This document shows, piece by piece, positions 1 through 64,000 of a stretch of DNA of 64,000 nucleotides. This stretch comes from Bacillus pumilus (lineage in GTDB: Bacteria > Bacillota > Bacilli > Bacillales > Bacillaceae). Every line of letters starts with the position of its first letter. Position 1 is the stretch's first letter. Under the pieces are notes generated by a model that made no database searches, was not told the DNA's origin, and saw only the letters and a list, made by a program, of their open reading frames with translations. The DNA is taken from the NCBI RefSeq assembly GCF_024498355.1, contig NZ_CP101833.1, positions 1,903,001-1,967,000 of the forward strand. The letters run 5' to 3'. Position numbers and translations under genes: made by a program.

Positions 1-20
1 GAGGAAATCAGGAAATCGAA

Positions 21-56
21 AAGAAAAAAAGCTAGCACCTTAACGGGTGCCAGCTT
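21..56 (-). terminator. Rho-independent terminator of odhAB
   Basis: Reading the minus strand, an imperfect GC-rich stem (positions 31-40 with 45-54) is followed by a run of T (the A run at 23-30). It lies directly after the odhB stop. Confidence 0.85.
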
Positions 57-69
57 TTCATGTCGATCA

Positions 70-1326
70 TTATCCTTCAAGCAATAGCTGCTCAGGATCT
101 TCAAGCAAGTTTTTAATCGTGACGAGGAATCCAACTGCTTCTTTTCCATCGACAATACGGTGATCGTAAGAAAGAGCCAAATACATCATTGGACGGTTTT
201 CAAAACGTTCTTCATCAATCGCAACAGGACGAAGCTGAATTTTGTGCATTCCTAAAATCCCAACTTGAGGGCTGTTTAAAATTGGTGTCGAAAGCAGAGA
301 ACCAAATGTTCCGCCGTTTGTGATCGTGAATGATCCACCTTGTAACTCACTAAGAGACAATTTGTTGTCTCTTGCTTTTTTCGCAAGATGACCAATTTCT
401 TTTTCAATCCCGGCAAATGACAATCTGTCTGCATCACGGACAACCGGTACGACAAGTCCTTCATTTGCAGCGACAGCGATGCCGATGTCGTAGAATTTCT
501 TCAAGACAAGTTCATCACCTTGAATTTCTGCATTAAGAAGCGGATATTTCTTCAGTGCTGCTACAACTGCTTTTGTGAAGAAGGACATGAAGCCAAGTTT
601 CACATCATTTTGTTCAAGGAAGGCATCTTTACGACGCTTTCTTAAATCCATCACAGCTGTCATATCAACTTCATTAAATGTTGTCAGCATTGCAGCCGTT
701 TGTTGAACTTCAACTAAGCGTTTTGCAATCGTTTGTCTGCGGCGTGACATTCTTTCACGCTCAACTGGTTTTCCTGCTTGATCATTCTGCACCGCAGCAT
801 TTGCTTGTGGCGCGGCTTTTGGTGCTCTTGCAGGTGCTTCATTCTTTTGATAAGAAGCTACATCCTGCTTTCGTACCCTGCCCAGCGGATCTACGGTTGG
901 AATCTCAGATAAGTCTAGCCCCTTCTCTCTTGCTAATTTTCTAGCTGCAGGAGAAGCGATGGTTCTGCCATTACCAGATTTCGGCTCTTCTTTTGCTGCT
1001 GCTTCTTTTTGTTCAGCTGCCGGTTCTTCTTTCGAAGCTGGTGCAGAATCTTGCTCAGGTGCTGGAGCTGCGGACTCGCTTCCGCCAGCTTCACCTGCTG
1101 CAATGGTTCCGATGACTTCTCCAACTTGTACAGTGTCACCAGAATCTTTCAGTACTTCTTTGAGTACGCCAGATTCTTCGGCTGTCAGTTCGACATTGAC
1201 TTTATCTGTTTCAAGTTCTAACAGGTATTCTCCCTGCTCAACATAATCGCCCGGCTGCTTTAGCCATTGAGCAATCGTTCCTTCCGAGATCGATTCCGCT
1301 AATTCAGGTACTTTAATTTCCGCCAT
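70..1326 (-). CDS. odhB: Dihydrolipoyl succinyltransferase (E2 of 2-oxoglutarate dehydrogenase)
   Basis: E2 core of the 2-oxoglutarate dehydrogenase complex; it moves the succinyl group from the E1 thiamine intermediate through a lipoyl arm to CoA (TCA cycle, cytosol). The 418-residue protein has an N-terminal lipoyl domain with the lipoylated lysine in ETDK (K42), an Ala/Pro/Glu-rich linker, a peripheral-subunit-binding domain at about 122-160, and a C-terminal catalytic domain with the SYDHRIVDG motif (H389, D393). It starts 14 bases after odhA; its SD overlaps the odhA stop, so the two genes form an operon. Length and architecture are normal for the family. Confidence 0.97.
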
Positions 1327-1340
1327 TTTTCATTTCCCCC

Positions 1341-4175
1341 TTAGTTTTTGCGAGTCAAGCTATCAGATACAATTCGTTCTTGTTCTTTTTTATGCACAGT
1401 TGGATCACCCTCAGCCGTACTTGAACGTCTTCTTCGGCCGATGTAACGTACTTTTACTTTTTCAGGCGCTATTTCACGTAAATATGGCTCAATGTATCCC
1501 CAAGCCCCCATATTTTGTGGTTCTTCTTGCACCCATACGATTTCTTCTAAGTTTGTCAGTTTCGTTAAAATTGCTTTAATATCTTTGGCCGGGAATGGAT
1601 ATAGTTGTTCCACTCTTGCAATATGAAGCCAATCTTTTGGCTCTTCCATTTGAGTAAAACGATCACTAATATCGATCGATACCTTCCCGCTAGATAGAAC
1701 GAGTCGTGAAACTTTTTCATGATCATGCACAATACCTGGCTGTTCAAGAACTGGACGGAACTGTCCATCCGTTAATTCTTGGACTTCAGACAATGTGTTC
1801 GGATTACGAAGCAGACTCTTCGGTGTCATGATGACAAGCGGACGAATCTCTTCACGAAGCAGCATTTTTGCCTGTCTTCTAAGAATGTGGAAGTATTGCG
1901 CTGCACTTGTCAGGTTCGCAACTGTCCAGTTATTCTCAGCAGCTGATTGCAGGAAGCGCTCTGTTCTTCCACTTGAATGTTCAGGACCTTGTCCTTCATA
2001 TCCGTGCGGCAAGAGCATGACTAGACCTGATTTTTGTCCCCATTTTGCGCGGCCTGCTGAAATAAATTGATCGAAATACACTTGAGCCGCATTTGCGAAG
2101 TCTCCAAATTGAGCTTCCCAAATCACTAATGTTTCAGGAGAATAGACATTATAACCATATTCAAATCCGATGACAGAGCCTTCCGACAGTGGACTGTTAT
2201 GGACTGTAAATGATGCATTCACATCACTCAGTTCATGAAGAGCAATAAATTCATTTCCCGTTTGACTGTCGTGAAGAACAAGGTTTCTTTGAGCAAATGT
2301 GCCTCGCTCTGAATCCTGTCCGGTCATTCGAATTGGCGTACCGTCTTTTAATATAGATGCAAATGCGAGTGCTTCACCAAGTGACCATTCCACTTTACGG
2401 TCATCTGTAAACACCTTTGCACGTTTTTCAAGGATCCGCTTTAGCTTACCGAATACTTGGAAATCTTTCGGCCAGCTAATTAATTCTTCGTTCAGCTTTC
2501 TTAATACATCAAATTCTACTGATGTATCCACTGCTGGGAAGCCATTAGATACAGGCTCTGGCAGTTCGATTTCTTGAATCGTATGTTCTTTCTTTGAAGG
2601 CACTTTTTTATAGGCTTCTTCTATCTTCGTCGTCACAGCCTGCTCGATTTCTTCTCGTTGTTCTTTTGTCAGAAGACCTTCTGTGACAAGTTTATCTGCA
2701 AAGATATTCTTGACCGTTTTATGCTTTCTGACTGCATCATATAGCATTGGCTGAGTTGTAGAAGGCTCATCCATTTCGTTATGACCATATCTGCGGTAAC
2801 CGATCAAGTCAATTAAGAAATCCTTCTTGAAGCGTTTGCGGTATTCTACAGCTAGCTGAACAGCCGCTAAACATGCTTCCGGATCATCTGCATTGACGTG
2901 CACAATTGGAATCTCAAAACCTTTTGCAAGGTCACTTGCATATTTCGTCGAACGAGATTCATTGCTTTCCGTTGTGAACCCGATCATGTTGTTTGCAATG
3001 ATATGGATGGTTCCACCAACTTGATAGCCTACAAGTTGACTTAAATTTAATGTTTCTGCCACAATTCCTTCTCCAGGAAATGCCGCATCACCATGAATTA
3101 AGATGGCTAACGCTTTTTCAACGTCTTGTACTGGATAGCCTTTTTGAGTACGTAATTCCTGAGCGGCACGTGTGCTTCCTTCAATAATTGGGTCAATAAA
3201 CTCCAAGTGACTTGGGTTATTAGCAAGCGTGACTCTCGCACTCTTTGTATCTTCGTCTTTAATTTGACGATCAGCTCCAAGATGGTACTTGACATCCCCT
3301 GTCCATCCGTAGCTAATGCCAATAGAGCCTTCTGATGGAACAAGCTCTTTATTTGGCGCATGCTGGAATTCTGAGAAAATGATCTCATATGGTTTTCCTA
3401 AAACATGTGCTAATACATTTAAACGGCCTCTGTGTGCCATTCCAATGTTAATATTTGAAGTCCCTTGTGTAACAGACTCTGATATAATTTCATCAAGTAC
3501 TGGGACAAGTGCATCTAATCCTTCGATAGAAAAGCGCTTTTGCCCAACAAATGTTTTATGCAGGAACTGCTCAAAGTACTCGACTTCTGTTAATCTTTTG
3601 AATACAGAAACTAGTTTATCCGCTGGTTTTTTCTTAAATAGTTCACCAGACTCGATAGAGCTTGAGAGCCAGTTTCGTTCTTCGAAGTCATGCACGTGAT
3701 CAAACTCAAATGAAATGGTGCGCTTATACGTATTTCTCAAATGGTTAATGGCTTCTATGCCGTTTGAAATGTGTTTTGGTGCGTCTGCACTAATAATCGA
3801 TATCGGAATATTCTTGACATCTTCTTCTGTTAAACCGTACTCCTTTAAAGGGAACAGCTCTTGTAATTCCTTTTCTTTGCGAAGAGGATTGACGGAAGCA
3901 TTTAAATGGCCATACGTTCTGATGTCTTCTGCCAGTTTAACGACTGATGCTATCTTTTGGATTTGTTCAGAAGTAACTACATTATTTTCTTTTTTCCCAA
4001 TTTCCTCCTTCATTTCACTCGGTGGTGCACCAAGTTCATCAAATATGCCTCTTAGATCTTCGTCAACACTATTAGGATCTTGGACATACTGATCGTAGAG
4101 CTCGAGCACATAGCCGAGGTTCGGACCATGAAATTCTTCCCAACTCAACGGTTGTTTCACATCATTTTGAAACAT
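1341..4175 (-). CDS. odhA: 2-oxoglutarate dehydrogenase E1 component
   Basis: Thiamine diphosphate-dependent decarboxylase of 2-oxoglutarate that passes the succinyl unit to OdhB. The short N-terminal segment ([16 protein letters not shown]) is typical of OdhA. The thiamine site is visible as GDAAFPGEG followed by NNMIGF, and a transketolase-type C-terminal half follows. The ATG at 4175 is chosen because it lies about 10 bases from the GGGGGT SD and gives 944 residues, the usual size. An upstream in-frame TTG at 4193 overlaps that SD and is unlikely. It is the first gene of the odhAB operon. Confidence 0.97.
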
Positions 4176-4259
4176 TTTGAACACTACCCCCAACTTTGAT
4201 CATCAAGTGATTGAACACTATCTCGATATAACTTCCAGAACACAATGACCAAATTTATG

Positions 4260-4309
4260 TAATAAAACGCTTCCAATAATATTCTACCACTGTTTCGGAT
4301 TACTTTCTA
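4260..4309 (-). promoter_or_regulatory. Candidate odhA promoter with a cre-like site
   Basis: On the minus strand a -10 of TAGAAT (4281-4286) lies 17 bases from a weak -35, TAGAAA (4304-4309). Immediately downstream, 4260-4276 reads close to the CcpA catabolite-response consensus (TGGAAGCG core), with one or two mismatches. It sits at the predicted transcription start, a usual place for repression. This is inference from pattern only. Confidence 0.4.
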
Positions 4310-4380
4310 CATTCTTTGTTCAATTAAAGATAAAAAATTCACAGAAAAACAAAAAATTTAAATCATTCCGAAAAATATTT

Positions 4381-4410
4381 TGAAGAAAGGGGCAAAACCT
4401 TATGCCCCAA
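4381..4410 (-). terminator. Terminator of yojN-yojO
   Basis: Stem GGGGCA/TGCCCC (4389-4394 with 4403-4408) followed on the minus strand by a T-rich tract. The yojO stop codon lies in the loop. Confidence 0.75.
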
Positions 4411-6316
4411 TGCTTTTATGCAGCAGTTTCTTCAATAATGGATATAAGACATCTGGCAATGTATCGACATCTGGTACAAAAATGCTGAACTTGCCATACA
4501 TATCTTGGATGGTTTTCATCTGTGCTTCTTCAATCGGCGAATTGGATAAAAACACGTTGATCACTTCAATTCCCTTTTTCCTCGCTTCAAGAACTGCTTC
4601 ATGTGTATCCACGATCCCATTTTGTTCGTAGCTGAACGCGGCTGGCTCTCCGTCTGAGAATACAATGAGAAACTTTTGCTCTTCTCTTCGTTTTAAAATC
4701 ATTTTCGTCATTTGACGAATCGCATAGCCGTCCCGGTTATCCTCTTCTGGCTCAAGTGACATAATGGAAGGTCCTGCATCAAATAAAGAATCTTTGAACG
4801 ACACGACTGTGTTGAAATAGTTCGGCTGGCTTGTTTCTGTTGCATCGTTTGTATCTTCCCAAAACCCAACAATTTGATGTGGTACTTGAACGGATTTTAA
4901 GGCTTCATGAAATAGAACAATTCCCTTTTTCGTCTCATCCATCTTGTCAAACATGCTTGCAGAACAGTCAACTAATAAGGTGAAAACAGCATCAATTTGA
5001 GAAGACGGTGCCTGCTTTTTATAGAAAAGACGCGGGTTAGACTCTGTAAAATAGCGAATGAGCTTTTTACTCAGACGGCCTGCATGAAGATCCGTTTTCG
5101 GCCATGATTTTTTATGTTCAAGTGTTTTTTGAATCATCTGCTTTAAGCGTTTCTGGTAAGGCTCAATCGCCTTTGCATGCTGCTTGTACACATCTATTTG
5201 CTCTGGCTCAGGCGGGTCTGGTGATATCATAATTGGAAACGCATATTTGTTCTCTTTTCCATTCTCATGAGCACCTGCTCCGCTTTCTTCGCCTTCAGCC
5301 TCTTCTAATGCTTCGAGCTTTGAATAATCTTTTCGATGTGTTTGTTTTGCAGAGCCTTGAACAGTTCCAAGCGCCTGGTCTCCATCGTCACCTTCTCTTG
5401 CTGCATCCTTGCCGAGATCACTTTTCCCGCCGTGTTCTAAATCAAATTGAAGGAAGCTTTTTGATGGCGCTTCAGTTTCCCTATGCCATACTTCCATATA
5501 TTCTTGGTGGATGTCTTCATCCCCCTGTTTTTCCCGGTCGACTTTGATGTCCTCACTTAATTTAGGTTTTCTTTTTAAGTCATGGAACAGCGGTTCTTTT
5601 GCCGCTTTTTCATAGTCCAATTCTGGAAAGAAAAAGTACGTATTCAGCATATCTTTTTCAAGAAGCTCATCAAAGCCTTCTGTCAATCCTTTTACAATGG
5701 TTGCGATGTCAGATGTTGAACCTGCTTCATATACACGTTCAAGACTTGACTCAATAAACGGAATCATTGGATGAATCTGCTCGTGAAGGGGCGGAATCTC
5801 TTCCAGCGGTGAATCAGCTGTCAGCTTTACATACATTGCACAAAAGAGTGCATCCGTTAAAATGGTTCGTTCTTGGTTAATCGTTAATTGCGTCTTAAAG
5901 TGACGCCTGTAAAGCTCTCTTCTCCGTTTAAACACCTTTTTTGTTCCTGGGCGGTCGCGTTTAATTTGCTCTTCAATCCGGATATCTTCAAACAGCATAA
6001 ACAATTGTTTACATACATTAGGAATGGATAATGTGTGGGCGTAGCGGATCATGTCCTCAAATACAGTGAGATCACTATAGACTGTCCCTACTGCACGCAG
6101 GAAAACATCACTTTTTAGCCCTGCTGTCATGTCTTCTTGATTACGATCATCCCAAAAATGGCTGATGAAAATTTTCTTTTCAAAAGGTTCATAGTAGGAC
6201 TGCACACCGTATTCAAGCTCGACATCATCACTTTTCGCTAACGTTTTGGCTAAATCTGTTAATTCCATAAATAGAAATGAATCGATTCTGCTGTCATTAA
6301 ATTTGATGAATTTCAA
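4400..6316 (-). CDS. yojO: VWA-domain protein, CobT-like, partner of a MoxR AAA+ ATPase
   Basis: A 638-residue cytosolic protein with a C-terminal von Willebrand A domain (about 445-635). Its metal-ion-dependent adhesion site begins with DCSAS (DxSxS) and is followed by a conserved FSDGEPAAF segment. The middle is acidic and low-complexity (about 280-360), as in CobT-like proteins. It starts at a TTG 11 bases after the yojN stop. MoxR/VWA pairs are thought to act as chaperones that mature or insert cofactors into partner enzymes. Position next to odhAB is conserved in Bacillus, but the substrate is unknown. Confidence 0.85.
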   Translation of the reverse strand: MKFIKFNDSRIDSFLFMELTDLAKTLAKSDDVELEYGVQSYYEPFEKKIFISHFWDDRNQEDMTAGLKSDVFLRAVGTVYSDLTVFEDMIRYAHTLSIPNVCKQLFMLFEDIRIEEQIKRDRPGTKKVFKRRRELYRRHFKTQLTINQERTILTDALFCAMYVKLTADSPLEEIPPLHEQIHPMIPFIESSLERVYEAGSTSDIATIVKGLTEGFDELLEKDMLNTYFFFPELDYEKAAKEPLFHDLKRKPKLSEDIKVDREKQGDEDIHQEYMEVWHRETEAPSKSFLQFDLEHGGKSDLGKDAAREGDDGDQALGTVQGSAKQTHRKDYSKLEALEEAEGEESGAGAHENGKENKYAFPIMISPDPPEPEQIDVYKQHAKAIEPYQKRLKQMIQKTLEHKKSWPKTDLHAGRLSKKLIRYFTESNPRLFYKKQAPSSQIDAVFTLLVDCSASMFDKMDETKKGIVLFHEALKSVQVPHQIVGFWEDTNDATETSQPNYFNTVVSFKDSLFDAGPSIMSLEPEEDNRDGYAIRQMTKMILKRREEQKFLIVFSDGEPAAFSYEQNGIVDTHEAVLEARKKGIEVINVFLSNSPIEEAQMKTIQDMYGKFSIFVPDVDTLPDVLYPLLKKLLHKSIGA

Positions 6317-6327
6317 AAGTCAGAACC

Positions 6328-7206
6328 TCACTCGAATAATGTTTGGGCGATATTTCTTACCGCTGCTTTTTCCCGGTCATCTTCTAGCTTTTCAACAATC
6401 CCTCGTTCAATGGCACGAAGCGGCGGGATATATTGCGCAAGATCACATGTATCTAAGAGGGCGCGAATGGATGCTGCTTCTTCACTGACCTGTCCATTGT
6501 GTGCTTGTGTAATCAAGTCTGATGAGAGCTGTACGAATTGGGCGATTAACCGCTCATCCTTTAAAACAGATTGAGATTGAAGGACATCTTTCAGGATGCC
6601 GCCGCCGATGTAAGGAACATCAATGACAACAAAACGGTTTTTCAGGGCTTCATTTAGAGGCACTGTGCCAACATACCCTTCGTTGATTGCCGCAATCACG
6701 CCAAAGCCCTCTTCTGCTCTGACAACCTCACCTGTAAATGGGTTTGTCATCATTTTTCGGTAGTCGAGTACACCGTTTAAAATAGGCAGGGTTTCCGGTT
6801 TCGCCATGTTGATTTCATCAATATATAAAAGGTGGCCTTTTTTCATTGCTTTTGTAACGGGTCCTTCAATGAATTCAATAGAAGCGATCTGACCATCATT
6901 GTGGATGGTTTTATAGCCAATTAAGCTTTCTGCATCTAGATCAACCGAGCAGTTCACACTGTGCATCGGCTGCTGAAAGAAAGCGGATAAAGTTTCTGCT
7001 AGTTTTGTTTTACCTGAGCCAGTTGGCCCTTTTAATAGAACGTTTTTTCCTAGTGCTAGTGCAATCATGGCATCTTGAATGATAGAAGTATCCTGTGATT
7101 CATAGCCGCCTGTTCCAATGAGCGGACGGAATTCTTCTTCTAGCACTTTTGCTTTTGCTTCGATCATTGCTTGAATTTCTTCTGGGAGTGATTGTTGGTT
7201 GAACAT
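6328..7206 (-). CDS. yojN: MoxR-type AAA+ ATPase
   Basis: A 292-residue AAA+ ATPase of the MoxR/NorQ family. Walker A is GPTGSGKT (residues 60-67) and Walker B is LLYIDE (D130, E131), followed by NMAKPETL and a sensor region ([19 protein letters not shown]). It probably uses ATP to remodel a client together with the VWA protein encoded directly downstream (12-base spacing). The start has an AGAGAGG SD. The client is not identifiable from sequence. Confidence 0.88.
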
Positions 7207-7252
7207 ATATGATTAATTCCTCTCTTCGATCATTTTCCTCACCAAGTATACT

Positions 7253-7286
7253 AAAAAAACCTTTATGCACTCAATACATAAAGGTT
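7253..7286 (-). terminator. Terminator of sodC
   Basis: A perfect 10-bp stem (7258-7267 with 7277-7286) followed on the minus strand by seven T. Confidence 0.85.
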
Positions 7287-7295
7287 CGTCTTCTG

Positions 7296-7874
7296 TTATT
7301 TTACCATTTCTTTTGTGATCGCTCCGCAAGCAATTCGCTTTCCAGAGTTTCCAGAAGGGTTGCTTAAATAATCATCTGCTTCTGCATGAATGATAAAGCT
7401 TCGCCCATTTTGACCGATTAATTGATTCGGACCTCCCTTTAACGTCACATCTGGTACATTGACGACGACATCAATTTGGCCATCTGCTCCTACCTCTAAA
7501 TTAGGCATATCTCCAGCATGATGCCCCTTTGGGTTGTCAAAGCCATGCTCCCTATGGGTTGGATTAAAATGAGGACCTGCCGTTTCAAAATCTGGCGCTT
7601 CACATACACCTGTCTCGTGAATATGGAAGCCATGAGGACCTGGCGGTAACCCTTTTGCTTTTACGTGTAGATCCAGACCATTTGCTGAAGATTCTCTCAC
7701 TTCGATGCTTCCTATTTTCTGCCCACTTTCATTGATCAATGAAGTGGTCACCGGCGCTTGTTTAGGTGCTGCAACTTCATGACTTTCTTCTGCCATTTCT
7801 TTTTTCGGCGGTGCATGACATGCTGATACGAGAAAGACCAAACACATCATGATCGTCCACACTGACTTTTTCAT
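7296..7874 (-). CDS. yojM: Cu/Zn superoxide dismutase-like lipoprotein
   Basis: SodC-fold lipoprotein of 192 residues. The signal peptide ends in the lipobox VSAC (C19), so it should be anchored on the outer face of the membrane. Canonical ligands are all present: copper H84, H86, H102 and H163; zinc H102, H110, H119 and D122. The disulfide pair C91/C183 is also present. As I recall, B. subtilis YojM lacks two copper ligands, so this protein may be an active superoxide dismutase where that one is not. The ATG at 7874 is chosen for its GGGGGC SD; the ORF extends 15 codons further upstream without support. Confidence 0.9.
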   Translation of the reverse strand: MKKSVWTIMMCLVFLVSACHAPPKKEMAEESHEVAAPKQAPVTTSLINESGQKIGSIEVRESSANGLDLHVKAKGLPPGPHGFHIHETGVCEAPDFETAGPHFNPTHREHGFDNPKGHHAGDMPNLEVGADGQIDVVVNVPDVTLKGGPNQLIGQNGRSFIIHAEADDYLSNPSGNSGKRIACGAITKEMVK

Positions 7875-7931
7875 ATGACTGCCCCCTTTTCCTTTTGTTA
7901 TCAGTATGGACAATCTCATGAGAGGGCAAAC

Positions 7932-7957
7932 AAAAAAAGCCGAAAACCGGCTTTTTT
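7932..7957 (-). terminator. Terminator of cwlS
   Basis: AAAAAGCCG/CGGCTTTTT stem with an AAAA loop; T runs occur on both sides, so it may work in both directions. It overlaps the cwlS stop codon. Confidence 0.85.
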
Positions 7958-9242
7958 AGAAGAAACGTTTTGCACCTAAATAGGCTTTTTTCCAATATGA
8001 GTTACTTAAGTTCGAAATACCTACTCCGCTGTCACTTGCATGAAGGAAATCTCCTCCACCCAGGTATAGTCCCATGTGAGAAGGACCTGCTTTGTATGTT
8101 GTAAAATAAACAAAATCTCCAACTTGCGGTGTGCTGACAGGCGTCATCATATTCCAGTAGCCCGCTGTGCTTAATCTAGATACAGATGAAACCTTGTTAA
8201 TGAGATAGTAAACAAAGCCGCTGCAATCAAACCCAGCTGGTGTATTACCGCCCCATCTGTAAGGAATTCCTGTCAGCTTTTTACCTTCTTGGATCATCGT
8301 CGTGATTTTTGCATTCATTGGAACATCGGTTTTGTTATTGTTGACCGGAGTTGTTGAACCGTTAGACGTAGAACCATTAGAGCCGGAAGCCGTACCATTA
8401 ATTTTTAACACTTGTCCAATTCTAAGCACATCACTTTTCAGGCTGTTTGCCGTGCGAATGGATTGAACCTGCACCTTAAACTGAATCGCAATTTTCCATA
8501 ATGAATCACCTGATTTTACGGTATAAGATGTTGTTTTCCCGCTTGAAGACGGGTTGCTAGGTTTAGCAGGGGCTTTCGGCTGACTTGGTTTTGATGCAGC
8601 CGTCCCTTTTACTTTCAATACTTGATTCGGATAAATCATATCAGATTTTAATCCGTTTAATGTTTTGATTTCACCAATCGCCATATTTAACGAATTCGCA
8701 ATTTTCCAAAGGGAATCGCCTAATTTGACCTTGTATGTACTAGATGATGATGAACTATTTGAGTTCGTCGTCTTATTGCTTGAGTTTGAATTTGATGACT
8801 GACTGCCGCTCGTCTTCGTGCTCCCAGAGACTTTCAGCTTTTGACCTGGTCGAATCAGGTCACTGTTTAAGCTGTTTAGGCTTTTCAAGCTTGCGACTGA
8901 CATTTTATGATTTTTCGCAATCAGCCATAGTGAATCTCCAAGCTTTACAGTATAGCTAGATGTCGTTGAAGCACCTGATTTCGTCGCTTTTGAGCCTGTT
9001 GATGAGCTGGTTTTTTTACTTTTTGCGCCAGGAATCTTTAAGCTTTGTCCTGCAAAAATCATCGTCGTTTTTAATTGATTAAGAGATTGAAGCTCCGAAA
9101 TACTTGTATTGTACTGTTCGGCAATCTTCCAAAGTGAGTCACCGCTTTTCACCTTGATCGTCTGTGCTTCTGCCGGTGCAGCAATAACAGCTGAGCCTGC
9201 GATCGCTGAAACTGTGAGGCCGGTTACTACTTTTTTCTTCAT
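7956..9242 (-). CDS. cwlS: Secreted D,L-endopeptidase with four LysM domains
   Basis: Peptidoglycan endopeptidase of 428 residues, exported by an N-terminal signal peptide (cleavage near APAEA, residue 26). Four LysM domains follow (about 28-71, 97-138, 169-212, 239-282), joined by Ser/Asn/Thr-rich linkers. A C-terminal NlpC/P60 domain carries C340 (FDCSGF), H389 (SHMG) and H401. The family cuts the D-Glu-mDAP bond during cell separation. The ATG at 9242 is used because it has a good SD (AAAGGCGGAG) and starts the signal peptide. A leader of nearly 300 bases is predicted (see the candidate promoter at 9537-9565). Confidence 0.93.
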
Positions 9243-9604
9243 AGATGAATCTCCGCCTTTCATGATTTCGTTCAACAAAACTTATGTACTAGTTTTGAGT
9301 TTCGCATTTAACGGTTCTGCTTCTCTTGCACTATTTTATCTTTATTTCTATTATATTACTCGACATGAAGACGTTGGGCAATAACAAATAGGTTAGAGCA
9401 GCAAACTCAAAATGCTAAAACAACGCCATATCGTTTCTATCGGCTGTTTGCTGTATTTATAAACATTTTTTAAGGAATTTTTAAGTTGACGTTTAGAAAT
9501 ATGTCAAAACAAGCACTTTGCTAGTTTCATAGTTCTATTCTACATGACAAATTTTTCTGTATCAAATGACTTTTTACTTAATTGGCTGTTTTTTCTCCTC
9601 AAAT
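9243..9604. other. Non-coding interval upstream of cwlS
   Basis: About 360 bases with no convincing ORF. It holds the candidate minus-strand promoter at 9537-9565 and, within the predicted leader, a TTGAC/GTCAA dyad at 9486-9507, a TATAAT-like box at 9350-9355 and a weak CAAAACT/AGTTTTG hairpin near the SD. I see no match to a riboswitch I know. Confidence 0.6.
9537..9565 (-). promoter_or_regulatory. Candidate sigma-A promoter of cwlS
   Basis: On the minus strand TTGATA (9560-9565), 17 bases, TAGAAT (9537-9542). It points toward cwlS and would give a leader of nearly 300 nucleotides. Confidence 0.5.
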
Positions 9605-9634
9605 GAAAAAAGCATCCTTCCCAATGAAGAATGC
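9605..9634 (-). terminator. Terminator of cdaS
   Basis: GCATTCTTC/GAAGGATGC stem (one G-T pair) followed on the minus strand by a T run (A run at 9605-9611). Confidence 0.85.
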
Positions 9635-9646
9635 AGCGATTCGTTT

Positions 9647-10273
9647 TTATTTTCTTATTTCCGGATCTTTCACGGTGAGCGGATAAAGCACTCCTTCTTT
9701 AGCAAACGACATCTTTCCCGTTTCTTCTGATACAACGAGAACCAGTGCGTCGGTCATCCCAGAAAGACCGATGGCCGCCCTGTGTCTTGTGCCAAGAGAA
9801 GGACTGACTTTTTTTGAGGTGAGCGGCAGCACATTTGCAGCGGAAACGAGTGTATTTTCTTTCACTAAAAGAGCACCATCATGAAGTGGATTTCCCGGAT
9901 AGAAAATGCTTTCTATTAATGATGCACTAATTTTCGCATGGAGGTTTGTGCCTCTTTGGATAAAATCCTCGACTTCATCCCTCCTTTGAATCACAATAAG
10001 CGCTCCGTGCTTTTGTTTAGATAAATGCTCAATCGCTAACGAAAATTGAGCAAATCCAGGCGTGAATTCCTCCATATATGATTGTAAATAAAACGAGGAA
10101 GCCTCTGCATGCATTTCATTAAACTGATCATGCAATGATTCGAGGTCACAAAGAAGACATTGTTCCGTCTCATCAAGTGAATCGGCAATTTTCCTTGCAT
10201 CCATCATGATTTGCATCAAATGTGATTTCATTTCTAATTTAAACATCGCTTCTTCGTTTGTGCGATTTAACAT
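9647..10273 (-). CDS. cdaS: Sporulation-type diadenylate cyclase
   Basis: Makes c-di-AMP from two ATP. The C-terminal DisA_N domain has the signature DGA (132-134) and RHR (163-165). The N-terminal 75 residues form the helical segment that restrains activity in CdaS. No membrane segment is present, which separates it from CdaA. The ATG at 10273 gives 208 residues, close to the known CdaS size, but it is 12 bases from the AAGGAGG SD. An ATG at 10282 is only 3 bases away, so the start is uncertain by three codons. Confidence 0.9.
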   Translation of the reverse strand: MLNRTNEEAMFKLEMKSHLMQIMMDARKIADSLDETEQCLLCDLESLHDQFNEMHAEASSFYLQSYMEEFTPGFAQFSLAIEHLSKQKHGALIVIQRRDEVEDFIQRGTNLHAKISASLIESIFYPGNPLHDGALLVKENTLVSAANVLPLTSKKVSPSLGTRHRAAIGLSGMTDALVLVVSEETGKMSFAKEGVLYPLTVKDPEIRK

Positions 10274-10355
10274 CTTGACCATTTCCCTCCTTCTTTGGCT
10301 TGTGTCATAAAATAACAAATTGTGCACATTCTATTTGTATGGAGGTGAACTCAAT

Positions 10356-10481
10356 ATGACCATTCAGAAAGTCATTCAATATGCTTGCAGCATTTTAGGT
10401 GTTGTCAGTCTTTCTTTTATTTATGCCCAAATGTTTAAAAAAACGAAGCCATCAAAGAAAAATAATCCGACGGAGAATTGA
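10356..10481 (+). CDS. Small single-span membrane protein (41 aa)
   Basis: A 41-codon ORF with a strong SD (GGAGGTGA, 6 bases from ATG). The protein has a hydrophobic helix at about 10-25 (CSILGVVSLSFIYA) and a very basic tail (KKTKPSKKNN). It is divergent from cdaS and lies 56 bases before the MATE exporter gene. I do not recognise a family; the SD and the topology are the evidence that it is real. Confidence 0.65.
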   Translation: MTIQKVIQYACSILGVVSLSFIYAQMFKKTKPSKKNNPTEN

Positions 10482-10505
10482 TTTTTTTACATAGCATGAT
10501 ATAAT
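10478..10505 (+). promoter_or_regulatory. Sigma-A promoter of yojI
   Basis: TTGATT (10478-10483), 16 bases, TATAAT (10500-10505). The -35 overlaps the stop codon of the small upstream ORF. A dyad TTCCTCTC/GAGAGGAA (10505-10512 with 10527-10534) spans the predicted start and the SD. Confidence 0.65.
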
Positions 10506-10537
10506 TCCTCTCGTTATTTCTGTTCAGAGAGGAACTG

Positions 10538-11908
10538 ATGATGAGAGAAACAAATAGCATTCGAACAAAGTTGACACAATTTCTAACCATTTTGATCCCG
10601 ATTTTAATCACACAAGCGGGTCTTTCGCTTATTACGTTTTTAGACACGGTGATGTCTGGAAAGGTGAGCGCAGAAGACCTTGCGGGTGTCGCGATCGGTT
10701 CCAGCATTTGGACACCTGTTTATACAGGGCTTGCCGGTATATTAATGGCCGTTACTCCGATTGTGGCCCAGCTGATGGGTGCAGACCAAAAACAAGACGT
10801 TCCTCGGGCTGTCTTTCAGGCCATCTATTTATCCTTTCTTTTAAGTGTCGTTGTGATCGTCATTGGAACGATTAGCGTCCCTTTCATATTAGGAGGACTT
10901 GGTCTTGACCCATCCGTTGAGGATATTGCCCGGCATTTTCTCAGCTTTCTTGCTTTTGGGATCATCCCGCTGTTTGGTTATTCAGTGCTGAGGTCATTTA
11001 TTGATGCATTAGGGAAAACACGTGTGACGATGTTTGTTACGTTAACAGCACTTCCTATTAACTTTGTTTTAAATTATTTATTGATATTTGGGAATTTTGG
11101 CTTGCCAAAGCTAGGCGGTGCAGGGGCTGGCCTTGCATCTGCGATGACGTATTGGGCCATTTTCATCATGAGCATTTGTATTGTCATCAAGGCAGAACCA
11201 TTTGCCTCATTTCGTTTGTTTCAAAAACTGCCTCGGTTCAACATCTCCCGTATGGGGCAAATACTGAAAATCGGTATCCCTATTGGGTTTGCGATCTTTT
11301 TTGAAACGAGCATTTTCGCAGCTGTCACGCTTTTAATGGGTCACTTTGATACCGTGACGATCGCCAGTCACCAAGCAGCAATGAACTTTGCTTCTATCTT
11401 ATACATTTTACCGCTTAGTATTTCAATGGCTTTAACGATCGTCGTTGGCTTTGAAGCCGGTGCCATGCGGTATAAAGACGCACAAATCTACAGCTATATT
11501 GGAATTGGAACTGCTGTTTTATTCTCATTATGTACGGCAGCACTCATTTTGTTATTTAGACCAGAGATCGCAGGTTTATATACAACTGACTCGGCTGTTT
11601 TACAGCTGACACAGCACTTTTTGATTTACGCAATCTTTTTCCAGTTGTCAGATGCGATCGCTGCACCGATTCAAGGGGCTCTTCGCGGCTATAAAGATGT
11701 GAACTATACACTCATTGCAGCTTTTTTCTCTTACTGGGTCATCGGGCTTCCTGCCGGCTACCTGATTGGCACATATACCTCATTTGGGGCGTTCGGCTAT
11801 TGGATCGGTCTCATTGCAGGGCTTGCCGCTGGTGCAATCGTCCTCTTTATCCGTCTCAGGTTGATTGAAAAACGACTGATTCAACTTAAACATGCACCCA
11901 ATCATTAA
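10538..11908 (+). CDS. yojI: MATE-family multidrug/Na+ antiporter
   Basis: A 456-residue integral membrane protein with about 12 predicted hydrophobic segments and two MATE halves. The first half contains an [25 protein letters not shown] segment, the usual MATE entry signature. Such proteins export cationic drugs in exchange for Na+ or H+. Two adjacent ATGs (10538 and 10541) follow an AGAGAGG SD. It has its own promoter and is closed by a bidirectional terminator shared with bshB2. Confidence 0.9.
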
Positions 11909-11917
11909 ATACGACAC

Positions 11918-11951
11918 AAAAAAGCAGCTGATCCTTGTCAGCTGCCTTTTT
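11918..11951. terminator. Bidirectional terminator between yojI and bshB2
   Basis: GCAGCTGA/TCAGCTGC stem (11924-11931 with 11938-11945), A run before and T run after. Confidence 0.9.
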
Positions 11952-11953
11952 CA

Positions 11954-12619
11954 TTAGTCATTCCATTGATACGTCCAGAAAATTTCTTCATCCAACCATT
12001 TTTGGACGACTGGTTCTTTGTTTTTCAGTTTCTGCTCAATTTCTCTCAGTATGCCTTCTGTTTGTGTTCTGTGCGCTCTCAGTGCATTTAATTTGATATC
12101 TGCTACATCTGTAATATTGATCACAATATCTGCATTTCCTAGCACTTCTTCTCTATTTCTCGTAATGGCCATGCAGTATGTGACAGGACGGTCTTCTTTT
12201 TTCTTGCGGTAAAGAGCACGGATGACGGCTTCCCCTGTCGCATCATGATCAGGGTGTACACCGTGTCCTGGGTAAAACGTGACAATAAGTGTTGGTTTGA
12301 CTTCATCGATGATGTTTTCCATCACATCCGCCAAATACTCATCATCTTCAAATTCGAGCGTCTTATCACGTAGTCCAAGCATACGTAAATCCGTGACATC
12401 CATTTCTTTGCATGCATTGATTAATTCCTGTTTTCGTAATTCAGGAAGTGTCTCACGGTTGGCATATGGTGGGCTGCCCATAATTCTGCCCATTTCCCCA
12501 AGTGTCCCGCATGCATACGTGACTGGAATTCCGCGTTTTCTGCTTTGTGCGATGAGACCTGCGACCCCATAGGATTCATCATCGGGGTGAGGCAGCATCA
12601 CTAATACATGTTCGTTCAT
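11954..12619 (-). CDS. bshB2: Bacillithiol biosynthesis deacetylase
   Basis: PIG-L/LmbE-type zinc deacetylase of 221 residues. The zinc motif PHPDDE is near the N terminus and the second histidine pair is in GHGVHPDHDATG. BshB2 removes the acetyl group from GlcNAc-malate, the second step of bacillithiol synthesis. The ATG at 12619 is used (a GTG sits just before it). It is last in an apparent operon with yojF and a 93-residue protein gene. Confidence 0.93.
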   Translation of the reverse strand: MNEHVLVMLPHPDDESYGVAGLIAQSRKRGIPVTYACGTLGEMGRIMGSPPYANRETLPELRKQELINACKEMDVTDLRMLGLRDKTLEFEDDEYLADVMENIIDEVKPTLIVTFYPGHGVHPDHDATGEAVIRALYRKKKEDRPVTYCMAITRNREEVLGNADIVINITDVADIKLNALRAHRTQTEGILREIEQKLKNKEPVVQKWLDEEIFWTYQWND

Positions 12620-12637
12620 CACTCGTCACCCTTTCTC

Positions 12638-12988
12638 CTACACCTGAAATGGTGTTTCACTAATTTGTAATGAGATCGCTAGTTTCCCGTCTGGCAAGTG
12701 CCCTGCTAATAGCAGGCGGCCTTGTTCATCAAACACATAGTCGGTCAAGCCTTCTGCGTAAATCCAGCCATCTTCTGTTTTCATTCCAACACGGTACGGA
12801 CCTTGTCCTTTTATTTTCGCCTGCGAATAGACAACTTTCGCATTGCGGATATACGCCACGACCGTCATATTTTGTTCATTTACATGAGCTGAATAAGAAC
12901 CAGTTGTCGTTTCAAGATGAACGAAGACTGGACGATTTAAAAACGATTCAAGATGTGCAGTGACATCTTCCGTTTGAATTGGTTTCAT
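12638..12988 (-). CDS. yojF: DUF1806 family protein
   Basis: A 116-residue protein predicted to be mainly beta, without signal peptide or membrane segment. By position and length it is YojF, a DUF1806 protein conserved next to bshB2 in Bacillus. Its function is unknown to me. It overlaps the preceding gene by ATGA, which suggests translational coupling. Confidence 0.8.
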   Translation of the reverse strand: MKPIQTEDVTAHLESFLNRPVFVHLETTTGSYSAHVNEQNMTVVAYIRNAKVVYSQAKIKGQGPYRVGMKTEDGWIYAEGLTDYVFDEQGRLLLAGHLPDGKLAISLQISETPFQV

Positions 12989-13266
12989 GAGTGGTTCCTT
13001 CCTTCATTTTGAATTAATTCTCGCAGCTTTTTCGTATGTAAGCTGATCAGCTGCAATTGATGATCATGCTCAAGCTCACTTTCTAATATTCTCTCCACAG
13101 CGAGCACATACTTTTGATGTAACGATTTTCTCGCCCGCGGATGGGTGCGAGCATCCAGTAAATCATCACGTATGGCCTCGTATAAAGAAGACATATCATC
13201 GACATCAAGCTGACGATTTTTCCATAAAGATCGATAAGCGGCTGTAAGCTCATTGGCTGATGACAT
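12985..13266 (-). CDS. Conserved hypothetical helical protein
   Basis: A 93-residue, charged, all-helical cytosolic protein (heptad-like stretches at about 8-35 and 55-85). The SD is AGAGGTGATC. It is first in an operon with yojF and bshB2, with a 4-base overlap. I do not recognise a family, but coupling to the bacillithiol gene suggests a related or regulatory role. Confidence 0.7.
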   Translation of the reverse strand: MSSANELTAAYRSLWKNRQLDVDDMSSLYEAIRDDLLDARTHPRARKSLHQKYVLAVERILESELEHDHQLQLISLHTKKLRELIQNEGRNHS

Positions 13267-13317
13267 GTGATCACCTCTACAGTTTTGGTAACAACTTATT
13301 ATGACATGATCTGCCTT

Positions 13318-13364
13318 TAAAAAAAAGCAAACTGCTTGTTCTCTTTAATGAGAATTCGCTGTTT
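13318..13364 (-). terminator. Terminator of rarD-like gene
   Basis: GAGAA/TTCTC core stem extended by an imperfect outer stem, then an eight-T run on the minus strand. A T run also exists on the other side. Confidence 0.65.
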
Positions 13365-14259
13365 TTTTCATGCGTAATTGTGAGGTGGTAAACAGTAAAA
13401 TGGCCACCCAAATACAGAAAAACGTCAAGATTTTTGCTGCAGATAAGTGTTCGTGATACACAAATAGCCCTAAAAACAGCGTAATCGTCGGTGCAATGTA
13501 TTGCAAAATGCCGACTTGATAAAGAGGAAGCCTTTTTGCGCCTTCAGAAAATAAAAGTAGCGGCACAGCCGTAAAAACCCCTGCAAAAAATAAGAGGCCC
13601 AGCGATCCGAAACTGTTTGGATTCATGGTCACCACAGGTTCTTTTAAGTAGAATAATAAATAAACAAGTGCAGCCGGTGCGAGAAGCAGCGTTTCAATCG
13701 TTAACCCAATCGCGCTCGTAAAGCTCATCCTTTTTTTAATCAGTCCATAGAAACCAAAACTAAAGGCTAATAAGAAAGCAACGACAGGAAATGAACCGTA
13801 CTGAACCGTTGAAATGATCACACCAGCGGCGGCAATGAGAATCGCGATCGTTTGCATTTTATTCAGTCGTTCTTTCAAGAAAAGGATGCCTAATAAAACG
13901 GATACTAGCGGATTAATATAGTATCCTAAACTTGCTTCTAGCATGAGATGATGGTTGACTGCCCAAATGTACACATACCAGTTGACCGAAATTAAAATAG
14001 CAGATAAAAGTAATGAGAAAAGTGCTTTTCCATCCATCATCAGCCCCTTCACAGTCTGTATTGCTGGGCGGACTTGCTTTAAATAAAGGAGAATACCACA
14101 CATAAAAACAAATGACCATACGATTCTGTGCGCTAAAATTTCGCCTGACGAAATATGCTCCATCAGTTTCCAATATAATGGGAATAGCCCCCATAATGTA
14201 AAAGATGCTGCAGTATACAGGACACCTTTTGATTGCTGCTGTTCGTTCAATCTAACCAT
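13345..14259 (-). CDS. yojE: RarD-type EamA permease
   Basis: A 304-residue membrane protein with ten hydrophobic segments and two EamA repeats, of the RarD subfamily (opening with GVLYTAASFTLWGLFPLYWK). The substrate is unknown; relatives are drug/metabolite exporters. The ATG at 14259 is nearly fused to its SD (AGAAAGG), so the in-frame TTG at 14250 may be the true start. It is divergent from the small heat-shock-like gene. Confidence 0.87.
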   Translation of the reverse strand: MVRLNEQQQSKGVLYTAASFTLWGLFPLYWKLMEHISSGEILAHRIVWSFVFMCGILLYLKQVRPAIQTVKGLMMDGKALFSLLLSAILISVNWYVYIWAVNHHLMLEASLGYYINPLVSVLLGILFLKERLNKMQTIAILIAAAGVIISTVQYGSFPVVAFLLAFSFGFYGLIKKRMSFTSAIGLTIETLLLAPAALVYLLFYLKEPVVTMNPNSFGSLGLLFFAGVFTAVPLLLFSEGAKRLPLYQVGILQYIAPTITLFLGLFVYHEHLSAAKILTFFCIWVAILLFTTSQLRMKKTANSH

Positions 14260-14287
14260 TCCTTTCTAAACCTATCGTATATTATAG

Positions 14288-14316
14288 CACGCACTCAGGT
14301 GAATGGGCATATACTA
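14288..14316 (+). promoter_or_regulatory. Candidate sigma-K promoter
   Basis: CACG (14288-14291), 16 bases, CATATACTA (14308-14316), matching the sigma-K pattern mACm-16-CATAnnnTA. It lies 30 bases upstream of the alpha-crystallin-like gene. Confidence 0.4.
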
Positions 14317-14345
14317 ATTCAGGGCATTTAGAAAGGATGATTTGC

Positions 14346-14819
14346 ATGTTTGACTGGAACCGATTATTCCCTTTTCAAAAGCAATTTTCAAAAGAAGCCT
14401 TAAAAAATTCAGATCCTAAAGACGTTGAGCAATATGTCAATCAAGTGATGGAAAGTGTATTCGGCTCCAATTATTCTGCTCAGTTCCCCTTCCAGGATCC
14501 GCTGTCTCAGCATCAAAAAACAAGAGAGCCAGACGTCAAAAAAGAGAAAGAGCCGAATGTTGAAGTGTTTGAAACAACTGATCACGTGTTTGTCAAAATA
14601 GAGCTTGCTCGTCCGAACACAGAAAAAGTGAAAATCAAACATACAGCCAATCTGCTGTTTATTGATCATTTTCCTGAAGAGAATGAACAAAAGAAGATCG
14701 TCCTGCCTGCTGCCGTGAAAAGAAAAGGAACGAAGGCTTCGTATCAAGAGGGTATTTTGGAAATTATGTTCTTAAAGCATGATGATCCGGGGATCTCTGA
14801 AATTGATATTCCATTATAA
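14346..14819 (+). CDS. Alpha-crystallin/Hsp20-like protein, probable spore-coat type
   Basis: A 157-residue protein whose second half (about 75-150) reads as a diverged alpha-crystallin domain (VEVFETTDHVFVKIELAR, then EGILEIMF). The first part is Phe/Gln-rich. The ATG at 14346 is 9 bases from GAAAGG; an earlier ATG at 14337 abuts the SD. The sigma-K-like promoter and small size suggest a coat-associated small heat-shock protein like CotM or CotP rather than a cytosolic chaperone. This role is inference. Confidence 0.7.
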   Translation: MFDWNRLFPFQKQFSKEALKNSDPKDVEQYVNQVMESVFGSNYSAQFPFQDPLSQHQKTREPDVKKEKEPNVEVFETTDHVFVKIELARPNTEKVKIKHTANLLFIDHFPEENEQKKIVLPAAVKRKGTKASYQEGILEIMFLKHDDPGISEIDIPL

Positions 14820-14858
14820 AAAGCCTGCTTTGATATGGAAGCAGGCTTACTCTTTTTT
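14820..14858. terminator. Bidirectional terminator
   Basis: AAGCCTGCTT/AAGCAGGCTT stem followed by a T-rich tract; preceded by an A run. It serves the Hsp20-like gene and the convergent Pro/Tyr-rich gene. Confidence 0.85.
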
Positions 14859-14859
14859 C

Positions 14860-15081
14860 TTAATAATATGGTGGATATCCGCCGCCATAAGGTGGTGGAG
14901 CAGGCGGTGGTGGTGGTGGCGGGTAATATGGACGAGGATAATTAAAAATCGCACTTCCTAGAAATCCGCCAAGCAGTCCGCCGACTAAAGGAGCGCCAAA
15001 ACCAAAAAACAAAGGGACTCTGGATTCATATGGCGGAATGCCAGGGGCGCCGCCTCGAAAATACGGAGTATGAGGGTACAT
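14860..15081 (-). CDS. Small Gly/Pro/Tyr-rich protein, probable spore component
   Basis: A 73-residue protein starting MYPHTPYFRGG. It contains a glycine-rich hydrophobic patch (GAPLVGGLLGGFLGSAIF) and a polyproline/tyrosine tail (seven Pro, ending GGGYPPYY). The SD AAAGGAGGAG lies 8 bases from the ATG. The ORF extends 18 codons further upstream without SD support. Composition resembles small coat or spore-surface proteins. The function is not known. Confidence 0.7.
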   Translation of the reverse strand: MYPHTPYFRGGAPGIPPYESRVPLFFGFGAPLVGGLLGGFLGSAIFNYPRPYYPPPPPPPAPPPYGGGYPPYY

Positions 15082-15156
15082 GCATTTCTCCTCCTTTGTC
15101 ATGTGCCTAACATCAGCATATTCACCAGGAGACAAAACGTTTGGGCAAACCTGAAA

Positions 15157-15489
15157 CTAGGCTTGCTCCTTTTTTTCATGAGATCCAGCATATTCCCCTG
15201 CCCAGCGCGATACTTCTCCAAACACACCGTTTAATGCATTCCCCTTTTCGGTTAGACAATAGATGACTTTGACAGGCGTTTCAGGCAGTACAATTCGCTC
15301 TATAATTCCATCTTGCTCAAGCTCTTTTAAGCGTTCTGCGAGCATTTTTTGACTGATGGATGGAATAATGTCCGTCAGGTCTTTAAACCGCTTTGGACCA
15401 TCAAGCAATACATGAATAATGAGACCATTCCACCTCTTGCCAAGAAGTAAAAAAGCTTGCTGAATGTGTGGACATAATTGGAATTCCAT
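15157..15489 (-). CDS. yodB: HxlR/MarR-type redox repressor YodB
   Basis: A 110-residue winged-helix repressor of the DUF24/HxlR family. LLGKRWNGLIIHVL and MLAERLKELE are close to B. subtilis YodB. YodB represses yodC, azoR1 and spx and is inactivated by quinones and diamide through C6. Here C6 is kept, but the C-terminal cysteines are missing; the only other cysteine is C78. It is divergent from its target yodC. Confidence 0.92.
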   Translation of the reverse strand: MEFQLCPHIQQAFLLLGKRWNGLIIHVLLDGPKRFKDLTDIIPSISQKMLAERLKELEQDGIIERIVLPETPVKVIYCLTEKGNALNGVFGEVSRWAGEYAGSHEKKEQA

Positions 15490-15517
15490 ATATTTCAGCC
15501 TTTCTTTTCCTGATTGT

Positions 15518-15579
15518 TTGACAAACTAACGGTATACAATTTAAAATATCTTTAGTTACAATAAGTAAGTTTCTCACTT
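15518..15579 (+). promoter_or_regulatory. yodC promoter with operator-like dyad
   Basis: TTGACA (15518-15523), 18 bases, TAAAAT (15542-15547). Just downstream lies an imperfect dyad AAGTAAG/CTCACTT (15563-15569 with 15573-15579) that could be a YodB operator. The operator assignment is inference. Confidence 0.45.
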
Positions 15580-15628
15580 TTTTATTTATTGTACCATACT
15601 ATTTGCAAAAACGGGAGGAAATATCCAT

Positions 15629-16246
15629 ATGGCGAGCGATCAAAAAACGATTGAAATTTTAAAAGAAAGAGCTTCAGTAAAAGAGTATGATACAACTCAT
15701 GAATTGACAAAAGAAGAGCTAACAGAACTTCTTAATGTTACAACAAAAGCACCATCTGCGTGGAACCTTCAGCATTGGCATTTCACTGTATTCCATAGTG
15801 CTGAATCAAAAGCAAAGTTACTTCCAATCGCTTACAACCAAAAGCAAGTCTCACAAGCATCAGCTGTTATTGCAGTGTTAGGTGACCTTGAAGCCAATAA
15901 AAATGGCGAAAAAATCTACAGTGAGCTAGCAGAACAAGGCTTCATTACAGAAGATATTAAAGAAACACTCATGACTCAAATTAATGGCGCTTACCAAAGT
16001 GAGCAGTATGCACGTGAAGCAGCGTATTCAAATGCATCATTAGCTGCTATGCAATTAATGATTGCTGCTAAAGCAATGGGATATGATACATGCGCAATGG
16101 GTGGTTTTAGTAAAGAAGCGTACATCAAAGAATTCAATGTGAGCGGCCGCTACGAACCAGTCATGCTGATCTCAGTTGGTAAAGCAGCAAAAGAAGCTCA
16201 TAAAAGCAATCGTTTTGACATCGAAGAAGTATCTGATTTCCTATAA
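15629..16246 (+). CDS. yodC: FMN nitroreductase-family protein YodC
   Basis: A 205-residue nitroreductase-like flavoprotein. The FMN-binding start is KERASVKEYD, and APSAWNLQHWHF and MGYDTCAMGGF mark the other conserved FMN contacts. It is thought to reduce quinones or nitroaromatics with NAD(P)H and so protect thiols; YodB controls it in B. subtilis. SD GGGAGG lies 10 bases before the ATG. It is monocistronic with its own terminator. Confidence 0.93.
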   Translation: MASDQKTIEILKERASVKEYDTTHELTKEELTELLNVTTKAPSAWNLQHWHFTVFHSAESKAKLLPIAYNQKQVSQASAVIAVLGDLEANKNGEKIYSELAEQGFITEDIKETLMTQINGAYQSEQYAREAAYSNASLAAMQLMIAAKAMGYDTCAMGGFSKEAYIKEFNVSGRYEPVMLISVGKAAKEAHKSNRFDIEEVSDFL

Positions 16247-16256
16247 AAAATGGCAG

Positions 16257-16287
16257 AGCCTCAGCTTTCATGCTGGGGCTTTTTTAT
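16257..16287 (+). terminator. Terminator of yodC
   Basis: AGCCTCAGC/GCTGGGGCT stem followed by six T. Confidence 0.88.
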
Positions 16288-16414
16288 TTGTTTTAAATAT
16301 TATTCCTCCATACTTTTTTTCAAATCCCCCTCTTCACTCTTCTGTCTTTTTGCGAATGAAAGCGTTATATTAGTATGGTATTCTCAAAAATGATTGTTTT
16401 TTCTGAAAATGGTC

Positions 16415-16443
16415 TTGTGATCTAATCTGACAACTGCTATTAT
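16415..16443 (+). promoter_or_regulatory. Sigma-A promoter of the DUF3311-yodF operon
   Basis: TTGTGA (16415-16420), 17 bases, TATTAT (16438-16443), 31 bases before the start codon. I looked for a TnrA box (TGTNA-N7-TNACA) and did not see a convincing one. Confidence 0.5.
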
Positions 16444-16474
16444 TATGAAATTACAAAATATTCAGGAGGAAAAC

Positions 16475-16678
16475 ATGAATAAAAAATTGATGCTGGCACT
16501 ACTTATATCGATTCCTTTCATCGGACAGCTCGCACTACTTCCCTTTGTGAATCGTATTCATCCATTTGTGATTGGGCTGCCCTTTTTCCACTTCTGGCTC
16601 TTACTATGGATTGTTCTCACACCAGTTTGTACATTTATCATTTACCGGATGCAACATTCAAATGGAGGAACTGACTAA
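16475..16678 (+). CDS. DUF3311 small membrane protein
   Basis: A 67-residue protein with two hydrophobic helices (about 4-25 and 32-58) of the DUF3311 type. This family is nearly always encoded directly before a sodium:solute symporter. The ATG at 16475 has an AGGAGG SD. Its TAA overlaps the yodF ATG (TAATG), so the two are probably translated together and form one transporter complex. Confidence 0.85.
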   Translation: MNKKLMLALLISIPFIGQLALLPFVNRIHPFVIGLPFFHFWLLLWIVLTPVCTFIIYRMQHSNGGTD

Positions 16679-18165
16679 TGCAAGGAAATTTAACAGCTTT
16701 ATTGATTACTGCAAGTATTATTTTCATCGTCGTGGTCATCGGATTTGCCGCTGGTCGTGACAAATCGTCAAGACAGTCGGTAGAAGAATGGTCTGTCGGC
16801 GGGAGAAAATTCGGCGGGCTACTCGTCTGGTTCCTCGTTGGCGCAGACTTATATACAGCTTATACCTTTTTAGGGCTCACAAGTACAGCTTATACAGCTG
16901 GAAGTGTCGCTTTTTTCGCTATCCCTTATTCGGTTCTTGCTTATTTTATTGCTTATTTTTTCTTACCGAAACTTTGGACAGTTGCGAAAAATCACAAGCT
17001 TACAACCCTTGCTGATTATGCACGTGAGCGGTTTGACAGCAAGCTGTTATCGAGTTTGATTGCCATTATTGGTGTACTTATGCTTATTCCTTATATTTGT
17101 CTTCAGCTGAGCGGGATTCAAGATACGTTAACTGTCGCTGGAACTAGTTATATTAATGTGAATGCAGTTGTTATTATTTCATTTATTTTAGTTGCACTTT
17201 ATACATTTTTCAGCGGTATTAAAGGACCTACATATACAGCCATTATTAAGGATATTCTTGTTTGGGTGATCATGCTCTTTATGGTGGTTTCTCTGCCAAT
17301 CATTCATTTTAACGGATGGACACCTATGATGAATACGTTAGTCAAGGAAGCACCACAGCTTCTGACGATACCTGAAGGCGGTCCTAAAGGCATTTTGTGG
17401 TTCATTACTGCTTCAGGCGTTTCTGCCCTTGCTCTTTTTATGTGGGCACACGCGGCAACTGGTGTTTTTACAGCCAAAAGCGCAGATGCCATCCGTAAAA
17501 ACAGCATATTTTTGCCTCTTTATAACATTGTATTGATTTTGGTCATCTTCCTTGGGTTTATTGCATTTTTAGTCTTACCAGAAGATACTAATCCAAGATT
17601 TGCTCTTCTTCATTTAATTCAAACGTCATATGGCGGCGTGATGCAGGGGCTGGCTTATTCAACGATTGCGCTGGCTTCTCTCATTCCATGTTCCATCATG
17701 GCCATTGGCGCGTCGAATTTATTTGCGAATAATTTATACCGTGACTTAATCCATCCAAATGTGACACCGAAAAGATTAACCATCATTACACGTTCGATGG
17801 TGTTTATTGTCATCGGGCTGGCCCTTTTATTCGGGATGCTCTTCCCAACTGCACTCGTCACGCTCCAGCTGATCGGTGTTTCAGGAATGGTTCAAATTTT
17901 CCCAGCGATTGCGATCAGCTTGTTCTGGAAAAAACAGTCTAGAGAAGCAACCATTGCAGGGCTGGTCGTAGGGATTATCGTCACCTTTACAGCCAATATT
18001 ACACAAGTAACGTTCGGCCTTTATGAGGGCTTTCTCGGTTTACTAGCAAACGTTGTGGTCATCTTGATGTTGAATCCATTCTTCCAAAAGAATGTCACAT
18101 CCAATTCAGTTACAAATGATCTGTTTGAAAAGGACAACGAAAAAGCAGCAACGATGGCAAAATAA
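16678..18165 (+). CDS. yodF: Sodium:solute symporter
   Basis: A 495-residue SSS-family transporter with about 13 membrane segments. EEWSVGGRKFGGLLVWFLVG near the N terminus and PCSIMAIGASNLFANNLYRD in the centre are family marks. The solute is not known; pantothenate/proline-type symporters are nearest. It is coupled to the DUF3311 gene in front. Its 3' side carries repeat element copy A flanked by duplicated terminators. Confidence 0.9.
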   Translation: MQGNLTALLITASIIFIVVVIGFAAGRDKSSRQSVEEWSVGGRKFGGLLVWFLVGADLYTAYTFLGLTSTAYTAGSVAFFAIPYSVLAYFIAYFFLPKLWTVAKNHKLTTLADYARERFDSKLLSSLIAIIGVLMLIPYICLQLSGIQDTLTVAGTSYINVNAVVIISFILVALYTFFSGIKGPTYTAIIKDILVWVIMLFMVVSLPIIHFNGWTPMMNTLVKEAPQLLTIPEGGPKGILWFITASGVSALALFMWAHAATGVFTAKSADAIRKNSIFLPLYNIVLILVIFLGFIAFLVLPEDTNPRFALLHLIQTSYGGVMQGLAYSTIALASLIPCSIMAIGASNLFANNLYRDLIHPNVTPKRLTIITRSMVFIVIGLALLFGMLFPTALVTLQLIGVSGMVQIFPAIAISLFWKKQSREATIAGLVVGIIVTFTANITQVTFGLYEGFLGLLANVVVILMLNPFFQKNVTSNSVTNDLFEKDNEKAATMAK

Positions 18166-18167
18166 GA

Positions 18168-18196
18168 AAAAGCAGTGCCCTAATGAGGACTGCTTT
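18168..18196. terminator. Terminator hairpin, left copy flanking element A
   Basis: AGCAGT/ACTGCT stem directly after yodF. It matches 18371-18399 in 27 of 29 positions, so the element is bracketed by a duplicated terminator. Confidence 0.85.
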
Positions 18197-18370
18197 CAGC
18201 GTGTAGACAAACCCTCGCATTCTTTGTAAGGTCTGCGCTCCGGTGCTCACGAATGTCAAATTCGCTCCGCTCCAGTGCTCGTCCTTCCTAGACTTCAAAG
18301 GTTTTCTATCACGCTGAAAAGAAGACAAAAGGCTAAAATAAACATCATTTTAGCCCTTTGTCAACAATCT
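18197..18370 (-). repeat. Dispersed terminator-associated element, copy A (full, 174 bp)
   Basis: Oriented on the minus strand (after ctpA). In that direction it reads AGATTGTT, a 16-bp hairpin around GACAAAGGGCTAAAAT, TTCTTTT, then a module closed by CAGCGTG and CACGCTG. The internal helix pairs CTGG (read from 18272-18275) with CCGG (18240-18243), including one U-G pair. It lies between convergent yodF and ctpA. Confidence 0.9.
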
Positions 18371-18399
18371 AAAAGCAGTCCCCTGATGAGGACTGCTTT
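18371..18399. terminator. Terminator hairpin, right copy flanking element A
   Basis: Same hairpin as 18168-18196 with two substitutions; lies directly after the ctpA stop. Confidence 0.85.
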
Positions 18400-18403
18400 T
18401 TCT

Positions 18404-19789
18404 TTATTTCATTTCTTTTTTTAAGACTTCAAGTGCTTTTTTCATTTGCGTATCATTTTTCTTTAGCTTATCTTGGATGTTTGTCATGAGTACCGTCGTT
18501 GTATCCCCTGTGAGAATACCGTCTGCCTTCAGATCATGATCTGTTTGGAAGCTTTTCACGATAGACTGGAATGCTTGATCATACTCACCATTTGCTTTTG
18601 CTTTATAGCCAAGTGCTTGGAACATTTTTTGAGCCGCTTTGACTTCATCACCATTATCATTGAGCTGATACGTCTTTTTAGGGCTTAAATATGGCAGCTT
18701 CGCATAACTTGGCAGAGATGCTTTCACCTGTGGTTCAATTCCTTTTTTGTGAATCCAAGAACCGTTCGGTGTCAGCCACTTCGCAATGGTTAACTTGACA
18801 CTAGAACCATCATTATAGCTTTGCGCATTCTGAACAGTTCCTTTACCGAACGTCTTTTCACCAACAATTTGAATGCCTGATGATTGGTGCAGAGCAGCCG
18901 CCATGATTTCAGCAGCGCTGGCTGAGCCGCCGTTTACAAGGACAACTGCCGGTTGATGGACTTTGCGTTCTTTTTCAGCCTTGTACACTTGTTTCTTCCC
19001 TTTTTCTTCAACCTGCATAATGACTTTTCCTTTATCGATAAAGTCATTACTCATTTCAATCGCTTCTGTCATAATACCGCCTGGATTATCTCTCAGGTCG
19101 ATGACAAATCCTTTTGCCCCTTTTTTCTCGAGGTCATCAATCGCTTTATCTAGCTCTTTAGATGTTGTTTCAGCAAAGGACGTAATTTGGATTTCTCCTA
19201 TTTTATCTTTTGTTAATTTTGCATAAACCGTTTCAAGCGGAATGGTGTCTCTTGTGATGTTCACATCTACATTGCCAACACCTTGCCGATTGAGATGCAG
19301 CTTGACATCCGTTCCTTTTTTGCCTCTGATGAGAGAGACTGCTTTGTTTACCGACATTCCTTTTGTACTTTTTCCATTCACCTTTAAAATACGATCATGA
19401 GGTTTCAAACCAGCTTTTTCAGCAGGAGAGCCTTTAATCGGCGCGACAATTAAAATTTGTCCATCCTTTTCTTCTACTTGTGCACCGATTCCTTCAAATG
19501 AGGAAGAAATGGTATTGTTAAATCCTTCGGCTTCCTCCTGATCCATATATGTAGAGTATGGATCATCAAGTGATGCAATCATTCCTTGAATCGCACCATC
19601 TACTAGTTTTTGATCATCCGTTTTTTCGTAATACTCATCTTTTACTTTCGTATAAGCAGCCATGAGTTTACTAAACTTCTCATCTCCTGAGACACTGACA
19701 GCACCTTGTTTTGTGATCACAAATGTAATCGCTGAGGAAAGTGCAGCTGTCACCAGAATGGCTATCACGAACTTGAATTGTTTTTTCAA
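18404..19789 (-). CDS. ctpA: Carboxy-terminal processing serine protease
   Basis: S41 peptidase of 461 residues: an N-terminal membrane anchor (about 7-26), a PDZ domain (about 95-180), the protease core with nucleophile S291 (SASAAE), general base K316 (FGKGT) and Q320, and a C-terminal peptidoglycan-binding domain (about 375-440). It should act on the outer face of the membrane. The start is a TTG at 19789 with an AAAGGTGG SD 8 bases upstream. The open frame extends 51 codons further without support and would run into the yodH region. Confidence 0.92.
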   Translation of the reverse strand: MKKQFKFVIAILVTAALSSAITFVITKQGAVSVSGDEKFSKLMAAYTKVKDEYYEKTDDQKLVDGAIQGMIASLDDPYSTYMDQEEAEGFNNTISSSFEGIGAQVEEKDGQILIVAPIKGSPAEKAGLKPHDRILKVNGKSTKGMSVNKAVSLIRGKKGTDVKLHLNRQGVGNVDVNITRDTIPLETVYAKLTKDKIGEIQITSFAETTSKELDKAIDDLEKKGAKGFVIDLRDNPGGIMTEAIEMSNDFIDKGKVIMQVEEKGKKQVYKAEKERKVHQPAVVLVNGGSASAAEIMAAALHQSSGIQIVGEKTFGKGTVQNAQSYNDGSSVKLTIAKWLTPNGSWIHKKGIEPQVKASLPSYAKLPYLSPKKTYQLNDNGDEVKAAQKMFQALGYKAKANGEYDQAFQSIVKSFQTDHDLKADGILTGDTTTVLMTNIQDKLKKNDTQMKKALEVLKKEMK

Positions 19790-19940
19790 AAAAACACCAC
19801 CTTTATCTCCTTTCATTATTATCAAGGACGATTCTCCATCCGTCAACCAAAGGATCAAACTTCTATTTGAAAAGATAAGCCACTTGACTCTGCATTGCAT
19901 AATCTTTAGAGAGGAATATGATAAGGAAAGAAGGGATTTC

Positions 19941-20639
19941 ATGAGTGATTATGTAGAAATGCTTGCCTATTTTGGCGTATCGGGTGCCCATCCTGGTGGA
20001 ATTGAGTTAACGAAATCGATGATTGAGCATATAAAACTGACGCCGGATGCGCGTATACTGGATGCCGGATGCGGTACGGGACAAACGGCTGCGTATTTAG
20101 GAAATTTAGGTTATCAGGTGGAGGCGATTGATACGCACCCTTTGATGATTGAAAAGGCCAACCTTCGATTCGAGCGAGAGGAACTGCCGATCCGTGCCTT
20201 GCAAGCATCCATTGAACAGCTTCCATTTCCAGATACAGCTTTCTCTCTACTGATCAGTGAATCTGTTTTAAGTTTCACCGAATTACCTGCGGCGCTTGCT
20301 GAGATTAAACGGGTGCTTTCCCCTGGAAGTCAATTGATCGCAAATGAAGCTATGTTAAAAGCACCTTTGAAACCGGAAGAGCTGGCAGTTGTTCGAGATT
20401 TTTATGGCTTCCACTCCCTCTTTTCGCTTGAAGAATGGAAAGAGCAGCTAATAGCGGCAGGCTTCCGTGATATTCGGATTCTCTCATTCGATGAACACAT
20501 GGTGCAGGAGGAGCCTACAGAAATGGATTTATCTGAACAAATACCGCCTTCTCTTTACGATACACTGCAAACACACTATGACCTCATTCAAGCGCACCGG
20601 GAACATCTGAGTCACATTCTATTTGAATGTACAGTATAA
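19941..20639 (+). CDS. yodH: Class I SAM-dependent methyltransferase
   Basis: A 232-residue methyltransferase with motif I ILDAGCGTGQTAAYL and a Methyltransf_11-type core (about 35-135). It is cytosolic and the substrate is unknown. The start is an ATG at 19941 behind GAAGGG; the open frame extends far upstream across ctpA and is not used. It is divergent from ctpA, as in B. subtilis. Confidence 0.88.
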   Translation: MSDYVEMLAYFGVSGAHPGGIELTKSMIEHIKLTPDARILDAGCGTGQTAAYLGNLGYQVEAIDTHPLMIEKANLRFEREELPIRALQASIEQLPFPDTAFSLLISESVLSFTELPAALAEIKRVLSPGSQLIANEAMLKAPLKPEELAVVRDFYGFHSLFSLEEWKEQLIAAGFRDIRILSFDEHMVQEEPTEMDLSEQIPPSLYDTLQTHYDLIQAHREHLSHILFECTV

Positions 20640-20688
20640 AATGAGCAAAACTCCTATATGTTTTGTCCAAACTCTATGAGGTCTCTCG

Positions 20689-20697
20689 CATAGGATA
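20689..20697 (+). promoter_or_regulatory. Sigma-K-like -10 element before yodI
   Basis: CATAGGATA matches CATAnnnTA. A weak AAAC lies about 16 bases upstream. It would give a short leader for yodI. Confidence 0.35.
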
Positions 20698-20731
20698 AGA
20701 GTGAAAAGAGTTTGTCATAAGGAGGAAAAAC

Positions 20732-20983
20732 ATGGAGCGCTACTACAAGCTTTGTCAGCAGCATATGGGGAAAGTCGCTAGAATTACCGATCGTAATGGC
20801 AGAGTGCATGTTGGACGTATTGAGCGGGTGACAAACCGCAAAGTTTATATTCGTCCAGTCGGTGGGTCTCGCCAAGGATTTGGCTTTGGTTATTACGGAG
20901 GATATTATGGCTGGGGTGCAGCTTATGGCATTGGTCTCGGATTCATTACCGGCTTCGCACTAGCAGGATTGTTCTTTTTTTAA
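20732..20983 (+). CDS. yodI: Small Gly/Tyr-rich protein YodI
   Basis: An 83-residue protein. The first half is basic and looks like an SH3-type strand-rich segment (VARITDRNGRVHVGRIERVTN). The second half is Gly/Tyr-rich (FGFGYYGGYYGWGAAYGIG), ending in a hydrophobic stretch. Size and position match B. subtilis YodI. The composition and the sigma-K-like box suggest a late spore protein, which is inference. SD AAGGAGG. Confidence 0.85.
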   Translation: MERYYKLCQQHMGKVARITDRNGRVHVGRIERVTNRKVYIRPVGGSRQGFGFGYYGGYYGWGAAYGIGLGFITGFALAGLFFF

Positions 20984-20994
20984 AAGGAGAATAA

Positions 20995-21028
20995 AAGAAG
21001 GCCCCCCAAACAGCTGGGAGGCCTTTTA
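20995..21028. terminator. Bidirectional terminator between yodI and yodJ
   Basis: GGCCCCCCA/TGGGAGGCC stem with an A-rich left side and T-rich right side. Confidence 0.85.
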
Positions 21029-21033
21029 TTTGT

Positions 21034-21864
21034 TTAGATTTTCTTCACTTTGTTCATGTACTCTTCAAATGTTAAGTCGTGATCATGCATCGCTTTTGCT
21101 GCTTCTTTTCCAACATAGCGCAGGTGCCACGGCTCATATTCAAATTTCGTGATGTCTTCTTTTCCTTTTGGATAACGAATGATAAAGCCATATTGATAAG
21201 CGTTTTTAGCAACCCATTTGCCATCAGGTGTTTCACCAAACTTTTCAGAGATCTCAAAGCCGGCACTCTTTGAGGAAATGTCCATTGCGAGACCTGTTTG
21301 ATGTTCACTTTCGCCTGGTAAAGCTACTGCTTCTTGGGCTTTGTCTTTCCCTTTTAATTTGACCTCACTGTCAAAAATGACTTTTTGACGGTCGTAGGAG
21401 CGATAGCCAGATACAGCAGCCAGTTCGAAGTTTTCCTTTTTCGCGCCTTTGAATAACTTCTCAAGTGCTTCCGCTGCTTCTTTACGAATATATCGTTTTT
21501 CAATATCCTCTGAAAAAGAGAATTCTACTTTTGGTACAACGAGATCAGAAGGTTTATAGGTTCCTGGCAGTGCGTATTCTTTGTTGACTAATGCTAGCAC
21601 ATTTTCAGGATTTTGTATGGTTTTCAGCCCACTGACAACCTTGATGTCATTGAAATGTTCACTCTTTAACGTCAGCTCTTGATCAGATGAATCTGCCGTA
21701 TCATTTGAGTTTTGCTGGGATGTTGAACTTGCTGTGTTTTTTTGTTCGTTTGTTTTGCTTGATTCAGATGTACCGCTTTTTTGATCCAGCAACTGGCAGC
21801 CTGATAGTGCCGCTGTCAAACCAAGAATTGATGCGATTGAGAGTATTTTATAGCTTTTCTTCAT
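21034..21864 (-). CDS. yodJ: VanY-type D,D/L,D-carboxypeptidase lipoprotein
   Basis: A 276-residue lipoprotein (lipobox LSGC, C23) with a low-complexity Ser/Asn linker and a VanY/LdcB peptidase domain (about 110-265). The zinc-site motifs are SEHQTGLAMD and EPWHLRY, and SGYRSYDRQ is the other family mark. It trims peptidoglycan stem peptides outside the membrane. The ATG at 21864 with SD AAAGGAAGG starts the signal peptide; the frame extends 19 codons upstream without support. Confidence 0.9.
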   Translation of the reverse strand: MKKSYKILSIASILGLTAALSGCQLLDQKSGTSESSKTNEQKNTASSTSQQNSNDTADSSDQELTLKSEHFNDIKVVSGLKTIQNPENVLALVNKEYALPGTYKPSDLVVPKVEFSFSEDIEKRYIRKEAAEALEKLFKGAKKENFELAAVSGYRSYDRQKVIFDSEVKLKGKDKAQEAVALPGESEHQTGLAMDISSKSAGFEISEKFGETPDGKWVAKNAYQYGFIIRYPKGKEDITKFEYEPWHLRYVGKEAAKAMHDHDLTFEEYMNKVKKI

Positions 21865-21932
21865 GACATACCTTCCTTTTGCTCTACTAAAAAAATAAAG
21901 ATGCGCTACATCGTAGCACACCCTTTATTTTA

Positions 21933-22628
21933 TTATAAAACAGAGTCTAGTGCAATTAAGATCATTTCGTCAAAAGTCGTTTGACGCTCTTCAGCAGTTG
22001 TTTCTTCTCCTGTCAGAACATGATCACTTACTGTCAGAATCGATAACGCTTTTCTACCAAATTTTGCAGCAAGCGTATAAAGAGCTGTTGTCTCCATTTC
22101 AATCGCTAGGATACCGTATTGATCCATAAGTTCAAGTGGTTTTTCATTGTAAAATTGGTCTGCTGTAAATACATTTCCGACACGAACGGCTACATTTTTT
22201 GCTTCTGCTGTGTCGTAGGCTTTCTTGAGAAGACCAAAATCAGCGCAAGGCGCGTAATCAATCGGTCCAAATGCCACACGGTTCATTTGTGAATCTGTTG
22301 AAGATGTCTGGGCTAAAATGACATCACGCACATTGACATCCTTTTTGATCGCTCCGCAAGACCCAACGCGGATTAAGTTTTGAACATCATAGCTTTGAAT
22401 GAGTTCATTCACATAAATCGAAATAGATGGTACGCCCATTCCAGTGCCTTGTACAGAAACTCGCTTTCCTTTATAGGTTCCAGTAAAACCATACATTCCA
22501 CGCACTTCGTTATAGCACTCAACATCTTCTAAATATGTATCTGCAATATATTTCGCACGAAGCGGATCGCCTGGCAGCAATACCGTTTCTGCAATTTGTC
22601 CTTTTTCTGCTCCAATATGTACACTCAT
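21933..22628 (-). CDS. deoD: Purine nucleoside phosphorylase
   Basis: A 231-residue DeoD-type phosphorylase that cleaves purine (deoxy)nucleosides with phosphate. [13 protein letters not shown] gives the phosphate-binding part, RVGSCGA the base pocket, and EMETTALY and SDH(V) the nucleoside contacts. Length is normal. SD GGAGGC. Its 3' end is close to yodJ, so the two may share transcripts. Confidence 0.96.
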
Positions 22629-22740
22629 TTTTTAGCCTCCACTTACGTTTAACATGTGTTTTGTCCTATTTATTATAAACGATTGAGACCTAAAAAGAAA
22701 ATACCAGCTGGATCGAAAGCTGGTATCCTAGATCATCTAT

Positions 22741-23058
22741 TTAACTTATCGTCATCAGTCGTTCACTGCGTTTCCACCCTGCCGGAAAGAGCTGATAATA
22801 GCATTTCCCCTTTTTCCTATCATCAATCACAACGATATCCCCTGTTGTGATAAACCGCGCATTGTAATCATTAGGGACTGTATCATGTACATTAAATGTC
22901 GAGAATGCTTTTTCCAGAACATCAAGGTGTGTTCTGCCGCCAATCTTTGTCCGGTACACAGGCTGATGCCCGCTTGCAGCACCATATTCAGGTGTCTGAT
23001 AAATGGTTAAGTGATATGCTGAAGGTTTCTTTTGAAAAAATCTCAACGTCAATTGCAT
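22741..23058 (-). CDS. yodL: YodL, sporulation protein affecting MreB
   Basis: A 105-residue cytosolic protein identified by synteny (between deoD and yodM) and length. In B. subtilis, YodL is made in sporulation and can block MreB-family function when expressed in growing cells. No catalytic motif is visible. SD GGGGAGGG. It sits 54 bases after yodM and may be cotranscribed. Confidence 0.75.
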   Translation of the reverse strand: MQLTLRFFQKKPSAYHLTIYQTPEYGAASGHQPVYRTKIGGRTHLDVLEKAFSTFNVHDTVPNDYNARFITTGDIVVIDDRKKGKCYYQLFPAGWKRSERLMTIS

Positions 23059-23112
23059 TCAAATCCCTCCCCTTTTATATAAAATTGGCTGGGATCTGTC
23101 AATTTCCTTCTT

Positions 23113-23721
23113 CTATTTTTGTCGAATGACAGGCAATCTTTCGTCAATCTTTTTACATAGAAGAAATAAAGCTAGTCCTATCGCAAAGCCTCCTGTGACA
23201 TCTGTCAAATAATGGACACCAATATACATCCGGCTGATGCCAATCAAAAACACGCATAGTCCTGTGATCAGGTAGACGGTTTTTTGTTTTTCTTTCAGCC
23301 ATGGAATCATCTCAACTAATAGATATGCGATAAAAGGATAAATCGTCGCTGCATTCATCGAATGTCCACTCGGAAAGCTGTAATAGGTTTCATTGACAAG
23401 ATGATCAAAGGCCGGACGCTCTCTAGCAAACAGCCCCTTTAGTTCATGATTGATTGTTTTTTCTGTAAGATATAATAGAAAAAGCAGCATGATAGAGTAG
23501 TAGCGCTTATACACTAGGAGTACCACACTAAAGATGAGCATGATTGGAACTAGCAGCGCGCTGATGCCAAAGTCCGTCACAGCCAGCATGACATCATTTA
23601 TAAAAGGGAGTCTGATATTCTCAAACCATAGGATGACCTGGTTGTCCAATTCCTGAAATACACCAGATACCATGAGCGCAGTGATGGCACCAAATAAAAT
23701 GAAAAGAAATAGGATATACAC
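23113..23721 (-). CDS. yodM: PAP2-family membrane phosphatase
   Basis: A 202-residue membrane phosphatase with the three PAP2 motifs: KGLFARERP, PSGHS, and SRMYIGVHYLTD. It probably dephosphorylates a lipid such as phosphatidylglycerophosphate or undecaprenyl pyrophosphate. Start GTG at 23721 behind GGAGGGG. It has five or six membrane segments. Confidence 0.88.
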   Translation of the reverse strand: MYILFLFILFGAITALMVSGVFQELDNQVILWFENIRLPFINDVMLAVTDFGISALLVPIMLIFSVVLLVYKRYYSIMLLFLLYLTEKTINHELKGLFARERPAFDHLVNETYYSFPSGHSMNAATIYPFIAYLLVEMIPWLKEKQKTVYLITGLCVFLIGISRMYIGVHYLTDVTGGFAIGLALFLLCKKIDERLPVIRQK

Positions 23722-23767
23722 GCGAAAGATTCCCCTCCCTCCTCAGAATCTCTTCAAAGTATAGTGC

Positions 23768-23938
23768 CTACCACGCCTCTTCTTCAACTATCATTGCTTT
23801 CCTCAGCATATATTCAAATGTAATGTCAGCCAGCTCAAACGTTTCTAGCTCAGTCGGTATGTACCCTCTTTTGACCAGCTCCATGTAGAAGAATTCCGCA
23901 ATTTCCTCTGTATCAATCACCAAATCTGCTTCTTTCAT
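23768..23938 (-). CDS. yozD: YozD small protein (56 aa)
   Basis: MKEADLVIDTEEIAEFFYME opens a 56-residue acidic protein close to B. subtilis YozD. The SD is GGAGGCGG, 9 bases from the ATG. Two helices are predicted, with no known domain. The function is unknown. Confidence 0.8.
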   Translation of the reverse strand: MKEADLVIDTEEIAEFFYMELVKRGYIPTELETFELADITFEYMLRKAMIVEEEAW

Positions 23939-24057
23939 TGCTTTCCGCCTCCTTTTTTATGATGTATGAACGCTGCCTGTTTTTTATTACAGTTTGTCAT
24001 AATGGCTCATTCCATACATATAAATGCATTAAACAAAAAGAAAAGGGGCTTGAGGCA

Positions 24058-24192
24058 ATGAAATGGTTAAGCATATTAGATGGAGAAACGTTTGATCAGG
24101 TGATGGGCCGTATCTTGAGGGGATGGTTTTATGTGATTGTATTTTTATGTGTACCTTATTTTTTATTCGTGTTAGGACAAGTCTTTCTTTAA
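24058..24192 (+). CDS. Small single-span membrane protein (44 aa)
   Basis: A 44-residue ORF, MKWLSILDGETFDQVMGRIL..., with a C-terminal hydrophobic helix (about 22-43, FYVIVFLCVPYFLFVLGQVF). An AAAGGGG SD-like tract lies 10-12 bases upstream. It is convergent with yodN and overlaps its stop by 4 bases. I do not recognise a family. Confidence 0.5.
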   Translation: MKWLSILDGETFDQVMGRILRGWFYVIVFLCVPYFLFVLGQVFL

Positions 24193-24869
24193 CCAAAATG
24201 CTCGTTTAAACTTTCCAAAATAAAATCCATCATATCCTTATATTCTGGATCTTGGAAAAATTCGTAGAGAATTTTATAATCATTGTAAATATCAAGAAGC
24301 TCATCCACTATAGATACAGCGAGGAATTCTAGTGGTGCTTCGCTTTCTTGTTTCTCTCCCAACTGTAATAGAGCCGTTTGTACCATATCTTCCTCTATTT
24401 CTTTTGAGGTTTCTCCCACGTAATGCACAAAAAGAAGCTGATGAACAAACTGGTCCATCTCATATTTCCTTAGGACAAGCGTTAAGTCTTCCTCCTCTGT
24501 TTCCAGCCACTCTCCGTCCTTTAGCCTCGTGAGTTCGTAAATCACATCTTCCCAGCCATCTTCAAGGTAGCGCCAAATTTCAGTCCGATGACCAATGATT
24601 TTAAATAGCTCTTTTCCGTAATCTTTTACATATACAACATCGCCAATGAGGAACTCATATTCAATGTCCAGCTTTTCTGTATCCACAATCACTCCGTCGT
24701 ACTCATCGTAAAGCTGCAGTGATGTTTCAAAATAAAGCACCTCATTATGATTGACCTCATATAAATAGTGCTGGTCAATTTGATGGACTTTTGTAATCGT
24801 TCCGACTGTGCCGTACATGACAACGACGACAATATCCCCTACTTGATATTTTGGTGCTTTCGCCTTCAT
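24189..24869 (-). CDS. yodN: YodN, conserved protein
   Basis: A 226-residue acidic cytosolic protein. The first half is strand-rich with two SH3/KOW-like segments (YQVGDIVVVVMYGTVGTI and YEFLIGDVVYVKDYGKELFKI); the second half is helical. Identity as YodN is from position and length. The ATG at 24869 has an AAGGGGGAG SD. The function is unknown. Confidence 0.78.
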   Translation of the reverse strand: MKAKAPKYQVGDIVVVVMYGTVGTITKVHQIDQHYLYEVNHNEVLYFETSLQLYDEYDGVIVDTEKLDIEYEFLIGDVVYVKDYGKELFKIIGHRTEIWRYLEDGWEDVIYELTRLKDGEWLETEEEDLTLVLRKYEMDQFVHQLLFVHYVGETSKEIEEDMVQTALLQLGEKQESEAPLEFLAVSIVDELLDIYNDYKILYEFFQDPEYKDMMDFILESLNEHFG

Positions 24870-24975
24870 TCTGTCTCCCCCTTGCCCGACTTTTGGTCTT
24901 AACGTATCGTATGCCGGCGCAAGGAATTCTGCATGGGCAACCACACCATGCAAAACGCCATTTTATTTCTCCATC

Positions 24976-25009
24976 AAAAAACCGCTTCTCCCATCCGGAA
25001 CAAGCGGTT
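24976..25009 (-). terminator. Terminator of yozE
   Basis: AACCGCTT/AAGCGGTT stem followed by a T run on the minus strand. Confidence 0.8.
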
Positions 25010-25018
25010 GTATGTGTG

Positions 25019-25243
25019 TTATTTTTTTTTGACCTCTACTTCGTATTGTTCAAACGCTTCGTCAAATGTAGTCATCGAGTTTAAATAATCGCCATTCAAT
25101 TCTAAATAGGCACACAGCTCATGATAATCAGTGGAAGCTTTAGGAAAGCTGTGATCTTCATAAGCAGCATTTGCAAAATGACTGATTTCATCTTTCGGTT
25201 TTGGATGTCTGTACTTCATTAAATAATGGTAAAACGACTTCAC
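25019..25243 (-). CDS. yozE: YozE, UPF0346 SAM-like fold protein
   Basis: A 74-residue protein starting with GTG (VKSFYHYLMKYRHPKPKDEI). It matches B. subtilis YozE in length and sequence and belongs to the YozE/SAM-like helical family. The GTG at 25243 lies 8 bases from GGAGGG; the more upstream GTG overlaps that SD. A TATAAT-like -10 at 25281-25286 gives it its own promoter, separate from kamA-yokU. Confidence 0.87.
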   Translation of the reverse strand: MKSFYHYLMKYRHPKPKDEISHFANAAYEDHSFPKASTDYHELCAYLELNGDYLNSMTTFDEAFEQYEVEVKKK

Positions 25244-25322
25244 CTGGTTTTCCCTCCGCGACACTCTATTTTGTTGTTATATTATACAGGAATTTGCTGA
25301 CTTGTATAGGCGGAGGTACAAC

Positions 25323-25604
25323 TTATGATGAAAAATCAAAGTAATTTCGCTTTAATAACCGCTCCATGCTCATTAATTCTTCGTATGACATTTTTTCTGG
25401 AAGTTTTGTTTGGTCCACTAAAATTAATTGATCTTCTATCTCTTTTACCGTCTCATCCTTTTGATATGTCATTCCGCAATGCATACAAGAAATGGACGGC
25501 GTGTCGATAATTTCAATGGATTGTGTGCCAGTGATCAGCTCCCAATAGACGGTTGTCTGCTCCGCGTTTGCTTTGTTTTCCTCACACCAATCACATGTCA
25601 GCAA
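25323..25604 (-). CDS. yokU: YgiT-type zinc-finger protein YokU
   Basis: A 93-residue protein with two CxxC pairs (C4/C7 and C40/C43), a YgiT-type zinc ribbon, and a helical tail. It begins 2 bases after the kamA stop, so it should be cotranscribed with kamA from the sigma-54 promoter. Its role is unknown; the conserved link with kamA suggests a function in that pathway. Confidence 0.83.
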   Translation of the reverse strand: MLTCDWCEENKANAEQTTVYWELITGTQSIEIIDTPSISCMHCGMTYQKDETVKEIEDQLILVDQTKLPEKMSYEELMSMERLLKRNYFDFSS

Positions 25605-25606
25605 GG

Positions 25607-27007
25607 TTATTTCTCCTCCTTTACAGTTTCTTCTTTTTTGAGCTGCGCTTGATATTTCTTCTCTTTTAATTGATCCCGTTTTTCACGTTTGTTTTTGAGC
25701 GTATCATGCTCAGGATTTGTCTCATATGCTTCTCTTCGTTTCATCCGGCTTAAATTTTCAGGCGTAAACGATCTTGCTTCATCTTGAAATAGAGCAGTGA
25801 CGCCAATTGCCGGTTCTTGTTTTTCTTCATAAATTTCATTAAAATACGCATCTCCCTGGCCTGCGACGTAATGCTCTGGCTCTGGGTACGATGTGATGAC
25901 GCCTTCAAAGTTACGAAGGACGACTTTGTCAGGGCTTTGCGATAATAAATAATTTGGCTGCAGGGCGATCTTTCCTCCGCCTCCTGGGGCATCTACAACA
26001 AAGCTTGGCACTGCATAACCGCTCGTATGCCCTCTTAAGCCTTCAATGATTTCAAGTCCTTTTGAGACGGGTGTTCTAAAGTGACCAATGCCCTCAGATA
26101 AATCACATTGATAAATATAATAAGGTCTGACGCGAATCTTCACGAGATCGTGCATCAGCTTCTTCATAATTGGAACACTGTCATTAATACCCGCTAGGAT
26201 CACGGCCTGATTGCCTACAGGGACACCGGCATTCACAAGACGTTCACACGCTTCCTTTGCTTCTTTTGTGATTTCAATACTTGTATTGAAATGGGTATTC
26301 AGCCAGACCGGATGATATTTTTTCAAAATCTCACACAGTTCATCTGTAATTCTTTGCGGAAAGACAACCGGCGCGCGGGTACCAATACGAATGATCTCAA
26401 CGTGCGGAATGTCTCGTAAGTTTTTCAAAATGTATTCGAGCACTTGATCATTGATTAACAGCCCATCTCCGCCTGAAATTAACACATCCCGCACCTCAGG
26501 TGTTTCTCTAATATAGCCAATTGCAGCATCTAGTTGCTTTTTTGGTACGCCCATGCCGATCTGTCCGGAAAAACGTCTTCTCGTGCAATAGCGGCAGTAC
26601 ATGGAGCACTGATTTGTCACAAGAAACAGCACACGATCTGGGTACCGGTGCGTTAAACCTGGGACAGGTGAATCCTCATCTTCATGAAGCGGGTCTTCCA
26701 GGTCATATTTTGTTTTATGAAGCTCCTCTGCAATTGGCACAGATTGCATGCGCACCGGACATCTTGGATCGTCTGGATTCATCAGTGAGGCATAGTAGGG
26801 TGTAATGTTGAGTGGAATGGTTTTGGTGGAAATCTTCACCCCTTCTTTTTCCTCTTCTGTTAAGTTCACGATTTTTTCTAAATCATCAAGCGTTTTAACG
26901 GTATGCGTCAACTGCCAAATCCAGTCGTTCCACTTTTCCTCGGGTACATCTTTCCAAAGCTCAATGTCCTTCCAATGACGCGTTGGTTCATACAGTTTCT
27001 GATTCAT
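25607..27007 (-). CDS. kamA: Lysine 2,3-aminomutase
   Basis: Radical-SAM, PLP-dependent enzyme that interconverts L-lysine and L-beta-lysine. The 466-residue protein has the iron-sulfur motif CSMYCRYC (C134, C138, C141), SGGDGLL, and the PLP-lysine motif PGGGGK. The ATG at 27007 is 7 bases from GGGGG. Upstream there is a sigma-54 promoter and a dedicated activator gene. The downstream yodPQRST genes, which follow kamA in B. subtilis, are absent; only yokU follows. Confidence 0.96.
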   Translation of the reverse strand: MNQKLYEPTRHWKDIELWKDVPEEKWNDWIWQLTHTVKTLDDLEKIVNLTEEEKEGVKISTKTIPLNITPYYASLMNPDDPRCPVRMQSVPIAEELHKTKYDLEDPLHEDEDSPVPGLTHRYPDRVLFLVTNQCSMYCRYCTRRRFSGQIGMGVPKKQLDAAIGYIRETPEVRDVLISGGDGLLINDQVLEYILKNLRDIPHVEIIRIGTRAPVVFPQRITDELCEILKKYHPVWLNTHFNTSIEITKEAKEACERLVNAGVPVGNQAVILAGINDSVPIMKKLMHDLVKIRVRPYYIYQCDLSEGIGHFRTPVSKGLEIIEGLRGHTSGYAVPSFVVDAPGGGGKIALQPNYLLSQSPDKVVLRNFEGVITSYPEPEHYVAGQGDAYFNEIYEEKQEPAIGVTALFQDEARSFTPENLSRMKRREAYETNPEHDTLKNKREKRDQLKEKKYQAQLKKEETVKEEK

Positions 27008-27040
27008 ATCCATTCCCCCTATCAGCATTCACTTTATACT

Positions 27041-27058
27041 ATGCAAGTTATGTGCCAA
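27041..27058 (-). promoter_or_regulatory. Sigma-54 (-12/-24) promoter of kamA
   Basis: The minus strand reads TTGGCAC-ATAAC-TTGCAT, matching the sigma-54 consensus (TGGCAC, 5 bases, TTGCW). It lies about 35 bases upstream of the kamA start codon. Confidence 0.9.
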
Positions 27059-27122
27059 CATGGGAAAATGCCCCTATTGTTTACAAAAGGAGCTTTTTTC
27101 ACCATATTTTTATGATTGGAAG

Positions 27123-27138
27123 TGCCTACATTTCGGCA
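27123..27138. promoter_or_regulatory. Probable activator binding site (enhancer) for kamA
   Basis: A 16-bp dyad, TGCC-N7-CGGCA with flanking AG and TCT, about 85 bases upstream of the -12 element and overlapping the activator stop codon. The same motif recurs at 28523-28538 in front of the activator gene. Confidence 0.6.
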
Positions 27139-28502
27139 TCTGCATATTTCTTCAGTTTGTATTGCAGCGTTTGTCGAGGGATCTTTAAGGCTGCGGCGGT
27201 TCGTTTAATATTCCCGTTATGCTTACTTAAAGCTTCTTGAATCAATGTTTGTTCAAATGAAGTAACCTGACTTTTTAATGAGGACTGCTGAGATTCGTTT
27301 TCTCTCTTCTGAGCCCGTAAATGAGCAGGAAGATATGCCGGGGTGATGTCTTCCGCTTCCTTTGGCATCATCAAAACAGCATGCTCAATGGTATGTTTTA
27401 ATTCTCGGACGTTCCCTGGCCAGTGGTGCGCCATAAACAATTGTGCCGTTTCTTCAGAAAGGCGGGTGACATTTTTAGAAAACTGGTGATGATAGGTTTG
27501 AATGAAATGATGGGATAGCAGCTTGATATCTTGCTTTCTCGCTCGAAGCGGTGGAATATGAAAAGATGACACATGCAGTCTATAAAATAAGTCTTCTCTT
27601 AAAATTTGCTTTTTAACAGCTTCAAATGGATCTATATTGAGTGCCGTAATGACTCTGACATCCACTTTAATGGCCTTTGCATCACCGATGCGGCGCACAA
27701 CGCCATCTTCTAACACACGTAATAATTTTGTTTGCAGCGTGAGCGGCATCGCTTGCAGCTCATCAAGAAAAAGCGTGCCCCCATCTGCTAATTCAAAAAG
27801 CCCCTTGCGATCAATTGCGCCCGTATAGCTCCCTTTGACAGATCCAAACAATAGACTCTCAAGTAATGATTCTGGAAGCGCTGCGCAGTTTTGCGGAATG
27901 AACACCTGGTTTTTTCGGTCAGATTCATGGACAATGGCTTGTACAAGCACTTCTTTTCCTGTCCCTGTTTCCCCGTAGACGACAACAGACGAAGGATAAG
28001 CAGCTGCTTTTTTTGCCTTCTCAAGCATCTCTTTTAAGAGCGGATCATTTGTTAAAAATGAAGAAAAATCATGCATTTGGTCTGTCTCAGAAACACCATT
28101 CGTTCGTTTTTTTTGATCTAAACGATTTGAAAGTGCCGACAGCTTTGATACATCTTTTGCTACTTCCACTGCTCCTATTAACTTGTTATCTTCAATAATG
28201 GGCAATGTGGTGTTGACCGTTTCAATTTTTTCTCCATTTTTATTCAAATACGTTTGTAAAGAATGATAAATGGGCTTCCCCGTTCTGAGGACATGCATGA
28301 GTGTACTTGTTTTTTCAGTTAACGATGGGTACACATCAAGGATGTACTTGCCAATCACCTCTTCTTTTTGTAAACAGTCAAATTTAGCGGCATTGTGATT
28401 ATAAAAGATCGTGACCCCTTGATCATCTACAACGTGAATGGCTTCATCGATGGCTTCTAAAATTAATTCAAACCAATCCGCTCTTTCGACAACCTTCCCC
28501 AT
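27126..28502 (-). CDS. Sigma-54-dependent activator with PAS domain (kamA regulator)
   Basis: A 458-residue RocR/BkdR-like activator: N-terminal PAS sensor (about 8-115), AAA+ domain with Walker A GETGTGKE (177-184), the sigma-54 contact loop as GSYTGA (224-229, a variant of GAFTGA), Walker B LFLDE, and a C-terminal Fis-type helix-turn-helix (about 420-458). It probably senses lysine or a product and switches on kamA, whose -12/-24 promoter lies directly downstream. The ATG at 28502 follows GAGGGGG. Confidence 0.9.
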   Translation of the reverse strand: MGKVVERADWFELILEAIDEAIHVVDDQGVTIFYNHNAAKFDCLQKEEVIGKYILDVYPSLTEKTSTLMHVLRTGKPIYHSLQTYLNKNGEKIETVNTTLPIIEDNKLIGAVEVAKDVSKLSALSNRLDQKKRTNGVSETDQMHDFSSFLTNDPLLKEMLEKAKKAAAYPSSVVVYGETGTGKEVLVQAIVHESDRKNQVFIPQNCAALPESLLESLLFGSVKGSYTGAIDRKGLFELADGGTLFLDELQAMPLTLQTKLLRVLEDGVVRRIGDAKAIKVDVRVITALNIDPFEAVKKQILREDLFYRLHVSSFHIPPLRARKQDIKLLSHHFIQTYHHQFSKNVTRLSEETAQLFMAHHWPGNVRELKHTIEHAVLMMPKEAEDITPAYLPAHLRAQKRENESQQSSLKSQVTSFEQTLIQEALSKHNGNIKRTAAALKIPRQTLQYKLKKYADAEM

Positions 28503-29207
28503 TCTTTCCCCCTCACTTTCAGTGCCGGAAAATCGGCATCTATCGCCCAATTTTCAGCGGCTTGTTCGTGTTCATATGGTTTCCCTGTCCTTTTCACGTT
28601 TCGCTTTTTCCTTTCGATTTCCTGCTTTTTTCGTCTATTGCAAAAAAAGCCCCCCTTTTATGAGGAGTGCTTCCGACCTGATGTTTGATAAAGAGACATA
28701 TCGAATTCTTGCAGCGATTTCCATATACAGCGGTACAATTGGCTTTTACTTCTTGAAAAAATGCAAATCGAGAAGAATGCAGCTTGATTGGCTGATAGTA
28801 AAGCGCAAATAACTTCACTACCTCAGGGACAATCTGGCAAAAGGTATCTGTAAGGAACGCTCACTCTTAGCTGATTTTTTGCATGCTTAAAAACCGCACT
28901 GTGTCAAACACTTCCCGACCATCACTCTTTGGAATACATTCCACTAATTAAGTGGTTACGTGACAATGCCTCCCACATTCCGACCATTTAATAATTGTTT
29001 AATCCCATTCTAAATTACCTCTCTTTTCATGTAATCTTTACTAGAATGTGAAATTCATTTTATTTAGCCTAAGCATTTGAAAACTTTAAAAAATGCAAGA
29101 TGATTACATGAAAAAAACGAATGATTGAGCATTCTGCTTATACCAAAAAAAGTGAATGGCATATACATAGTGGTGAGTTTAAATAAAAAAGAAAGGATGG
29201 GGAGCAA
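28503..29207. other. Long intergenic region upstream of the activator and cgeA
   Basis: About 700 bases without a convincing gene. It holds the second activator dyad (28523-28538), a minus-strand terminator-like hairpin with a T run (28637-28672) that has no obvious gene to serve, and two adjoining dyads, GGAATACATTCC (28931-28942) and CCACT/AGTGG (28941-28955). The sequence just before cgeA (GCATATACATA near 29158) is mother-cell promoter-like but not a clean match. Confidence 0.6.
28523..28538. promoter_or_regulatory. Second activator-type dyad, upstream of the activator gene
   Basis: TGCCGGAAAATCGGCA shares the arms and flanks (AGTGCC...CGGCATCT) of the dyad at 27123-27138. It sits 20 bases upstream of the activator start, where binding would give autoregulation. 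Confidence 0.55.
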
Positions 29208-29624
29208 ATGAGTGACAGTCGTACCGAGTTAAGAAGACAACTATTGAACCTATTCTTCAGACCGCTTAGCGACGCGTTAACAGTCAATATTGACGAAGGA
29301 GGAACCGAAATGGCAAATCAATTAAATAATCTATTAAGTGAAGTAGCTCTTGGATCATTATCAGCTTCAGCTTCAGTTTCAACCTCTGCTGGAACACCCA
29401 CTTCACTTCAAGGAGCAAGATGGATTTTCTCAACACTTACACCAGGAACGGTTATTACTATTGTAACTGATTCTGGAGACGTCATTGGACCCGTTACATT
29501 TGTAACATTCGATGCTTCAACTGGTATCGTTTTTGTGACACAGGAATCTGCTGTTACACCTAACGGATCTGGAATCACTCTAATAGATGTAGATAAAATT
29601 GAAAGTGTTACCATCCCATCATAA
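29208..29624 (+). CDS. cgeA: Spore outer-layer protein CgeA
   Basis: A 138-residue protein related to CgeA, a component of the outermost spore layer (crust). The N-terminal helix [19 protein letters not shown] and the Ser/Ala/Thr-rich middle, followed by strands ([20 protein letters not shown]), fit the family. CgeA is thought to be the protein anchor for spore-surface sugar. It stands 15 bases before cgeB and probably forms an operon with it. Confidence 0.88.
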
Positions 29625-29639
29625 TGTGAGAGGGTTATC

Positions 29640-30602
29640 ATGAAGCTACTTTATATCAGCTCTGGCTACGGAGGGATCTATCAAACTTTCGATCAATGGA
29701 TAGTAGAAAGCTTCATCGATTCACCCTTTTCATGTTTAAAGATGGAAAGAGAATCTCTACTGACGCACATGCACAAAATCCGGACATTTTCTCCGGATTT
29801 TGTTTTCATGATGATCGGTGATCGTGTTCCAAAAGAAGTGCTTCAGCAATTCAAACAAGAACAGATACCAGTGGTCCTATGGATGACAGAAGACCCTTTT
29901 TATACAGATGTGTCAGCCAGCTGTGCACATGATGCACACATGATTTTGACAATTGACGAAGGCACACTGCCTTTTTATAAACAATTAGGTGTTCATCACG
30001 CACACTACTTTCCCATTCCGACAAATACACGTGTATTTCAGAAAAAAATGCCGCCAGCAGATTCGTTCCTCTATGATATTGCATTGATCGGTTATCCTTA
30101 TCCAAATCGCATCAAATCGATCCGTGCACTATTGCAACAGCACAAATGGCGTATTCTCGTTGCAGGGAAGGAATGGCACCGTCACTTAAATAAATCTCGC
30201 AGACTATATCGTGATCTGACACTCGTGACCAATTGGCTGAACCCTCAGCAAATGGCCAAAATGTATGAGCAGTCAGCCATTATCCTTAATCCACACAGGC
30301 CTGCTCAATTTGCTTATAACCGAAACAAAGCAATGATTGAAAATATAAGTTTGAACAACAGAGCATTTGATATCGCAGCAAGTGGAAGTTTTCAATTGAC
30401 GAATATAAATCCTCCAGGTGCTTTTTCAAGCTTTGCCTTTTACACTCATGAAGACGACTTGATTGAGAAAGTCGAATATTATGTATCAAATGATGAGAAA
30501 AGAAAGGCGATATCTCTTAAAAATTACGAACAAGTCGTTTCTTGGAATACATTTGACACGCTGCCATATAGGCTGTGTGAAATGGTAAAGAGCACCCTAT
30601 AA
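29640..30602 (+). CDS. cgeB: CgeB, spore-surface glycosyltransferase
   Basis: A 320-residue YkvP/CgeB-type glycosyltransferase (GT-B-like). The C-terminal half holds the sugar-nucleotide region (FDIAASGSFQLT, then HEDDLIEKVEYY). It is thought to add glycan to the spore crust, in the mother cell. The last codons and the TAA lie inside the terminator hairpin that is duplicated around element copy B. Confidence 0.9.
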   Translation: MKLLYISSGYGGIYQTFDQWIVESFIDSPFSCLKMERESLLTHMHKIRTFSPDFVFMMIGDRVPKEVLQQFKQEQIPVVLWMTEDPFYTDVSASCAHDAHMILTIDEGTLPFYKQLGVHHAHYFPIPTNTRVFQKKMPPADSFLYDIALIGYPYPNRIKSIRALLQQHKWRILVAGKEWHRHLNKSRRLYRDLTLVTNWLNPQQMAKMYEQSAIILNPHRPAQFAYNRNKAMIENISLNNRAFDIAASGSFQLTNINPPGAFSSFAFYTHEDDLIEKVEYYVSNDEKRKAISLKNYEQVVSWNTFDTLPYRLCEMVKSTL

Positions 30603-30613
30603 CCGGGCGCTTT
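30590..30613 (+). terminator. Terminator hairpin, left copy flanking element B
   Basis: GAGC-CCC...GGG-GCTT stem overlapping the cgeB stop codon. It matches 30787-30810 in 22 of 24 positions. Confidence 0.8.
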
Positions 30614-30786
30614 AAATTGTTGACAAAGGGCTAAAATGATCTTTATTTTAGCCCTTTGTCTTCTTTTCAGCGTGATCGGAAACCTTTGAAGTCTTGGGAA
30701 GACGAGTACCGGCGCGTAGCGAGTTTAAGATTCGTGAGCACCGGCACTTGGACTGACAAAGAATGCGAGGGTTTGTCTACACGCTG
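30614..30786 (+). repeat. Dispersed terminator-associated element, copy B (full, 173 bp)
   Basis: Plus orientation, after cgeB. It starts AATTGTTGACAAAGGG with the perfect hairpin GACAAAGGGCTAAAAT/ATTTTAGCCCTTTGTC, then TTCTTTT and the module from CAGCGTG (30668) to CACGCTG (30786). The internal helix has CCGG in both arms. It lies between convergent cgeB and the cytidylyltransferase-like gene. Confidence 0.9.
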
Positions 30787-30819
30787 GAGCGCCCTATAAC
30801 AGGGCGCTTTTCCTTTTTT
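30787..30819 (+). terminator. Terminator hairpin, right copy flanking element B
   Basis: GAGCGCCC/GGGCGCTT stem followed by a T-rich tract. It repeats even the cgeB stop codon context (CCCTATAAC). Confidence 0.85.
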
Positions 30820-30828
30820 ATATCAGTT

Positions 30829-31551
30829 TTATACTGTCCCTTCCGTATCTCGTCGTGCCAATAATACTTTCTCTACCTCTGTCCTATCTGCCTCAGTTTT
30901 GAAAACATGCGAATGTGTGCGATCCATGATGTATGCCCCAACAGACCCTTCTAAAAATGAGTGTATGCATTCTTTTGCATAATGAGCATGAAAAGCATAT
31001 ACAGCGCCATTTAGACGACCATACGTATAAGGATGTTCTTGCTTTGAAATAAAAAAATGATGATTGTCCTTATACAACGTCGCTTCATTGTTGTCATGCA
31101 GTGTCCATGTTTCGTTTGGGTTTTCTAGCGCCTCTGTAAAAGAAGCGGTACAATCATAACTTCCTTCTACAAGAAGCTCCAGGCATTTCTCAATATCAAT
31201 CGGCTCTCTCAGTGGAGATGCTGGATGCAGATACAGGACAATATCAAACGTCTTCCCTTCCCGCTCTAAATAAGCAAGCGCATGCTTCACAGCTAGTAAT
31301 GAAGGCGTTTGTTCAGTCACATGTGTGCTTGGAAGCTCAATGACATTTGCTCCGTAGTGGGACGAAATAATTTGAGTATTCACATCATGTGAAGAGACGA
31401 TAATTTCATCTAACTCAACCATTTGGAGGAGCGGCTGAATGGTCCAATAAATAAGCGGTCGCTCCGCCAATAGACGAATATATTCATCATGATGATCTTG
31501 CTGCCTATGAAAAGCTGGTATCAAAGCTAAAATACGTTTTCCCCTATACAT
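30829..31551 (-). CDS. CMP-sugar synthetase-like protein (SpsF/NeuA fold, diverged)
   Basis: A 240-residue protein of the cytidylyltransferase (NeuA/PseF/SpsF) fold: ILALIPA start, RPLIYWTIQPLLQ, and ...LYLHPASPLREPIDIEKCLE, which are family marks. The nucleotide-binding signature normally seen after IPA (RxGSKxxxxKN) is missing and replaced by a His/Gln/Asp-rich stretch. It could be an inactive or altered transferase. It is divergent from spsM, so a role in making an activated nonulosonic-acid-like sugar for the spore surface is likely but inferred. Confidence 0.7.
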   Translation of the reverse strand: MYRGKRILALIPAFHRQQDHHDEYIRLLAERPLIYWTIQPLLQMVELDEIIVSSHDVNTQIISSHYGANVIELPSTHVTEQTPSLLAVKHALAYLEREGKTFDIVLYLHPASPLREPIDIEKCLELLVEGSYDCTASFTEALENPNETWTLHDNNEATLYKDNHHFFISKQEHPYTYGRLNGAVYAFHAHYAKECIHSFLEGSVGAYIMDRTHSHVFKTEADRTEVEKVLLARRDTEGTV

Positions 31552-31821
31552 GTATGTTCTTCTCCCCTCACGCCCAGCTCAATATCGAGCGAAAAAACTT
31601 CCTTTACTTTTTCACCCACCATGAAGCTGTTGGCAGTATTGAAGTGTTTTTCTCTCGTTCTTTCTACTTTTTCTTTGATCTCTCCATATTCTATTAAGAA
31701 GCCAAATGAAAAGTTATAATTTGTTCACCTAATTTATGCATGAAGTGGTTTTTTTCCTCAAACGTCTGCCGCTCTTTCACATATGATGCAAAGTAGAGAA
31801 ATAAGAGTTGGGGGATTGGAT
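31552..31821. other. Divergent promoter region between the cytidylyltransferase-like gene and spsM
   Basis: About 270 bases, AT-rich, without a gene. Mother-cell-type boxes are suggested (CACATATGATG near 31778) but no clean sigma-E or sigma-K pair could be fixed by eye. Confidence 0.4.
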
Positions 31822-32850
31822 ATGTCCAAACAGATAGAAACAAGTATGAAGACCTTTTTTCGTGACAAAACGATTTTAGTCACAGGCGGTACTGGTTCGA
31901 TCGGCCGGCAAATCGTGAAAAAGTTAACAGCATGCTCTCCAAAGAAGGTCATTGTATTTAGCAAAGATGACAGCAAACAATACATGATGAAAAATGAGTA
32001 TGCAGAATATCCAGAGGTCGTATTTGCACTTGGAGATGTGCGGGATGCAAGCCGCGTGAGACAGCTCGTCAAAGGGGTTGATATCATCTTTCATGCAGCA
32101 GCCTTAAAACAAGTACCCTCTTGTGAAGATAATCCATTTGAAGCCGTTCAAACCAATATCATCGGCGGGCAGCATGTTATTGAAGCAGCGATCGAACATG
32201 AAGTCAGTCATGTGGTTAACATTTCAACAGACAAAGCCGTCGCTCCGACAAATGCCATGGGTGCAACAAAATTGATTTCAGAAAAACTATTTTTCCAAGC
32301 AAACGAAAGTATTCCGAATCAAAAAACGATGTTTTGCTCTGTACGCTTTGGCAATGTGCTTGGATCAAGGGGTTCCGTCATTCCGATCATGCTCCAGCAG
32401 CTGTTAAATGAGAAGCCTTTGACCGTGACAGACCCTAATATGACACGTTTTTTTATGTCCATTGAAGAGGCTGTATCCCTCACACTTGAAGCAGCGATCA
32501 TGATGAAAGGCGGCGAAACGTTCATTCTCAAGATGGAATCATTACAGCTTGCTGATCTATTAAAGGCGTTTCATGAATATGCCAGTCAAATCAACGTCGC
32601 ATCTCCAGATATTCTCGTTATCGGGAAAAGACCCGGAGAAAAACTTCACGAGGAGCTCACATTCCCGCACGAGGCAGATGCACTGTTTGAACATGAACAA
32701 TTTTATGCGATCTTACCGAGACCACATCTGCACCCTGCCTTCCAAAAAGTCGATTTGACCAATTACACGTCAAATGAAGCACCGCTCATTACAAAAGCGA
32801 AGCTATTCCATATCATCGAACAATTACATCACACGCATCATAAAAAATAA
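31822..32850 (+). CDS. spsM: Intact SpsM, NDP-sugar 4,6-dehydratase/epimerase
   Basis: A 342-residue extended SDR enzyme of the CapD/PseB type. It has the NAD site TGGTGSIGRQ (21-30), STDKAVAPTN, and the MGATK motif in which Met replaces the usual Tyr of YxxxK, typical of this dehydratase group. It probably makes a sugar precursor for spore-surface polysaccharide. In B. subtilis 168 the gene is split by SPbeta and rebuilt in sporulation; here it is continuous. The ATG at 31822 follows TTGGGGGA; the open frame extends 13 codons upstream. Confidence 0.9.
   Translation: MSKQIETSMKTFFRDKTILVTGGTGSIGRQIVKKLTACSPKKVIVFSKDDSKQYMMKNEYAEYPEVVFALGDVRDASRVRQLVKGVDIIFHAAALKQVPSCEDNPFEAVQTNIIGGQHVIEAAIEHEVSHVVNISTDKAVAPTNAMGATKLISEKLFFQANESIPNQKTMFCSVRFGNVLGSRGSVIPIMLQQLLNEKPLTVTDPNMTRFFMSIEEAVSLTLEAAIMMKGGETFILKMESLQLADLLKAFHEYASQINVASPDILVIGKRPGEKLHEELTFPHEADALFEHEQFYAILPRPHLHPAFQKVDLTNYTSNEAPLITKAKLFHIIEQLHHTHHKK
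32227..32242 (+). other. Unoccupied SPbeta-type attachment core inside spsM
   Basis: ACAGACAAAGCCGTCG encodes TDKAV and agrees at 12 of 16 positions with the SPbeta core as I recall it (ACAGATAAAGCTGTAT). The site is empty here. Confidence 0.55.
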
Positions 32851-32894
32851 AAAATCGTCACACGGAAGCAGATGCTTTCCATGTGACGATTTTT
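32851..32894. terminator. Bidirectional terminator between spsM and msrB
   Basis: AAAATCGTCACA/TGTGACGATTTTT stem, long and nearly perfect. Confidence 0.88.
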
Positions 32895-32901
32895 AAATGA
32901 A

Positions 32902-33333
32902 TTATTCAAATAGATGTGCCAAATGACCGTAGCCTTCTTTTTCAAGATCATCCTTTGGGATAAACTTCAAAGCGGCTGAGTTAATGCAATATCGAAGACC
33001 GTTTGGCCCTGGTCCATCAGGAAAGACATGACCAAGATGAGAATCAGCTGTTTTGCTGCGAACCTCTGTCCGAACCATACCATGACTCGTATCAACCTTC
33101 TCCGCTACTTCCTCGCCTTCAATCGGTTTTGTAAAACTTGGCCAGCCGCAATGGGCATCAAACTTATCGAAAGAAGAAAACAATGGCTTGCCTGAAATGA
33201 TATCCACATAAATGCCCTCTTCTTTGTGGTCCCAAAATTCATTTTGAAATGGCGGCTCAGTGCCATTATTTTGCGTGACCTCGTACTGCATCCGGTTTAA
33301 TTCTTTGATGCGCTGCTCTTTTTCATTTGCCAT
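32902..33333 (-). CDS. msrB: Methionine-R-sulfoxide reductase
   Basis: A 143-residue MsrB that repairs Met-R-sulfoxide. Conserved parts are the CGWPSF segment, SHLGHVF, and the catalytic cysteine in RYCINSAAL. The zinc-binding CxxC pairs of some MsrB proteins are absent, as in B. subtilis. Its ATG overlaps the msrA stop (TAATG), so the two are translated together. Confidence 0.95.
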
Positions 33334-33866
33334 TATTTATCACTCCAATGGGATTGAATAAAACCCGCTCTACCCGAACCGACATGATATCGTTCGTAGT
33401 GCATTTTGTTCTTTTTATAATAGTGCTGATGATATTCCTCTGCGGGATAAAAAGGACCAGCCTCTAAAATTTCTGTGACGATTGGCTTTTGGAAAATTCC
33501 GCTTTGACTCAGCTGCTCTTTCGAAGCTTCTGCAAGCTTTCGCTGCTCCTCATTATGAACATAAATACCTGTACGGTAGGACTCTCCTCTATCACCAAAT
33601 TGCCCTCCATCATCTGTTGGGTCTATTTGCTGCCAATACAGTTCTAATAGTTTCTCATACGGGAAAACGTCAGGATTAAATGTGATTTGAACCGCTTCTC
33701 TATGTCCCGTTGTATTTGTACATACTTCCTCATAGGTCGGATTCACTGTATGTCCGCCAGTATACCCTGATTCAACTTTGATAATGCCTGGCTGTTCATC
33801 AAAAGGTTTAACCATACACCAGAAACAGCCTCCAGCAAATGTGGCTAATTCTTGTTTTTCAGACAT
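33333..33866 (-). CDS. msrA: Methionine-S-sulfoxide reductase
   Basis: A 177-residue MsrA with the GCFWC motif (catalytic C14, C17) and ESGYTGG; it reduces Met-S-sulfoxide, with thioredoxin as the reductant. It is the first gene of msrAB. A TATAAT on the minus strand near 33904 is likely its -10; the -35 is poor, which would suit Spx activation as known for msrAB in B. subtilis. Confidence 0.95.
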
Positions 33867-34003
33867 ATTAGTGCCCCCTTCATTTAAAAAATGGTATCAT
33901 CATATTATAACATGATAAAAAATAATGAAAATGATACGACTTGTATACCTAAAATGAACGAAAGCTTTCTATCGTATCTTAACATATAATGGGGGTTTAA
34001 TGA

Positions 34004-34435
34004 TTGGAACAAAGAAAACAAATGATGTATGAAATGGATACTTTACTGAGAACCGTATTTAAGCAGATACGTTATGAAATTAACAGCCTGCTCGATAACG
34101 AATTATCTCGAAATGAATTTCTCATTTTAAATCTACTCCGTGAGCAAGGCGCAAAAAAAGTAACGGAATTCGCTTCGATTCTTGGGGTGTCAGCAAGCCA
34201 TATTACAGCAGTGACCGACACACTTGTAGAAAAAGGCTGGATCACTCGTATCCGCTCAAAAGAGGATCGCCGCATCATCAAAATCCACTTAACCGATAAG
34301 GGTAAGGAAATTACTGAGCATTTTGAAAAAAAGAAAACAGAATACTTTATGGAACGATTTGAATCATTTGATGATGAAGAACTCAAAACGATGATCAAAT
34401 TATTCAAAAAGCTGGATAAAAGCCAAAAGGATTAA
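34004..34435 (+). CDS. ypoP: MarR-family regulator YpoP
   Basis: A 143-residue winged-helix regulator. The DNA-binding part is VTEFASILGVSASHITAVTDTLVEKGWI and the wing is RSKEDRRIIKIHLT. Start TTG at 34004 is 8 bases from GGGGGT. It is divergent from msrAB, so it may regulate itself or msrAB. It contains no cysteine, so it does not sense oxidants directly by thiols. Confidence 0.85.
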   Translation: MEQRKQMMYEMDTLLRTVFKQIRYEINSLLDNELSRNEFLILNLLREQGAKKVTEFASILGVSASHITAVTDTLVEKGWITRIRSKEDRRIIKIHLTDKGKEITEHFEKKKTEYFMERFESFDDEELKTMIKLFKKLDKSQKD

Positions 34436-34488
34436 GCATAGATTTTAGCGCTTAGGACATGCTACGGATAAAAAGAGGTGGATGAACT

Positions 34489-34749
34489 ATGACAAGCCCT
34501 TATCTTTGTCCAAACTGTAAAACCAACAGAACGCGCTTTAATCTGATTGAGCAGCTTTCAGAACCTGTGAAGCTTGATCCGGCGACTGGAGCAGTTGTCG
34601 AAACATACAAAGGAGATCAGCTTTCTCCTTTTCACATGAGCTATCAAGGACCTCAACTCAAAGTCCAGTGCGGCGTTTGCGGTTTAATTGAGGATGAAAA
34701 AACATTCATTAAGCTAGCTGAATATCATCAATATTCTTCTCCTTCTTAA
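34489..34749 (+). CDS. Small zinc-ribbon-like protein
   Basis: An 86-residue protein with two CxxC pairs (C7/C10 and C61/C64), which probably form one zinc ribbon around a polar insert. SD AGAGGTGG. It follows ypoP by 53 bases and ends in its own terminator. I do not recognise a named family. Confidence 0.7.
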   Translation: MTSPYLCPNCKTNRTRFNLIEQLSEPVKLDPATGAVVETYKGDQLSPFHMSYQGPQLKVQCGVCGLIEDEKTFIKLAEYHQYSSPS

Positions 34750-34756
34750 CATGCAG

Positions 34757-34786
34757 GTCTGACGGAAAACGTCAGGCTTTTTTCTA
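34757..34786 (+). terminator. Terminator of zinc-ribbon gene
   Basis: GTCTGACG/CGTCAGGC stem followed by six T. Confidence 0.82.
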
Positions 34787-34868
34787 TGTTTCTTTTGCCT
34801 ATACAGATCGTCCCTTTCGTGCATACGCTACAAAAAACACCATCGTATGAGAAAGAAGGAATGATAAT

Positions 34869-35537
34869 ATGCAGCAGCTCTGTGATATGAATGACTTTCC
34901 ATATCGTCCGTCAGCTACCGTCTACCAATACCATCAGAGACATACTTCTCAAAAAGCCGTTATTCGACTATTTCACGCTGCACCAGATCTAAGTGAGCTC
35001 GCTGTATTTGTGAATCGGCAGCAGATCGTGAGAACGATGCCGTATGGCCAGCTGACAGCTTATATGGAGTGGGATGAGGGTGTTTATGAGATAGAAGTAT
35101 TCAAGCTGGCTACAAAAGAAAGGGTTCTTTATTCTCGCAAGATGCTCCAGGGAGACGAGACTTACACACTGTGTATCACAGGGGCTCGAACAGGCTTTGC
35201 ATTGCTAACAGAGCGCCAAGATTCTCTTATCAAGCAAGATGACCTATCAGCACTTACATTTGTCCAGCTGTCTCCAGACCTCCCTTCCATTGATATATAT
35301 GAACGTGATCAAGGAATGTTATCAAAGGAGCTTGGTTATGTGAGCGGCACCCAAACTCATCATTTCTCTCCGAATAAGTATCATTTTGAACTGAAAGCTT
35401 CCGGTACTCAAAGTGTACTGCTTGATATCCCAAAAGTTCACCTGCAAACAAAGCACGCATACCTCATTTTGCTTCATGGTTTTGCAAACGGAGAGCCAGA
35501 GCTCATGGCGAAGGTGGCCTTGTCTCGCCAAATATAA
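34869..35537 (+). CDS. DUF4397-domain protein
   Basis: A 222-residue protein with two DUF4397 repeats. The first is VIRLFHAAPDLSELAVFVN... and the second VQLSPDLPSIDIYERDQ.... No signal peptide or anchor is visible, although many DUF4397 proteins are exported. SD AGAAAGGA. The function is unknown. Confidence 0.8.
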   Translation: MQQLCDMNDFPYRPSATVYQYHQRHTSQKAVIRLFHAAPDLSELAVFVNRQQIVRTMPYGQLTAYMEWDEGVYEIEVFKLATKERVLYSRKMLQGDETYTLCITGARTGFALLTERQDSLIKQDDLSALTFVQLSPDLPSIDIYERDQGMLSKELGYVSGTQTHHFSPNKYHFELKASGTQSVLLDIPKVHLQTKHAYLILLHGFANGEPELMAKVALSRQI

Positions 35538-35539
35538 AA

Positions 35540-35566
35540 AGAGCCTTTCCAGATGGAAAAGGCTCC
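35540..35566. terminator. Terminator hairpin, left copy flanking element C
   Basis: AGAGCCTTTCC/GGAAAAGGCTC stem just after the DUF4397 gene. It matches 35735-35761 in 25 of 27 positions. Confidence 0.85.
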
Positions 35567-35734
35567 GAGCGTGTAGACAAACCCGCATTCTGTGTCAGTC
35601 CTGTGTGCTGGTGCTCACGAATCTCAAATTCGCTCCAGTACTCGGCCTTCCTAGACTTCAAGGGTTTTCATACCACGCTGAAAAGAAGACAAAGGGCTAA
35701 AATAAGGTCATTTTAGCCCTTTGTCAACAATCTG
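35567..35734 (-). repeat. Dispersed terminator-associated element, copy C (full, 168 bp)
   Basis: Minus orientation (after ypmT). Same organisation as copies A and B. The internal helix reads CTGG (from 35635-35638) paired with CCAG (from 35608-35611), a compensatory change relative to CCGG/CCGG in copies B and E. It lies between two convergent genes. Confidence 0.9.
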
Positions 35735-35761
35735 AGAGCCTTTCCAAATGGAATAGGCTCC
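35735..35761. terminator. Terminator hairpin, right copy flanking element C
   Basis: Copy of 35540-35566 with two substitutions, directly next to the ypmT stop. Confidence 0.8.
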
Positions 35762-35959
35762 TTACGAGACATCTTCAGCTTTTTCTTGCTTTTGAAAATC
35801 AAAAGCAAGAATCATGATGCCTAAAAATAATGCACAATAGGCAATATTTAAGTAAAACTGATCGATATTTTCTGCTTTTAAATCAGTGGCAGCCGTAATG
35901 CCAAAGTACGCAGCAAATAAAAGCGACAGTAAACTAAAATATTGATAGATTCGCTTCAT
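35762..35959 (-). CDS. ypmT: YpmT small membrane protein
   Basis: A 65-residue protein with two hydrophobic helices (about 5-22 and 36-54) and a charged tail. Identity as YpmT is by position after ypmS and by size. The ATG at 35959 has a CAGGAGTG SD. A duplicated piece of ypmS lies between it and the intact ypmS. The function is unknown. Confidence 0.78.
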   Translation of the reverse strand: MKRIYQYFSLLSLLFAAYFGITAATDLKAENIDQFYLNIAYCALFLGIMILAFDFQKQEKAEDVS

Positions 35960-35979
35960 GATTTCACTCCTGACTTGCA

Positions 35980-36213
35980 CGTTCTATTGTTTTGGATGGT
36001 AATATGAGAATTCGATTTCATCGTTCTCAAGATCAATTTTGTTCGCTTTGACATACATATCATTCGTCAGTGGCATTTCTGAAAGGCGCACTTCAACGTT
36101 CTATTGTTTTGGATGGTAATATGAGAATTCGATTTCATCGTTCTCAAGATCAATTTTGTTCGCTTTGACATACATATCATTCGTCAGTGGCATTTCTGAA
36201 AGGCGCACTTCAA
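35980..36213 (-). repeat. Perfect 117-bp tandem duplication of the ypmS 3' end
   Basis: Positions 35980-36096 and 36097-36213 are identical. The upstream copy (36097-36213) is the real 3' end and stop of ypmS. The downstream copy is untranslated remnant sequence between ypmS and ypmT. Confidence 0.95.
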
Positions 36214-36667
36214 CCGTTTTTTGGTCTGGTTTCACATGAACGAATTCTGGCAGTTCATAAAACTGACCCATGTAGCTTAAAACAAAACTGATCGGAATGC
36301 TCAATTGTCCAATTGAAAAGTCATCCACTTTCAGCAGGACATCACCATTATCTTCAACAGTTGGTGTAAATGACACGTTTGCATCAATGGTTGAAGAGAA
36401 GGCTTTAATCGCGCCTGTTACTTTCACATCTTGATCAATCGCAACATGAAAGTCAGGCATATCGCTTGATCCTTGATTTTTCAAATAATCATTTACAAAG
36501 CTGGTCAGCGATTCTTTTGAGCTAGAAATGTTAAAAGAATACTCGCTTTTCGCTTCTTTTTCTGAAGCGGATTGACCGCCTGGCAGCAGCATCAAAATGC
36601 CGCACGCAACAACAATCAATAGATTGATGGCAAGTAAAATAAAAAATAAGCTTTTCCATTTTTTCAT
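36101..36667 (-). CDS. ypmS: YpmS, DUF2140 membrane-anchored protein
   Basis: A 188-residue protein with one N-terminal membrane anchor (about 7-28) and an extracytoplasmic DUF2140 domain. The function is unknown; it is conserved with ypmR. The stop lies 4 bases inside the upstream unit of the 117-bp duplication, so the protein itself is complete. It is 9 bases after ypmR. Confidence 0.85.
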   Translation of the reverse strand: MKKWKSLFFILLAINLLIVVACGILMLLPGGQSASEKEAKSEYSFNISSSKESLTSFVNDYLKNQGSSDMPDFHVAIDQDVKVTGAIKAFSSTIDANVSFTPTVEDNGDVLLKVDDFSIGQLSIPISFVLSYMGQFYELPEFVHVKPDQKTVEVRLSEMPLTNDMYVKANKIDLENDEIEFSYYHPKQ

Positions 36668-36676
36668 ATGTTCACC

Positions 36677-37438
36677 CTATTCCTTCGGCAGTCCTTCTTT
36701 TTTCACTTCTGAGAATAAACGATTTGCCATAAGAGAGTACCCCTTTTGGTTTGGGTGGAAATCATCATCTGCCAGTAATTTTTCATCAGAATCTTCTTCA
36801 AATAAATCTGCCACATTGATCATGTCAGCATTGCCGTCTTTTTTCAGTTCTTTTTTAGCGACCGCGTTCCAGTCTTTGACAACTTCATCGATATCTCTCA
36901 GCTCAGTCAGACTGAACTTAAAGGGATTATACATACTTACATACATGATCTTCGCGTGGTCATTATGTTCTCTCAGTTGAGCAAGAATGGTTTTAAAGCG
37001 CTCCTCAAAAGGACCTTGCTCTTTTTGAAAAGGAGCAAAAGTCAAATTGAGTACATTTTGACGGACGACATGCATTAAGTCATTTCCTCCGATCGTAAAG
37101 AAAATATAATCAGCGTCTTTCAGCCCATCTTGCACCTTTTTCTCTTTTAATCTCTTTAATAAATCTACCGTTCTACTGCCTTTAACAGCATAGTTTTTTA
37201 ATGTAACAGATTGCACGCCGTCCACCGCTTCTATCTTGTCGCGGGTGATGCCTGCATACCCCTTTTTATTTTGATCTCCGATTCCTTCTGTTAAGGAATC
37301 TCCAACCGCTGCGATGGTAATATGTTCTTTTACGTTTTGTGTGTCTTCTAGTTTATCCTTTATGCCAGCCTCTTTTGCAGAACATGCAGAAAGAACAAAA
37401 GCTAGAGACATCACAATCAAAATCAAACGAGCTTTCAA
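36677..37438 (-). CDS. ypmR: SGNH/GDSL-type lipoprotein hydrolase
   Basis: A 253-residue lipoprotein with signal peptide and lipobox LSAC (C19), then an SGNH hydrolase: block I AVGDSLTEGIG, block III GGNDLM and block V DDFHPN. It is probably an esterase or lipase on the outer membrane face. Start TTG at 37438 about 10 bases from AAGGAGG; the frame extends 18 codons upstream. Confidence 0.88.
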   Translation of the reverse strand: MKARLILIVMSLAFVLSACSAKEAGIKDKLEDTQNVKEHITIAAVGDSLTEGIGDQNKKGYAGITRDKIEAVDGVQSVTLKNYAVKGSRTVDLLKRLKEKKVQDGLKDADYIFFTIGGNDLMHVVRQNVLNLTFAPFQKEQGPFEERFKTILAQLREHNDHAKIMYVSMYNPFKFSLTELRDIDEVVKDWNAVAKKELKKDGNADMINVADLFEEDSDEKLLADDDFHPNQKGYSLMANRLFSEVKKEGLPKE

Positions 37439-37507
37439 ACGATGATGTCCCTCCTTTTTCTGATTAAAAAAGTTTACCATGTTTTCGCTCATTTGAACAT
37501 CCTTATG

Positions 37508-38098
37508 CTAGCTTCGGTTAAGCGTTTTGATGTCCTTGATGATTTCATCATATGGTGTATTTTGTACGCCATCATAATTTTTCATCACTTTCCCTTCTTG
37601 ATCGACTAGGAAAAACAGTGATTGATGAATGACTTGGTCTTCATCTTCAGGTTTTTTCACAATGGTTTTAAAGCTCTTCATGGCGAATTTTTCAATCGCT
37701 GACTGCGAGTAACCAGTGAGGAAATCCCAATTTTTAAAGGACAATGGATATGCTTTAGCAAATTCCTTTAGCTTTTTCGGTGAGTCCACCTCTGGGTCAA
37801 CACTAAAGGAAATGATATGCGCATCCAATTTTTCTTCTTTTAACCGTTTTTGCAGCTCTGTCATATGAGCAGTCATAGGCGGACAGATCGTTTCACAGCT
37901 TGTGAAAATAAAATCTGCAATCCATACTTTCCCCTTCAAATCATCCAGTGACACCTTTTGACCCTCTTGGTTTTGATACTCAAACGGCTGTATTTGATAA
38001 TTTAACGCATCCTTGATTTGTCCATTTGAACACGATACTAAAAGAAGCACGCTTATCATCATAAGCGCACCAAGCAAGGCTCCCCTTTTTCTATACAT
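37508..38098 (-). CDS. ypmQ: SCO1/SenC-family copper chaperone
   Basis: A 196-residue lipoprotein (lipobox LVSC, C23) of the SCO family. The copper site is C68/C72 (TSCETICPP) and H158. Such proteins help assemble the CuA centre of cytochrome c oxidase or act as thiol reductants. The ATG at 38098 is preceded by AAAGGGG. Confidence 0.9.
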   Translation of the reverse strand: MYRKRGALLGALMMISVLLLVSCSNGQIKDALNYQIQPFEYQNQEGQKVSLDDLKGKVWIADFIFTSCETICPPMTAHMTELQKRLKEEKLDAHIISFSVDPEVDSPKKLKEFAKAYPLSFKNWDFLTGYSQSAIEKFAMKSFKTIVKKPEDEDQVIHQSLFFLVDQEGKVMKNYDGVQNTPYDEIIKDIKTLNRS

Positions 38099-38121
38099 GA
38101 TATGCCCATCCCCTTTTTCAA

Positions 38122-38964
38122 TCAATCGGTATAAAAAGTAAAGCCTATTGCTCCCTTTCCAGTATGACAGGAAATAATCGGAGTTGTGTAGGCGATATCA
38201 ACAAGTGCATCAGGTGTGTGATCGAGTAGCGCTGATTTGAGCTTTTCTGCAAGCTCTAATGCATCTGCGTGCGCAATCCCAATTGCCTGAACGGTTTTTC
38301 CTTTCACCGCCTGTACATACTGTTTTGTCAGATAGCGGACAAGAGCAGAGTAGCTTCTCACATTCGCTTCCGGCGTGTATACTCCGTCTGTTAAGCTGGC
38401 AATTGGTTTGATGTGAAGAAGTGAGCCGATAAGCGCCTTTCCTCTTCCAATCCTTCCACCCTTCACGAGATTTTCTAATGTATCAATTGTGACATATAGC
38501 TTTGTTTTATGGCGGATTTTCCCCACTTCTTTGATGATGTCTTCACGGCTTGCACCTTTTTTTGCAAGTTCTGCTGCTTTGATGACTTGAAACCCTAATC
38601 CATAGGAGATAAAGTTTGAATCAATCACCGTGATGTTTCCATCCACCATTTTCGAAGCGCTTTCAGCAGTTTGAACTGTACCACTCATTCCACCGGTTAA
38701 ATGAATACTAATGACTTCGCTTCCATCTGCCGTCAGCTTTTCATATAATTCGACGAATTGACCGATTGCAGGTTGAGACGTTTTCGGCAATTCCTCAGCG
38801 GCCTCCATTTTATGAATAAATTCATCAGGCTGCAAATTCACTCGGTCAATATAATCAACTCCAGAAATGGAGATATTGAGCGGAATCACGTGAATTGAAA
38901 GATCATTGATTTTCTCTTGCGGAAGATCTACAGTTGAATCAGTTACAATTTTAATTTGTTTCAC
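38122..38964 (-). CDS. DegV-family fatty-acid-binding protein (FakB-like)
   Basis: A 280-residue DegV protein that binds a single fatty acid for phosphorylation by FakA. Marks are IVTDSTVDLP at the N terminus, TSQPAIGQF, LTGGMSGTVQ (lipid-head contact) and GGRIGRGKALIG. It is not one of the genes I remember at this place in B. subtilis 168, so it may be an insertion relative to that genome. It is followed by ypmQ. Confidence 0.9.
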   Translation of the reverse strand: MKQIKIVTDSTVDLPQEKINDLSIHVIPLNISISGVDYIDRVNLQPDEFIHKMEAAEELPKTSQPAIGQFVELYEKLTADGSEVISIHLTGGMSGTVQTAESASKMVDGNITVIDSNFISYGLGFQVIKAAELAKKGASREDIIKEVGKIRHKTKLYVTIDTLENLVKGGRIGRGKALIGSLLHIKPIASLTDGVYTPEANVRSYSALVRYLTKQYVQAVKGKTVQAIGIAHADALELAEKLKSALLDHTPDALVDIAYTTPIISCHTGKGAIGFTFYTD

Positions 38965-39149
38965 TATCGTCTCATCCTTGCTGTCTTAGTCTTTACTTAT
39001 GATATTACCTTATTTCCTGTATTCTTGAAAACAACTGTCCTCACGTTTTTGAAATTGTCACATTTTCTTCTTTTCATGAAAAAAATCCTTGCCAACTGAG
39101 CAGCCGCCTTTTCTAAACGGCGCTCACTCCTTTTGACAAAGATTCCTAT

Positions 39150-39401
39150 TTATGCATTGTGTTTCAGTGTAGGCTGCTGATAGATCTGTTCATATGTGCT
39201 CCACTTGACGTTACGTTTCACGTACTCCCTGAAAGAGTACACATCTCTCTTTCCTTTAGATACATAGACTTTTTTCAAGAAAGCTTCAAGTCTAAAGGTG
39301 AGCATGAAACAATACGTCTCATCCCCCTTTAGAACAGGGATTTCTGTTACCTTGATCTGAGCTCCATCCATCCGTCTAAAACATATTGTTTTGAGCAGCA
39401 C
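39150..39401 (-). CDS. ypmP: YpmP conserved protein
   Basis: An 83-residue basic protein, starting GTG (VLLKTICFRRMDG). It is identified by size (83) and position next to ilvA. No known domain. The function is unknown. Confidence 0.7.
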   Translation of the reverse strand: MLLKTICFRRMDGAQIKVTEIPVLKGDETYCFMLTFRLEAFLKKVYVSKGKRDVYSFREYVKRNVKWSTYEQIYQQPTLKHNA

Positions 39402-39437
39402 AAACGATCAATCCTCTTTTCCAATGATCTGTTAAGC

Positions 39438-40706
39438 CTAAATAAATAGGTGGAATAAATCTTGATCTTTATTCACTTCAACATAGTGGAAGCCTTTTTT
39501 ATTCATCCGCTTAATCAGCGCCGCATAGTCATTTCTTTCTTTCAATTCGATGCCAACAAGTGCGGGACCTTTGCTTCGATTATTCTTTTTCGTATATTCA
39601 AAGCGTGAGATATCATCATTTGGCCCTAACACTTCATCTAAAAACTCCCTGAGAGCTCCTGCTCTTTGCGGAAAATTGACGATAAAGTAATGTTGAAGCC
39701 CTTCATAAATCATTGAGCGTTCTTTGATTTCTTGCATTCTGCCAATGTCATTATTTCCCCCGCTGACAATACAGACAACATTTTTGCCTTTAATCTCCTC
39801 GCGATGCGCTTCTAATGCCGCGATCGGCAAGGCACCTGCTGGCTCTGCTACAATCGCACATTGATTATACAGCTCTAAAATGGTTGTACACACTTTTCCT
39901 TCTGGTACAAGACTAATTTTATCGACAACGGATTGAAGGGACGTAAACGTCTTTTCACCAATCCGCTGAACCGCTGCCCCGTCTACAAACTTATCAATCG
40001 AATCAAGTGTCACAACCTCTCCCTTCTCATGGGAAGCATGCAGTGAAGCTGCGCCAAGCGGCTCGACAGCAATGATTTCGGTTTCTGGTGCAATGTTTTT
40101 GATATATGTGCCAACGCCAGATAGCAGTCCGCCACCTCCGACGCTTGCAAATAAAAAGTGAGGCTCCACTTCGATATCATTTAATATTTCTACAGCAGTT
40201 GTTCCTTGTCCTGCCATCACATCCAAATCATCAAACGGATGGATAAATTCGCGCTTTTCCTTATCTCCGCATTTTACTGCTTCATGATAGGAATCATCAA
40301 ACGTATCTCCGGTTAAGATAATTTCAACATATTCTTTTCCGAAAAGCTCCACTTGAGATACTTTTTGCCTTGGCGTCGTAGCCGGCATAAAGATTTTCCC
40401 GTGGATACCTAAATATTTACAAGAATAGGCAACACCTTGCGCGTGATTTCCAGCACTTGCACAGACAATGCCGTTTTCTAGTTTATTTTTTGGCAGCTGG
40501 CTCATTTTATTAAAAGCGCCTCTTAATTTAAAGGAACGAACTACTTGAAGATCCTCTCTTTTTAAGTAGACATTACATTCATATCGTTCAGAAAGTCGCT
40601 CATTTTTTTGAAGCGGTGTATGAGTCACTACATCCTTCAAATTTTGATGGGCTTTTAAGATGTCTTTCACTTGAATTAGCGTGTTTTCTTTGAGCAACGG
40701 TTTCAT
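39438..40706 (-). CDS. ilvA: Threonine dehydratase
   Basis: PLP enzyme that converts threonine to 2-oxobutyrate, the first step to isoleucine. The 422-residue protein has the PLP lysine in SFKLRGAF (K60), the phosphate cup GGGGLLSG, and a C-terminal regulatory ACT-like domain (about 330-420) for isoleucine feedback. The ATG at 40706 has an AAAGG SD. Upstream there is a TATAAT with an extended TG; no T-box is seen. Confidence 0.95.
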   Translation of the reverse strand: MKPLLKENTLIQVKDILKAHQNLKDVVTHTPLQKNERLSERYECNVYLKREDLQVVRSFKLRGAFNKMSQLPKNKLENGIVCASAGNHAQGVAYSCKYLGIHGKIFMPATTPRQKVSQVELFGKEYVEIILTGDTFDDSYHEAVKCGDKEKREFIHPFDDLDVMAGQGTTAVEILNDIEVEPHFLFASVGGGGLLSGVGTYIKNIAPETEIIAVEPLGAASLHASHEKGEVVTLDSIDKFVDGAAVQRIGEKTFTSLQSVVDKISLVPEGKVCTTILELYNQCAIVAEPAGALPIAALEAHREEIKGKNVVCIVSGGNNDIGRMQEIKERSMIYEGLQHYFIVNFPQRAGALREFLDEVLGPNDDISRFEYTKKNNRSKGPALVGIELKERNDYAALIKRMNKKGFHYVEVNKDQDLFHLFI

Positions 40707-40887
40707 GTACAAGATCCTTTCTCTTTAACCTTATTTAATTTGTCATTATAACATGAATATTCAAAAAATAAACCAATAGATCATGGATCAAGCATAAATT
40801 TCATAAACTTTTTCGTTTCTCTGTACATTTGGTTTTATTGGGTGTTACAATTAAACCAATTAGAACCATAAAGAAAGGAATCACCCG

Positions 40888-41859
40888 ATGACCACACGTC
40901 CGTTTACTTCTATATATGGAGAGCACCAAGATATGAAGCACGCCATTCATTTGGCAAAACAATTCACGCAAAACAAGCAGCCTGTCTTAATAACGGGAGA
41001 AATCGGAACAGGCAAAACATTATTTGCCCAAGAAATGGCAAATGCTTCTGTTCCTCACGCTTCGCTGACACATATTTATTGCCCGACATTGGATGAAGAG
41101 ACCTTACAGAAAGCATTCACTCAAAAGAAGAATCAAGCTCTTTATTTAGACGAAATTGGCGCATTAAGTATTCCTATGCAGCATCAGCTCATTCGTTTTC
41201 TAGAAACTTCACCTGCAACAAAAATCATCGCTTCTTCGTCTTTATCATTAGAGGCATTGAGGGTTTCATCTACTTTTTTACCTGAGCTATTTTATCGTCT
41301 CAACGTACTCCATCTGTCCATTCCGTCTTTAGCAGATCGAAAAACAGATATTCCTGCTTTAACTACTGCCTTTTTCAAAGAGCTGGGCATACAGCCTGAC
41401 ATTGATACAAGTGTTTGGGAAACCTTGCAGCAGTATCCATTTGAAGGCAATGTACAAGAGCTCAAAAATATGGTTCATTACGCTGCAGCGATTCTCGAGG
41501 GGCAAACGGTTTTCTTACACCACTTACCGCCTTTTGTGTTATTACCTCAACACGCAGCGGCTGGAAAAGGAAAAAAAGAAGAGCACCAGCTTACACTTAT
41601 GGAGAAACAAGAATTTGTTTTCTTACTTGAAGCCATTAAAGCACTGAATGAAAAAGGAGAAGCAGCAAGCAGACGACTCTTGTCTGAATTAAGCAAACAA
41701 GGTGACATTCCGCTGACCCCTCAGCAGGTGAGGAGCCGATTAGATGATCTTGAGAAAAAAGCATACGTGACGAAAGGAAAAGGCAGGGCTGGAACGAAGA
41801 TTACACTTGAAGGTCTTTCATTCCTGAAGTCGCTTGATGGTTATATACCGGTTCAATAA
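40888..41859 (+). CDS. yplP: YplP, sigma-54-activator-like AAA+ protein without the contact loop
   Basis: A 323-residue protein with an NtrC-type AAA+ domain: Walker A GEIGTGKT (37-44) and Walker B LYLDEI (85-90), then a lid helix region (GNVQELKNMV). The stretch between Walker A and B is about 20 residues shorter than in true activators, and no GAFTGA loop is present. The C-terminal end is a winged-helix-like segment (about 245-315) rather than a Fis domain. B. subtilis yplP has been linked to cold adaptation together with sigL. Confidence 0.82.
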   Translation: MTTRPFTSIYGEHQDMKHAIHLAKQFTQNKQPVLITGEIGTGKTLFAQEMANASVPHASLTHIYCPTLDEETLQKAFTQKKNQALYLDEIGALSIPMQHQLIRFLETSPATKIIASSSLSLEALRVSSTFLPELFYRLNVLHLSIPSLADRKTDIPALTTAFFKELGIQPDIDTSVWETLQQYPFEGNVQELKNMVHYAAAILEGQTVFLHHLPPFVLLPQHAAAGKGKKEEHQLTLMEKQEFVFLLEAIKALNEKGEAASRRLLSELSKQGDIPLTPQQVRSRLDDLEKKAYVTKGKGRAGTKITLEGLSFLKSLDGYIPVQ

Positions 41860-41872
41860 AGGAGGAAATCTA

Positions 41873-42511
41873 TTGTTTACTGTAAAAGAAGAAATTGCAA
41901 ACGCCGTTACACATGGCATTGGGGTTATTTTATCCATTCCAGCCATTGTTTTTCTCGTTTTATTCGCTGTTCAATACGGCACAGTCACAGACATTATTAG
42001 CTTTTCGATATTTGGTGCATCCATGCTGCTGCTTTATTTAAGCTCGACCCTGCTTCATAGCATTCGGCACAAAAAAACAAAAGATGTGTTTGAGATTCTC
42101 GACCACTCTGCTATTTATGTATTGATTGCTGGTACATATACACCCTTTTTACTTGGACCATTAAAAGGCGCACTCGGCTATACTCTACTTGCGATTGTAT
42201 GGGCTCTTGCTGCAGGTGGTATTGTCTTTAAAATCTTTTTCGTCAAACGGTTTATCGTTGTATCCACTCTCGTTTATTTATTAATGGGCTGGATGATTAT
42301 CATCGCCATCAAACCACTCTACATTCAATTAACGGGAGCAGGATTCGGCTTATTACTGTTAGGCGGTCTATTATATTCGGTCGGAACCATCTTTTATATT
42401 TGGCGTAAAATCCCTTATCATCATGCGATTTGGCACAGCTTTGTTCTCGGCGGAAGTGCGTCGATGTTTTTCTGCATCCTATTCTATTGTGTCAGCATCC
42501 CAGCGGCATAG
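41873..42511 (+). CDS. yplQ: Hemolysin III/YqfA-family membrane protein
   Basis: A 212-residue protein with seven membrane segments and the PAQR/hemolysin-III marks EEIANAVTHGIG, HSIRHKK and IWHSFVLGGS. Start TTG at 41873 is 7 bases from AAAGGAGG; an upstream ATG in frame overlaps the end of yplP. The role is unknown. Confidence 0.9.
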   Translation: MFTVKEEIANAVTHGIGVILSIPAIVFLVLFAVQYGTVTDIISFSIFGASMLLLYLSSTLLHSIRHKKTKDVFEILDHSAIYVLIAGTYTPFLLGPLKGALGYTLLAIVWALAAGGIVFKIFFVKRFIVVSTLVYLLMGWMIIIAIKPLYIQLTGAGFGLLLLGGLLYSVGTIFYIWRKIPYHHAIWHSFVLGGSASMFFCILFYCVSIPAA

Positions 42512-42547
42512 AAAAACCAGCATCCACTTTCGGATGCTGGTTTTTCT
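42510..42547. terminator. Bidirectional terminator between yplQ and ypkP
   Basis: AAAAACCAGCATCC/GGATGCTGGTTTTT perfect stem. Confidence 0.92.
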
Positions 42548-43169
42548 ATGCGCGCTTTTGAACGTAATCACTGATCACGACAGGTGCTTTAATATGAATA
42601 TCGACATTGACAGGACGCAGCCTTTTCACGATCTTCCCTGTTAAAAGCCGATCCGTTCCGCTTGTTTCAATCGGAACAAGCGGACAATCACATTCTTCGG
42701 CAAGCACCTCTGCAATGGCACGATATTTTTCTGAAAGCAATACACTCTGCCCAGACATGACTCTTTCTTTTGCTTCTTCTAACAATCCCTCATCAGACTG
42801 ATTGTGACGAATAACCGCCATCTTTTTCAGCCATTGTTTTAAGATGGGGTAGCGAAACAGATTCGAATTCGCCATGAAAGCAAATGGCTTCTCAAGGTGC
42901 CCAATTAATAATGTCGTTGTCACCGGATTAAGCTCATGGGTGACATAAATGACCGGTCCATCCGGCAGCTTCTTTTTCTGATGGATGGTCATCACTGATC
43001 CTGACTGATCAATACATCCTCTTGCAAACCTTTTCGCATGCTCATGAATGAGCTGCATTCGTTTCGTATAGGAAATGCGCGGATCAGTTAATTCATGATC
43101 ATACAAATGCCTCATACTTTTTAAAAAGGATACAACAACATAAATCGTTAAAAACCAATAACGAAACAA
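42546..43169 (-). CDS. ypkP: Acyltransferase-like (PlsC fold) protein, motif degenerate
   Basis: A 207-residue protein with an N-terminal hydrophobic segment and a PlsC-like order of motifs. The catalytic HxxxxD is read as HELNPV, so the Asp is missing, and the FPEGTRS block reads LLSEKYRA. It may not be an active acyltransferase. Start TTG with an AGGAGGAG SD. It stands 19 bases after dfrA and is probably cotranscribed with thyB-dfrA. Confidence 0.75.
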   Translation of the reverse strand: MFRYWFLTIYVVVSFLKSMRHLYDHELTDPRISYTKRMQLIHEHAKRFARGCIDQSGSVMTIHQKKKLPDGPVIYVTHELNPVTTTLLIGHLEKPFAFMANSNLFRYPILKQWLKKMAVIRHNQSDEGLLEEAKERVMSGQSVLLSEKYRAIAEVLAEECDCPLVPIETSGTDRLLTGKIVKRLRPVNVDIHIKAPVVISDYVQKRA

Positions 43170-43188
43170 CCGTACTCCTCCTACTCAT

Positions 43189-43677
43189 TTATCCTTCTTT
43201 TCTGTCATATACGACAAATTCATAATTGTAGGGGTTCTTTTCGTCACGATGGCCTTTTTCGCGTGATACAATCGTCCATTCGTCTTCATTGTAATGAGGA
43301 AAATAGCGGTCACCTTCAAAAGCATGATGAATGTGCGTGATGTAAAGACGATCCGCATATGGCATCATTTCCTCATACAGCTTAGATCCGCCAATGATAA
43401 ATAATTCTTTCTCATTCTTCCCGATTGTTAAAATGTCAGCAATTGAATGGACAACCTCACATCCCTCTCTTTGAAAAGAAGGACTTGTGGTTAAGACGAT
43501 ATTACGGCGGTTAGGCAACGCTCGTCCAATCGATTCAAATGTTTTCCTGCCCATGACAATGGTATGGCCGCCTGTGACTTTTTTAAAATAACCTAAATCC
43601 GCGGGTAAATGCCACGGCATTTGATTATCTTGACCAATGACTCTGTCTTTACCTGTCGCCACAATCATAGAAATCAT
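43189..43677 (-). CDS. dfrA: Dihydrofolate reductase
   Basis: A 162-residue NADPH-dependent reductase of dihydrofolate. Family marks are MPWHLPADL (substrate/NADPH loop), GRKTFESIG, and the [11 protein letters not shown] segment. It overlaps thyB by ATGA, so reduced folate used up by ThyB is regenerated by a coupled product. Confidence 0.96.
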
Positions 43678-44468
43678 ACACTGACTTCTCCTTTAATATG
43701 CGGATGTGGATCATAGTTCTCGAGTACAAAATCATCAAACGTAAAATCAAAAATGCTCTTTACATCTCTTGTGATGCGAAGCTGCGGAAGTGTGCGCTCC
43801 TCGCGCTCCAGCTGCATTTTCACCTGCGGAAGATGATTTTGATAAATATGAGCATCCCCAAGTGTATGAATAAACTCTCCTGGCTCAAGATTTGTCACTT
43901 TGGCAATCATCATCGTTAGAAGTGCATATGAAGCAATATTAAAAGGCACGCCTAAAAAGATATCTGCCGATCTTTGATATAGCTGGCAGGAAAGCTTCCC
44001 GTTTGATACGTAAAATTGAAACAAACAATGACAAGGAGGCAGCGCCATTTGATCAATTTCCCCCGGATTCCAAGCACTGACGATCAGTCTTCTTGAATTC
44101 GGGTTGTGCTCAATATCATGGATCAGCTTTGTGATCTGATCCACGGTCTCGCCGTCTCCACTCGCCCATGATCTCCACTGTGCACCGTATACACGGCCTA
44201 GTTCTCCATTCTCATCTGCCCATTCGTTCCAAATACGGACACCATTTTCTTGAAGATATTTGACATTTGTATCACCTTTTAAAAACCACAGTAACTCATG
44301 AATGATTGATTTCAGGTGTAATTTCTTGGTTGTTAATAAAGGAAACCCTTCCTGTAAATCAAATCTCATTTGGTAACCGAACGTGCTGATTGTGCCTGTT
44401 CCCGTTCTGTCACCTTTTTCATCCCCGTGCTGTAATACATGACGGCATAACTCTTTGTATTGTTTCAT
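43674..44468 (-). CDS. thyB: Thymidylate synthase (ThyA family)
   Basis: A 264-residue classical thymidylate synthase that methylates dUMP with methylene-tetrahydrofolate. The nucleophile is C146 in PPCHC. RTGTGT and [17 protein letters not shown] are the folate and dUMP sites. The ATG at 44468 is used (8 bases from AAAGG, and 264 residues is normal); an ATG at 44477 overlaps the SD. Confidence 0.96.
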
Positions 44469-44530
44469 TTTTTTCATCCTTTATTTATGTTCTTGTTGTA
44501 GTTTACCTTATTTCTGCTTTTGTTGAAACC

Positions 44531-44567
44531 AAAAAAACACGTCTGCGTGATGAGCAGACATGTTTTT
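44531..44567. terminator. Bidirectional terminator downstream of ypjQ
   Basis: AACACGTCTGC/GCAGACATGTT stem with A and T runs on either side. Confidence 0.85.
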
Positions 44568-44571
44568 CTTA

Positions 44572-45111
44572 TTATACTTGATTCACTCGATCCTGCTCTT
44601 CGTCCTTAATATCTTGGTGAGAGTGAGCAATGCGGCTTGCTGCTGCTGCGGCAAGTGCAGCGACAAGATCATCAAGGAAGGTGTGTACTTCTCCTGGACG
44701 ACCTTCATCTAATTCTCGAATAATACCAAATTTCTCTTTATCTAAATAACCGAAGTTGGTCAAACCGATTGATCCATATACATTGACAATGGAAAGCGGA
44801 ATAATTTCGTCAATTCCATATAGCGGCTCATCTGTTTCAACTAAGTGCTGTAAAGGTTCTGGCAAAAGCTTTTTTTCTGCCAGCTGATCAAGGGCAAGCC
44901 CTGTTAAAACAGCATGGACAATTTCCCTTTTCTTCAGCACTTTTTCAACATTTTCAATGCAGACACTAAGCGGGAGATTCGGATGATATTTTTCTTGAAG
45001 CTTAAGCACAATGTGTGCGATATCTTCAATTTTCACTCCGCGATCGTTTAACATTTGTTTTGTAATGTGCACCATTTCGTTCATTGTATATTTTTTCAAT
45101 TGGCATGACAT
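44572..45111 (-). CDS. ypjQ: Phosphatidylglycerophosphatase A-like protein
   Basis: A 179-residue protein of the PgpA-like family; the conserved end reads DEGRPGEVHTFLDDLVAALAAAAASR. Bacillus members lack the membrane helices of E. coli PgpA, so it is probably a soluble relative with unknown activity. It follows ypjP by 6 bases. Confidence 0.82.
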   Translation of the reverse strand: MSCQLKKYTMNEMVHITKQMLNDRGVKIEDIAHIVLKLQEKYHPNLPLSVCIENVEKVLKKREIVHAVLTGLALDQLAEKKLLPEPLQHLVETDEPLYGIDEIIPLSIVNVYGSIGLTNFGYLDKEKFGIIRELDEGRPGEVHTFLDDLVAALAAAAASRIAHSHQDIKDEEQDRVNQV

Positions 45112-45117
45112 CTCCTT

Positions 45118-45735
45118 CTAGTGGCTCATCCAGCTCGGCGGGGTGTTTTTGTCCCAGTAAATATTACCGAGTTCATGGTGCGTCTGGAATCCATCTTCTG
45201 CTGTATGGTAATGAAAGTTAAACCAATATCCGCTATGAGGCGGCTGATCTCTTCTCACATGAAAACGGAGCAAATCTTCTCCGGTCTTCCGGTTGTAAAT
45301 GTGAAAGATTTTTTCGCCATTTCCGCTGGAAGGTTGATCAGTTAAAACAACATCTTGAAATTTTTCGTCATCTTTGAAATTTGTTAAAAAGTCGGTTAAC
45401 ACTTGTTCAATCTTCGGTTGAATCTCTTCTCTGTACTCGTCCTCAATGACAGGTGTGATTTTATGACCAAATTTGAGAAAGGATTGGTTTTCTGCACTTG
45501 ATAGAACCTCTTGCTTATATTGCTCAAAGGGATCTATCCGCTCTTTGTTGTCCTCTTGCGATAGTTCCCAGCTGCGCGTTTCATCTGATGTATCATAAAC
45601 AGCTGTATAAGGGGACTTATCAGATGAAGAAAGTTCAGATGGCTTGTCTGTCATCAAAGCCGATGGAGGAGAGATTAAACCAAAAGTTGCAATCGTAAAG
45701 AGTGCAACAAGCGTTTTTCTCATCCACATCTTCAT
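45118..45735 (-). CDS. ypjP: YpjP, exported cell-surface protein
   Basis: A 205-residue protein with an N-terminal signal peptide (MRKTLVALFTIATFGLIS) and a conserved C-terminal domain (RFHVRRDQPPHSGYWFNFHY, ending YWDKNTPPSWMS). It matches B. subtilis YpjP. The function is unknown. It is upstream of ypjQ in the same direction. Confidence 0.85.
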   Translation of the reverse strand: MKMWMRKTLVALFTIATFGLISPPSALMTDKPSELSSSDKSPYTAVYDTSDETRSWELSQEDNKERIDPFEQYKQEVLSSAENQSFLKFGHKITPVIEDEYREEIQPKIEQVLTDFLTNFKDDEKFQDVVLTDQPSSGNGEKIFHIYNRKTGEDLLRFHVRRDQPPHSGYWFNFHYHTAEDGFQTHHELGNIYWDKNTPPSWMSH

Positions 45736-45811
45736 GATATCTAATTCCTTCCATAAGTTATCATACTGCTATTCTAGCATATAATGAATTTTCAGTCATT
45801 CAATTTGGTCA

Positions 45812-45840
45812 TTGATTTGAGACTTTCTTTTTCATAATAA
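45812..45840 (+). promoter_or_regulatory. Candidate promoter of a 24-codon gene
   Basis: TTGATT (45812-45817), 17 bases, TAATAA (45835-45840). Confidence 0.4.
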
Positions 45841-45888
45841 AACGTTTACAATGACAGTAACAGCGACTAAAATTTGGGAGGAATGGGT

Positions 45889-45963
45889 ATGCTTGAAGGA
45901 TTTTTCGTCACGGCTTCCTTGCTGACATTATTTTATTTTGTCTATATGGAGATCACAGATTAA
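45889..45963 (+). CDS. Micro-protein, 24 aa, membrane helix
   Basis: MLEGFFVTASLLTLFYFVYM plus EITD. It is a single amphipathic/hydrophobic helix. A strong SD (GGGAGG) lies 7 bases from the ATG, a promoter-like pair is upstream, and a terminator follows directly, so it looks like a complete gene. No family is recognised. Confidence 0.65.
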   Translation: MLEGFFVTASLLTLFYFVYMEITD

Positions 45964-45984
45964 AAGCCCCTAATGAGGGCTTTT
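45962..45984 (+). terminator. Terminator of the 24-codon gene (flank of element D)
   Basis: AAAAGCCC/GGGCTTTT stem overlapping the stop codon, followed at once by element D. Confidence 0.8.
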
Positions 45985-45985
45985 C

Positions 45986-46039
45986 AGATTGTTGACAAAG
46001 GGCTAAAATGATCTTTATTTTAGCCCTTTGTCTTCTTTT
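45986..46039 (+). repeat. Dispersed terminator-associated element, copy D (5' part only)
   Basis: Only AGATTGTT, the perfect 16-bp hairpin and TTCTTTT are left; the downstream module and right terminator are missing. The minus strand of this piece encodes the last residues and stop of ypiP. Confidence 0.88.
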
Positions 46040-46809
46040 ATTTGGATATACCCATAATGGAATTGGGCTGTTTTTCGTTTGATGACCTGAAATTGATAGG
46101 AGTCCGCTGTAAACCGAGTGCTTTTCCAATGATCTTTTAAAACCACTCTTTTTCTCGCTACTCTTATCGCTTCTTGCATGGCCATTTCGTGGTCAAAGTA
46201 GTGCTCTGCCGCATGACGAAGCGGCGCTATACTTGTAGATTCTTGAATCGTTTCCTCAAACATTGGATCAAAATAGACGATATCAAATGAACGATTTGGG
46301 AGCTTTTTTAGCTGCTCGATACTGTCTCCGCTTATGACAGATATCCGTTTCATCGCTTCATCTGCCTCGCCTACACCTGTCTCCCATGTGTTTAGCCCTT
46401 CTCGCACTAGTAATGCCGTCATGGGGTTCTTTTCAATACCAACTACCTTTCCATTTGGACCTGCCGCGCAGCTTGCGGTAATGGCATCTGACCCTAAGCC
46501 AAGCGTACAGTCCAAAACGGAATCTCCTGGCTTAAGCTGTGCTGCTTCTATCAATGGATCCTTTTCGCCGCGGAGGAGCCGCTTCACCCTAAACATCGCT
46601 GAGCTTGGATGGAAGAAAAACTTTTCACCATTTGGCTGATACCATTCAAATCTTTCTTTCCCGACAACGAGTACGTCCCCCCGTTTGATAGCAAGCTGTT
46701 TGACGGATTGTTTGCGCCGCTCTACATACTCACCATGCAAATCCTCTGCTAGTGCCTTTGCTGTTTCAATCGTTTGTACATTTGCTCTAAAGCTTGTTGT
46801 AATGAGCAT
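46015..46809 (-). CDS. ypiP: Class I SAM methyltransferase, RsmJ-like
   Basis: A 264-residue protein with motif I DSVLDCTLGLGSDAITA and a DPMF catalytic motif (as in the DPPY class that methylates nucleic-acid bases). It is similar in plan to RsmJ (16S rRNA m2G). Its last seven residues (KEDKGLK) and the stop are encoded by repeat element D, so the C terminus was altered by that insertion or deletion. Confidence 0.82.
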   Translation of the reverse strand: MLITTSFRANVQTIETAKALAEDLHGEYVERRKQSVKQLAIKRGDVLVVGKERFEWYQPNGEKFFFHPSSAMFRVKRLLRGEKDPLIEAAQLKPGDSVLDCTLGLGSDAITASCAAGPNGKVVGIEKNPMTALLVREGLNTWETGVGEADEAMKRISVISGDSIEQLKKLPNRSFDIVYFDPMFEETIQESTSIAPLRHAAEHYFDHEMAMQEAIRVARKRVVLKDHWKSTRFTADSYQFQVIKRKTAQFHYGYIQIKEDKGLK

Positions 46810-46833
46810 GCCGTTCCTCCATCATGATCAAGA

Positions 46834-46864
46834 AAAAATGCCCTGATCTGATCACAGGACATTT
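46834..46864 (-). terminator. Terminator of brxA
   Basis: AAATGTCCTG/CAGGGCATTT stem and T run on the minus strand. Confidence 0.82.
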
Positions 46865-46875
46865 CAACACTTGTA

Positions 46876-47310
46876 TTAGCAATGTTTTTCGAATGCAGAT
46901 AATACATTTTTCATAATGTCTTCCATTTCATGGCCTTCAATTTCCTCACGCGGGATAAAATGAACAAGTTCATTTCCTTTTAAAAGTGCCATTGAAGGAG
47001 AAGATGGCTCTTCGCCTGTGAAGTATTCTCTCATTTTTGCCGTTGCTTCCCTGTCCTGGCCAGCAAAAACTGTTACAATTCGATCTGGTGTTTTTTCTGC
47101 CTTCATCACAGCTTGAGTAGCAGCTGGGCGTGCTAATCCGGCAGCGCACCCGCATACAGAATTGACAACCACAAATGTCGTTCCTTCTGCTTCTTGCATC
47201 GTTTGTTCTACCTCTTCTTCAGTTGTTAGTTCTTGAAATCCCGCACTTGTAAGCTCTTGGCGCATTGGTACAACGAGCTGACGCATATATTCTTCATATG
47301 CCATTGACAT
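46876..47310 (-). CDS. brxA: Bacilliredoxin BrxA
   Basis: A 144-residue thioredoxin-fold protein of the YphP/YqiW family with the CGC motif (C53, C55). It removes bacillithiol from S-bacillithiolated proteins. This connects with bshB2 earlier in the window. It lies 80 bases after ilvD and has its own terminator. Confidence 0.93.
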   Translation of the reverse strand: MSMAYEEYMRQLVVPMRQELTSAGFQELTTEEEVEQTMQEAEGTTFVVVNSVCGCAAGLARPAATQAVMKAEKTPDRIVTVFAGQDREATAKMREYFTGEEPSSPSMALLKGNELVHFIPREEIEGHEMEDIMKNVLSAFEKHC

Positions 47311-47390
47311 AAAAAAGCCCCCTCTAAAATCCTTATGTTGTGAATAAGGATACTATAGAGAGAGCCAATTTTCAAATGTTCGCTTTCAGA

Positions 47391-49067
47391 TTAAATTTTC
47401 ATGATTCCGCCTGTATTGGCTGATGTCACAAGTTTTGAGTATCTGGCTAGATAACCAGTTTTCACTTTTGGCTCAAAGCCTTTCCAATTCGCTTTTCTTC
47501 TTTCCCATTCTTCTTCTGGAACATCTACGCTTAAAATGCGCTTTTCAATATCTACAACGACATGATCACCATTTTCAACAAAAGCAAGCGGGCCACCCTC
47601 AGCTGCCTCTGGAGAGACGTGTCCAATGGACAATCCGCGAGAAGCGCCAGAAAAACGTCCGTCTGTAATTAAAGCAACCTTTGGACCAAGTCCCATTCCG
47701 ACAATTTGTGAAGTGGGTGCAAGCATTTCAGGCATGCCAGGTCCGCCTTTAGGTCCTTCATATCGAATAATGACCACATGTCCTGCTTCTACTTTTCTAT
47801 TAATGATTCCCTCAAGAGCTTCTTCTTGGGATTCAAATACGATCGCAGGTCCTTCATGACGTGTGATACCATCTTGAACTCCGCCTGTTTTAATAATAGC
47901 CCCATCTGGCGCAAGGTTTCCAAATAAAACGGCTAAGCCGCCTTTTTCAGTAAATGGCTTGTCAATTGGATAAATGACGTTATAGTCTTTTACCTCATGC
48001 CCCGCAATATTCTCACCGAGCGTTTTCGCTGTGACGGTCATTGTATCTAAATGAATAGCTCCTTCTTTTTTGGACAATTCATTTAGCGCAGCTGTCACAC
48101 CGCCTGCTTCATGTAAATCCTCAATATAAACATCCGAAGCTGGTGCAAGTTTTGATAAATGCGGCACACGCTCTGCTACTTCATTGATACGCTCGAGTGA
48201 ATATTCAACGCCCGCTTCATTTGCGATCGCCAATGTGTGAAGAACCGTATTGGTTGAACCACCTAGTGCCATATCTAGTGCAAATGCGTTATCAATCGCT
48301 TTTTCAGTGACAATATCACGTGGTTTAATATCTTTTTTAATGAGCTCCATCAGTTGTTTTGCTGATTTCTTCGCAAATTCTCTTCGCTCTGGTGATGTCG
48401 CCAAAATTGTTCCATTTCCAGGAAGAGCGATGCCAAGCGCCTCTGCTAAACAGTTCATTGAGTTTGCCGTAAACATACCTGAACAAGATCCACATGTTGG
48501 ACAGCCAAACTGCTCTAACTCATTTAATTCCTCTTCATTAATTTTTCCTGACTGGTATGCACCAACGCCTTCAAATACGGATGAAAGAGAAATTTTTCTG
48601 CCATCACTTGTTCTACCTGCTTCCATCGGACCGCCGCTGACAAATACAGTTGGGATGTTCACACGCATTGCTGCCATCATCATGCCTGGTGTGATTTTAT
48701 CGCAGTTAGGAATACAAACCATTCCATCGAACCAGTGTGCAGACACAACAGTCTCTACTGAGTCAGCAATGATTTCACGGCTTGGTAATGAATATCTCAT
48801 CCCAATATGCCCCATGGCAATTCCGTCATCGACACCAATCGTATTGAATTCAAATGGCACCCCGCCAGCTTCACGAATGGCTTCTTTCACAATTTTACCG
48901 AATTCCTGAAGGTGGACATGTCCTGGGACAATATCAATATAGGAATTACATACGGCAATAAACGGTTTACCGAAATCCTCATCCTTTACCCCCGCTGCTC
49001 TTAGTAAGCTTCGGTGAGGTGCTCTGTCAATTCCCTGCTTAATCATATTACTGCGTAGTTCTGCCAT
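47391..49067 (-). CDS. ilvD: Dihydroxy-acid dehydratase
   Basis: A 558-residue iron-sulfur dehydratase in valine, leucine and isoleucine synthesis. The cluster and active-site segments NCDKITPGM and [17 protein letters not shown] and the C-terminal [10 protein letters not shown] are all present. Start ATG at 49067 (SD AGGAGG, 11 bases). The leader is about 180 bases long and includes a possible 22-codon ORF and CodY-like sequences. Confidence 0.96.
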
Positions 49068-49137
49068 CTGTTTAAAAAGCCTCCTATACTACAAGTCTAA
49101 GTTGACTGCATGATTTTGAGTTGATTTTATTTTACAA

Positions 49138-49152
49138 ATTTTCTGTTTATTT
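49138..49152 (-). promoter_or_regulatory. CodY-box-like sequence in the ilvD leader
   Basis: AATTTTCTGTTTATT matches AATTTTCWGAAAATT at 12 of 15 positions. A second AT-rich match lies at 49295-49312, next to the -35. B. subtilis ilv genes are CodY targets; binding here is inferred. Confidence 0.35.
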
Positions 49153-49219
49153 AGCCACCTATGAATGACTGATGACCAATATGGCTGCTGAAGCAAGCGC
49201 TCAGCAAGGATCGTGTCAT
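49151..49219 (-). CDS. Possible 22-codon leader ORF upstream of ilvD
   Basis: ATG at 49219, 9 bases after GGAGG; encodes MTRSLLSACFSSHIGHQSFI then GG and stop. It lies in the predicted ilvD transcript. It is not rich in branched-chain residues (2 Leu, 2 Ile), so a classic attenuator is not clear. Confidence 0.35.
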   Translation of the reverse strand: MTRSLLSACFSSHIGHQSFIGG

Positions 49220-49231
49220 AAAATCTGACCT

Positions 49232-49281
49232 CCAATATTCTATATTGGTACTACTATATAGAGTTTTTTTGTATATTTCAA
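49232..49281 (-). promoter_or_regulatory. Sigma-A promoter of ilvD and dyad at the start point
   Basis: On the minus strand TTGAAA (49276-49281), 17 bases, TATAGT (49253-49258). A perfect dyad CCAATAT-TCT-ATATTGG (49232-49248) covers the predicted start of transcription; it could be an operator or a 5' hairpin. Confidence 0.55.
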
Positions 49282-49342
49282 CAATATTCAAAATAATTTT
49301 TCTAAAAAAATTTTTCTGTCTATAAAAAACGTTATTCAGAAA

Positions 49343-49370
49343 ACAAGCTGCCTTTCATTGGCAGCTTGCT
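49343..49370 (-). terminator. Terminator of ypgR
   Basis: AAGCTGCC/GGCAGCTT stem followed by GTTTTC on the minus strand. Confidence 0.75.
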
Positions 49371-49378
49371 CATCATCC

Positions 49379-50518
49379 TCATGATTCTGATGCATTTTTT
49401 CTACTTTCTGTCATTTGCTTCCACACTGAGCCTTTCGCTTCTTCTCCAAGCTCAATTCGCTCAATCGCCATTTTCACTTGTAGACTGACTTCAAATTCAG
49501 GGTCTTGCTCTGCTTCTTTCAATGCTTCAAGTGCCGTTTCGTCACCTTCTTCATAAAGGAACATGGCCGCACGCCAGCGGACAAGCTTACTTGGATCCTT
49601 TAATGCTGCGATCATCGCTTCTATAGCACTAGGGTCACCAAGATCCGAAATACAGTCTCCAGCTGTTCTGCGGACCGTGACTGTTTTGTCTTCAAGCCCC
49701 TTATATAAAATAGGCAGGATAGCAGGATCTTCAATCATTCCAGCATTCACAACGGCTTGTCTGCGAATAGACGTTTTTGGGTCCTCCATTGCTTTCATTA
49801 AAACAGGTATATCCTTTTGCTTGGGCTGCATTTGCTCTAAATGGGCAAAACGCTTTTTCCAATCTTCCTCGCGCAGCATCTCTTCTGTGACATCATATGC
49901 CTGGCGATTCACCTGTTTATCTACAGCCTCTTGTCCTTCCTTGACTGCCTCTGTTAAACGGAGTAAACGCTCGTCATCATAAGCTGCTTGAAGCTCTTCT
50001 GTGACTTCTTGACCGATATCAGCAAATTCCCCAAAACGAACGCCGTGTTCTTTCCACACACGTTCAAACACAACATTGTCTGAACTGCTTCTGAGCTTTA
50101 AGATGGCTGCCTGGAAGCGTTCAGGCATTCCAAACCGCTCTTCTCTCTCACCGTCCGTCAGCTTGACCTGCATCGGAATCCCATTAAACATTTGGACGAA
50201 CACTTTGACTTCGCCAAATGTGTCATCGCCTGACTGCGACCCTTCCTGAAGACCTTCTGTTTCTTGTCCAAAGGCCTCTCTGACCTGTTGTAAAATGCCC
50301 TGCCAGTCAAATTTCGCATTGCGCTCGACCGCTAAGAAATCCGCTACATGATAAACCCCTTTAACACCTTCAATATTTAAAATGCGCTTGATCATCTCTG
50401 GCGCTTCGTCTTTTTGATCCTTTTTGTAGTTGTTGCTTTTACCGCCGGCAAGCGCTTCTGTCAAAATGACCTTCATTGTATTCGGACTTGGCGTCGGTTC
50501 TATTGCTGTTATTTTCAT
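49379..50518 (-). CDS. ypgR: Nfu-N domain/HEAT-repeat protein YpgR
   Basis: A 379-residue cytosolic protein. The N-terminal 85 residues form an Nfu N-terminal-type domain (TPSPNTMKVIL, GVKGVYHVADF), then a middle helical part and C-terminal HEAT repeats (about 225-355, e.g. RRQAVVNAGMIEDPAILPIL). It lacks the CxxC of iron-sulfur Nfu, so it is probably a scaffold or interaction protein. SD GGAGGATG. Confidence 0.85.
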   Translation of the reverse strand: MKITAIEPTPSPNTMKVILTEALAGGKSNNYKKDQKDEAPEMIKRILNIEGVKGVYHVADFLAVERNAKFDWQGILQQVREAFGQETEGLQEGSQSGDDTFGEVKVFVQMFNGIPMQVKLTDGEREERFGMPERFQAAILKLRSSSDNVVFERVWKEHGVRFGEFADIGQEVTEELQAAYDDERLLRLTEAVKEGQEAVDKQVNRQAYDVTEEMLREEDWKKRFAHLEQMQPKQKDIPVLMKAMEDPKTSIRRQAVVNAGMIEDPAILPILYKGLEDKTVTVRRTAGDCISDLGDPSAIEAMIAALKDPSKLVRWRAAMFLYEEGDETALEALKEAEQDPEFEVSLQVKMAIERIELGEEAKGSVWKQMTESRKNASES

Positions 50519-50548
50519 CTATACATCCTCCTTACACACATAAAGACC

Positions 50549-51172
50549 CTACTCATCTGTAAGGCCGCATTCTTCTTTCCACGTCTTGATAAATAAACAC
50601 ATGAATTCATGACGATCTTCAGCAAGCTGCTTTCCTGCACGGGTGTTCATCAAGTCTTTTAATTTGAGCAGTTTTTCTTCCATATGCTCAAGCACTGATC
50701 CCTGCTGTGAATTGTGTGTATAATGGGGCTCACCTGTTGCACCTGCGTACGTAAACACTCTTGCAATGCCGCTTGCTCCTATCGCATCCAGCCTATCCGC
50801 ATCTTGAACAATGGTCCCTTCTAATGTCATTGGCTTATGCTGCATATGACGGTGACGAAAAGACATCGTTGTAATGATGTCCATGATATAACGAATATCT
50901 CGCGTATCCACTTCCCACAATAGAAGCTGTTGTTCCAGTTGCTGTGGTGAAAACTCCCATTCAATTGACAGTTTTTCATCAATTAAATCATGCACAATAG
51001 CCGCCATCTCGATGATAAATAGAGAGCCGCCTTCCTGCTTTGCGATATGGACTGCTAGCAGGCGGACACGATCGATATGAGCTGCATCGTGTCCAGTTGG
51101 CTCATTCTTCAGCTTATTTGAAACAAAGGAGGCAGCTGCCTTCAATTGTTTTTGCTGCATGATCGTCTGCAT
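50549..51172 (-). CDS. ypgQ: HD-domain phosphohydrolase YpgQ
   Basis: A 207-residue HD-superfamily metal hydrolase. Motifs are H28 (TGHDAAHIDRV), the HD pair in AAIVHDLIDEK, and a late Asp in IVQDADRLDAIGA. B. subtilis YpgQ has been described as a nucleotide pyrophosphohydrolase. Its ATG comes 1 base after the bsaA stop with a poor SD, so it may depend on translational coupling. Confidence 0.85.
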   Translation of the reverse strand: MQTIMQQKQLKAAASFVSNKLKNEPTGHDAAHIDRVRLLAVHIAKQEGGSLFIIEMAAIVHDLIDEKLSIEWEFSPQQLEQQLLLWEVDTRDIRYIMDIITTMSFRHRHMQHKPMTLEGTIVQDADRLDAIGASGIARVFTYAGATGEPHYTHNSQQGSVLEHMEEKLLKLKDLMNTRAGKQLAEDRHEFMCLFIKTWKEECGLTDE

Positions 51173-51173
51173 C

Positions 51174-51656
51174 TTATTTGTCCAATAAGGCGATGATTGA
51201 GCTTTCTAATTCTTTTGGTGGTGTCTTAGGAGAAAATCGTTCAGTGACTTCTCCGTTTTGATCGACGATAAATTTTGTGAAATTCCATTTCACTGTCTTC
51301 GTACCAAGCACACCTTTCGCATGACTTGTTAAGTGTTTGAAAAGCGGGTGCGCATTGTCACCATTGACATCTACTTTTTCAAACATTGGGAAGGTCACAC
51401 CATAATTCAACGAACAGAATTCTTGAATCGCTTCTTCCCCTTCCGGCTCTTGGTTCATAAATTGGTTACACGGAAATCCTAAAATTTCAAGGCCCTTTTC
51501 ATGATATTGATCATATAACTCTTGCAATTGTTTAAATTGAGGGGTAAGTCCGCATTTGCTCGCTGTGTTCACGATAATGAGCACTTTCCCTTTGTAATCT
51601 GCCATTGATTTTTCCTGACCGTTAATGGTCTTGACCTGAATATCATAAATTGACAT
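51174..51656 (-). CDS. bsaA: Glutathione-peroxidase-like thiol peroxidase
   Basis: A 160-residue Gpx-family peroxidase with cysteine C35 (NTASKCGLTPQ) instead of selenocysteine and the motifs GFPCNQFMNQEP and WNFTKF. Bacterial members usually use thioredoxin. It is upstream of ypgQ in one operon. Confidence 0.93.
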   Translation of the reverse strand: MSIYDIQVKTINGQEKSMADYKGKVLIIVNTASKCGLTPQFKQLQELYDQYHEKGLEILGFPCNQFMNQEPEGEEAIQEFCSLNYGVTFPMFEKVDVNGDNAHPLFKHLTSHAKGVLGTKTVKWNFTKFIVDQNGEVTERFSPKTPPKELESSIIALLDK

Positions 51657-51731
51657 CTCATAGCCTCCTAGGATTCACTTTTTTTCTATCGTAACATGCT
51701 TCTTTTAGAAAATCGCTTTTTATGCTTCCTA

Positions 51732-53414
51732 CTAAAAGAGTCCTGTCACACTGCCATCTTCCAATAAATCCATCTCAAGCGCCGCAGGTTTTTTAGGCAA
51801 ACCCGGCATGGTAAGAATGCTTCCGGTTAAAGCAACAATAAATCCTGCTCCTACAGATGGTTTTAACTCACGAATCGTAATGGTAAAACCTTTAGGTCTG
51901 CCGATTAAAGCTGGGTCGTCTGAAAGAGAATATTGCGTTTTTGCCATACAAACCGGCAAATGAGCCCAGCCGTTCTTCTCGATCGCTGCCAGCTGCTTTC
52001 TTGCTTTTGATGTGAGCGTGACGCCATCTGCCCCGTAAACCACTTGGGCTACTTTAGATAACTTTTCTTCGATGGAATCTTTCTCCTCATACAAATAGGA
52101 AAAGCGGTTCTTATTCTTTTCAATAAGTGTCGTGAGTTCCTCGGCAAGTGCTGTCCCGCCAGCGCCTCCTTCTTCCCATACATTCACGGCTTTGACTGGA
52201 TGCCCATGCGTTTTGCACCAATCTTCTACTGCTTGAATCTCTTCTTTTGTATCGGTGATAAAGCGGTTCACTGCGACGATGTATGGAAGACCGAAGGCTT
52301 GCACTGTTTCAATATGCTTTTCTAAATTATGTATACCTTCTAATACGGCACGTGCATTCTCTTCTTTGAGCTCTGTTTTCTGCATTCCGCCATGCATCTT
52401 CAATGCTCTGACAGTCGCAACAATCACAACTGCACCTGGTTTGAAATCACCGGCTCTTGTTTTAATGTGCAGGAATTTTTCCGCACCTAGGTCTGCACCA
52501 AAGCCAGCTTCTGTCACTACATAATCTGCTAGTTTTGCCGCCATTTTTGTTGCAATTAAACTGTTGCATCCATGTGCAATATTGGCAAAAGGACCGCCAT
52601 GAACAAGGGCTGGAGTTCCTTCAATCGTTTGTACAAGGTTTGGTTTGAGCGCATCTTTTAAAAGTAAGGTGAGTACGCCTTCATATCCAAGCCCTCCAAC
52701 TGTGACCGGCTCACCTTGTTGATTATAAGCAACAACAATAGAAGAAAGACGTTTTTTTAAATCGTTTAAGTCTTCTGCTAAACAGAGGATCGCCATCATT
52801 TCGGAAGCAACCGTGATATCAAATCCATCTTCTCTAGGATACCCATTTAATTGACCGCCAAGTCCTACAACAACCTGTCTTAAAGCACGGTCATTTAAAT
52901 CTAGCACTCGTTTCCACACAATCCGGCGCGAGTCGATGCCAAGTTCATTTCCATGATGGATATGGTTATCAATAAATGCAGATAACGCATTATGAGCAGA
53001 TGTAATGGCATGAAAGTCTCCGGTGAAATGGAGATTGATTTCTTCCATTGGCAGTACCTGAGAATAGCCTCCCCCCGCTGCACCGCCTTTAATACCCATT
53101 GTTGGACCTAGTGAAGGCTCTCGCATGGCAATGATCGCTTTTTTCCCGATTTTTTCGAAAGCTTGACCGAGACCAACTGTTACGGTGGACTTCCCCTCAC
53201 CTGCTGGCGTTGGGTTAATTGAAGTCACAAGAATGACGTTTCCTTCTTTTTGTTCCTTTAAACGATCAAAAATGGTCAAAGATATTTTCGCTTTTGTGAA
53301 ACCATAGCATTCTAATTCTTCGTCATGTATTTGTAACTTTGCTGCGATGTCTTGAATTGGTCTCAGCTGTGCCTTTTGGGCAATGTCAATATCTGATAAA
53401 TGCTTAGTAATCAT
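51732..53414 (-). CDS. fhs: Formate-tetrahydrofolate ligase
   Basis: A 560-residue ATP-dependent enzyme that makes 10-formyltetrahydrofolate from formate. The P-loop is TPAGEGKST, followed by [21 protein letters not shown]. As far as I recall B. subtilis 168 has no fhs, so this is an addition between bsaA and metA relative to 168. SD AAAGGAGG. It would supply one-carbon units next to thyB/dfrA and metA functions. Confidence 0.95.
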
Positions 53415-53488
53415 AAATAAACGGCCTCCTTTTTTACAGAAACAGCTTTCATTTTTGCTCTATTTTTCATTGTAACATAATTGAAACA

Positions 53489-53517
53489 TTGAAATATCGC
53501 CAGAAAGTTCCTATAAT
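53489..53517 (+). promoter_or_regulatory. Sigma-A promoter of metA
   Basis: TTGAAA (53489-53494), 17 bases, TATAAT (53512-53517). No S-box fits in the short (about 30 base) leader. Confidence 0.75.
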
Positions 53518-53552
53518 GAAGTGAAATTAGCTTTGGTTCAGGGGGTGGCGAG

Positions 53553-54461
53553 TTGCCTATTAACATACCAGTTCATCTGCCGGCAAAACAAATACTAGAG
53601 AGCGAAAACATTTTCGTCATGGATGAGACAAGGGCATTCAAGCAAGATATCCGTCCTTTGAATATCGTGATCTTAAATTTAATGCCCAAAAAAATACAAA
53701 CTGAAACGCAGCTGCTGAGAATGCTCGGGAATTCTCCTTTGCAAGTGTACTTTACGTTTTTGATTCCAAGTACGCATACACCGAAGAATACATCGAGAGA
53801 GCATCTAGATGAATTTTATACGACCTTTAAATCGATTCGCCATAAAAAATTTGATGGAATGATCATCACCGGCGCACCAATTGAGCATCTACCTTTTGAA
53901 GAAGTTTCCTACTGGAAAGAGCTGCAGGACATCTTGGACTGGAGTAAAAACAATGTGACGTCTACTCTTCATATTTGCTGGGGTGCACAGGCAGGTCTAT
54001 ATCACCATTATGGCATTGAAAAAATCAAGCTTCCTGAGAAAAAGTTTGGCGTATTTGAGCATCTTGTCAAAGAGAAAAAAGAAAGATTAGTAAGAGGTTT
54101 CGATGAAGTATACTATGTCCCACATTCTAGGCATACAGATATTAATACAGAACAATTAAAAAACACACCGAATCTAAAAGTGTTGAGTATGTCTGAAGAA
54201 GCTGGTGTTTGTTTAATTGTTTCAGATGATGATAAACAAGTATTTTTAACTGGACATCCTGAATACGATACAGACACATTGAAGCAGGAATATGAAAGAG
54301 ATTTGTTGAAACATGATACAGTCAAAAAACCCGTCCACTATTTTATAGAAGATGGTGACACACTCGTCCCAGTAAATCGCTGGAAAGCCCATGCAACCTT
54401 ACTGTTTATGAATTGGCTTAATTATTATGTGTATCAAGAAACTCCATATGTGTGGGAATAA
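53553..54461 (+). CDS. metA: Homoserine O-acetyltransferase
   Basis: A 302-residue MetA-type enzyme of methionine synthesis. The nucleophile is C142 in HICWGAQAG. Glu at position 111 (APIEHL) is the residue that favours acetyl-CoA over succinyl-CoA. Start TTG at 53553, behind GGGGGTGG. It is divergent from fhs. Confidence 0.95.
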
Positions 54462-54689
54462 AATAGACTGAGGTCTGATGATAAATGTTCAAAATGTGTT
54501 AAAATACAAATGGCTCTGTCTTCCATTATCAATTTAGTCTGTTTGTTTTTTAAAATTAGTTTAATTCTTTCGTAACGAATGATATGCTCTGACTGTTTAT
54601 ATGTTATCTTTATGTATATGTAGACCTATGAGATTCATAGTTTTCGTACGAAGTTTTGTTGTTGTTGATTACATTTGAGGTGAATATTC
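54462..54689. other. Upstream region of ugtP with two TTCGT/ACGAA dyads
   Basis: About 230 AT-rich bases. TTCGTAACGAA (54569-54579) and TTCGTACGAA (54643-54652) are palindromes about 75 bases apart. The promoter could not be fixed by eye. Confidence 0.4.
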
Positions 54690-55841
54690 TTGAATACCAA
54701 TAAAAAAATATTAATCTTGACCGCAAATTATGGAAATGGACATATGCAGGTGGCAAAAACACTGTATGATGAATGCAAATCCCAAGGGTTTGAACATGTG
54801 ATAGTTTCTAATTTGTATCAAGAATCCAATCCCATTGTGTCAGAAGTGACTCAATATTTATACTTGAAGAGCTTTTCCATTGGGAAACAATTTTATCGCT
54901 TGTTTTATTACGGTGTAGATAAAATTTACAATAAACGCAAATTTAACATTTACTTAAAGATGGGAAATAAGCGTCTCGACGAATTAATTCAGTTACACAA
55001 CCCTGACATCATTATTATTACATTCCCGATGATTGTTGTGCCAGAATACCGAAACAAAACAGGCAAAGTGATTCCGACATTTAATGTCATGACAGATTTC
55101 TGTCTTCATAAGATTTGGGTACATGAAAACATCGACCGATATTATGTTGCAACCGATTATGTGAAACAAAAATTAGTGGAAATCGGCACACATCCAAGCG
55201 ATGTCAAGGTGACAGGCATTCCTATTAGACCACAATTTGAAGCAGACGTGCCAAAATCGATAATTTATAAAAAATATGGATTATCATCAGACAAAAAGGT
55301 CCTTCTCATTATGGCCGGTGCTCACGGTGTACTAAAAAATGTGAAGGAATTATGTGAAGCGTTACTTCTTGACAGTGAAGTACAAATTGTTGTTGTATGC
55401 GGAAAAAACGCAGCGCTGAAACAATCGCTCAGCGATCTTGAACAAGCACACCCAGATCAATTGAAGGCGCTTGGATATGTGGAACAAATTGATGAATTGT
55501 TCAGAGTAACAGATTGTATGATTACAAAACCCGGCGGTATTACATTAACAGAAGCAACAGCAATCGGTGTTCCAGTTATTCTTTACAAACCTGTCCCTGG
55601 ACAAGAAAAAGAAAATGCTCTTTTCTTTGAAGATTATGGTGCTGCCATCGTCATCAACAGACATGAAGACATTTTAGAATCTGTGACCAACCTGCTGCAA
55701 GATGAAGAAAAATTAGAAGCAATGAAACAAAACATTAAAAAACTGCACTTAAAACAATCTTCTCAAACCATTTTGGAAGATATCGTTGAACAATCAGATC
55801 TCATCACGAGTAACAAAACGTATGCTCGTGCATTATCATAA
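54690..55841 (+). CDS. ugtP: Processive diacylglycerol beta-glucosyltransferase
   Basis: A 383-residue GT-B (MGDG-synthase type) enzyme that adds glucose from UDP-glucose to diacylglycerol, making glycolipids and the lipoteichoic acid anchor; in B. subtilis it also links nutrient state to cell size. Marks are ILTANYGNGHMQVAKT (acceptor side) and TKPGGITLTEATA plus PVPGQEKENA (donor side). Start TTG behind GAGGTGA. Confidence 0.96.
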   Translation: MNTNKKILILTANYGNGHMQVAKTLYDECKSQGFEHVIVSNLYQESNPIVSEVTQYLYLKSFSIGKQFYRLFYYGVDKIYNKRKFNIYLKMGNKRLDELIQLHNPDIIIITFPMIVVPEYRNKTGKVIPTFNVMTDFCLHKIWVHENIDRYYVATDYVKQKLVEIGTHPSDVKVTGIPIRPQFEADVPKSIIYKKYGLSSDKKVLLIMAGAHGVLKNVKELCEALLLDSEVQIVVVCGKNAALKQSLSDLEQAHPDQLKALGYVEQIDELFRVTDCMITKPGGITLTEATAIGVPVILYKPVPGQEKENALFFEDYGAAIVINRHEDILESVTNLLQDEEKLEAMKQNIKKLHLKQSSQTILEDIVEQSDLITSNKTYARALS

Positions 55842-55868
55842 AAAGGTGCCCGTCATATACGGACACCT
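55841..55868 (+). terminator. Terminator of ugtP, left flank of element E
   Basis: GGTG-CCGT/ACGG-CACC stem right after ugtP; no T run follows because element E begins there. The remainder of a second copy (GACACCTTTTTT) is at 56012-56023. Confidence 0.75.
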
Positions 55869-55869
55869 C

Positions 55870-56013
55870 AGATTGTTGACAAAGGGCTAAAATGATCTTG
55901 ATTTTAGCCCTTTGTCTTCTTTTCAGCGTGATAGAAAACCTTTGTAGTCTAGGAAGGACGAGTACCGGAGCGGAGCGAATTTGAGATTCGTGAGCACCGG
56001 CACGCAGGACTGA
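55870..56013 (+). repeat. Dispersed terminator-associated element, copy E (3' truncated)
   Basis: Has the AGATTGTT start, hairpin, TTCTTTT and most of the module (CCGG in both arms), but stops at GGACTGACA. The remaining 30 or so bases, including CACGCTG, are missing and the sequence continues in the terminator remnant. The junction is at a shared GACA. Confidence 0.9.
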
Positions 56014-56026
56014 CACCTTTTTTCTT

Positions 56027-56728
56027 TTAGCCTTGATTCCCATTTGTTGTGTACACCTCTTCAAACGGCTGAACGACAACAAAACCGCTTCCGCTAAACT
56101 TCATTTGTATGGACTCCCCGCTCCCTCTGCCAATAAAGGTTTTGAACGAAACATCTGTCACAAATTCAGTTTTTAAATCCCCTGACCATGCGACCGTCGC
56201 ATTTGGATCTGTATAGACAGAGTCACCTGGCTGAACAATTAATGTAAGCGGTTCGTAATGACTCGTGATCGCAATAAGGCCTGGCCCTTCAAGTTTGACA
56301 TTAAATAATCCGCCTGCAAGCATGCCAGAAACCTTTTTCATCAATTTGATATCCCAGCGGACTGACGGTTCAAATGCAAGAAGATCATTTCCATTAACGA
56401 AAATGGATTCACCTTGAGCCAAACGAAGAATCGAGATCTTTTTGCCTTGGTCTGCGACATATAATTTTCCATCACCTGTTGCTTTCATGAGTGAGGTGCC
56501 TTCTCCTGATAACATTTTCTTGAACATCTTTGAGACGCCATGTTCAAAAACGCCCTCACGTTCAAACTTGATTTTGCCTCGATATGAGACCATGGAACCT
56601 GTTTTTGCCCAAATGGTATCGGTCAAATTAATTTCTAGAAGTCTTGATGTTTCAAGCTCGAAGACCCCTTCTCCTTTATCTTCTTGCTGGGTTTTTTGGA
56701 CAAATTCTTCAATCGTATAACGATTCAT
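56027..56728 (-). CDS. AIM24-family protein (TIGR00266-like)
   Basis: A 233-residue, beta-rich protein of the AIM24/TIGR00266 type (WAKTGSMVSYRGKIKFERE; GPGLIAITSHYEPL). The function of the family is uncertain. The ATG at 56728 follows AGAGGTG; an in-frame GTG at 56737 overlaps that SD. I do not remember this gene at the same place in B. subtilis 168. Confidence 0.8.
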   Translation of the reverse strand: MNRYTIEEFVQKTQQEDKGEGVFELETSRLLEINLTDTIWAKTGSMVSYRGKIKFEREGVFEHGVSKMFKKMLSGEGTSLMKATGDGKLYVADQGKKISILRLAQGESIFVNGNDLLAFEPSVRWDIKLMKKVSGMLAGGLFNVKLEGPGLIAITSHYEPLTLIVQPGDSVYTDPNATVAWSGDLKTEFVTDVSFKTFIGRGSGESIQMKFSGSGFVVVQPFEEVYTTNGNQG

Positions 56729-56864
56729 GCCGCGCACCTCTTTCTGTATTTTTTTTATATACGGACAAGATGCACGTTAGGTTTCGGAACATCAGATTCT
56801 TTTATATATAAGTGACAATTCACCAAAAAAATCAAACATTTTGCTCAAAATTTGGTTCGCCTCC

Positions 56865-56893
56865 TTGACGCTTTACTTTTGATGGTGTATAGT
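56865..56893 (+). promoter_or_regulatory. Promoter of cspD, with long leader
   Basis: TTGACG (56865-56870), 17 bases, TATAGT (56888-56893). The leader is about 90 bases and carries a hairpin AGTATGCC/GGTATGCT just before the SD, as is common for cold-shock mRNAs. Confidence 0.7.
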
Positions 56894-56989
56894 GGAACCA
56901 TCATTTAACAACTTCTAAGGCGTTAGATGATGAAAAATTTTTTTTAGTATGCCAAAAGGTATGCTACAGTACTAGGAGGAAAAAGCAAT

Positions 56990-57190
56990 ATGCAAAACGG
57001 TAAAGTAAAATGGTTCAATAATGAAAAAGGTTTCGGCTTCATTGAAGTTGAAGGTGGAGACGATGTATTCGTTCACTTCACAGCTATCGAAGGTGACGGT
57101 TACAAGTCTTTAGAAGAAGGACAAGAAGTTTCTTTTGAAATCGTTGAAGGTAATCGTGGACCTCAAGCTGCAAACGTAACAAAAATCTAA
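56990..57190 (+). CDS. cspD: Cold-shock protein CspD
   Basis: A 66-residue single cold-shock domain with RNP1 (KGFGFIEV) and RNP2 (VFVHF). It binds single-stranded RNA/DNA as a chaperone. Position between ugtP and degR identifies CspD. SD AGGAGG. Confidence 0.96.
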
Positions 57191-57221
57191 TCAACTAAAT
57201 GAATGATGAACCGACAAAATA

Positions 57222-57245
57222 AAGAGAGGCTTATGCCTCTCTTAT
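57222..57245. terminator. Bidirectional terminator between cspD and degR
   Basis: AAGAGAGGC/GCCTCTCTT stem, A-rich left and T-containing right side. Confidence 0.85.
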
Positions 57246-57424
57246 TTGATTTTCAGCTGAATTTCAATCGCTAAAATATTTTGCTTCAGTCTTTGTTCAA
57301 TTTCAGAGATATCTTTTTCGAGAAAAGGTCTTCCCTTCTTTGCTACATCTACTAGCTGCTCTAGATCGCTATACACCTCTTGAAATGTTCGATGTAATAC
57401 CGTTTCGAAATCCTTATTATTCAT
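57242..57424 (-). CDS. degR: DegR, stabiliser of phosphorylated DegU
   Basis: A 60-residue helical protein close to B. subtilis DegR (FQEVYSDLEQL; IEQRLKQNILAIEIQLKIK). DegR protects DegU-P from dephosphorylation and so raises exoenzyme production. Same length and place as in B. subtilis. Confidence 0.92.
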   Translation of the reverse strand: MNNKDFETVLHRTFQEVYSDLEQLVDVAKKGRPFLEKDISEIEQRLKQNILAIEIQLKIK

Positions 57425-57593
57425 ACCGGCCTTCCTCTTTTCCTCTAATATCCGTCACTTAGTCAAAAAGTAACTCAACCAAAACTTTCTATAGTTATAT
57501 CGGCTCATTTTCTGGAATATGTTCTTTTTTTACGCATTCTATCCGTTTTTTTTCACGAGCCGATGTGTGATCAGGGAAAACCGGTGCACCCTC

Positions 57594-57776
57594 TTACTTT
57601 TTGAGCAGTGCATTTCCGTATTCTTTTATTTTTTCTCCTACTGTACATTGCTGAATACAAAAGGAATGGGCATATTTTTTGCCAAATTCTTTTCGAAAGT
57701 GCTTTTTAATAAAACAATCTGAACAATACGTGTCTTGAAGATCTGTCAATTCTTTTACTGCTGTTTTTTTATCCAC
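57594..57776 (-). CDS. ypeQ: YpeQ small zinc-finger-like protein
   Basis: A 60-residue protein starting GTG (VDKKTAVKEL) with C18/C21 and C40/C44, which look like a zinc site. The GTG at 57776 comes 1 base after the ypeP stop and 9 bases after GGAG, and gives the size known for YpeQ. The function is unknown. Confidence 0.78.
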   Translation of the reverse strand: MDKKTAVKELTDLQDTYCSDCFIKKHFRKEFGKKYAHSFCIQQCTVGEKIKEYGNALLKK

Positions 57777-57777
57777 A

Positions 57778-58449
57778 TTATTCAGCTCCGTCTGCATCTA
57801 ATTTCAACTTACTTTCGATTGGGACGTCTGCAAGAATCTGCCTTGCAAGCTGATCCGCTTCTGCATTTTGTTTACGATCGATGACTTCATATGTTGGCGT
57901 GAGCTTCAGCTCTTTTAAAGACGCTTCAATCCGGTCGAGCCATTTGTTATGTATATCATCATAACAAGGCCATTCTCCTTTTAGCTGATTCATGACAACA
58001 AGTGAATCTCCTCTAATCGTGACAGAATTTCTGCTGGCACCCAGGTCTTTTAAAGCTTTTACTGCTTCAAATAAAGCGGCATACTCTGCTTCATTATTGG
58101 TGATCCCTTGGAAAGGCTGATTTTTTCTCAATCGATAAGCATCTTTTCCGAGCTTGTAATAGACGACAACTCCAAGTCCAGAGTCACCTGTTTCTTTACG
58201 AAAACTTGCATCAAAATAGACTTGAATCTGATCAGGTTCAAGCTTTAGTTCTTCCTTTAGCTTTTCAAGTTCTTTTATCGACCACATGGCCCCTTTTTCA
58301 TCTTCAAATGATAGGAGTGACTGTGGTTCTTTTTTGTCGATATGTTTTGCAAAAATCAAGGCCTCTTTTAGCTCCATCCAATCTTCTTGAAAAAAAGCAA
58401 TAGACCCAATTGATGTCACTTTCATTGTATAGTGTGCTCTTAATTTCAT
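57778..58449 (-). CDS. ypeP: RNase HI-fold protein YpeP
   Basis: A 223-residue protein: N-terminal 70 residues of unknown type, then an RNase H domain with all four acidic positions (D80, E122, D148, D199; QVYFDAS, NNEAEYAAL, RGDSLV, AEADQLA). Activity in the Bacillus homologue is doubtful. It is coupled with ypeQ. Confidence 0.85.
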   Translation of the reverse strand: MKLRAHYTMKVTSIGSIAFFQEDWMELKEALIFAKHIDKKEPQSLLSFEDEKGAMWSIKELEKLKEELKLEPDQIQVYFDASFRKETGDSGLGVVVYYKLGKDAYRLRKNQPFQGITNNEAEYAALFEAVKALKDLGASRNSVTIRGDSLVVMNQLKGEWPCYDDIHNKWLDRIEASLKELKLTPTYEVIDRKQNAEADQLARQILADVPIESKLKLDADGAE

Positions 58450-58543
58450 TGATCACATCGCCTTCCCGTGCTTTTAAGGTAAACGTTCGTTATGCTATAA
58501 TCAAAAAGTTACATTTTACAATGAGAAAGGAAGTTCATGTCAC

Positions 58544-59233
58544 TTGTTTAATGAAGGTATTTGGATCTTATTTGCGATCATTAATTTTATCATTGTTCTT
58601 CTATTTTATAAAGGATTTGGCAAGATGGGCCTTTTCGTCTGGATTGGCTTTGCGACTGTTGCCGCAAATTTACAAGTTGTCAAAACCGTTGAATTGTTTG
58701 GATTAACTGCAACACTGGGGAATATTTTGTATGGCAGTGTTTTCTTTGCAACGGACGTATTGAATGAAAAATATGGACAAAATGAAGCTAGAAAGGCTGT
58801 CTGGATTGGCTTTGCCACCCTTTTAACGTTAACTGTTGTCATGCAGGAGGCTTTGCTTTTCCACCCCGCTCCCTCTGATATCTCACAAGCATCGTTAGAA
58901 ACCATTTTTGGCTTTATGCCGAGGGTTGCACTTGGTAGTCTTGCTGCTTATATCATCAGTCAAATGTTAGATGTTTATGTATATTCGTTTATTCGCCGGA
59001 TATTTCCTTCCGATGGTGCGCTTTGGGTGCGCAACGCTGGAAGTACGATGATTAGCCAGCTGCTTGATACACTCATTTTTACGACCATTGCCTTTCTTGG
59101 CACCTATCCATTTCATGTATGGATTGAAATCTTCATCACGACATATGTCATTAAATTTATCGTATCCGCGATTTCGACACCATACGCGTATGCGGCGAAA
59201 AAAATGGTCCCACTTGATGAAAGGGGGAAATAA
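58544..59233 (+). CDS. ypdP: Queuosine-precursor transporter-type membrane protein YpdP
   Basis: A 229-residue membrane protein of the YhhQ/VUT-1 family with six segments; marks are [11 protein letters not shown] and [17 protein letters not shown]. The family imports queuosine precursors. Start TTG at 58544 by comparison with YpdP. No preQ1 riboswitch is seen upstream. Its TAA is one base before the TTG of ypdQ. Confidence 0.88.
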
Positions 59234-59234
59234 A

Positions 59235-59630
59235 TTGCCAGCTGAAATATATATTGATGGTGCTAGTGCAGGTAATCCAGGCCCCTCTGGCATCGGCATT
59301 TTCATTAAATATGATGGAAATGCTGAATCTTTCTCCATTCCTCTTGGAACAATGAGCAATCATGAAGCAGAATTTTCCGCTCTCATCGAAGGGATGAAAA
59401 TTTGCGTAGAAAAAGGATTGCGTACCGTTTCGTTTCGAACAGATTCACAGGTAGTTGACCGTGCTGCCAATGCAGGGTTTGCTAAAAATCCAGCGTTTCA
59501 GCACTTTATTAAAGAGATGATCCAGCTTCAAAGCCAGTTTGATTTATTTTTCATTAAGTGGATTCCAAGCAAGGAAAATCAAGTAGCTGATCAGCTCGCT
59601 AGAAAAGCGATTCACCTATCTAAAGGATGA
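59235..59630 (+). CDS. ypdQ: RNase HI-like protein YpdQ
   Basis: A 131-residue RNase H fold with D8, E46, D70 and D119 at the catalytic positions ([35 protein letters not shown]). Start TTG at 59235, 7 bases from AAGGGGG and touching ypdP, so the open frame upstream is not used. The B. subtilis homologue has been reported to lack clear RNase H activity. Confidence 0.88.
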
Positions 59631-59643
59631 ATCGCTTTTTTTT
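59606..59643 (+). terminator. Terminator of ypdP-ypdQ
   Basis: AGCGATTC/GAATCGCT stem with the ypdQ stop in the loop, then eight T. Confidence 0.85.
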
Positions 59644-59672
59644 GGGTATGCTAATGTATGAGGTGATACTGA

Positions 59673-59798
59673 TTGGATAAAGAGAATAAAGGTCGTGTCA
59701 CAAATGGGACAACCCCTCAAGGTGATGCGCAAACAAAAGATAAACAGCCTCTATCTCAGCTAGAAAATCGGGCGAAAAAAAGCAATACGAAAAGATAA
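59673..59798 (+). CDS. sspL: Minor small acid-soluble spore protein SspL
   Basis: A 41-residue protein starting TTG; the C-terminal ENRAKKSNTKR and the GTTPQGD segment are as in B. subtilis SspL (42 residues). It should be made in the forespore. SD GAGGTGAT. It lies between ypdQ and ypcP as in B. subtilis. Confidence 0.9.
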   Translation: MDKENKGRVTNGTTPQGDAQTKDKQPLSQLENRAKKSNTKR

Positions 59799-59802
59799 AC
59801 CA

Positions 59803-59826
59803 TGGAGATCAGCTTTAGCTGATCTC
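59803..59826. terminator. Hairpin between sspL and ypcP
   Basis: GAGATCAGC/GCTGATCTC perfect stem; the flanking T runs are weak, and it overlaps the ypcP stop. Confidence 0.6.
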
Positions 59827-60702
59827 TATTTCACTTAAGCGGTTCACCATTGGTTCAATTCCTTTGATTTGATGTAGGCGCAGCATAGCCGCTGCCCGCT
59901 CTTGATTGATTTGCATTTTCGTCTCTTCCATTGGACAGCTGAGTGGTACATCACATTTGATCTCTGCCAGTATACGTGAAAGCTTCAAATCTTCTACACC
60001 TGCTTGCATTTTTTTTTGCTGCGCAGCCGTTAATTCATGAACATTTTCTAATAGCCGGTCAATCGTTTGATACGTTTGGATAAATTTCAATGCCGTTTTT
60101 TCTCCGATTCCTTTTACACCGGGATAATTATCACTTGAATCACCCATCAATGCTTTCATATCAATCAGCGCCTTTGGAGAGATTCCCATTTCCTCTTCAA
60201 ATAAGGCTTTTGTATATTGCTTATAATTCCCGATTCCTTTTTGCATCAGGGCCACTGTCACTTGTTCATTCAAAATCTGCAGCAAATCTTTGTCTCCAGT
60301 TAAGACGGTTACACGCGCCTCTTTTTGATAGAGTGCAGCAAGCGTACCGATACAATCATCTGCTTCAAAGCCTTTTAAACCAACATTCACAATTCCTAGT
60401 TCTTCTGTAGCCTCTTTTGCCAAATCGAACTGCGGGATAAGCTCGACAGGCGGCTCCCCTCGATTCGCTTTATAATCTTGAAACAATTCATTTCGGTACG
60501 TTTGACTTCCCATATCCCAGCAGCAAACAATATGAGTTGGCTCAAATGTCTGTACAGCCGTTAATAAATGCTTCAAATACCCATTGACTCCATTTGTCGG
60601 CACACCGTTATCATTTATCATAAAATTGCGATGGACAGCCGTCGCATAAAACGACCTGAAAAGTAGTGCCATTCCATCTACAAGCAGTACGTGTTTATTC
60701 AT
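59815..60702 (-). CDS. ypcP: 5'-3' exonuclease YpcP
   Basis: A 295-residue FEN-type nuclease, like the N-terminal exonuclease domain of DNA polymerase I. Acidic metal sites are visible as LLVDGMALLFRS, FEADDCIG, TGDKDLL and GDSSDNYPGVKGIGEKTA. It can remove RNA primers or flaps in replication and repair. The ATG at 60702 (SD AAGGGAG) gives the usual size. Confidence 0.92.
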   Translation of the reverse strand: MNKHVLLVDGMALLFRSFYATAVHRNFMINDNGVPTNGVNGYLKHLLTAVQTFEPTHIVCCWDMGSQTYRNELFQDYKANRGEPPVELIPQFDLAKEATEELGIVNVGLKGFEADDCIGTLAALYQKEARVTVLTGDKDLLQILNEQVTVALMQKGIGNYKQYTKALFEEEMGISPKALIDMKALMGDSSDNYPGVKGIGEKTALKFIQTYQTIDRLLENVHELTAAQQKKMQAGVEDLKLSRILAEIKCDVPLSCPMEETKMQINQERAAAMLRLHQIKGIEPMVNRLSEIEIS

Positions 60703-60766
60703 TTTATAAACTCCCTTTTTCAAAACAATACTACTATTCTATCACAGAACAGCAAAATGGACATAA

Positions 60767-60804
60767 AAAAGGCGCCTTCTTCTTTTTGAAAAGAAGAGGC
60801 AGCC
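60767..60804 (-). terminator. Terminator of the 36-codon gene
   Basis: A long stem (GGCGCCTTCTTC with GAAGAGGCAGCC, one or two mismatches) followed by a T run on the minus strand. Confidence 0.8.
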
Positions 60805-60807
60805 CTT

Positions 60808-60918
60808 TTACTTTTTACCATATTGCATTTTTTCTGTTTCTGCTTCTGCATAGGACGGCATGTCTTTTTGTTTAGGCACACGCTCTTCCTGCTGCTTTAC
60901 GTTTTTCTTTTTTTCCAT
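60808..60918 (-). CDS. Small charged protein (36 aa)
   Basis: MEKKKNVKQQEERVPKQKDM begins a 36-residue highly charged protein. Three ATGs in a row (60924, 60921, 60918) follow GAAAGGGGA; the last has the best spacing. It has its own terminator. No family is recognised; size and charge recall minor spore or stress proteins. Confidence 0.55.
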   Translation of the reverse strand: MEKKKNVKQQEERVPKQKDMPSYAEAETEKMQYGKK

Positions 60919-60976
60919 CATCATTCCCCTTTCTCGGTTCATTTGTTAAGATGACCAAAAAAGAGAAAGTTACTCT

Positions 60977-61240
60977 TTACTTCTGTTTACGCTCGACATA
61001 CTCCCTGACCATATCGATCGTGACATGCTTACGCAGCGGCACAATTCCGCCTCTTGCAAGCTCATTCATTTTTGAAGTAACGGCATTGATCTCATCTGTT
61101 GTAAATGGCTCTTTTTGCTCACACTTTGCCACAGCAGCCTCTATCGCCTGTTCTCTTTTCTGTTCAAGCTCGAGAAAGGACTGGATATGGGCATGCTGCT
61201 TTTGTGAATGTGCAGAAATGTCTTCGTGTACGCTCGTCAT
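60977..61240 (-). CDS. ypbS: YpbS, DUF2533 protein
   Basis: An 87-residue helical protein (KREQAIEAAVAKCEQKEPF; VTIDMVREYVERKQK) identified as YpbS by position between ypcP and dynA and by size. The function is unknown. Confidence 0.83.
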   Translation of the reverse strand: MTSVHEDISAHSQKQHAHIQSFLELEQKREQAIEAAVAKCEQKEPFTTDEINAVTSKMNELARGGIVPLRKHVTIDMVREYVERKQK

Positions 61241-61282
61241 TGTGTATCAACTGCTTTCTTTTTTTATCTAGTCTACCATGAA

Positions 61283-64000
61283 TCAAATGGTTTTCAACTG
61301 GCTTTTCCATTCATTTGTTTGTTCATATACTTGTTCAATGATGGCCTGCTCTTTGTCATCTGTCGTCAAGCTTGTGATAAATGTTTGTTTTTGTTCATTC
61401 AGCTGCTGGAGCGCTTCTGTTTCATATCTTACAGTAAAGGTCTCCACCATTTTTTCGTATCTACTCAATAATTCTTCTTTTTCTTTATCAGCCCATTCAG
61501 TGGTTAATTGAAGAAGAATATCTCGAATCGCTTCAATACACGCAGCCTTCCCATTTTGTTCAAAGAAAGCTTTCGCTGATTTTTGCTTTTTTAAGAGCGG
61601 CTCAAATTGGCTAAGTTCTGCTTCGACTTCAATTTGTTTTAGCTCAGCTTTTTTCTCTTCTGGCGGTGACAGTCTGAGAGAAAAGTAAGGATCCTCAGCA
61701 CATGCAGCCTGCATACCCTTCTCCCACTCCTCTTGGAAATACTGGTTGATAAACGATTCCATTCGGATATCGAGCGCCTTGAGCTCCTGTACAAATTCAA
61801 ATTCATAATCCTTCAGCGCCTGTTCAAGCGCCTTTTTCAACTGCTGTCCGAAGTTTCCTTGGGATAGTCCAGGATAAAAGGCGGTCTTTAACATATCATT
61901 CGCAAATAGTGATAGACGCTGAACAATGTGGTAAAGCTGTTCTTGCAAGTCCTTTTTCACGCTTTCTGTCACTAGCTTTGACCGTTTGACATGACTCATT
62001 TTTTCAAGGATTGCTTCATATGATGATTCTACCTTTTTCTTTTCGGCTTGTTTTTCATCCTCTGACTGATGCAAGGTGGCATGCAGCTTGTCGACGGTTC
62101 CACATAATGTACTAGCTTCAAAATGCAAAAGCTCGATGGCATCTTTCGTTAATTCTTCCTCAATAAAATAGTCGAGTTGTTTTCTAAGCTGTTCATATTG
62201 ATTATAAGGTGTTGACCCTTTTCCTTCGATCTCTTCCTTACTGGACACATGATGAAGATTTGGGTTTCGGATGCCTTCTTTTGTGAGCTCTTTTCGCACA
62301 TAGTCAAAGACGGTTTCAAGCTCTGCTTGATCCTTTGCCAAATCAGCTGCATTGATAATAAAGAACATTTTATCCATGCTAAAAGAATCTTTTACGAGCC
62401 CAAGCTTACGTAAAAATGACCGATCGGCCTTGGAGAAAGAATGCTGATAGTAAGTTAAATAAAGAAGGGCGTCTGCGTCCTTCATATATTGAAAGGCCAT
62501 CTCTGTGTGACGCTTATTCATACTGCTGGCGCCTGGCGTATCAACAATCGTCAGCCCTTTATCTGTCAAAGGTGTACTTAAATACACCGTTACTTCCTTG
62601 ACCACACAAGAAACAGCTTCTTCTGCCACATACGGCTTTAGTTCTTGAAGTGTGACATTTAATGGGGTTTGCTTGACAATGTATTCATGAAACCGGGCAT
62701 GCGCTTCTAGAAAATGTTCAACAATGATGCGGTGATCTTGTTCAAACTGTCTTTTTTTCAGTACTCGTTCGAGTTTCGCTCTAAACGTATCTCCCTTTTC
62801 TCCTGTGATAGAAAATCCGAGAATCTGATCGAGCTCTTCTAAAATATCCTGCTCTGATTTGAACACCACTTTGACACTTTCATGCGGGTGATCTTCCGTC
62901 GGCTGCGTTAGCTTATTGATCGTTGCCGTTGTTGGGGTAGGAGACGATGGCAGCACCTTTCGCCCAACAAGGGCATTGGCAAAGGAAGATTTCCCCGAAC
63001 TAAAAGCCCCGAATAAGGCGAGTGTGAATTCTTTCGCCTGCAGCCGCTTTGTTCGTTTTTCAAAGGACTTTCTTTGAGATTGAAGAACGTCTAATGGCAA
63101 TAAAATACGAGAAAGCTGTTCAAACTGCTTAATCGACTGTGCCGTCGTTAAATGCTGAGACTGACGTATTTGATCATGATCTGTCTGCTCGTTTTCTTGC
63201 CCGCTCTCTTCAGCATGAAATGGCGCGTGGTACTGCTTCAGCTGGTCATGCTGCATCCATTGTTTTTTCGCATAAAACCAATCTTCTTGGACCAGCTCAT
63301 CCGTTCCGTTTTGCCATATATCCCATACATGCTGGATGTCTCGTTTGATTTGTTCATTTTTTTCGATGCACTGCTCAAGCATTTGAAGCTCTTGTTTCGC
63401 CTGCGTCCATTTTTCTTGCTGCTTCCCCTTTTCCTTCGTGAGCTGGTCTTTCAGGGTCTCAGCCATTTGTTCAATCAATGGCATCGCTTTCTGTTTAGCC
63501 TGTCTTTTTAGGGCTTCACCAGCATCTTTCGCATATTGAAGAACATATTCATTAGAAAAAGTCGCACCGGGATGAATGACTTTTTCAAGCAGGGATTCTT
63601 GGACAGGTGTTTCAAATGCCATCACTTGATCTAACAGCTCTTCTCCAAGCTGATGCCGCTTGACTTCCTTTTTGAGAAGCTCTGCAATATGCCAGTCCAC
63701 TTCTGCTTTCATTCTCGTCTTTACATCTGTTACAATATCGTTTGCCCGTTTTTCTTTTTCCTGCTCGGTTTTATTTTTAGAAAAGAGCAACCCTACTTTA
63801 AAGCCAGGTGCTTTCGATTCGATATAGTCACTTGCGAGCTCCCTCATCTTAAATGGAGTTAGGTTCGCATTTTTTAAAATGTTCTCCATTTCAGAAGATA
63901 TTTCGTCTTCTAACTGTTTTGCGCCATTTTCGATAAATCGGTTTTTTGCTTCAAGTTCTTTGACTTCATTTCTTTTATCTTGAAGCTGCGTATCAAGATC
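61283..64000 (-). CDS. dynA: Bacterial dynamin DynA (3' part; 5' end outside the window)
   Basis: The open frame runs without stop to the window edge, so this is the C-terminal part of a larger protein (about 905 codons here; DynA is about 1,200 residues with two fused dynamin units). The visible GTPase is the second unit: G1 GAFSSGKSSFANA, G2 region SPTPTTATIN, G3 DTPGASSMN and G4 NAADLAKDQ. Long helices on both sides form stalks. DynA fuses or protects membranes under stress and phage attack. The ATG at 63889 is internal and should not be taken as the start. Confidence 0.92.
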   Translation of the reverse strand, partial: DLDTQLQDKRNEVKELEAKNRFIENGAKQLEDEISSEMENILKNANLTPFKMRELASDYIESKAPGFKVGLLFSKNKTEQEKEKRANDIVTDVKTRMKAEVDWHIAELLKKEVKRHQLGEELLDQVMAFETPVQESLLEKVIHPGATFSNEYVLQYAKDAGEALKRQAKQKAMPLIEQMAETLKDQLTKEKGKQQEKWTQAKQELQMLEQCIEKNEQIKRDIQHVWDIWQNGTDELVQEDWFYAKKQWMQHDQLKQYHAPFHAEESGQENEQTDHDQIRQSQHLTTAQSIKQFEQLSRILLPLDVLQSQRKSFEKRTKRLQAKEFTLALFGAFSSGKSSFANALVGRKVLPSSPTPTTATINKLTQPTEDHPHESVKVVFKSEQDILEELDQILGFSITGEKGDTFRAKLERVLKKRQFEQDHRIIVEHFLEAHARFHEYIVKQTPLNVTLQELKPYVAEEAVSCVVKEVTVYLSTPLTDKGLTIVDTPGASSMNKRHTEMAFQYMKDADALLYLTYYQHSFSKADRSFLRKLGLVKDSFSMDKMFFIINAADLAKDQAELETVFDYVRKELTKEGIRNPNLHHVSSKEEIEGKGSTPYNQYEQLRKQLDYFIEEELTKDAIELLHFEASTLCGTVDKLHATLHQSEDEKQAEKKKVESSYEAILEKMSHVKRSKLVTESVKKDLQEQLYHIVQRLSLFANDMLKTAFYPGLSQGNFGQQLKKALEQALKDYEFEFVQELKALDIRMESFINQYFQEEWEKGMQAACAEDPYFSLRLSPPEEKKAELKQIEVEAELSQFEPLLKKQKSAKAFFEQNGKAACIEAIRDILLQLTTEWADKEKEELLSRYEKMVETFTVRYETEALQQLNEQKQTFITSLTTDDKEQAIIEQVYEQTNEWKSQLKTI

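What the first reader, a model, noticed from the sequence alone, without database searches (positions are those of the whole stretch)
18168..18399. Elements are inserted in terminators and flanked by a duplicated terminator hairpin
Copy A is flanked by two 29-base hairpins that differ at 2 positions; copy B by two 24-base hairpins (2 differences, including the cgeB stop context); copy C by two 27-base hairpins (2 differences). The hairpin sequence is different at each locus, so it belongs to the host site, not to the element. This is a target-site duplication of the length of a whole Rho-independent terminator, or a capture of one. The outcome is that both convergent genes keep a terminator. 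Terminator-targeted insertion with a 24-29 bp duplication is unusual. Group IIC introns prefer terminators, but nothing here looks like an intron.
Basis: partly seen in the sequence, partly recalled or inferred. Interest (0 to 1): 0.85.

Follow-up and report, generated by a model that had tools for sequence, protein, structure and literature searches.

The report
Terminator-duplicating miniature IS1182-type transposon
A small jumping DNA element in a Bacillus pumilus-group bacterium lands in the hairpins that end genes and copies the whole hairpin each time, as do some larger relatives that carry the enzyme, so the landing site is kept and a hairpin remains on both sides.

Summary
The window's copies are about 175-nt non-autonomous elements (MITEs) with imperfect inverted ends. 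In the own genome I paired 63 copies; 50 of 63 have flanking direct repeats above the 99.9th percentile of 3906 mismatched pairings. The repeat is the host terminator hairpin, centred on its dyad (39 of 50 exactly, the rest within 1 nt). At the three window sites, orthologous genomes have single-hairpin empty sites: 12/17, 14/17, 15/17. So this is a whole-terminator target-site duplication, not capture. The MITE ends resemble most an IS1182-family IS of the same species group. Of 49 full-length IS of that transposase clade, 47 have repeats (14-42 nt), 41 of 47 strongly palindromic. Two other IS1182 clades differ: 8-9 nt repeats, or none (IS1272-like). IS1272 is known to replace hairpins, and its authors proposed whole-hairpin duplication as a hypothetical alternative (PMC5678879). 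Verdict: a new MITE family within a known transposon family, showing an insertion mode that was predicted and that my paper searches did not find documented. How the transposase does it is inferred.

The parts
18169..18196 (.). Copy A, left target-site duplication (terminator hairpin of the yodF-ctpA junction)
   Evidence: single hairpin in 12 of 17 orthologous sites
18197..18371 (+). Copy A, 175-nt MITE, left end CAGCGTGTAGACAAACCC, right end ...GTCAACAATCTA
18372..18399 (.). Copy A, right target-site duplication (hairpin), followed by the T-tract
30590..30612 (.). Copy B, terminator hairpin duplicate; the upstream ORF (reader: cgeB) ends inside it
   Evidence: empty in 14 of 17
30613..30786 (-). 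Copy B, MITE (174 nt)
30787..30809 (.). Copy B, second hairpin duplicate
35540..35566 (.).
   Evidence: empty in 15 of 17
35567..35734 (+).
35735..35761 (.).
45985..46039 (-). MITE fragment: right-end hairpin only; one host hairpin at 45962-45984
55869..56017 (-). MITE fragment lacking its left end; one host hairpin at 55844-55868

Best explanation
The elements are MITEs (non-autonomous derivatives) of an IS1182-family insertion sequence, most likely of the type called IS-b here (451-aa DDE transposase, ends CAGCTTGTAGACAAAG / CAGACCGTAGACAAACCCC). Shown: insertions duplicated the whole pre-existing palindromic terminator hairpin, symmetrically about its dyad, and full-length IS of the same transposase clade do the same. 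Inferred: the transposase recognises the hairpin or cruciform (or the dyad) and joins the element's 3' ends at the 5' foot of the hairpin on each strand, so that gap repair copies the entire hairpin. Result: a hairpin on both sides with the T-tract on the outside, the element probably becoming part of the 3' untranslated regions, and the target regenerated for further insertions.
For: Single-hairpin empty sites at the three sites tested (12/17, 14/17, 15/17; named strains). 50 of 63 copies with direct repeats beyond control; centre on the dyad in 39 of 50, within 1 nt in the other 11. In 46 duplications the end is exactly flush with the folded stem in 31 (5') and 30 (3'), and T follows outside at the first two positions in 36/46 and 43/46. 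IS-a and IS-b score 472.7-480.5 bits on NF033551 IS1182 (cut-off 270), with PF13751 and PF05598 (one of each tested). Clade-1 IS: 47 of 49 have direct repeats of 14-42 nt; 41 of 47 are at least 60% self-complementary against 0.64% of 2350 random windows (17 of the 49 loci are from the window's own genus). MITE left end matches IS-b left end 14/15 and IS-a at best 12/15. A G022 element joins a MITE left end to an IS-b-like right end. Target reuse: hairpin-MITE-hairpin-IS-a-hairpin in G018.
Against: 13 of 63 paired copies show no repeat above the threshold. Two of 49 clade-1 IS, and 2 of 7 plasmid records (ISEfa7 record, Exiguobacterium), show none; 6 of 47 clade-1 repeats are under 60% self-complementary. 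The own genome holds four full-length IS-a but only an IS-b-like remnant was seen, and the MITE right end matches IS-a and IS-b equally (13/15 each), so the mobiliser is not settled. In the G022 hybrid the right hairpin copy is much diverged. r=0.94 between repeat length and paired bases in clade 1 is partly circular; among the MITE duplications r is 0.70 with stem pairs and 0.35 with loop length. No experiment.
Confidence: 0.9

Rival explanations
1. The MITE is moved by the IS-a type transposase (450 aa, ends with GAGAAA), not by IS-b.
For: IS-a is full-length in the own genome in 4 copies and inserts into the same kind of target; MITE right end matches IS-a right end 13/15, as well as IS-b.
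Against: Both MITE ends carry GACAAA as in IS-b, not GAGAAA; left end 14/15 to IS-b against at best 12/15 to IS-a; the hybrid in G022 has an IS-b-like right end.
Confidence: 0.2
2. The transposase follows terminating RNA polymerase or another terminator-specific process rather than DNA hairpin shape.
For: T directly outside the repeats; clade-3 elements also sit between A- and T-rich flanks (0.65 and 0.75 against 0.33 and 0.35 further out).
Against: Repeats are symmetric about the dyad and reach 41-42 nt palindromes with little T outside (L254, L263).
Confidence: 0.25
3. A long staggered cut of roughly fixed size (about 24 bp) with a mere preference for palindromes.
For: MITE duplications cluster at 20-30 nt, mean 24.7, SD 2.3.
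Against: Clade-1 repeats span 14-42 nt; an IS in G113 gives 18, 22 and 34 nt on the same hairpin core at three places, extending along its A:T base (L342-L344).
Confidence: 0.08
4. The element carries or captures the terminator and delivers it.
For: None beyond the two-hairpin anatomy.
Against: The hairpin differs from locus to locus and is present singly in element-free relatives at the three sites tested.
Confidence: 0.01

Closest known systems
IS1272 / TnSha1 (IS1182 family; Furi et al. 2016 PMC4923244; Wan et al. 2017 PMC5678879)
   Same: IS1182 family; targets hairpins, several of them confirmed terminators, without sequence consensus; a cruciform-based model was proposed.
   Different: IS1272 deletes or replaces the hairpin and makes no target duplication; transposase 548 aa. 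Here the whole hairpin is duplicated, and the related transposases have about 450 aa and other ends. Wan et al. described this outcome as hypothetical pathway b (discussion part 1 read).
IS1182-family members said to target palindromes (Siguier et al. 2015)
   Same: Same family, palindromic targets.
   Different: Seen only as cited in PMC4923244 and PMC5678879, the latter saying no detailed data were given; I could not read the review or ISfinder entries.
ISBspe1 (Alkalihalophilus pseudofirmus OF4, annotated in NC_013792)
   Same: Named relative, 65.7% protein identity to IS-a, perfect 20-nt palindromic repeat.
   Different: Full-length IS, not a MITE.
Group IIC introns
   Different: No intron RNA match in the window at Rfam gathering threshold; inverted ends and a long target duplication instead.
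REP/BIME and other bacterial MITEs
   Same: Small, many copies (general features recalled).
   Different: Ends tied to an IS1182 IS and a target duplication as long as the target hairpin.

Membership tests
MITE (non-autonomous transposon) | Short, too small for a transposase gene, many copies | tested here: met
   38 of 63 paired copies have the same 173-nt core (175 with end bases); 74 right ends and 69 left ends in the stretches examined
MITE (non-autonomous transposon) | Terminal inverted repeats shared with a full-length IS | tested here: met
   MITE consensus ends against IS-b left end: 14/15 and 13/15; similar, not identical
MITE (non-autonomous transposon) | Target-site duplication and empty sites | tested here: met
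   50 of 63 copies; empty sites at three sites
MITE (non-autonomous transposon) | Mobilised in trans by the cognate transposase | not testable with these tools
   needs a transposition assay
IS1182 family (IS-a and IS-b, not the MITE itself) | IS1182 transposase | tested here: met
   NF033551 472.7-480.5 bits, cut-off 270; PF13751, PF05598
IS1182 family (IS-a and IS-b, not the MITE itself) | Inverted ends bounding one transposase gene | tested here: met
   1.50-1.56 kb with matching ends
IS1272 mode (hairpin replaced, no duplication) | Hairpin lost on insertion, no direct repeat | tested here: not met
   both hairpins present at the three window copies and single in empty sites
Group IIC intron | Intron RNA and reverse transcriptase | tested here: not met
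   no Rfam intron match in the window at gathering threshold; a 175-nt element cannot encode a reverse transcriptase; introns elsewhere in the genome were not sought

The most novel reading that the evidence does not exclude
The IS1182 family holds at least three transposase clades that read the same kind of target, a DNA hairpin, but cut it at different places: at the hairpin's 5' feet (whole hairpin duplicated, target regenerated; this element), within its loop (8-9 bp duplicated), or at its 3' feet (hairpin lost, as IS1272). Clade 1 thereby turns terminators into self-renewing landing pads.
Probability: 0.5. Interest if true: 0.8.

Novelty: new variant of a known kind. Interest (0 to 1): 0.66.

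Why it matters
Most DDE transposases make target duplications of a fixed few bases because the stagger is built into the enzyme (recalled). Here the duplication length seems to be set by the target's own hairpin. The 63 paired insertions in one genome, three of them checked against orthologous empty sites, and the 49 clade-1 IS loci are a ready data set for structure-guided transposition and bear on a route that was only drawn as a possibility for IS1272. It also suggests how an element can reach more than 60 copies in gene-dense DNA: it enters at gene ends, leaves a hairpin on each side, and keeps the site usable.

Tried and rejected
Rfam for an intron or known RNA: only cspA. Capture of a terminator by the element: rejected by empty sites. 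Loop duplication by clade 2: only partly supported; 30 of 31 have 8-9 nt repeats, folded targets are better than shuffles in 18 of 30 (z below -1, median -1.7), but perfect flanking arms are no better than in mismatched controls (5 or more pairs in 0.17 against 0.12; medians 2 against 3). An earlier control for the same question (4 or more spanning pairs in 29 of 30 against 0.78 of 870) was poor, because many targets share one repeat and my same-genome filter was faulty, and is not used. Hairpin loss by clade 3: not shown here; 0 of 34 have repeats of 6 or more and flanks are A/T-rich, but the search for an empty site hit a dispersed repeat instead, and the one for clade 2 found only the source genome among 4. 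The tree program warned that long branches meet and that the root is only a midpoint. (30 IS, looser ends) was replaced; some ends are shifted by one base and rows without a recognisable end motif were labelled undetermined (13 of 65 labelled rows). One search used a MITE slice shifted by three bases, so its MITE end scores were replaced. Paper searches did not turn up this MITE family or a documented whole-hairpin duplication by an IS1182 member: (open-licence PMC only; of the listed papers I opened passages of seven: PMC5678879, PMC4923244, PMC10969869, PMC4438569, PMC12056078, PMC9208149, the first also in abstract and discussion part 1; six in all, the rest seen as listing). ISfinder and Siguier 2015 were not readable.

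Full report
Setting. The window is G000:C1:1903001-1967000 of a 3.74-Mb genome. The nearest at copy A's flank is G042 (95%).

The element. Three near-complete copies and two fragments lie in the window. In the own genome a right-end pattern with up to 3 mismatches gives 85 hits against 4 for the reversed control. In the stretches fetched I found 74 right ends and 69 left ends, 63 paired; 38 of 63 have the same 173-nt core. A left-end pattern without mismatches occurs in 18 of 44 genus genomes (one of them with a single hit), 61 times in G000, with no hit for the control pattern. The consensus ends are CAGCGTGTAGACAAACCCTC and CAGATTGTTGACAAAGGGCT (49 copies of 170-180 nt).

The duplication. 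For each pair I scored the best direct repeat abutting the ends. 50 of 63 exceed the 99.9th percentile of 3906 mismatched pairings; their lengths are 20-30 nt with one of 13; the repeat's centre is the hairpin's dyad in 39 of 50 and within 1 nt in the other 11. In 46 with at least 18 nt and at most 3 differences, stems average 9.4 pairs, the 5' and 3' ends are flush with the folded stem in 31 and 30 of 46, and T follows on the outer side (36/46 and 43/46 at the first two positions). Of the 13 failures some show two hairpins differing by an indel, others unrelated flanks.

Empty sites. At yodF-ctpA 17 of 44 genomes match the flank: 12 have one hairpin and no element; G000, G020 (contig ends inside the element), G041 (left end lost), G001 and G022 are occupied. 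Named genomes of the B. subtilis and B. licheniformis groups show one hairpin after yodF (read by eye in 110 nt). The duplication reaches different positions in the A/T tract in G000, G001, G020 and G022 at the same site, which suggests separate insertions, though later mutation is possible. Only these three sites were tested for empty relatives.

The parent. PF13751 is found in 34 of 44 genus genomes. Two types occur in the pumilus group. IS-a (450 aa, about 1.55 kb, four full-length copies in G000) and IS-b (451 aa, about 1.50 kb, G021 and G022) are about 45% identical and far above the IS1182 cut-off. Both have duplicated palindromic hairpins; one IS-a copy (L060) has only a 14-nt half-hairpin repeat, and the two nested copies in L067 have none. 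The MITE's ends carry GACAAA like IS-b; the left end matches IS-b 14/15 against at best 12/15 for IS-a, the right end 13/15 for both. In G022 the yodF-ctpA site holds a hybrid of about 1.4 kb with a MITE left end, a 310-aa ORF and an IS-b-like right end, its right hairpin diverged. G043 has a MITE end fused to an IS-b gene (L074). I take IS-b as the likely parent, with IS-a as a rival.

A family-wide pattern. I examined loci from this call and further stretches, not all matches. A tree of 64 transposases gives three supported groups (99/96, 100/99, 100/100, midpoint root, with a warning about long branches); the three kinds of end motif each fall inside one group, and undetermined rows lie among them. 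With one call per locus and duplicates dropped: clade 1 (ends CAGnnYGTnGAnAAA), n=49, median repeat 22 nt, 47 with a repeat of 14-42 nt, 41 of 47 at least 60% self-complementary against 0.64% of 2350 random windows; clade 2 (GAGGCCACTGAAAAA and like), n=31, 30 with 8-9 nt; clade 3 (GAGGCTGGGACA, GGGGCTGTCCCA and like; tree rows mostly 515-630 aa), n=34, none of 6 nt or more, with A/T-rich flanks. These sets were gathered by the end motif, so they hold only IS whose two ends were recognised. Ends were also seen by comparing copies within one genome. For clade 1 the palindrome is clear; for clade 2 a hairpin around the repeat is only partly supported. One IS of G113 has repeats of 18, 22 and 34 nt on the same hairpin core, which fits cutting at the base of a hairpin whose A:T foot can be longer or shorter. 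Five of 7 named plasmid records of clade 1 have perfect palindromic repeats of 19-30 nt, two have none. Small elements with clade-1 ends in another genus also have hairpin repeats, with 1-4 differences (4 of the 16 locus numbers looked at).

Mechanism. In a DDE reaction the element's 3' ends join the target strands and the gap between the two joints is copied (stated in PMC5678879). For the repeat to equal the hairpin, the joints must lie at the 5' foot of the hairpin on each strand. Wan et al. 2017 (PMC5678879; abstract, passages and discussion part 1 read) described exactly this as pathway b, a loop-only duplication as pathway c, and hairpin loss as pathway a for IS1272. Furi et al. 2016 (PMC4923244; passages) reported hairpin targets and partial hairpin deletion for TnSha1/IS1272. 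PMC12056078 (passages) notes that IS1182 transposases act with or without duplication or deletion. What is added here is natural evidence for pathway b, in an IS clade and a high-copy MITE, and its link to a transposase clade. That clade 3 includes IS1272 is inferred from transposase length, a GAGGCTGAGAC stretch in a published IS1272 primer, and lack of repeats; the plasmid search named ISSau3 as a relative at 51.4%. Cruciform recognition is inferred.

Consequences. The T-tract lies outside: mean T in the 8 nt beyond the right hairpin 5.2 against 2.0 just after the left hairpin; A 4.5 against 3.2 on the other side (49 copies). Outer tracts of at least 5 of 8 are present on both sides in 19 of 49 and on at least one in 44 of 49. 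So a complete terminator is expected mainly beyond the element, and not every copy serves both directions. Gene orientation was not checked genome-wide. Because the hairpin is doubled, the target remains: G018 has hairpin-MITE-hairpin-IS-a-hairpin at a locus whose flank matches the window's 45985 fragment, and hairpin-MITE-hairpin-MITE-hairpin elsewhere; the latter may be a recombination product.

Limits. Genomes from the genome search are unnamed; about 7% of the own contig was read at base level, so unpaired left ends elsewhere were not sampled. Only an IS-b-like remnant was seen in the own genome. Literature was limited to open-licence papers.

Noticed in passing
window 35973-36206: A 117-base stretch repeated in tandem, 98% identical, partly in a reverse-strand ORF.
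   Followed up: no
window 56831-57249: cspA thermoregulator RNA, 84.5 bits, the only Rfam gathering hit in the window.
   Followed up: no
L139 937-2330 (G022): About 1.4-kb hybrid at yodF-ctpA with a MITE left end, a 310-aa ORF that by eye resembles a SAM-dependent methyltransferase, and an IS-b-like right end: such ends may carry passenger genes.
   Followed up: partly
window 30600-30602: The upstream ORF's stop codon lies inside the terminator hairpin at copy B, by eye in relatives too, so the duplication leaves the gene intact.
   Followed up: partly
L067 (G021): An IS-a copy abuts the terminal hairpin of an IS-b copy: IS ends are themselves hairpins followed by T runs and perhaps targets.
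   Followed up: no
L374, L375, L376, L383: Other small elements (228-637 bp) with clade-1 ends and duplicated hairpins in a different genus.
   Followed up: partly
one search hits; L384 around 1570-1620: A high-copy palindromic repeat (GTGAGCCTCCTCGGCG...GGGGTCTCAC type) in genus g67; similar sequence is a target of clade-2 IS in G213 and G221.
   Followed up: no
L064 1424 onward (own genome, C1 about 1970023): Remnant with an IS-b-like end and a degraded transposase about 3 kb beyond the window.
   Followed up: no
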